A DNA stretch of 19,168 nt from Gemmatimonadota bacterium (GTDB lineage Bacteria > GCA-2686955): positions 1-19,168 of the forward strand of contig NYZA01000232.1 in the NCBI GenBank assembly GCA_002686955.1. The letters run 5' to 3'. The notes beneath the pieces were generated by a model. It was given only the letters and a program-made list of their open reading frames with translations. It searched no databases and was not told the origin of the DNA. Made by a program: the position numbers and the translations under genes. Each line of letters starts with the position of its first letter. The stretch's first letter is position 1. Shown here one piece after another: positions 1 to 19,168 of this stretch.

Positions 1-93
1 CACGTCGCACAAAGCGAAACGGGGGGAAGTGCTGCCAGGGTGCGGAGATGCGCCGCCACAGCAGAAAGTTGGTGAGAAATGCGGGCTAGATAG

Positions 94-418
94 GCACGGA
101 CCCTAAGCGCGTTCGCGACCCGGCCGGTCGACGTCGTACGCAATCTGCGTCGTTCCAATCTGTGGCCCGATCTTCAGGCCGGCATGACGGTCGCCGCCGT
201 GGCGATTCCCCAAGGGATCGCCTACGCCGCCATCGCCGAGCTGCCCCCGCAAGTCGGGCTGTACACCGCAATCGTCGCGGCCATCGTCGGATCGCTTTGG
301 GGTTCCTCGCCCTTTCTTGCGACCGGCCCGACGAATGCCACTTCGCTGCTCACACTTTCGGTTCTCTTGCCTGTTTTCAGCGTAGGCTCGCCTGAATTCG
401 TCGTCGGTGCGGCGATCA
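94..418 (+). pseudogene. SulP-family anion transporter, N-terminal fragment
   Basis: In frame 1, after a stop at 91-93, the translation reads like the first roughly 100 residues of a SulP sulfate/anion permease. It has the LWPDLQAGMTVAAVAIPQG entry segment, then AYAAIAELPPQVGLYTA and a GSSPFLATGPTNATS loop, all typical of the first SulP transmembrane helices. Full SulP proteins run to about 500 residues or more with a C-terminal STAS domain. Here similarity stops near position 415 and the frame continues into unrelated sequence. No good start codon is visible before the ATG at 184, which sits inside the conserved region, so the 5' end may also be degraded or use a non-ATG start. What is left cannot form a transporter. 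Family assignment is firm; pseudogene status follows from the truncation. Confidence 0.8.
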
Positions 419-562
419 CTTCGAGCCGTACACATGCTGCGCGGTCTGGGGTTCGACAACATGCACAACCTCGAGGGGGGCATCCTCTCCTGGCGTGCCG
501 AAGGGCTCCCGGTCGCCGTGGGCCACGCGACACGAGCACGACTCCGATCCGACCGACAGTAG
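406..562 (+). pseudogene. Rhodanese-like domain, C-terminal fragment
   Basis: Frame 2 from about 406 reads RRSLRAVHMLRGLGFDN and then HNLEGGILSWRAEGLPV, ending at a TAG at 560-562. This is the recognisable last third of a rhodanese domain: the arginine and helix after the active-site loop, then the NLEGGIxxW signature. The catalytic Cys loop is missing, because the upstream sequence is already the SulP fragment in another frame. The tail ends 15 bases before gpmI. Rhodanese domains transfer sulfane sulfur, but this remnant cannot. It is probably the 3' end of a gene that once stood directly upstream of gpmI. Confidence 0.7.
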
Positions 563-577
563 AAAGAGCCGACCTTC

Positions 578-2251
578 ATGAAAATCGAAGAGCTCCGCGA
601 GATCCCGGGATTGGGCGTTCCCGGCCCAGTCGTTGTCGCCGTTCTGGACGGCGTCGGCCTGGGTAGAGGCGACGGCGGCGACGCCGTGGCTCAGGCAAGT
701 ACTCCGAACCTGGACCGGCTGGCGGCGCGCACCCTGCTCACCACTCGCCTTGCCGCTCACGGCCGAGCGGTGGGTATGCCCTCCGACTCCGATATGGGCA
801 ACAGCGAGGTGGGCCACAACGCCCTGGGTGCCGGGCGAATCTTCGACCAAGGAGCGAAGCTGGTCTCCGAAGCGATCGGAAGCGGCCGCATGTTCGAGGG
901 CTCTCTCTGGAAGGAGATGGTTGCTCGATGCGTCTCAACGCGGAAACCGCTCCATTTAATCGGCCTCCTGTCGGACGGCAATGTTCACAGCCACATCGAT
1001 CATCTGATAGCGATGGTCGTTCGCGCCGACGCCGAAGGGGTTGGCGAGCTCTTCGTCCACGTGCTTCTCGATGGACGCGATGTACCGAAGACCAGCGCCG
1101 AAATCTACATCGACCAGCTCGAAATCGTGCTGCGGCCGATCGATGCCAAGCCGGATCGTTGTTACCGTATCGCTTCTGGAGGAGGTCGTATGGGAACCAC
1201 GATGGATCGTTATGAGGCGGACTGGAGCATCGTGGAAAAAGGATGGCGCACTCACGTGCTCGGTTTGGGCCGACCCTTCCGCTCGGCCTGCGAAGCGATC
1301 GATGCGTTTCGAGCCGAAGAACCGGGAATTGTGGATCAAGATCTGCCGGCGTTCGTCATTACCGAGAACGATCGACCGGTCGGGACGATAGACGACGGCG
1401 CATCGGTCATTGCCTTCAATTTCCGTGGCGATCGAATGTTGGAGCTAGTGAGGGCCTTCGAAGAGACCGATTTCTCCGAGTTCGATTGTGTTCGCGTTCC
1501 CGATGTTCTCTTCGGCGGCATGATGCAATACGACGGTGACACCGATCGCCCGCGGCGTTTTCTTGTGGCTCCGCCTGAGATCGAACGGACGCTCGGCGAG
1601 TTGCTCTGTGAGCGCGGTATTGGTCAAGTCGCGTGCAGTGAGACACAGAAATTCGGGCATGTGACATATTTTTGGAACGGGAATCGGAGTGGGGCTTTTG
1701 ACGCGCAATTGGAGCAGTACATAGAAATCCCGTCCTACGACCCTCCTTTCGATGCGCGACCGGAGATGCGCGCACCCGAGATAGCGGAGATGGTGCTACG
1801 GGAAGTGGCTGCCGGCGATCACCGTTTTCTTAGACTCAACTTCGCGAACGGAGACATGGTTGGGCATACAGGTGATTTCGCCGCGACCGTAAAGGCCGTC
1901 GAGGCGGTCGATCTGGCGCTGGGTGCTCTCGTTCCTCCGATTCTCGCCGCTCGCGGCGCACTGATCGTTACAGCCGACCATGGCAACGCGGACGACATGG
2001 TCGAGATAGACAAGAAGACAGGGCAACTGTTGTTTGATGAGGAGGGACGACTCGTAGCGAAGACCAGTCATTCTCTGAATCCGGTTCCCTTTCATGTCGT
2101 ACTGAATCCGCAGGACGCGCCCTTTTTTGAGCTCACCTCCGTCGAAAGCCCCGGTCTGGGAAACGTGGCGGCCACGGCGGCCCTTCTCTTGGGCTTCGAT
2201 CCACCGAAGGGCTACTTGCCGAGTCTTCTGCGGAGAAGAGGAGGCGCGTAG
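578..2251 (+). CDS. gpmI: 2,3-bisphosphoglycerate-independent phosphoglycerate mutase
   Basis: This cytoplasmic enzyme interconverts 3- and 2-phosphoglycerate in glycolysis and gluconeogenesis through a phosphoserine intermediate, using two Mn ions. The protein has 557 residues, longer than the common form of about 510. The N-terminal metal-binding Asp lies in VAVLDGVGLG (D24). The nucleophilic serine is S76 in DSDMGNSEVGH. The C-terminal metal motif TADHGNADDM and a histidine-bearing KTSHSLNPVPF segment are both present. The central transferase insertion carries LLSDGNVHSHIDHL and HVLLDGRDVPKTSA, as in the alkaline-phosphatase-superfamily enzyme. The ATG at 578 has only a weak purine-rich upstream region, but it is the only suitable start before the conserved core. 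It follows a broken rhodanese tail by 15 bases. The coding region appears intact. Confidence 0.96.
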   Translation: MKIEELREIPGLGVPGPVVVAVLDGVGLGRGDGGDAVAQASTPNLDRLAARTLLTTRLAAHGRAVGMPSDSDMGNSEVGHNALGAGRIFDQGAKLVSEAIGSGRMFEGSLWKEMVARCVSTRKPLHLIGLLSDGNVHSHIDHLIAMVVRADAEGVGELFVHVLLDGRDVPKTSAEIYIDQLEIVLRPIDAKPDRCYRIASGGGRMGTTMDRYEADWSIVEKGWRTHVLGLGRPFRSACEAIDAFRAEEPGIVDQDLPAFVITENDRPVGTIDDGASVIAFNFRGDRMLELVRAFEETDFSEFDCVRVPDVLFGGMMQYDGDTDRPRRFLVAPPEIERTLGELLCERGIGQVACSETQKFGHVTYFWNGNRSGAFDAQLEQYIEIPSYDPPFDARPEMRAPEIAEMVLREVAAGDHRFLRLNFANGDMVGHTGDFAATVKAVEAVDLALGALVPPILAARGALIVTADHGNADDMVEIDKKTGQLLFDEEGRLVAKTSHSLNPVPFHVVLNPQDAPFFELTSVESPGLGNVAATAALLLGFDPPKGYLPSLLRRRGGA

Positions 2252-2290
2252 CGCAACTGATTTCGTTCGATCGCACGATTGGAGGCGGCC

Positions 2291-2428
2291 ATGGACGTTG
2301 ACTGTTTGGGCGGCCGCGAGGTAAGTTCAGAGGCTTCTCGAATAGGGGTTCGCTCACGAAGACGACCGAAGACCTCTTTGCCCGGACCCTCGATGCCCCG
2401 CCTCAAGCTGCCGAGGAAACCAGTATGA
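2291..2428 (+). CDS. Possible 45-residue ORF coupled to HMG-CoA synthase
   Basis: An ATG at 2291 sits five bases after a GGAGG ribosome-binding site. It opens a 45-codon frame whose stop overlaps the next start as ATGA at 2425-2428. The peptide is basic in its second half (SRRRPKTSLP, then PRLKLPRKPV) and matches no family I recognise. The good ribosome-binding site and the overlapping stop/start suggest a real small gene, or a leader that couples translation to the downstream synthase. It may instead be chance, since codon content is unremarkable and the synthase has its own GAGG eight bases upstream. Confidence 0.28.
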   Translation: MDVDCLGGREVSSEASRIGVRSRRRPKTSLPGPSMPRLKLPRKPV

Positions 2429-3477
2429 ATGTAGGCATTGTGGGTTACGGCGCCTACCTTCCGAAACACCGGATCAAGGTCGAGGAGATCGCCCGGGTCT
2501 GGGGTGCGGACGCGCCGAGCTACAAGAAAGGACTGGGCCTGCGGGAGAAGTCGGTTCCCGCTCTAGATCAAGACGTGATCACCATGTCGGTCGAGGCGGC
2601 ACGAAACGCGCTCGCTCGCTCAGGTGGAGTCGATCCCAGAGAGATCGGTGCTCTCTACATCGGTTCGGAGTCACATCCCTACGCGGTCAAGCCATCGGGC
2701 ACGATCGTCAGCGAAGCGATCGGCGCCACCCCCGCGATCCATGTGGCCGATTTCGAGTTCGCATGCAAGGCTGGATCGGAGGGGATGTTCGTCGCACACG
2801 GCCTTGTCAAGGCGGGCCTGATCAAATACGGCATCGGGATAGGAGCCGACACTTCGCAAGGTGCACCAGGAGATGCCCTGGAGTATTCCGCGGCGGCGGG
2901 AGCGGCGGCTTTTCTGTTCGGCTCAGACAACCTGCTCGCGCGGATCGAGCACACCTTTTCCTATACTAGTGACACTCCCGATTTCTGGCGGCGAGAGTAT
3001 ATGCACTATCCCCAGCATGCTGGGCGCTATACGGGAGAGCCGGCCTACTTCAAGCACACGATAGGCGCAACCGAAGGCGTTTTGGAGCGCTCGGGTATGA
3101 AGCCAAGCGACTTTCAATTCGCTGTTTTCCATCAGCCGAACGGCAAGTTCCCGATGCGCGTGGGCAAAATGCTCGGCTTCAGCCATGAGCAGATGGAGGC
3201 TGGGTGGCTGTCTCCCACCTTGGGCAACACGTACTCTGGAGCTTCGCCCATTGGGCTCAGCGCCATACTCGACGTGGCCAAGCCGGGCGACAAGATACTC
3301 ATGTGCTCGTACGGATCCGGTTCCGGAAGCGATTCGTTCGTCTTCACCGTGACCGAGCGGATTACCGAGGTCCAGGGCTTGGCCCCCAAGACCCGCTACA
3401 TGCTTGAGCATGAGCCGATCTACCTCGCCTACGGCGAGTACGCCAAGTTCCGCAGGAAGATCCGCAAGGCCGAGTAG
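2425..3477 (+). CDS. Archaeal-type hydroxymethylglutaryl-CoA synthase family protein
   Basis: The 350-residue protein has the length and layout of archaeal HMG-CoA synthases, shorter than the bacterial MvaS and eukaryotic forms. It belongs to the thiolase superfamily, in which acetoacetyl-CoA and acetyl-CoA are condensed to HMG-CoA. The start reads MNVGIVGYGAYLPKHRI. The expected catalytic triad is visible: Glu near residue 82 (IGSESHPYAVKP), the acyl-carrying Cys at 114 (DFEFACKAGSEG) and His at 236 (VFHQPNGKFP). A C-terminal glycine-rich SYGSGSGSDSF segment is also typical. The gene is followed by a thiolase and a DUF35 protein in the order used by archaeal mevalonate operons, so the three probably act as one complex. 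No other mevalonate gene lies in the window. A related 3-ketoacyl-CoA synthase role cannot be excluded. Confidence 0.88.
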   Translation: MNVGIVGYGAYLPKHRIKVEEIARVWGADAPSYKKGLGLREKSVPALDQDVITMSVEAARNALARSGGVDPREIGALYIGSESHPYAVKPSGTIVSEAIGATPAIHVADFEFACKAGSEGMFVAHGLVKAGLIKYGIGIGADTSQGAPGDALEYSAAAGAAAFLFGSDNLLARIEHTFSYTSDTPDFWRREYMHYPQHAGRYTGEPAYFKHTIGATEGVLERSGMKPSDFQFAVFHQPNGKFPMRVGKMLGFSHEQMEAGWLSPTLGNTYSGASPIGLSAILDVAKPGDKILMCSYGSGSGSDSFVFTVTERITEVQGLAPKTRYMLEHEPIYLAYGEYAKFRRKIRKAE

Positions 3478-3496
3478 GTCGCGCTAGGAGTTTGCT

Positions 3497-4651
3497 ATGA
3501 GAGACGTCGCGATTGTCGGCGTAGGCATCAAGAAGTGGGGCGAGCTCTGGGAGCAGTCGTTGCGCAACATATTCGTCGATTCCGCTCTCGCGGCCATCGA
3601 CGATGCGGGCGCGAATCGCATCGATTCGATGTATGTCGGCTGCATGTCCGGTGGGCTCTTCGTCGGGCAGGAACATTTGGGCGCGCTCTTGGCGGATCAT
3701 CTGGGTCAAGGCCCCATTCCCGGTACCCGCGTCGAGTCGGCCTGTGCTTCGGGAGGAGTCGCGCTACGAAGCGGGCTGCTCGAAGTGGCCAGCGGCGCGA
3801 GTGATATCGTGCTGGTCGGAGGCGTCGAGAAGATGACCGACGTGAGCGGCGACGAAGCGACGTACGCGTTGGCGACCGCGTCGGACCAGGAATGGGAGGC
3901 TTTCAACGGCGTCACATTTCCCGGCCTCTACGCCATGATGGCGGTGGCGCACATGCACAAATACGGAACCACGCGGGAGCAGATGGCGGCGGTCGCGGTC
4001 AAGAACCACTTCAACGGCTCCTTGAACCCGTTGGCGCAGTATCCGCATCCAACCACGGTCGAGGCGGTTCTGGGATCGGTCCTGGTGGCCGACCCATTGC
4101 ACATCCTCGACTGCTCTCCGATCACCGATGGAGCCGCCGCCCTGATCCTCTGCCCGGCCGACAAGGCCGCGGAGTTCAGCGGAACCCCGGTTCGGATCAT
4201 CGGCTCAGGGTTCTCTACCGACACCATCGCTCTGCATTCGCGAGCGGATCTGAGCTCGCTCGACGCCGTGACGCGCGCCGCGCAGAAGGCATACGAAATG
4301 GCGGGCAAGAGCCCCGCCGACATCGACCTTTGCGAGGTGCACGACTGCTTCACTATCGCCGAAATCATGGCCACCGAGGCCCTGGGATTGGTAGAGATAG
4401 GGCAGGGTGGCAAGGCTGCCGAGGCAGGCGAGACGGCGATCGGTGGGCGGATTCCGATCAACACGAGTGGCGGCCTGAAGTCGAAGGGCCATCCCGTTGG
4501 GGCCACGGGCGTTGCCCAGGCCATCGAGGCCGTCGAACAGCTCCGCGGCGGCGCCGGCGAGCGCCAAGTCGAGGACGCGCGAGTCGCGATGGTCCAGAAT
4601 ATGGGCGGCACCGGGGCCAGCGCTGTCGTCCACATCATGGAGGCGATGTAG
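3497..4651 (+). CDS. Thiolase (acetyl-CoA acetyltransferase, SCP2/archaeal type)
   Basis: This 384-residue thiolase would form or cleave acetoacetyl-CoA. The nucleophilic Cys is C83 in [15 protein letters not shown]. The second domain has the [11 protein letters not shown] segment and the active-site His near residue 332 in [15 protein letters not shown]. The usual C-terminal CxG loop is replaced by QNMGGTGAS, as in the SCP2-like and archaeal subgroup, which normally pairs with a DUF35 protein. An AGGAG ribosome-binding site lies eight bases before the ATG. The gene begins 19 bases after the HMG-CoA synthase and its TAG touches the ATG of the DUF35 gene, so the three genes almost certainly share a transcript. 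The natural reading is that it supplies acetoacetyl-CoA to the synthase. Confidence 0.92.
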
Positions 4652-5041
4652 ATGTCATCGGCCAGAGCATGGAGGGAATACCCTCAGCGTTACCGATACG
4701 AGGCTGCGGTGTGCGACCAATGCGCGAAGTGGTTCTTTCCACCTCGTCTGGTCTGCGACGCCTGCGGATGTCGTGAGTTCACGACCAAGGCGATGCGGCG
4801 AACCGGCAAAGTACTGACCTACACGGTGATCCGCGTGCCACCCGCGCCTTTCAAGGACCAGGCTCCGTACGTCGTGGCCATCGTCCAGATGGATGACGGC
4901 CCCCGTCTCAACGTCCAGGTCACCGATTTCGTGGATGGGCAGCTGAAGATCGGCCTTCCGGTCAGCCTCGAGTTCCGTAAGATCTACGAGGAAGGTGAGG
5001 CGGGGATCATCAACTACGGCTACAAGGCCGTACCTGTCTGA
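4652..5041 (+). CDS. DUF35 Zn-ribbon/OB-fold protein, thiolase partner
   Basis: The protein has 129 residues. The N-terminal half holds a four-cysteine rubredoxin-like zinc ribbon (C21, C24, C35, C38, as CDQC and CDAC). The rest is a DUF35 OB-fold (GKVLTYTVIRVPPAPF, then PYVVAIVQMDDGPRLNVQV). In methanogenic archaea the DUF35 protein bridges the acetoacetyl-CoA thiolase and HMG-CoA synthase and provides a shared CoA site for channelling. The gene order and immediate adjacency here (the start follows the thiolase stop with no gap) fit the same job. No catalytic residues of its own are expected. Translational coupling to the thiolase is likely, because the start has no separate strong ribosome-binding site. 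Confidence 0.9.
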   Translation: MSSARAWREYPQRYRYEAAVCDQCAKWFFPPRLVCDACGCREFTTKAMRRTGKVLTYTVIRVPPAPFKDQAPYVVAIVQMDDGPRLNVQVTDFVDGQLKIGLPVSLEFRKIYEEGEAGIINYGYKAVPV

Positions 5042-5082
5042 CAACGCTCGCCCCGCCAGATGCGGAGAGACCGAAGTACCCC

Positions 5083-6681
5083 ATGCACCGAGACATCGAC
5101 TTCCACGCCGTCCCTCTGAGTGATCGTACGACCGCTAATCTAATGGTGACGATCTACGAGGAGCCCGAGGTCAACCGCGAACATCTCGCGAAGCACCTCG
5201 GTAAGGGAACGGCCGACGCGGTCGTCGAGCTGATGACGAAACATCGAGTCAGCTGGCGTTACAAGGAGTTCAACCTTCTCCCCGGCGCCTCGGACGTGCA
5301 TGGCTTCGAGTGGATTCTCCTCTTGGGGCTCGGCAAGAAATCGAAGATCCGCCACCCGCATCGGCTGCACGATCGTCTGCGGTCGGTGATCGCCATCTCC
5401 GCGAGGCAGTTCCGCCGAAAGGGCCTGGGGGCGTTCGCGGTCGATGACCTCAGCGATTTCGGCGTTGCCCCCGAGATTGCGGGGCGCTTGGTCGTCGAGG
5501 GTGCGATGCTCGGCACCTACCGCTTTCATCGCTACAAGACCAAGAGCGACGAGGCAGCTCCCGACGATGTGCCGATCTCCGACGTCTATCTTCTGACCGA
5601 CGGCCACCAAGGCGCTCTGGCGGACTCGATCGAGAGCGGGACGGCAAGGGCGACGAGCACCTGTTTGGCGCGGGATCTGGTCAATACCCCGGCGAAGGAC
5701 CTGACACCTTTGAGCTTCGCCAACGAGGCGAAGAAGGTGGCCGATTCCGAACCGGAGCTTGAATTCGAGCTCCTGGGCGCCAACGATATGGAGAGAGAGG
5801 GGATGGGGCTGCACCTCGGCGTAGGGCAGGGATCGCAAGAGCCTCCCTGCGTAGCCATTGTGCATTACGCGCCCCGTGGCGAATCAAGGGGTTGGAATAT
5901 GGCCCTTGTCGGAAAAGGGGTCACCTTCGATTCGGGCGGCTACAACATCAAGCCGAGCTCAGGAATGACGCGGATGTACGGAGACATGGCCGGGGCCGCG
6001 GCGGTGCTCGGCGCGATGCGATCGATCGCCCAGCAGAGGCTAGACCTCAATGTCGTCGGGGTCATGCCGCTCTCCGAGAATCTGGTGAGCGGCAAGGCGT
6101 ACAAGCCCGGGGACGTGCTCCGGTCCCACCATGGACGAACTGTCGAGATCACCAATACCGACGCCGAGGGGCGGCTACTGCTGGCCGACTCTCTTAGCTA
6201 CACCTGCCGGCGCTATCAGCCTGAGTTCTTGGTCGACATCGCCACGCTGACCGGCGCGATCGTCATCGCGTTGGGCCATTTCGTATCGGGGCTCTTCACG
6301 CACGCGAATTCGACGGACGACGACGACGCCTTCGCCGGCAAGCTCTTCGCTTCTGGTCGCGAGGCGGGCGAATGGCTCTGGCGCATGCCGATCGACGACG
6401 ACTACAAGGTGCAGATCGCCAGCGATGTGGCCGATCTGGCGAACTGCAGCACCGACCGAGCGACCGGCGCGGGGGCGATCACCGCCGCGGTTTTTCTGAA
6501 GGAGTTCGTGGACTTCGACGTCGTCAAAGCGTGGGCCCACATCGACATCGCGAGCTCAGCACTGATGGAACGCGCCTTGATCTACAACAAGAGCCCCTAC
6601 CAGCCGAGAGAAGGTGCCACCGGTGTGGGAGTGCGCCTCCTCTCCTCACTCGCCGCACACCTCGAAGATCCTCCGAAATAG
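5083..6681 (+). CDS. pepA: Leucyl aminopeptidase (M17 family)
   Basis: This cytosolic two-metal aminopeptidase removes N-terminal residues from peptides and usually works as a hexamer. The protein has 532 residues. The poorly conserved N-terminal domain runs to about residue 180 and is followed by the catalytic domain. Metal and catalytic residues of the M17 family are visible: K278 and D283 (LVGKGVTFDSGGYNIKP), catalytic K290, D301 (YGDMAGAAAV), then D360, E362 and catalytic R364 in the signature NTDAEGRLLLAD. The ATG at 5083 is the first in frame and gives a normal length; its ribosome-binding site is weak. It lies 41 bases after the DUF35 gene and may be co-transcribed, without an obvious pathway link. 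The reading frame shows no defect. Confidence 0.95.
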   Translation: MHRDIDFHAVPLSDRTTANLMVTIYEEPEVNREHLAKHLGKGTADAVVELMTKHRVSWRYKEFNLLPGASDVHGFEWILLLGLGKKSKIRHPHRLHDRLRSVIAISARQFRRKGLGAFAVDDLSDFGVAPEIAGRLVVEGAMLGTYRFHRYKTKSDEAAPDDVPISDVYLLTDGHQGALADSIESGTARATSTCLARDLVNTPAKDLTPLSFANEAKKVADSEPELEFELLGANDMEREGMGLHLGVGQGSQEPPCVAIVHYAPRGESRGWNMALVGKGVTFDSGGYNIKPSSGMTRMYGDMAGAAAVLGAMRSIAQQRLDLNVVGVMPLSENLVSGKAYKPGDVLRSHHGRTVEITNTDAEGRLLLADSLSYTCRRYQPEFLVDIATLTGAIVIALGHFVSGLFTHANSTDDDDAFAGKLFASGREAGEWLWRMPIDDDYKVQIASDVADLANCSTDRATGAGAITAAVFLKEFVDFDVVKAWAHIDIASSALMERALIYNKSPYQPREGATGVGVRLLSSLAAHLEDPPK

Positions 6682-6869
6682 GTGCTCGTGAGAGTGACAA
6701 GTCGAGGCAGGTAGATTAGATTGAGGGAGTATGCTCGTTCGATCTCGACGCGTCCGCGGGGCGCGTCTCCACCAGGAGTTGGGACCCGGCGTAGACCGGG
6801 CTTGCGCGGGGTCGAGAGCCCCGTCGGGCCGTGGAAGGCGTCTCATCTCCGCAGCTGATGAGGTCGCCG

Positions 6870-7148
6870 ATGGTCACCGTTCCCGAAATCGCTCAGACGC
6901 TCGATATCCCGAATGAAAAGGTCCATGATCTCCTAGATGCCTTTGCTCCATGGGTTCCCTATGGCGGGGGCGGAGAGGTTCCAAGGCGGTACCCCGCGTG
7001 GGTCGCCGCGATGGTAGAAGAGATTGAGGAGATGTTGAGCGAGGGCAAGTCGGGCGCGGAGGTAGGCGCTTGGGTGCAAGAGAAGTTCGGCAGGAAGAAC
7101 TTGGCTCAGGCTCCAAAGGCAAAGCACATCGAACAGGTCATGTGGTAG
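6870..7148 (+). CDS. Small HTH-like protein of unknown function
   Basis: The 92-residue product begins MVTVPEIAQTLDIPNEKV, which reads like a MerR-type or winged helix-turn-helix entry helix. A linker with Gly and Pro residues follows, then a second helical part, WVAAMVEEIEEMLSEGKSG and VGAWVQEKFGR, rich in acidic residues. I chose the ATG at 6870 because a GAGG lies seven bases upstream and the HTH starts at once. In-frame GTG at 6831 and ATG at 6858 would only add a non-conserved extension. A perfect 5-bp GC-rich hairpin without a T-run (6807-6823) lies between pepA and this gene. A DNA-binding role is likely from the fold pattern; no target can be named. Confidence 0.6.
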   Translation: MVTVPEIAQTLDIPNEKVHDLLDAFAPWVPYGGGGEVPRRYPAWVAAMVEEIEEMLSEGKSGAEVGAWVQEKFGRKNLAQAPKAKHIEQVMW

Positions 7149-7932
7149 GCGCTTGACCCCGGTTTCTCATACGATTCCGTAGCGAAACCGTGAGGATCCG
7201 TGCCTTGGGCGAAGCCTTGGTGCGGGATCGACGCGAAGGCCCATCGGCGGTCGCAAAGCGCGCGAGATCGTCCGCGGGTGCCCGGTGGCCAGGTCGACGA
7301 GTGCTCGACGCTGGCGACCAACACACCGCAATCCCTCGAGCGATTCGCCGGACTCGGTTCCGGCAGGCCCTTTCAGTGTCGCTCATGGCCCCGCGGGGCC
7401 CGACATTGGACGACCGCTCTTCTAAGGAGCCGACCGCGTGCGGGGTTCCTCGCCGGTCGCCAGACCTTCGCCCCCGCGGCCGTGATCGCGATCGCCATCC
7501 GCCGCGGCGCTGAGACGACGGCGTTGTACGCACTTCCGTGGACTGGAAACGACAAATGGGGGACGAGAGAGCTCGTCGTCTCCATCCAGGCCCACCCGCA
7601 CCGCGACCGCCGTGAGCGGCCGCACCGTAGAGCGGAGTTCCATCCATGCCGGCGATCTCCCCAATCCGCGGCCTCCCCGGCCTCGCGATCGTGAGCGCTT
7701 CGCTCCTCGCTCCGCCGGCCGGTGGGCCGAGCGCCGAACGTGCCGCCACCACCATAGCCAGGCTCACGCTCCCGACAGTATCCGGACGAGCCGGCATCGG
7801 CGCGTGGAGCTCGCCGACCCGTGGGCTTCTTCGATCGCCGGCCCGGGATTCGGGCGAGCACCGATCGGACGCCTCCTCGATCCCGGGGCGGCCCGCCAAC
7901 CCACTCGAGAACGAACAACAGAGGAGAATCGG
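7149..7932 (+). other. Long GC-rich stretch without a recognisable gene
   Basis: About 780 bases between the HTH-like gene and the Spy/CpxP-like fragment hold no reading frame resembling a protein family on either strand. The long open frames here are low-complexity, rich in Arg, Pro, Ser and Gly, and mirror each other across strands, as expected from GC-rich non-coding DNA. A perfect hairpin lies at 7562-7577 (GACGAG, loop AGAG, CTCGTC). A TTGACC at the start of the stretch lacks a convincing -10 box. The stretch may be a decayed gene or a long 5' region. Confidence 0.5.
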
Positions 7933-8198
7933 ATGAGATGGACGTACACCCTGGCGGTTTTCGCGTTGACCTGTGGTGGCGCGCGAGCGCAGGAGGAGCA
8001 CCATGTGGACCCCATTGGCCGCCACACCTTTCCGCCGGAGCTCGTGATACAGCATCAGCGCGCCATCGCGCTCACCGAGGCGCAGCGTGAGACCATCAAA
8101 GGCGAGCTTCAACAGACGCAGAGCGCATTCACCGATCTTCAGTGGGACCTCGAGCGAGAGATGGAGATCTTCGTGTCACTCCTGGCCCAGGAGAAGGG
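7933..8198 (+). pseudogene. Spy/CpxP-like periplasmic protein, 5' part, cut by element
   Basis: The ATG at 7933 follows a GAGGAG ribosome-binding site. It opens a signal peptide (MRWTYTLAVFALTCGGARA, cleavage expected before QEEH). The mature part has the LTxxQ-type motif of Spy/CpxP/periplasmic metal-sensor proteins (IALTEAQRETIKGEL) and a helical stretch ending LEREMEIFVSLLAQEK. At about 8197 the sequence becomes the 3' end of the minus-strand recombinase gene, and the frame runs on as nonsense to a TAG at 8338-8340. Family members normally continue with another 60 or so helical residues, and this half was not found at the far side of the element. The product was probably a periplasmic chaperone or metal-stress protein and is now truncated. 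Confidence 0.7.
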
Positions 8199-10292
8199 CT
8201 ACGCTTCACACTGCACCTCTTTCATGAGCTTCGACGCGACCTCGGGGAAGCGCCGTCGTTGCTTGAGTTTTTTGCCTTGGTTCTTGATCGGCGGATCGTC
8301 GCCGGGGTGCTCGTACAGGCACTCGCTTTTGTCGTTGTAGGCGTGTGCGCGGAGCAGGCCGCCCTTCCGCCAGATCTTCACCGTACGGGTCGAGACATCG
8401 AGGAAGTTGGCGATTTCGTCGAGCGTCAGCATGCCGACGCCGCGCAGCCGGTCGTATCGCGTTTTGAGTTCGTAGTCACGCCGGAGCCGCTTCACCCTGA
8501 TCCGGTGGAAGGGCAGGCCCTCGCCGGAGAGGCGACCGCGTTCGTTGAGGATGTTAGCGATCTGGCTCTCCGTGTAGTTGTCGAGTAGGGCGTCGATCTC
8601 GGCGATGACATCCTCCGAGGTCTGGCGGAGCTGCCATGCGGGCAGGGCGAGGGGTAGCGTCAGTGTTTTGGTGGTGCCCCCGCGGAAGCGTACGCCGGCG
8701 GCGATTTCGTCATCTTTAGTCAGCGTTATGTCCTCGATGAGCAAGCGCACCATGCGCTTTCGTTCGCGTTGCGGCGTCTTCGGATCGTTCCACAGTCGCG
8801 GGAAGTCGGTGGCCAACGACAGGATCTCCTTGCGTCGCTCGTCACTGAGTTCTTGGTGGTCCTCGGCTCGCCGGTGCTCGAGCTCCTCCTGGGCGTCGTG
8901 CAGCGCGCGCAGCTTGTGGTTCCACTCCGCCTCGAGGACGTCGACCACGAGGCGATTGCCCGGGTCTGCCTCCATGAAACGGCGCCGAGCGATGTCGGCC
9001 TCGTGGCGGGCGCGTTCGACCCGCTGGCGGCGCAGCGCGTCCGCGTCGTCCGCGCGTGCCTCGAGCTCCGCCTGGACTTGCAGGGCGACTTCGAGGGTCA
9101 CCGGCGTGACCATCTCGACGAGCAACTCACCGATGGCGTCGTCAATACCGGAGCCCGGGATGGTTTGGCACTTCGCCGACGCGGTCTCGGTGGCCTCGCT
9201 CTGGCAGACGTACTCGGGCCACTGTCTGCCCTTGCGCGTGTGGTAGCGCACCGTCATTCGCCGACCACAGACGCCGCAGATGGCCAGGCCCTGCAGTAGC
9301 GCCGGCCCCTGCCGCGGCGGGCTCTTGCGACGTTCGGCGCCGTGGGCCTGGGCGTTGTCGCGCAATCGCGCGAGGTTGGCTTCGAACTGCTCCCAGGAGA
9401 TGTAGCCAGGGTGCGCGTCGGGAAACAGCGCCGTCCATTCGTCGCGCGGGAGCACCTCGACCTCGATTCTCTCGCCTGGCCGCTTGTGCGTGCGCGTCCG
9501 GCCGAAGCAGAAAGCGCCAGCGTAGCGCGGATTGTGCAGCACGCGCAGTACGCGCCAGTGACGCAGTGACTCCCAGAGCAGCTCCCCCTTATGTGGTCCG
9601 CTGCGCGGGCGGCGAGGGAAGCGCAGGTCCAGCTCGCGGAAGTGTCTCACCGTGGCCGACGCCGAGCCTGTGCGCTCGAAGGTCTCGAATAGATGCGCGA
9701 TGCTCCCGCGGACCTGGCGGTCGGGGTCGAGCATAACGTTGTCCGCCGCATCGTAGACCAAGCCGACCGGCAACGGTGTCTTGAGCGCGCCCCGGCGTGC
9801 CCGGTTGAGAATGCCACCACGTAGCCGCGCGCGCAGCACGTGCAATTCGGCGTCGGACATGGTGCCTTTGAGCCCCAGCAGGAGCCGATCGTTGAAGTCT
9901 CCCGGCGAGTAGATACCGTCCTCATCGAGGATCAGCGTGTCGGTCAACGCGCAGATCTCGAGGAGCCGATGCCAGTCGGTGGAGTTGCGGGCCAGGCGCG
10001 ATACCTCGAGCCCGAGCACGATCCCGACGCGGCCCACACCGACCTCGCCCACAAGCTTCTGGAAGCCCTCGCGGTCAGCGCTCGACGCACCGGACTTGCC
10101 CAGGTCGGTGTCGATCACGTTGACACGCTCGATGGGCCAGCCGAGCGCCACCGCCCGCTCGCGCAGCGCGTACTGCCGCCGGGTGCTCTCGGTATTCTCG
10201 AAGACCTGCCGCACCGTGGACTGGCGTACGTAGAGGTACGCGTCGCGTCGCAGGTGGCTGGCGGTCACCTTCTGGTGGATCGGCTGTGTCAT
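8199..10292 (-). CDS. Large serine recombinase
   Basis: The 697-residue protein cuts and rejoins DNA through a serine-linked intermediate. The resolvase-type catalytic domain covers roughly residues 17-165: nucleophile S25 (YLYVRQSTVRQ), the LGLEVSRLARN segment near 94-103 and the YSPGDFNDRLLLGLKGTMS helix region. A recombinase domain follows (about 175-320, with LHNPRYAGAFCFGR). A zinc ribbon has C339, C342, C363 and C375. A long charged coiled-coil region comes next, then a C-terminal HTH (LTLDEIANFLDVSTRTVKIW). An AGGAGG ribosome-binding site precedes the ATG, which overlaps the preceding ORF's stop as ATGA. The frame is intact, so the element may still be active. It is expected to act on short att sites rather than inverted repeats. 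Confidence 0.94.
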   Translation of the reverse strand: MTQPIHQKVTASHLRRDAYLYVRQSTVRQVFENTESTRRQYALRERAVALGWPIERVNVIDTDLGKSGASSADREGFQKLVGEVGVGRVGIVLGLEVSRLARNSTDWHRLLEICALTDTLILDEDGIYSPGDFNDRLLLGLKGTMSDAELHVLRARLRGGILNRARRGALKTPLPVGLVYDAADNVMLDPDRQVRGSIAHLFETFERTGSASATVRHFRELDLRFPRRPRSGPHKGELLWESLRHWRVLRVLHNPRYAGAFCFGRTRTHKRPGERIEVEVLPRDEWTALFPDAHPGYISWEQFEANLARLRDNAQAHGAERRKSPPRQGPALLQGLAICGVCGRRMTVRYHTRKGRQWPEYVCQSEATETASAKCQTIPGSGIDDAIGELLVEMVTPVTLEVALQVQAELEARADDADALRRQRVERARHEADIARRRFMEADPGNRLVVDVLEAEWNHKLRALHDAQEELEHRRAEDHQELSDERRKEILSLATDFPRLWNDPKTPQRERKRMVRLLIEDITLTKDDEIAAGVRFRGGTTKTLTLPLALPAWQLRQTSEDVIAEIDALLDNYTESQIANILNERGRLSGEGLPFHRIRVKRLRRDYELKTRYDRLRGVGMLTLDEIANFLDVSTRTVKIWRKGGLLRAHAYNDKSECLYEHPGDDPPIKNQGKKLKQRRRFPEVASKLMKEVQCEA

Positions 10293-10603
10293 GCACGCAC
10301 CTCCTGGATGTGACTCAAGGTCATGGCCGCGAGGACGCGGACCACCTCCGCGCTCGCCTCATCCGGCAACGGCGAGAGGTGCTGGCGCTCCGTTTGCATT
10401 GGCGGCGCGGGTGGCGACGGCAGCCTGGACCACGCCTCCATCCAGGCCGCGACGCCCTGGCGCAGCAGCACGACCAGTCCCTCGCGGCTCGCCGGAGCGC
10501 GACGCTGCACGGCGTGGGTGCGCAATGCCTCGTAGCGCTCGGCATGGTCGGGCGTGCCGTGCCCGCACGCCGAGCCCTGCGTCGGGCCGCCTGTCAGCGC
10601 CGT
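10289..10603 (-). CDS. Middle ORF of the element, possible frameshift product
   Basis: This frame of 104 codons ends in a TGA that overlaps the recombinase start (ATGA). The protein-like part reads HAERYEALRTHAVQ, then REGLVVLLRQGVAAWMEAW and EVVRVLAAMTLSHIQEVRA, a helical protein that occurs at this place in related elements. No ATG starts it: the frame runs open back through the HTH gene, and in-frame starts are a CTG beside the HTH stop or an internal GTG. It lies in the -1 frame relative to the HTH gene, entered exactly at an A8 run, so it may be made as a fusion with the HTH protein. I do not know its function; a recombination accessory role is the simplest inference. Confidence 0.6.
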   Translation of the reverse strand, partial: TALTGGPTQGSACGHGTPDHAERYEALRTHAVQRRAPASREGLVVLLRQGVAAWMEAWSRLPSPPAPPMQTERQHLSPLPDEASAEVVRVLAAMTLSHIQEVRA

Positions 10604-11058
10604 TTTTTTTCCTGCCGTGCCAGTGCCCGCTCGATGCTGCGCGGATGGACAGAAACGCCGAAGCGATCCTCGACCAGCCTCACGAGATCCTGTGCGTCGA
10701 TCTCCGGCTGCTCGGCGAGCGCCACTTCCAGCGCCGCCACCACCTTTTCGGACAGCTTGTGCGCTCGCCGGGGACCGGGCTTCTTGGGCAACAGCGCCGG
10801 CAGGCCGCCCTTCTCGTACGCCGCCTGCGCCTGATAGTACGTCGGCCGCGACAAGCCGAAGCCCGTCGCCGCGTGGCTGATCGCCTGCCCGTCTACGCGA
10901 ACTCGGCGCAGCATCTCGTACTTGACCTGCACCAGGTCGCGCGGGTCGAGGAACTCGCTCGCGGCGAACGCCTCGTCGGTGACCTTGTTGGGGTGCGGGT
11001 GCAGGCAGCCCTGCTCGCGGAGGGTGTCGGCCTTGGGGTCGCTCTTGGGTCGGGGCAT
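10594..11058 (-). CDS. Helix-turn-helix protein of the recombinase element
   Basis: The 154-residue basic protein has a transposase-OrfA-like layout. The N-terminal part is MPRPKSDPKADTLREQG. A first HTH lies around residues 50-80 (VKYEMLRRVRVDGQAIS, then AATGFGLSRPTYYQAQAAY). A proline-rich LPALLPKKPGPRR link leads to a second helical part (VRLVEDRFGVSVHPRSIERAL), like the paired HTH of IS630/IS481-type transposases. No DDE catalytic domain is present. It probably binds element DNA and either regulates the recombinase or helps arrange the recombination complex. A strong promoter lies about 30 bases upstream. The gene ends ARQEKKRR over an A8 run that could redirect ribosomes into the next ORF. 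Confidence 0.82.
   Translation of the reverse strand: MPRPKSDPKADTLREQGCLHPHPNKVTDEAFAASEFLDPRDLVQVKYEMLRRVRVDGQAISHAATGFGLSRPTYYQAQAAYEKGGLPALLPKKPGPRRAHKLSEKVVAALEVALAEQPEIDAQDLVRLVEDRFGVSVHPRSIERALARQEKKRR
10603..10611 (-). promoter_or_regulatory. Candidate -1 ribosomal frameshift site (A AAA AAA)
   Basis: At the end of the HTH gene the zero-frame codons are GAA AAA AAA CGG, a classical A_AAA_AAA slippery heptamer. A -1 slip gives ACG as the next codon and enters the middle ORF, bypassing the HTH stop at 10594-10596. A perfect 7-bp hairpin (GGCGTGC / GCACGCC) lies about 31 bases downstream, further away than is usual for a stimulator. A fusion would have about 255 residues. A sequencing slip in the homopolymer is an alternative. 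Confidence 0.45.
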
Positions 11059-11087
11059 GGGCAGCGCTCCAGAATAGCGTAAGGCTC

Positions 11088-11115
11088 ATTATGCCGTGCA
11101 GAAACGCGATGTCAA
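11088..11115 (-). promoter_or_regulatory. Sigma70-type promoter for the HTH-recombinase operon
   Basis: On the minus strand a perfect TTGACA -35 (11110-11115) and a CATAAT -10 (11088-11093) are separated by 16 bases, about 30 bases upstream of the HTH start. It is the best promoter match in the window and is poised to transcribe HTH, middle ORF and recombinase. Confidence 0.65.
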
Positions 11116-11204
11116 GCTGCGAATGGCGAGACTCGACGGTTTGCAGCCGTGATAACGGGCAACTGTCTATGTGTGCATCGCCAAACAACAAAGCAACAGC
11201 ACCA

Positions 11205-11260
11205 GCGGGCGGCGAAATCTCCTTTACGTTAGCGGCATAATCTCCTTGACAGCCGCCCGC
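11205..11260 (-). repeat. 9-bp inverted repeat enclosing a 23-bp-spaced direct repeat
   Basis: GCGGGCGGC at 11205-11213 is exactly complementary to GCCGCCCGC at 11252-11260. Inside lie two copies of a 16-bp unit, GCGGCGAAATCTCCTT and GCGGCATAATCTCCTT (plus-strand sense), 23 bases apart with 14 of 16 positions matching; the first copy overlaps the left arm. On the minus strand each copy gives AAGGAG; the right-hand one is followed by ATG CCG CTA ACG TAA, a four-codon mini-ORF. The block sits between the DUF5372 and HTH genes, so it could be an operator, a leader or a recombination site of the element. Confidence 0.5.
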
Positions 11261-11298
11261 CCCCACGAACCGCATGAGGAGCGCCCGATATCGGCATC

Positions 11299-11538
11299 TC
11301 ATCGGGACGTTCCGCGAACGAGCTGCGTCAGCTCAACCAGATCGGCCAAGCGGAAGTGCGAGCGCCCGGCCGACACGACGACGGCTGGATCGTCGGACAC
11401 AGCGTTGGTCCAACCCGCCGGAAGGCTGCGCGCCGCGCCGGTCTCGTCCACGTAAACCACCCGGTCCTCGGACCAGAAGTGGCGGTACTGGATCAACTCG
11501 TACTCGCGCCCGTACAGCGGGTGGAACGGGTGGGTCAC
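11299..11538 (-). CDS. DUF5372 family protein
   Basis: The 79-residue product starts at a GTG with VTHPFHPLYGREYELIQYR and continues GEDRVVYVDETG-like strands, a SLPAGWTNAV segment and RSHFRLADLVELTQLV. This is the DUF5372 family, small beta-rich proteins of unknown function carried next to large serine recombinases in this kind of element. The coding frame remains open upstream (RRRFRVTHPF), so a somewhat longer N-terminus with a non-ATG start is possible. It is separated from the HTH gene by about 240 bases holding the repeat block and the HTH promoter, so it may be transcribed separately. The general look (HPF motif, strand-rich) suggests a regulator or recombination accessory factor, which is inference only. 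Confidence 0.75.
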   Translation of the reverse strand: MTHPFHPLYGREYELIQYRHFWSEDRVVYVDETGAARSLPAGWTNAVSDDPAVVVSAGRSHFRLADLVELTQLVRGTSR

Positions 11539-11554
11539 CCGGAAACGTCGGCGC

Positions 11555-11638
11555 TCAGCCTCCGCATCGGGTGCATTCGACAGCGGTGTCCAAGGACTGG
11601 GTCGAGACCAGGATGGTTCTTCGATGGATCGGTCTCAT
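11555..11638 (-). CDS. Possible 27-residue ORF upstream of DUF5372
   Basis: An ATG with a GGGAG seven bases upstream opens 27 codons (MRPIHRRTILVSTQSLD, ending CTRCGG) and stops just before the DUF5372 frame. A weak promoter-like pair, TTGACT at 11707-11712 and TAACGT at 11684-11689 with a 17-base spacer, lies upstream on the same strand. It could be a leader or the first part of the DUF5372 gene displaced by a frameshift. It may equally be chance. No homology is recognised. Confidence 0.2.
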   Translation of the reverse strand: MRPIHRRTILVSTQSLDTAVECTRCGG

Positions 11639-11746
11639 GATGACTCCCGTTGCTAGGAAATGATTCTGCAAGTCAGTATCGAGACGTTAGCGAATCGATT
11701 CCCTTGAGTCAAGAGAGATGCAATCGGCTGGGCAGTGCTGGGCGAG

Positions 11747-12301
11747 CTACTGGTGCGCGGCCGGCACAGCGTCGGGGACGTGGTTGGCGATCGGCGGGAC
11801 GGTGTTCAGGTAGGCCCAAATGGCTTCCAGATCCCCGTCGGTCATTCTTGCCATCGTCTGCCACGGCATCGGCGGAAGGATGGGGCGTGAGGTCCCGAAG
11901 TGGCGGCCGCTTCGGATCGCTTTGACGAAAACCTCCTTCGACCACGCCGCCAACCCCGTCGCATGGGGCGTCAGATTGGGGGAGTAGCTGATTCCCCATG
12001 GGCCCGCGAAGGCGGTGTTGGTGCCGGAGCCGACCCAGACCCAAGGGCCGGGCGGGAGTGCGGGTGGCGGCGGCATGACCATCTGTTCCGGGTGTCCGGA
12101 GAGCATGCGGGACATGTCAGGGGCCGGCCCCTGCGCCCCCATTTTCAGAGGCGTGTGGCAGTCGTGACATCCATCGATCGTGGCCAGGTATTCACCTCGC
12201 TCTGCAGTGCTCGAGCTAGTTCCCGCTGGGGTTGTCGATTCGGAGGAAGCGGATAGCGCGAGAATCGCGACGAATGAGGCAATTGAGATTGGGACCGTCA
12301 T
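11747..12301 (-). CDS. Mono-haem c-type cytochrome, exported
   Basis: The ATG at 12301 follows an ideal GGAGGTGA ribosome-binding site, which sets the start against a longer open frame. The 184-residue product has a signal peptide (VPISIASFVAILALSASS), one haem c motif CHDCH (C45-H49, after ATIDG) and a likely axial Met in ILPPMPWQTM. The closing helix MTDGDLEAIWAYLNTVPP is typical of periplasmic c-type cytochromes attached to dehydrogenases. It would carry electrons in the periplasm. It diverges from the FadR-type regulator and GMC oxidoreductase operon across a 139-base region holding a strong palindrome, so it may serve as the acceptor for that oxidoreductase. That link is inference from position. 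A single haem motif is visible, so it is not di-haem. Confidence 0.88.
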   Translation of the reverse strand: MTVPISIASFVAILALSASSESTTPAGTSSSTAERGEYLATIDGCHDCHTPLKMGAQGPAPDMSRMLSGHPEQMVMPPPPALPPGPWVWVGSGTNTAFAGPWGISYSPNLTPHATGLAAWSKEVFVKAIRSGRHFGTSRPILPPMPWQTMARMTDGDLEAIWAYLNTVPPIANHVPDAVPAAHQ

Positions 12302-12374
12302 GTTCACCTCCAGTTGGGAGGATGATCCTAGCCGTTTTTCGGACCGGGTCGATATCCGCATCCCCGCTTTTTTC

Positions 12375-12403
12375 TTGACCCCGGAACCTGGCCGAGCTAA
12401 ACA
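12375..12403 (+). promoter_or_regulatory. Promoter of the FadR-type regulator operon
   Basis: TTGACC (12375-12380) and TAAACA (12398-12403) are 17 bases apart on the plus strand. Initiation would fall near 12411, downstream of the ATG at 12408 and upstream of the ATG at 12441, which supports 12441 as the regulator's start. The -10 overlaps the palindrome at 12399-12420. Confidence 0.5.
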
Positions 12404-12420
12404 TCAGATGTCTGATGTTT
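12399..12420. promoter_or_regulatory. 22-bp palindromic operator, likely for the GntR regulator
   Basis: Two perfect 10-bp arms, AAACATCAGA and TCTGATGTTT, flank a TG centre. The site covers the -10 box and start point of the regulator promoter and lies 21 bases before the regulator's start. GntR/FadR proteins bind short palindromes of this size as dimers, so autorepression is likely. The divergent cytochrome gene may be co-controlled. Confidence 0.7.
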
Positions 12421-12440
12421 TCCCACGCCCGAAACACCCG

Positions 12441-13205
12441 ATGCAGAACATACGCCGACCGCGTCTGAGCGCGGCCGACACCGTGGCGGAGCAGCTGCGC
12501 CGCTCCATCCTCGATGGCGCCTTCCCACCTGGAGAGCTTCTCCCATCCGAGATCGAGCTGGCCGAGCGCTTCCAATACAGCCGTCTCACCATCCGAGAGG
12601 CGATCAAGACCCTGTCGAGCCAAGGACTCGTCAGAGTGCAGCAAGGTATGGGTACCGAGGTTCAGGACTACCGCCTCAGCGGCAGCCTCGATCTGCTTCC
12701 CGCCCTGCTCCGAGTCAGGCGGGGCGAAGACGGACGCCTCAGCGGAGGCAGAGATGGACTCCTGCGCGATCTGCTCGAGATTCGCCGGATTCTGGCCGCG
12801 AGCATGATCGAGCTGGCCTGTGAGCGGGCCACTCCGGCCGACCTGCGGGCATTGCGCGCGGAGGCGGAGGCCCAAAGAGAGAGGGTCGACGATCCGGCGG
12901 CCTTCGCCGAAGGGGATTTGCGCTTCACACGGATCGTGTTGGGATGCTGCAAGAACCTCGCGGTGGAGCTGACCTTCAACACCGTGGTGAGGGCCGTCGA
13001 CACCATCCAGAAGCTCGTCGAATCGATGATCCTCCACATGCAGGAGAACTTGGCGTACTACGAACTCGTGATTCACATGATCGAGGGCGGTGATGGCGCG
13101 GCGGCGCGAGAAGCCGCAAGTGCGGGGCTGCGCGAAATGGACGAGTACCTGCTCGCATCGATAGACGAAGAGAGCAGTCACCATCGAAAGGACGAAGCGA
13201 TATGA
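12441..13205 (+). CDS. FadR/FCD-subfamily GntR transcriptional regulator
   Basis: The 254-residue protein has an N-terminal GntR winged helix (about residues 10-75: VAEQLRRSILDGAFPPGELL, then PSEIELAERFQYSRLTIREAI and GLVRVQQGMGTEV) and an all-helical C-terminal FCD-like effector domain. FCD domains usually bind a metal through Asp and three His. Here the DxxFH segment reads DLRFT, and the two C-terminal His positions align with Tyr and Gly, so the metal site appears lost. I start at the ATG at 12441, because the earlier ATG at 12408 lies inside the palindrome. The stop overlaps the next start (ATGA). It probably represses this operon until an unknown, perhaps lipid or acyl-CoA-like, ligand binds. 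Confidence 0.88.
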   Translation: MQNIRRPRLSAADTVAEQLRRSILDGAFPPGELLPSEIELAERFQYSRLTIREAIKTLSSQGLVRVQQGMGTEVQDYRLSGSLDLLPALLRVRRGEDGRLSGGRDGLLRDLLEIRRILAASMIELACERATPADLRALRAEAEAQRERVDDPAAFAEGDLRFTRIVLGCCKNLAVELTFNTVVRAVDTIQKLVESMILHMQENLAYYELVIHMIEGGDGAAAREAASAGLREMDEYLLASIDEESSHHRKDEAI

Positions 13206-13618
13206 AGCTCCGGGCATTCCAGATCGTGTACACCATCCTAACCCTGAACTTCATCATCCCGGCCTTCCTATACCTCTTCGCGCCGGAATTCGCCTGGTCG
13301 TCGCTGAAGGAGGTCGCGACGCTCTTTGGAGCGTCTCACTACCCGTACTCGGAATCCAGCCTGTACTGGCGCATCCTCGGGTTCGGGAATGTGATGACAC
13401 TTGGCTTCATGTGTGCGCTTCTCCTGTTCGATCTGCGCAAGTACTACCCCACGCTCGTGCCGCTCGTTTTCCTGAAGGGCTGCTCCGCCTTCGGCTTCCT
13501 AGGTGTCTATCTCTGGGTACTCGATTACCCGCTCTTCCTCATCGCTTTCTTGTTCGACGGCCTCACCTTGGCCGCGATGATCTACTTCGCTCGCACCGCG
13601 AGGAACGCTCTATCCTAG
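13202..13618 (+). CDS. Four-helix integral membrane protein, unknown function
   Basis: The 138-residue protein has four hydrophobic segments: IVYTILTLNFIIPAFLYLF, LGFGNVMTLGFMCALLLF, LVFLKGCSAFGFLGVYLW and FLIAFLFDGLTLAAMIYF. Short polar loops separate them, with SHYPYSES after the first helix and FDLRKYYPT after the second. The ATG overlaps the regulator's stop and has an AAGGA upstream, so translation is coupled. I recognise no family with certainty. Its place between the regulator and the GMC oxidoreductase suggests an accessory membrane subunit or a substrate-handling protein for that enzyme. Confidence 0.75.
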   Translation: MKLRAFQIVYTILTLNFIIPAFLYLFAPEFAWSSLKEVATLFGASHYPYSESSLYWRILGFGNVMTLGFMCALLLFDLRKYYPTLVPLVFLKGCSAFGFLGVYLWVLDYPLFLIAFLFDGLTLAAMIYFARTARNALS

Positions 13619-13627
13619 GAGTCTTCA

Positions 13628-14035
13628 ATGAGACCCACAAGAAGAGAAACCCGGTGGGCAGAGGTCATCTTCGAAACTCTGTTCCCACCCACGCCGGATG
13701 CACCCAAAGGAGCACGCGACGTTCCGATGGGGCGTTTCTACGCCGAGCAGGTTGCGTCGTCTCCCTTGCCCGTCGCGATGGTCTACCGCATTACGATGGC
13801 GATCATCTACCTGATGCCTCTTGTGGTGATCGGTCGCTTCCACACTTTTGGCGGGCTCGACAAAGAAGACAGAGAGCGCTACCTGATGAAAATCTACGAG
13901 AGTCGTTGGTATGCACTCCGCCAAACGATCACTCTGGTGAAGATGATCGCCGGCACGGCCTTTCTGGGCTTCCCGGAGATCCAGCGACAGTTTGGCGTCG
14001 AACACCATGACGCCACCAGCCCAATCGAGATCTGA
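13628..14035 (+). CDS. GMC-oxidoreductase-associated small protein
   Basis: This 135-residue protein has no signal peptide. It carries one hydrophobic stretch (VYRITMAIIYLMPLVVIGRF) and a helical C-terminal part (LDKEDRERYLMKIYESRWY, then LRQTITLVKMIAGTAFLGFPEI). Similar small proteins with this DKExRxRYLxxxxxSRxYxLRQ pattern sit directly upstream of GMC oxidoreductase genes in deltaproteobacterial-type genomes, from general recollection rather than a search. GGAG lies eight bases before the ATG. It follows the membrane protein by nine bases and precedes the oxidoreductase by three, so it is part of the operon. It may be a small subunit or anchor, analogous to small subunits of flavin dehydrogenases. 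No function can be shown. Confidence 0.7.
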   Translation: MRPTRRETRWAEVIFETLFPPTPDAPKGARDVPMGRFYAEQVASSPLPVAMVYRITMAIIYLMPLVVIGRFHTFGGLDKEDRERYLMKIYESRWYALRQTITLVKMIAGTAFLGFPEIQRQFGVEHHDATSPIEI

Positions 14036-14038
14036 GCC

Positions 14039-15556
14039 ATGGTTTTCACTCACGAGCAGATCACGCAACCCGCCGGAGACGAGTGCGACTATGTGATCGT
14101 CGGTTCGGGCCCCGCGGGAGCGACCGCGGCCCGAGTTCTCGCGGGGGCGGGCGAAGAGGTGATTGTGGTAGAGGAGGGGCCGCCCTGGCCCAGGCAACGG
14201 CGCAAACCACCACTCTATCCGACCATGAAATCGGCCTGGCGCGATCAGGGCACCAATGCCGCCTTCGGCAGCGCCCTGATCCCGGTCCTGCAAGGGTGTG
14301 CCCTCGGCGGCACTTCGGTGATCAACTCCGCGATCATGTGGCGCATGCCGGAAGATGTGGTCGACCTGTGGGGACGGGATCGCGGCATCGGTGAAACCAT
14401 CACCTTCGGGGCATTGGAAGCAGCCTTCGACAAGATCGAGCGCGAAATCCGAATCGCGCCGGTCGCCGACGAAGCGATGGGCAGACACAACACTCTAATG
14501 GAGATCGGGTGCGAGAGGCTCGGCATCGATGGACGGCGAATCGATCGCGCGGAGCGGAATTGCCAAGGCTCGGGCCGTTGCCTGCAGGGCTGTCCCAACG
14601 ATGCCAAACTATCGATGGATCTGACCTTCCTTCCAAGGGCGCAACGCGAGGGGGCGCGGATCTATGCCACATGCCGTGTCGATCGCGTGATGACCGAGGG
14701 CGGGAGGGCAAGCGGAGTCGTGGGCAGATTCGTCGATGCCCGAGTCGGTCGAGACACGTTTCCACTGCATGTCCGCGCACGCAAGGGGGTCGTGGTGGCG
14801 GCCAGTGCGATTCAGTCCCCACTTCTCTTATTGCGAAGCGGGCTCGCGAACTCGTCGGGAGAGCTGGGGAAGCACTTTCAGGCACATCCCGGCGCGGGGG
14901 TCGTGGGGGTTTTCGACGAAGAGGTGAAGATGTGGCTGGGAGCAAGCCAGGGCTACGAATGCGCTTCGTTTCGCGACGAGGGCTTCAAGCTGGAGACACT
15001 CGGATTGCCGCCCGAGTTGGCCGCCGCCAGATTGCCGGGTGTGGGCAGCCGGCTCGTAGAGAATCTGCGTCGCTATCCACGGATGACCGTGATCGCCGCC
15101 CAGATCCGAGCACGTGCCCACGGCCGGGTGAGATCCGCCGGCGGCAATCGCCCCTTCATCTCTTTCTCACTTACCGACTGGGACATGGCCGTTCTGACCA
15201 AGGGACTCCGAAAGACCTGCGAGGTTCATTTCGCCGCCGGCGCAACCGAGGTCATGCCCGGTATTTTCGGTCTGCCCGAGTCGTTCCGATCCCCCGATGA
15301 GCTGCGGGTTCTCGACGATGTGGTGCTCAGACCGAATCAGCTCACGATCGTGGCGACGCACCTGTTCGGCACCTGTCGAATGGGCTCCGATCCGACGACG
15401 AGTGTGGTGTCCCCCAGCTTCGAGACCCACGACCTGCGCGATCTCTTCGTCATCGATTCCTCGGTCTTCCCCACCAATCTAGGCCTCAATCCGCAACACT
15501 CGATCATGGCGATGGCGTGGGTGGCGGCGGAGCGGCTGTTGGATCGATCGCGGTGA
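14039..15556 (+). CDS. GMC family FAD-dependent oxidoreductase
   Basis: The 505-residue flavoenzyme oxidises an alcohol, sterol or similar hydroxyl compound. The FAD-binding Rossmann motif is at residues 18-45 (YVIVGSGPAGATAARVL, with G22, G24 and G27, then VIVVEEGP). The GMC active-site region at the C-terminus is intact: THLFGTCRMGSDP and LFVIDSSVFPTNLGLNPQHS, with the catalytic His in NPQHS. A cysteine-bearing segment near 175-195 (NCQGSGRCLQGCPNDAK) is typical of the cholesterol-oxidase/alcohol dehydrogenase branch. No signal peptide is visible. The partner genes and regulator upstream share its transcript. The cytochrome c across the divergent promoter could accept its electrons. The substrate cannot be told from sequence alone. 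Confidence 0.92.
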   Translation: MVFTHEQITQPAGDECDYVIVGSGPAGATAARVLAGAGEEVIVVEEGPPWPRQRRKPPLYPTMKSAWRDQGTNAAFGSALIPVLQGCALGGTSVINSAIMWRMPEDVVDLWGRDRGIGETITFGALEAAFDKIEREIRIAPVADEAMGRHNTLMEIGCERLGIDGRRIDRAERNCQGSGRCLQGCPNDAKLSMDLTFLPRAQREGARIYATCRVDRVMTEGGRASGVVGRFVDARVGRDTFPLHVRARKGVVVAASAIQSPLLLLRSGLANSSGELGKHFQAHPGAGVVGVFDEEVKMWLGASQGYECASFRDEGFKLETLGLPPELAAARLPGVGSRLVENLRRYPRMTVIAAQIRARAHGRVRSAGGNRPFISFSLTDWDMAVLTKGLRKTCEVHFAAGATEVMPGIFGLPESFRSPDELRVLDDVVLRPNQLTIVATHLFGTCRMGSDPTTSVVSPSFETHDLRDLFVIDSSVFPTNLGLNPQHSIMAMAWVAAERLLDRSR

Positions 15557-15633
15557 CCACGGATTGACAAGGCGCCGGCATCGTCCATCATGGAATCGGT
15601 TTGACGCGAGTCCATCGATTCGAAGGAAAAGCC

Positions 15634-15733
15634 ATGATCCTGGTCATCGGCGCTACAGGCACAACTGGAAGCCACGTAGTCCAGCAACTCTCGGCGAAAG
15701 GCGTGAAAGCGAGAGCTCTTGTTCGTAGCGTCG
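15634..15733 (+). pseudogene. NmrA/NAD(P)-binding protein, N-terminal fragment
   Basis: An ATG with a good GAAGGAA ribosome-binding site starts MILVIGATGTTGSHVVQQL, the dinucleotide-binding motif (GxxGxxG) of NmrA-type atypical short-chain dehydrogenases, followed by [16 protein letters not shown]. Similarity ends after about 33 residues. The frame then carries nonsense to a stop near 15942, while the tail of a different SDR appears in another frame. A weak promoter-like TTGACA lies at 15564-15569. This is the head of a gene whose remainder has been lost. Confidence 0.75.
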
Positions 15734-15922
15734 AGAGAGCTGGCGCAGGTCGGGACGCGAGTGAACGCCGTCTGCCCGGGTTGGGTGCGGACCGATATGG
15801 GAGGAGAGCGCGCCGACCGGAGTGTCGAAGAAGGGGCGCGAGGGATCGTATGGGCGGCCACGCTCGCAGCCGCCGGTCCCACCGGCGGCTTCTTTCGGGA
15901 TGGGGAGGCGATCGAGTGGTAG
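15720..15922 (+). pseudogene. Short-chain dehydrogenase/reductase, C-terminal fragment
   Basis: Frame 2 reads [19 protein letters not shown], then [19 protein letters not shown] and [14 protein letters not shown], ending with TAG at 15920-15922. This is the last third of a classical SDR: the helix after the catalytic YxxxK, the [14 protein letters not shown] strand and loop, and the [10 protein letters not shown] end. The Rossmann motif and the YxxxK residues are absent. The fragment directly follows an unrelated NmrA head in another frame. Its end overlaps the ATG of the metallophosphoesterase. Confidence 0.75.
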
Positions 15923-17135
15923 CTCCTCGCGCCGGGAATTGAACCGGCCCTTGCTCCTCTTCGCCATCATCGCCCTCACGCTCTGGGGGACGACCCACGT
16001 CTATGTCGGCCGGCGACTGATCGCTCCGGCGAGTCTCTCGGCGGGAGGGCGACGGCGAGCGTGGCTCGTGGTGGCCGTGCTCGCATCGATCCAGCCGATC
16101 GTCTTCGTCCTCGATGGTGTTCTGGCGAATTCGGGGGCCTACCTGGCGGTTCAGTGGGCGGCCTATTGCTACATGGGGGTCTTCGGGCTCGTCTTGCCCT
16201 TCTTGGTCGTGCGTGACCTCGTCTGCCTTCCGCTCGCGCTGACGAGATCGATGAGAGGACGGGGCGGGACGGCGGACGCGGCGCCCGATCCGGAACGTCG
16301 ACGCTTCATGACCAGCAGTGCCAACGCCGCACTTCTCGGGCTCTCGGGGACTCTCTCGGCGATCGGTGTCGCGGGGGCCCGCCGCAGGGCCGAAATCGTG
16401 GAGATCGACCTGCCGATCCCCGGTCTACCCCCCGATCTCGATGGATATCGGATCGTGCAGTTGAGCGACATTCACGCCGGATTGACGATCACGGCGGACT
16501 ACGTGGAGAAGATCGTCGCCGCGGTCGCTCGCCTCGACGCCGATCTCGTGGCCGTGACGGGTGATCTGGTGGACGGCACGGTCTCTCGCCTCGACACGGC
16601 CGTCTCGACGATCGGCGATCTGCGCGCCCGCGACGGCGTTTTCTTCGTCACCGGCAACCACGAGTACTACCGGGACGCGCCCGCTTGGTGCCAGGCCCTG
16701 CAAGAGTTGGGGCTGACGGTGCTGACGAACGAGCATCGAATCATCGAGCGAGGCGTGGCGCGGATGTTGATCGCCGGGGTGACCGATCTGAGCGCGGGTC
16801 AATTCGTCCCCGAGCACGCGAGCGATCCGAAAAAAGCGATGCGCGGAGCCCCTCCCTGCGACCTTCGCCTTCTTCTCGCGCACCAACCCCGAAGCGCCCC
16901 GGCTGCGGCGCGCGCCGGCTTCGACTTGCAGCTCTCGGGCCACACCCACGGCGGCCAATTCTTCCCCTGGACTCTCTTCATCGGCCTCGCCCACCCCTTC
17001 GAAGCCGGCCTGAGCCGCATCGGCGAGATGGCGCTCTACGTGAGCCGGGGGACGGGATACTGGGGGCCCCCGATGAGATTGGGGGCGCCTTCCGAGATCG
17101 GGGTGATTCGTCTAATTGGGGAAGGGGATGGATGA
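15900..17135 (+). CDS. Membrane-anchored YkuE-type metallophosphoesterase
   Basis: The 411-residue protein has an N-terminal membrane part of three or four helices ([54 protein letters not shown]), an ERRRFMTSS linker and a calcineurin-like phosphoesterase domain. All metal motifs are present: [28 protein letters not shown] and [11 protein letters not shown]. YkuE-like proteins are membrane-linked, Mn/Zn-dependent phosphoesterases; the substrate here is unknown, perhaps a phospholipid or cell-wall intermediate. I chose the ATG at 15900, overlapping the broken SDR tail, because earlier in-frame sequence is low-complexity; a TTG at about 15939 is another candidate. A terminator follows. Confidence 0.9.
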
Positions 17136-17168
17136 CCGAGCATTGGCTCGCCGATCTCCGCCATTTGT

Positions 17169-17194
17169 CGCCCCTCGGGGCGGCCTTTTGTCTT
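17169..17194 (+). terminator. Rho-independent terminator after metallophosphoesterase
   Basis: CGCCC and GGGCG (17169-17173 and 17178-17182) form a GC stem with a CTCG loop, followed by GCCTTTTGTCTT. It lies 33 bases after the phosphoesterase stop and would end plus-strand transcription before the convergent nucleotidyltransferase gene. Confidence 0.7.
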
Positions 17195-17217
17195 GACTAC
17201 CGGTGGGCTCATAAGTG

Positions 17218-17844
17218 TTATTCCGCCTCGTTCTTTGCTTGGTCAGTCTTTGTTTGACTGCGCATGAGCGCGTTCAGCAGATCTATGAGGTCACGCCCTC
17301 GGTTAAAACGACGCTTTTCGATGAGTGTCGCTGCGCGCCGAGCCTCTTGCCAATCGGTCGGAGTCATGGTGTTGGAAAGCGCGCTGATGTCTAACGAATC
17401 TTGCGGGCGACTGTCATTGTCACGTGAAAGCAACTTGGCCACCAGCAAATGGGCGGTGGCACATACGGGAACCTCCAGCCCTTCGAGCAGTTCCAGTATT
17501 TCTGCGGCTCGCACCATTTCCGGCTCGATGCCGCTACTCGCAAGAAGGAGATTCACGACGATGCCACTTGCCTCCTCTTTCGGAGGAATGAGTCGCGCGG
17601 TTGCGATGCGACCTGTGTGCGTTTGCTCCACAACGGCGAGGACTCGATACCCAGAACGTTGAAGGGAGAACACGAGACTCTCTGCCGATCGGTCATCCGC
17701 CGCGACCACCGCTACGTCTACATCGCGAGTGAATCGAGGCTCGGCTCTTGCCGACACCGCCAGTCCCCCAACCAGTGCCCACTGCGCCTGATGTTTCCCG
17801 AGATCCTCTTGGAGCCTCCGGAGAATCTCTGCCAAGCGAGTCAT
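17218..17844 (-). CDS. AbiEii-like nucleotidyltransferase
   Basis: The 208-residue protein has the nucleotidyltransferase signature of the MNT/AbiEii kind: WALVGGLAVSARAEPRFTR followed by DVDVAV, with GG at 26-27 and metal-binding D41 and D43. The rest is mixed alpha/beta with a helical C-terminus (EARRAATLIEKRRFNRG, then DLIDLLNALM). Such enzymes modify targets with a nucleotide and often serve as the toxin or antitoxin in paired systems and phage defence. The start is the ATG at 17844, which overlaps the stop of the small upstream gene (ATGA), so the two are translationally coupled. A longer open frame upstream is only a shadow of the partner gene. The target is unknown; toxin activity is inference. 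Confidence 0.82.
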   Translation of the reverse strand: MTRLAEILRRLQEDLGKHQAQWALVGGLAVSARAEPRFTRDVDVAVVAADDRSAESLVFSLQRSGYRVLAVVEQTHTGRIATARLIPPKEEASGIVVNLLLASSGIEPEMVRAAEILELLEGLEVPVCATAHLLVAKLLSRDNDSRPQDSLDISALSNTMTPTDWQEARRAATLIEKRRFNRGRDLIDLLNALMRSQTKTDQAKNEAE

Positions 17845-18056
17845 TGGTTGACCGTCCGAACGCGATACCCCTTTATCCCCTCCAGCGGCAACGTTGCTTC
17901 GCGTAGCCACTTACGAAGAAGACGATCCTCGTCGACCCGACTGATACCCGGCCTTTGGCGACGGATCGTGGCTCTCTTCATCTCCACTCCCGCTTCGAAT
18001 AGATGGAACGCGGTCCGTAGTCGCTCGGCTTCGATTCCTCGGGCTGCTGGTTCCAT
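17841..18056 (-). CDS. Small partner protein of the nucleotidyltransferase
   Basis: The 71-residue product reads MEPAARGIEAERLRTAFHL, then FEAGVEMKRATIRRQRPG and VDEDRLLRKWLREATLP. It is a short helical, charged protein that I recognise only as a companion of AbiEii-like nucleotidyltransferases. Its stop overlaps the downstream ATG. An ATG at 18056 is chosen over an upstream TTG at 18062; neither has a strong ribosome-binding site. It is shorter than the usual AbiEi antitoxin and lacks its winged helix, so the pair would be a non-canonical toxin-antitoxin-like unit. A role as antitoxin or adaptor is inferred from gene order. Confidence 0.65.
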   Translation of the reverse strand: MEPAARGIEAERLRTAFHLFEAGVEMKRATIRRQRPGISRVDEDRLLRKWLREATLPLEGIKGYRVRTVNQ

Positions 18057-18118
18057 ACCCAATTCTACCGCCCATCAGGACCATCGGGCACCCCCAACCG
18101 CACGGACTAGTTCGCTTG

Positions 18119-18125
18119 GTTCCGA
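18119..18125 (-). repeat. Core-like site GTTCCGA/TCGGAAC after the SEC-C gene
   Basis: On the minus strand TCGGAAC lies 72 bases after the SEC-C gene stop. It is exactly complementary to the GTTCCGA (minus strand) at 18600-18606 that precedes this gene, as the two ends of an integron cassette should be. The rest of the attC fold is not clear here; a CCCCAAC at 18092-18098 might be the other core. Confidence 0.3.
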
Positions 18126-18197
18126 AAAAATCAATGCATGGTTGTTTGGCGGCCATCGCTAAAACCATGGTCCGCTTGGTATGCCAGATCGCAGAAT

Positions 18198-18479
18198 TCA
18201 TGCGGATGTAGCCCCCCCCATACCACAACACTTTTTGTGCTTCTTACCGCTACCGCTACCGCAAGGGCATGGGCCGTTTCTGGCAATCCTAGTTGACTGA
18301 ACCGGTTCCGATGGATTGAGCGCCCTTTCCAAGTCGGACATATCCTCAGGCTCATCAGGCTCCAGCGCGATCATGAAGTGCCATCCGTATTGATCACACG
18401 TATCAGCAACAGAGCGCGCGGCATCTTCAGATTGCACTCGGACTATTATTGGGTGCTTTTTTGTTCCTCGTTTTGCCAT
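18198..18479 (-). CDS. PBPRA1643-family SEC-C metal-binding protein
   Basis: The 93-residue protein begins MAKRGTKKHPIIVRVQSED, continues YGWHFMIALEPDEPEDMSDL and ERALNP, and ends with a SEC-C zinc motif (NGPCPCGSGSGKKHKKCCG). This layout is the PBPRA1643 family, small proteins of unknown role often found as integron cassettes. The ATG at 18479 follows an AGGAA. The motif normally reads CGSGKK; here an extra SG comes from three tandem TACCGC hexamers (18245-18262, plus-strand sense), so the zinc ligands are spaced two residues wider. The last residues (GMGGATSA) come just before a C8 run. Confidence 0.85.
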   Translation of the reverse strand: MAKRGTKKHPIIVRVQSEDAARSVADTCDQYGWHFMIALEPDEPEDMSDLERALNPSEPVQSTRIARNGPCPCGSGSGKKHKKCCGMGGATSA

Positions 18480-18599
18480 TTCCTGTTCCCGGAAGACTTG
18501 TTTGTCAAACACCTCTGACACCCGTCGAGAAACGCAACAGCGTTGGTCGCGGTTCTTGCGTGGCGCTCACGGAGATAGGGATCAACGACTCTTGCTCGG

Positions 18600-18659
18600 T
18601 CGGAACGTTGCTCATGAGCGGCGCGGTATTCCGCGTCCTGCTCAATGAGCTGGTTGTGC
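18600..18659 (-). repeat. attC-like folded site between two accessory genes
   Basis: Seven bases after the membrane-protein stop the minus strand has GCACAAC, then an imperfect palindrome, then GTTCCGA. In plus-strand sense, GCTCATGAGC (18610-18619) pairs with GCTCAATGAGC (18640-18650), leaving one bulged A. CGCGG (18622-18626) pairs with CCGCG (18631-18635) around a four-base loop. Two core-like ends, a long imperfect stem and a one-base bulge are what an integron attC shows, though GTTCCGA deviates from the GTTRRRY consensus. Confidence 0.4.
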
Positions 18660-18666
18660 GACGGTC

Positions 18667-19008
18667 TCATCCCATTAAGTCTTTGCCGATGACGACAATA
18701 CCAAGTATCGCCAGGATCGGACCCCACCAATGCATCTTTACAAAAAACAATGTATGGGACGGAGAGTCTACTACCTGCTCTCCTGTTTCGCTGTCAATTA
18801 ACGTTCGCGACCCGCGCCGCGATAATAATAGCCCGACGCCCCAGCAAAGTATGGCCGACGCAAACAGAGAGACGCCGAAGGGCCACTGGTGCGCCTCCCA
18901 ATAAGCGTCTCCGCCCGTCACAGAGTTCGTGATAAGATTCGCCGCGATGGAACACCCGAAAACGAATACCGCAACCAAGAAACCAAATCGGGACCAGATT
19001 ATCATCAC
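18667..19008 (-). CDS. Small three-helix membrane protein, cassette-type
   Basis: The 113-residue protein starts MIIWSRFGFLVAVFVFG and has three hydrophobic segments: FLVAVFVFGCSIAANLI, WPFGVSLFASAILCWGVGL and WWGPILAILGIVVIG. A LLSRRGSRTLIDSETGEQV loop and HTLFFVKMHWWGP precede the last one. I recognise this as a widespread small inner-membrane protein of unknown function that often turns up in gene cassettes. AAGGAG lies seven bases before the ATG at 19008; a GTG one codon earlier is an alternative. The ribosome-binding site begins right after a GTTGTGC core-like site, and another core-like site follows the stop by seven bases, so the gene fills a compact cassette-like unit. Confidence 0.75.
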   Translation of the reverse strand: MMIIWSRFGFLVAVFVFGCSIAANLITNSVTGGDAYWEAHQWPFGVSLFASAILCWGVGLLLSRRGSRTLIDSETGEQVVDSPSHTLFFVKMHWWGPILAILGIVVIGKDLMG

Positions 19009-19018
19009 CAATCTCCTT

Positions 19019-19071
19019 GCACAACGCTGTCGATCAGCTGCAAGCCGGAGCGAAGCGGAGGCTTGTCAGAC
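19019..19071 (-). repeat. attC-like site upstream of the membrane-protein gene
   Basis: Plus-strand GCACAAC (19019-19025) and GTCAGAC (19065-19071) bound a 53-base site with an inner hairpin, CAAGCC (19041-19046) and GGCTTG (19060-19065). On the minus strand it ends GCGTTGTGC directly before AAGGAG, as an attC would before a cassette gene. GTCAGAC is one base from the GTTAGAC type of core. The site would be the end of a preceding cassette. Confidence 0.45.
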
Positions 19072-19168
19072 CGCATCGCCTTGATACTCATTGAGCCCCC
19101 TCCTGGCCGTACCCTTTGGGGCAAGGCCAGGCTGGCCGTCAGCTAGCACTCACACCAGCACGGAGGAA
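19072..19168. other. Right-edge segment with short repeats, no gene seen
   Basis: No convincing reading frame is visible in the last 97 bases. On the minus strand ACGGCCAG occurs twice about 30 bases apart, and GGCCAGCCTGGCC forms a small palindrome. It may be the 3' part of another cassette that continues past the window. Confidence 0.3.

Follow-up and report, generated by a model that had tools for sequence, protein, structure and literature searches.

Transposons of the Tn4451/TndX type encode a large serine recombinase, pass through a circular intermediate, use a dinucleotide core and carry cargo genes; we know of none that is targeted to transposase motifs. The element described here, in contrast, carries no cargo. 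Multi-targeting large serine recombinases, which use several target genes, are known (Durrant et al. 2022, PMC10083194) and, as far as the passages found in that paper extend, resemble the present recombinase in their type, TT core, degenerate attB and multiple targets. Neither transposase genes nor catalytic codons figure as targets in those passages; the multi-targeting clade they report mostly has a DUF4368 domain, which the Pfam search did not show in the present recombinase, and the present element differs from the systems they cover in that its accessory genes are a fixed set of three and cargo is absent. Elements of the IS607 family are likewise small, with a serine recombinase and without terminal inverted repeats or target duplication; in the excerpts of the two reports concerned (PMC6188088, PMC4058570) the domain order of their transposases is inverted and their target specificity minimal, whereas the recombinase here is ~700 aa long, has its catalytic domain first and uses a specific target. 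The XisF recombinase of the fdxN element, which acts with XisHI (PMC4853749), is also a large serine recombinase with helper genes, but it is a developmental excisionase with another gene set and target, and no relation was found between its helpers and the accessory proteins described below. Helper-embedded PICIs (Tommasini et al. 2023, PMC10111431) offer a parallel of another kind, in the portions of that report found: an integrase clade has repeatedly evolved sites in the genes of another mobile element, and the composite can travel as a unit. These are phage satellites in a prophage late gene, whereas the present case is a four-gene element in an IS transposase gene. The literature searched, which did not extend to subscription papers, preprints or ISfinder, contained no report of serine-recombinase elements aimed at transposase active-site codons.

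The locus lies in a 19,168-nucleotide stretch of a Gemmatimonadota contig, referred to here as the window, and comprises a 3.4-kb element with four genes, all of whose frames are open, as had been noticed from the sequence alone. Its features are the following.

8194–11593, minus strand: whole element, both core copies included, placed by the end profile from multi-copy elements; joining the flanks at one core makes the plus-strand frame open again
8194–8195, no strand assigned: core at the recombinase-side junction, AA on the plus strand and TT on the element strand
8196–8219, minus strand: attP half on the recombinase side, GAGGTGCAGTGTGAAGCGTAGCCC, overlapping the end of the recombinase gene
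8199–10292, minus strand: large serine recombinase, 697 aa, with Resolvase, Recombinase and Zn_ribbon_recom (zinc-ribbon) domains and a YVRQS serine motif
10289 to about 10597, minus strand: middle ORF, about 90–100 aa, in the −1 frame relative to the HTH gene
10603–10610, minus strand: run of eight A (A8) close to where the HTH gene ends, a candidate slippage site for an HTH–middle fusion
10594–11058, minus strand: HTH protein, 154 aa, related to the N-terminal halves of IS630/IS481 transposases
11299–11538, minus strand: DUF5372 protein, 79 aa, Pfam PF17342
11568–11591, minus strand: attP half on the DUF5372 side, GGACACCGCTGTCGAATGCACCCG, from the end profile
11592–11593, no strand assigned: core at the DUF5372-side junction, AA on the plus strand
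7933–8193, plus strand: 5′ part of the interrupted ORF, a Spy/Metal_resist-like secreted protein by a weak Pfam match
11594–11663, plus strand: 3′ part of the interrupted ORF, resuming in frame (LLAQE/KDWVETRM...) and carrying GTCGAG, which belongs to the target motif

The three recombinase domains each score above their Pfam cut-offs, with the catalytic domain at residues 18–169 and the DNA-binding domains C-terminal to it, the reverse of the order that defines IS607 recombinases, in which the DNA-binding domain is N-terminal. The best NCBIfam match is XisF (NF041201), at 87.6 bits against a family cut-off of 375. The DUF5372 protein scores 80 bits against a cut-off of 25 and belongs to that family; its predicted structure (pLDDT 83) combines three strands with two helices. 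The middle ORF, which matched no database family and is nonetheless conserved across relatives, is predicted at low confidence to be helical. Neither model has a significant structural match, those listed for DUF5372 (E about 0.5) being meaningless, and a literature search for DUF5372 found no paper. In the HTH protein, HTH_32 and HTH_28 exceed their Pfam cut-offs, and NCBIfam models of IS630 and IS481 transposases match it at 49 and 41 bits over only their N-terminal ~110 profile positions, bearing out the earlier impression of a transposase DNA-binding half.

The window holds one full copy of the element. Elsewhere in the same genome a second HTH gene copy has decayed (G000:C62:10866–11219, L101; 51% identity, one in-frame TGA, no recombinase nearby). 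The window also encodes an AbiEii-like nucleotidyltransferase at 17218–17910 (Pfam PF08843, above cut-off) and, judged from translations alone, phosphoglycerate-mutase-like (578–2251), thiolase/HMG-CoA-synthase-like (2425–4651) and leucyl-aminopeptidase-like (5083–6681) proteins.

Scanning genomes with an alignment of the HTH protein yielded 80 loci in many bacterial phyla, a non-random sample gathered through a single HTH query; no relatives of the HTH protein were found in viral contigs or in phage records. In all 53 elements with both ends located, DUF5372, HTH, middle ORF and recombinase are present in the same order, which is also kept in plasmid-borne relatives. Most of the 53 measure 3.25–3.55 kb, leaving little space for extra genes; the exceptions are L010, which contains a nested IS4, and the 3.9-kb variants L055 and L087. 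The L010 copy, on P. phymatum pBPHY02, is split by this IS4-family element. Two contigs, L030 (3333 bp) and L038 (3381 bp), each begin and end at the cores of a single element and are either collapsed repeats or circles.

The ends are set by multi-copy genomes. A 3327-bp segment is 100% identical between two replicons of Caballeronia, with no similarity beyond it; the copies in P. phymatum end alike, and ends of the same kind emerge from Gemmatimonadota and Actinomycetota genomes that carry several copies. The resulting profile is GGTGCAGTATGAAGCGTAGCCC-TT at the right end and TT-GGACNNNGTCGTCNACTGCACCCG at the left end. With the common TT core, the joined ends form a 50-bp attP containing a dyad (GGTGCAGT...ACTGCACC), in which 11.5 of 24 positions are matched, against 6.2 ± 0.3 in shuffled sequences. 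The locus combines three properties of a serine integrase system: a three-domain recombinase, a shared dinucleotide crossover without target duplication and an internal dyad in attP. A search for a circle junction found none. The sequence-only reading had described a mobile module whose recombinase does not need inverted repeats; classical terminal repeats are indeed missing, yet the ends carry an inverted motif, which is what the attP of a serine integrase should show. It had placed the module at 8199–11640, a span that contains the four genes and differs from the element itself; 11594–11640 is target DNA, because the element spans 8194–11593. A by-eye placement of the DUF5372-side end at 11644–11658 was rejected, the end profile giving 11592.

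When the flanks are joined at one TT, an open reading frame is restored at target loci, the window included. In Sinorhizobium (S.) meliloti, the joined 342 bp equal the uninterrupted istA of other plasmids at 342 of 342 positions, and in NGR234 the joined flanks match other copies over their full length at up to 97.4%, these being ISNCY transposase genes where annotated. As the joined flanks match uninterrupted genes, target duplication is absent and the insert corresponds exactly to the element. For the window's own site no close relative with an unoccupied version turned up, the sole same-family genome giving no match.

Taken across loci, these comparisons show that the four genes are one mobile element with defined ends. 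The earlier reading had proposed a mobile module whose genes recur together, and neither outcome named there as refuting it, genes that do not move together or ends that fail to bracket this set, appeared. That the genes are simply neighbours in the genome, or that a DDE-type IS has taken up a recombinase as cargo, would fit the likeness of the HTH protein to part of a transposase. The probability of this is close to nil, given that the shared ends bracket just these four genes, that an empty site differs by exactly the element, and that Pfam and NCBIfam detect no rve/DDE catalytic domain in the element, which places it outside the DDE families IS630 and IS481.

At the 56 left junctions, the core AA, read on the strand opposite the element's genes, supplies the first two bases of a codon for Asn (34 junctions) or Lys (22). 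In 54 of them the fifth codon, at +4, specifies Glu, which gives the motif (N/K)-x-x-x-E. The two junctions without Glu are L017, which has Lys in an otherwise fitting motif, and L061, a member of the IS91 group described below. An Asp precedes the targeted Glu in D-35-E (14 targets), D-34-E (4) or D-45-E (9) spacing, as in the catalytic pair of IS3-type and IS21-type enzymes. Break-points in the family profiles coincide across unrelated loci: 312–314/369 in IS3, 226–229/284 in IS481, 225–227/294 in IS21, 330/387 in IS66 and 235/236 of 368 in ISNCY. Further interrupted genes are ISL3, IS256 and IS1634-like, and where flanks are short (for example L012, L023, L068 and L076) the target was identified from the motif alone. 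In most cases the targeted Glu is the catalytic Glu of DDE transposases (IS21, IS3/IS481, IS66, ISNCY, ISL3). This target had not figured in the sequence-only reading. The relatives enter genes of other mobile elements almost always, and so look like transposon parasites.

Five sites lie outside recognized transposases: the window's, in the Spy-like ORF, and L022, L033, L054 and L057. Together with the existence of multi-targeting large serine recombinases with TT cores (PMC10083194, in the passages found), they would suit a loose specificity for a TT core in GC-rich DNA, the bias towards transposases then arising because these genes are dispensable and other insertions are purged. Purging, however, predicts insertions scattered along a gene, and nearly all fall at one codon in unrelated families. 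In addition, a 44-bp position matrix, derived from the tested sites themselves apart from a leave-one-out step, put the true site in first place for 39 of 43 targets, out of as many as 4718 positions. The first-ranked sites include non-transposase genes: that of the window, the GGDEF gene at L057 and the unknown gene at L054. The window site, AAGGACTGGGTCGAG, is outscored by 4 of 38,250 window positions, the DNA motif being retained in the Spy-like ORF. Loose specificity with purging is therefore very unlikely. Since the motif also predicts non-transposase sites, what is read is DNA sequence and not gene identity; the preferred sequence is one that transposase active sites happen to encode.

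In the recombinase tree, target families switch frequently inside the clade that targets Glu, and other target types form clades of their own. IS91-type targets belong to a single clade of 11 recombinases (support 98), in which the orientation of insertion is opposite and the site is W-A-x-L-L-x-R-x/F, with a Y2_Tnp domain in the one interrupted gene tested; Y1-type transposase targets belong to two recombinases in one clade (support 100). More distant recombinases, at L102, L103, L104 and L106, show 33–38% identity and lack HTH and DUF5372 genes; they too lie in IS3-like or IS66 transposase genes, at other conserved motifs. L102 and L106 split IS3-type genes at Y/N-x-x-RPHS, and L104 splits an IS66 transposase. 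An ORF of ~65 aa precedes the recombinase in two of these four. A 45% relative on a Bradyrhizobium septentrionale plasmid (L105), of which only the right junction is seen, apparently lies inside a group II intron reverse transcriptase.

These relatives bear on the earlier suggestion of the HTH protein as a targeting factor, which by itself or as a fusion with the middle ORF would guide the recombinase to transposase genes. The protein does resemble transposase DNA-binding domains and is always present in the clade, although the loci were collected through it. Target type tracks the recombinase tree, but the two proteins are co-inherited and the tree cannot separate them. What counts against the suggestion, and makes it unlikely, is that the 35% relatives without HTH and DUF5372 (L102, L106) split transposase genes at other conserved motifs, and that one DNA motif predicts the site. 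Because HTH-less relatives still split transposase genes, the tropism for mobile-element genes most likely belongs to the recombinase clade as such. On this comparison the HTH protein is dispensable for such tropism in general and may have a putative role in the choice of the Glu site within this clade.

The accessory proteins most likely serve excision, directionality or regulation. Large serine recombinases require a directionality factor for excision. The chances are about even that one of the three accessory products (HTH protein, DUF5372, middle ORF) is such a factor, enabling excision as helper genes do for XisF, a role compatible with the preferred reading of the element given below. 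All four genes are retained in every complete element, and XisF with XisHI (PMC4853749) provides a helper precedent, but sequence and fold searches found no likeness between the accessory proteins and a known directionality factor.

Among 78 distinct elements, 49 have seven to nine consecutive A at the 3′ end of the HTH gene. In 48 of these 49 the frame of the middle ORF stays open across the run, and in only 1 of the 78 is it the HTH frame. Many elements, the window's included, lack an ATG, GTG or TTG start for the middle ORF; in the window a CTG overlaps the HTH stop. The recurrence of A runs in GC-rich genomes, followed by a middle ORF that is open in another frame, suggests slippage, probably programmed, that would yield an HTH–middle fusion; where a start exists, translational coupling through an ATGA or GTGA overlap is an alternative.

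Evidence for movement as a passenger comes from S. meliloti AK21, in which a 5.9-kb IS21 with the element in its istA is present in two replicons (L006 3846–9758, L009 3846–9710), flanked by target duplications of CATGAGCA (8 bp) and CATAACG (7 bp). Since the IS moved in the manner of IS21 despite its split istA, another IS21 copy probably acted in trans, and the interrupted IS21 was probably mobilized with the element aboard. Two insertions of the element at the same codon of two pre-existing IS copies are a less simple alternative.

We put the probability at roughly nine in ten that this is a self-contained insertion element with a large serine recombinase that prefers the DNA encoding the catalytic Glu of transposases. 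In the mechanism we propose, the recombinase would excise the element as a circle, in which the two ends meet to make attP (GAGGTGCAGT...CCTTGG...ACTGCACC-like). Comparison of the loci shows integration in a degenerate GC-rich attB, with crossover at the TT/AA core and no target duplication, and shows that the preferred attB is the DNA for the conserved (N/K)-x-x-x-E around the DDE catalytic Glu. As attB encodes an active-site motif, transposase genes are split, most often in the DDE active site; the sister clades use motifs that are conserved in transposases of the IS91 or Y1 type. The wide spread of the element is probably due to a target that is both conserved and multi-copy, and to carriage when host IS copies act in trans, of which there is one case. 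The window copy is a complete element at a non-transposase site fitting the same motif. It is reasonably probable that these elements are hyperparasites of transposons, which home into active-site codons, disable the transposases and propagate through their own recombinase as well as aboard the disabled IS when it is moved in trans, with sister clades specialized on other targets.

With an attP of 50 bp and an attB that is GC-rich and can be defined, this serine integrase would be a candidate for tool development. A gene set without a function (DUF5372, an orphan HTH protein, a middle ORF and a recombinase) now has a defined element, ends and target. Its recombinase clade prefers to land on DNA that codes for an enzyme active site common to several transposase families, a logic like that of inteins and homing elements directed at other mobile DNA, and IS copies inactivated by such insertions would be predicted in many phyla.
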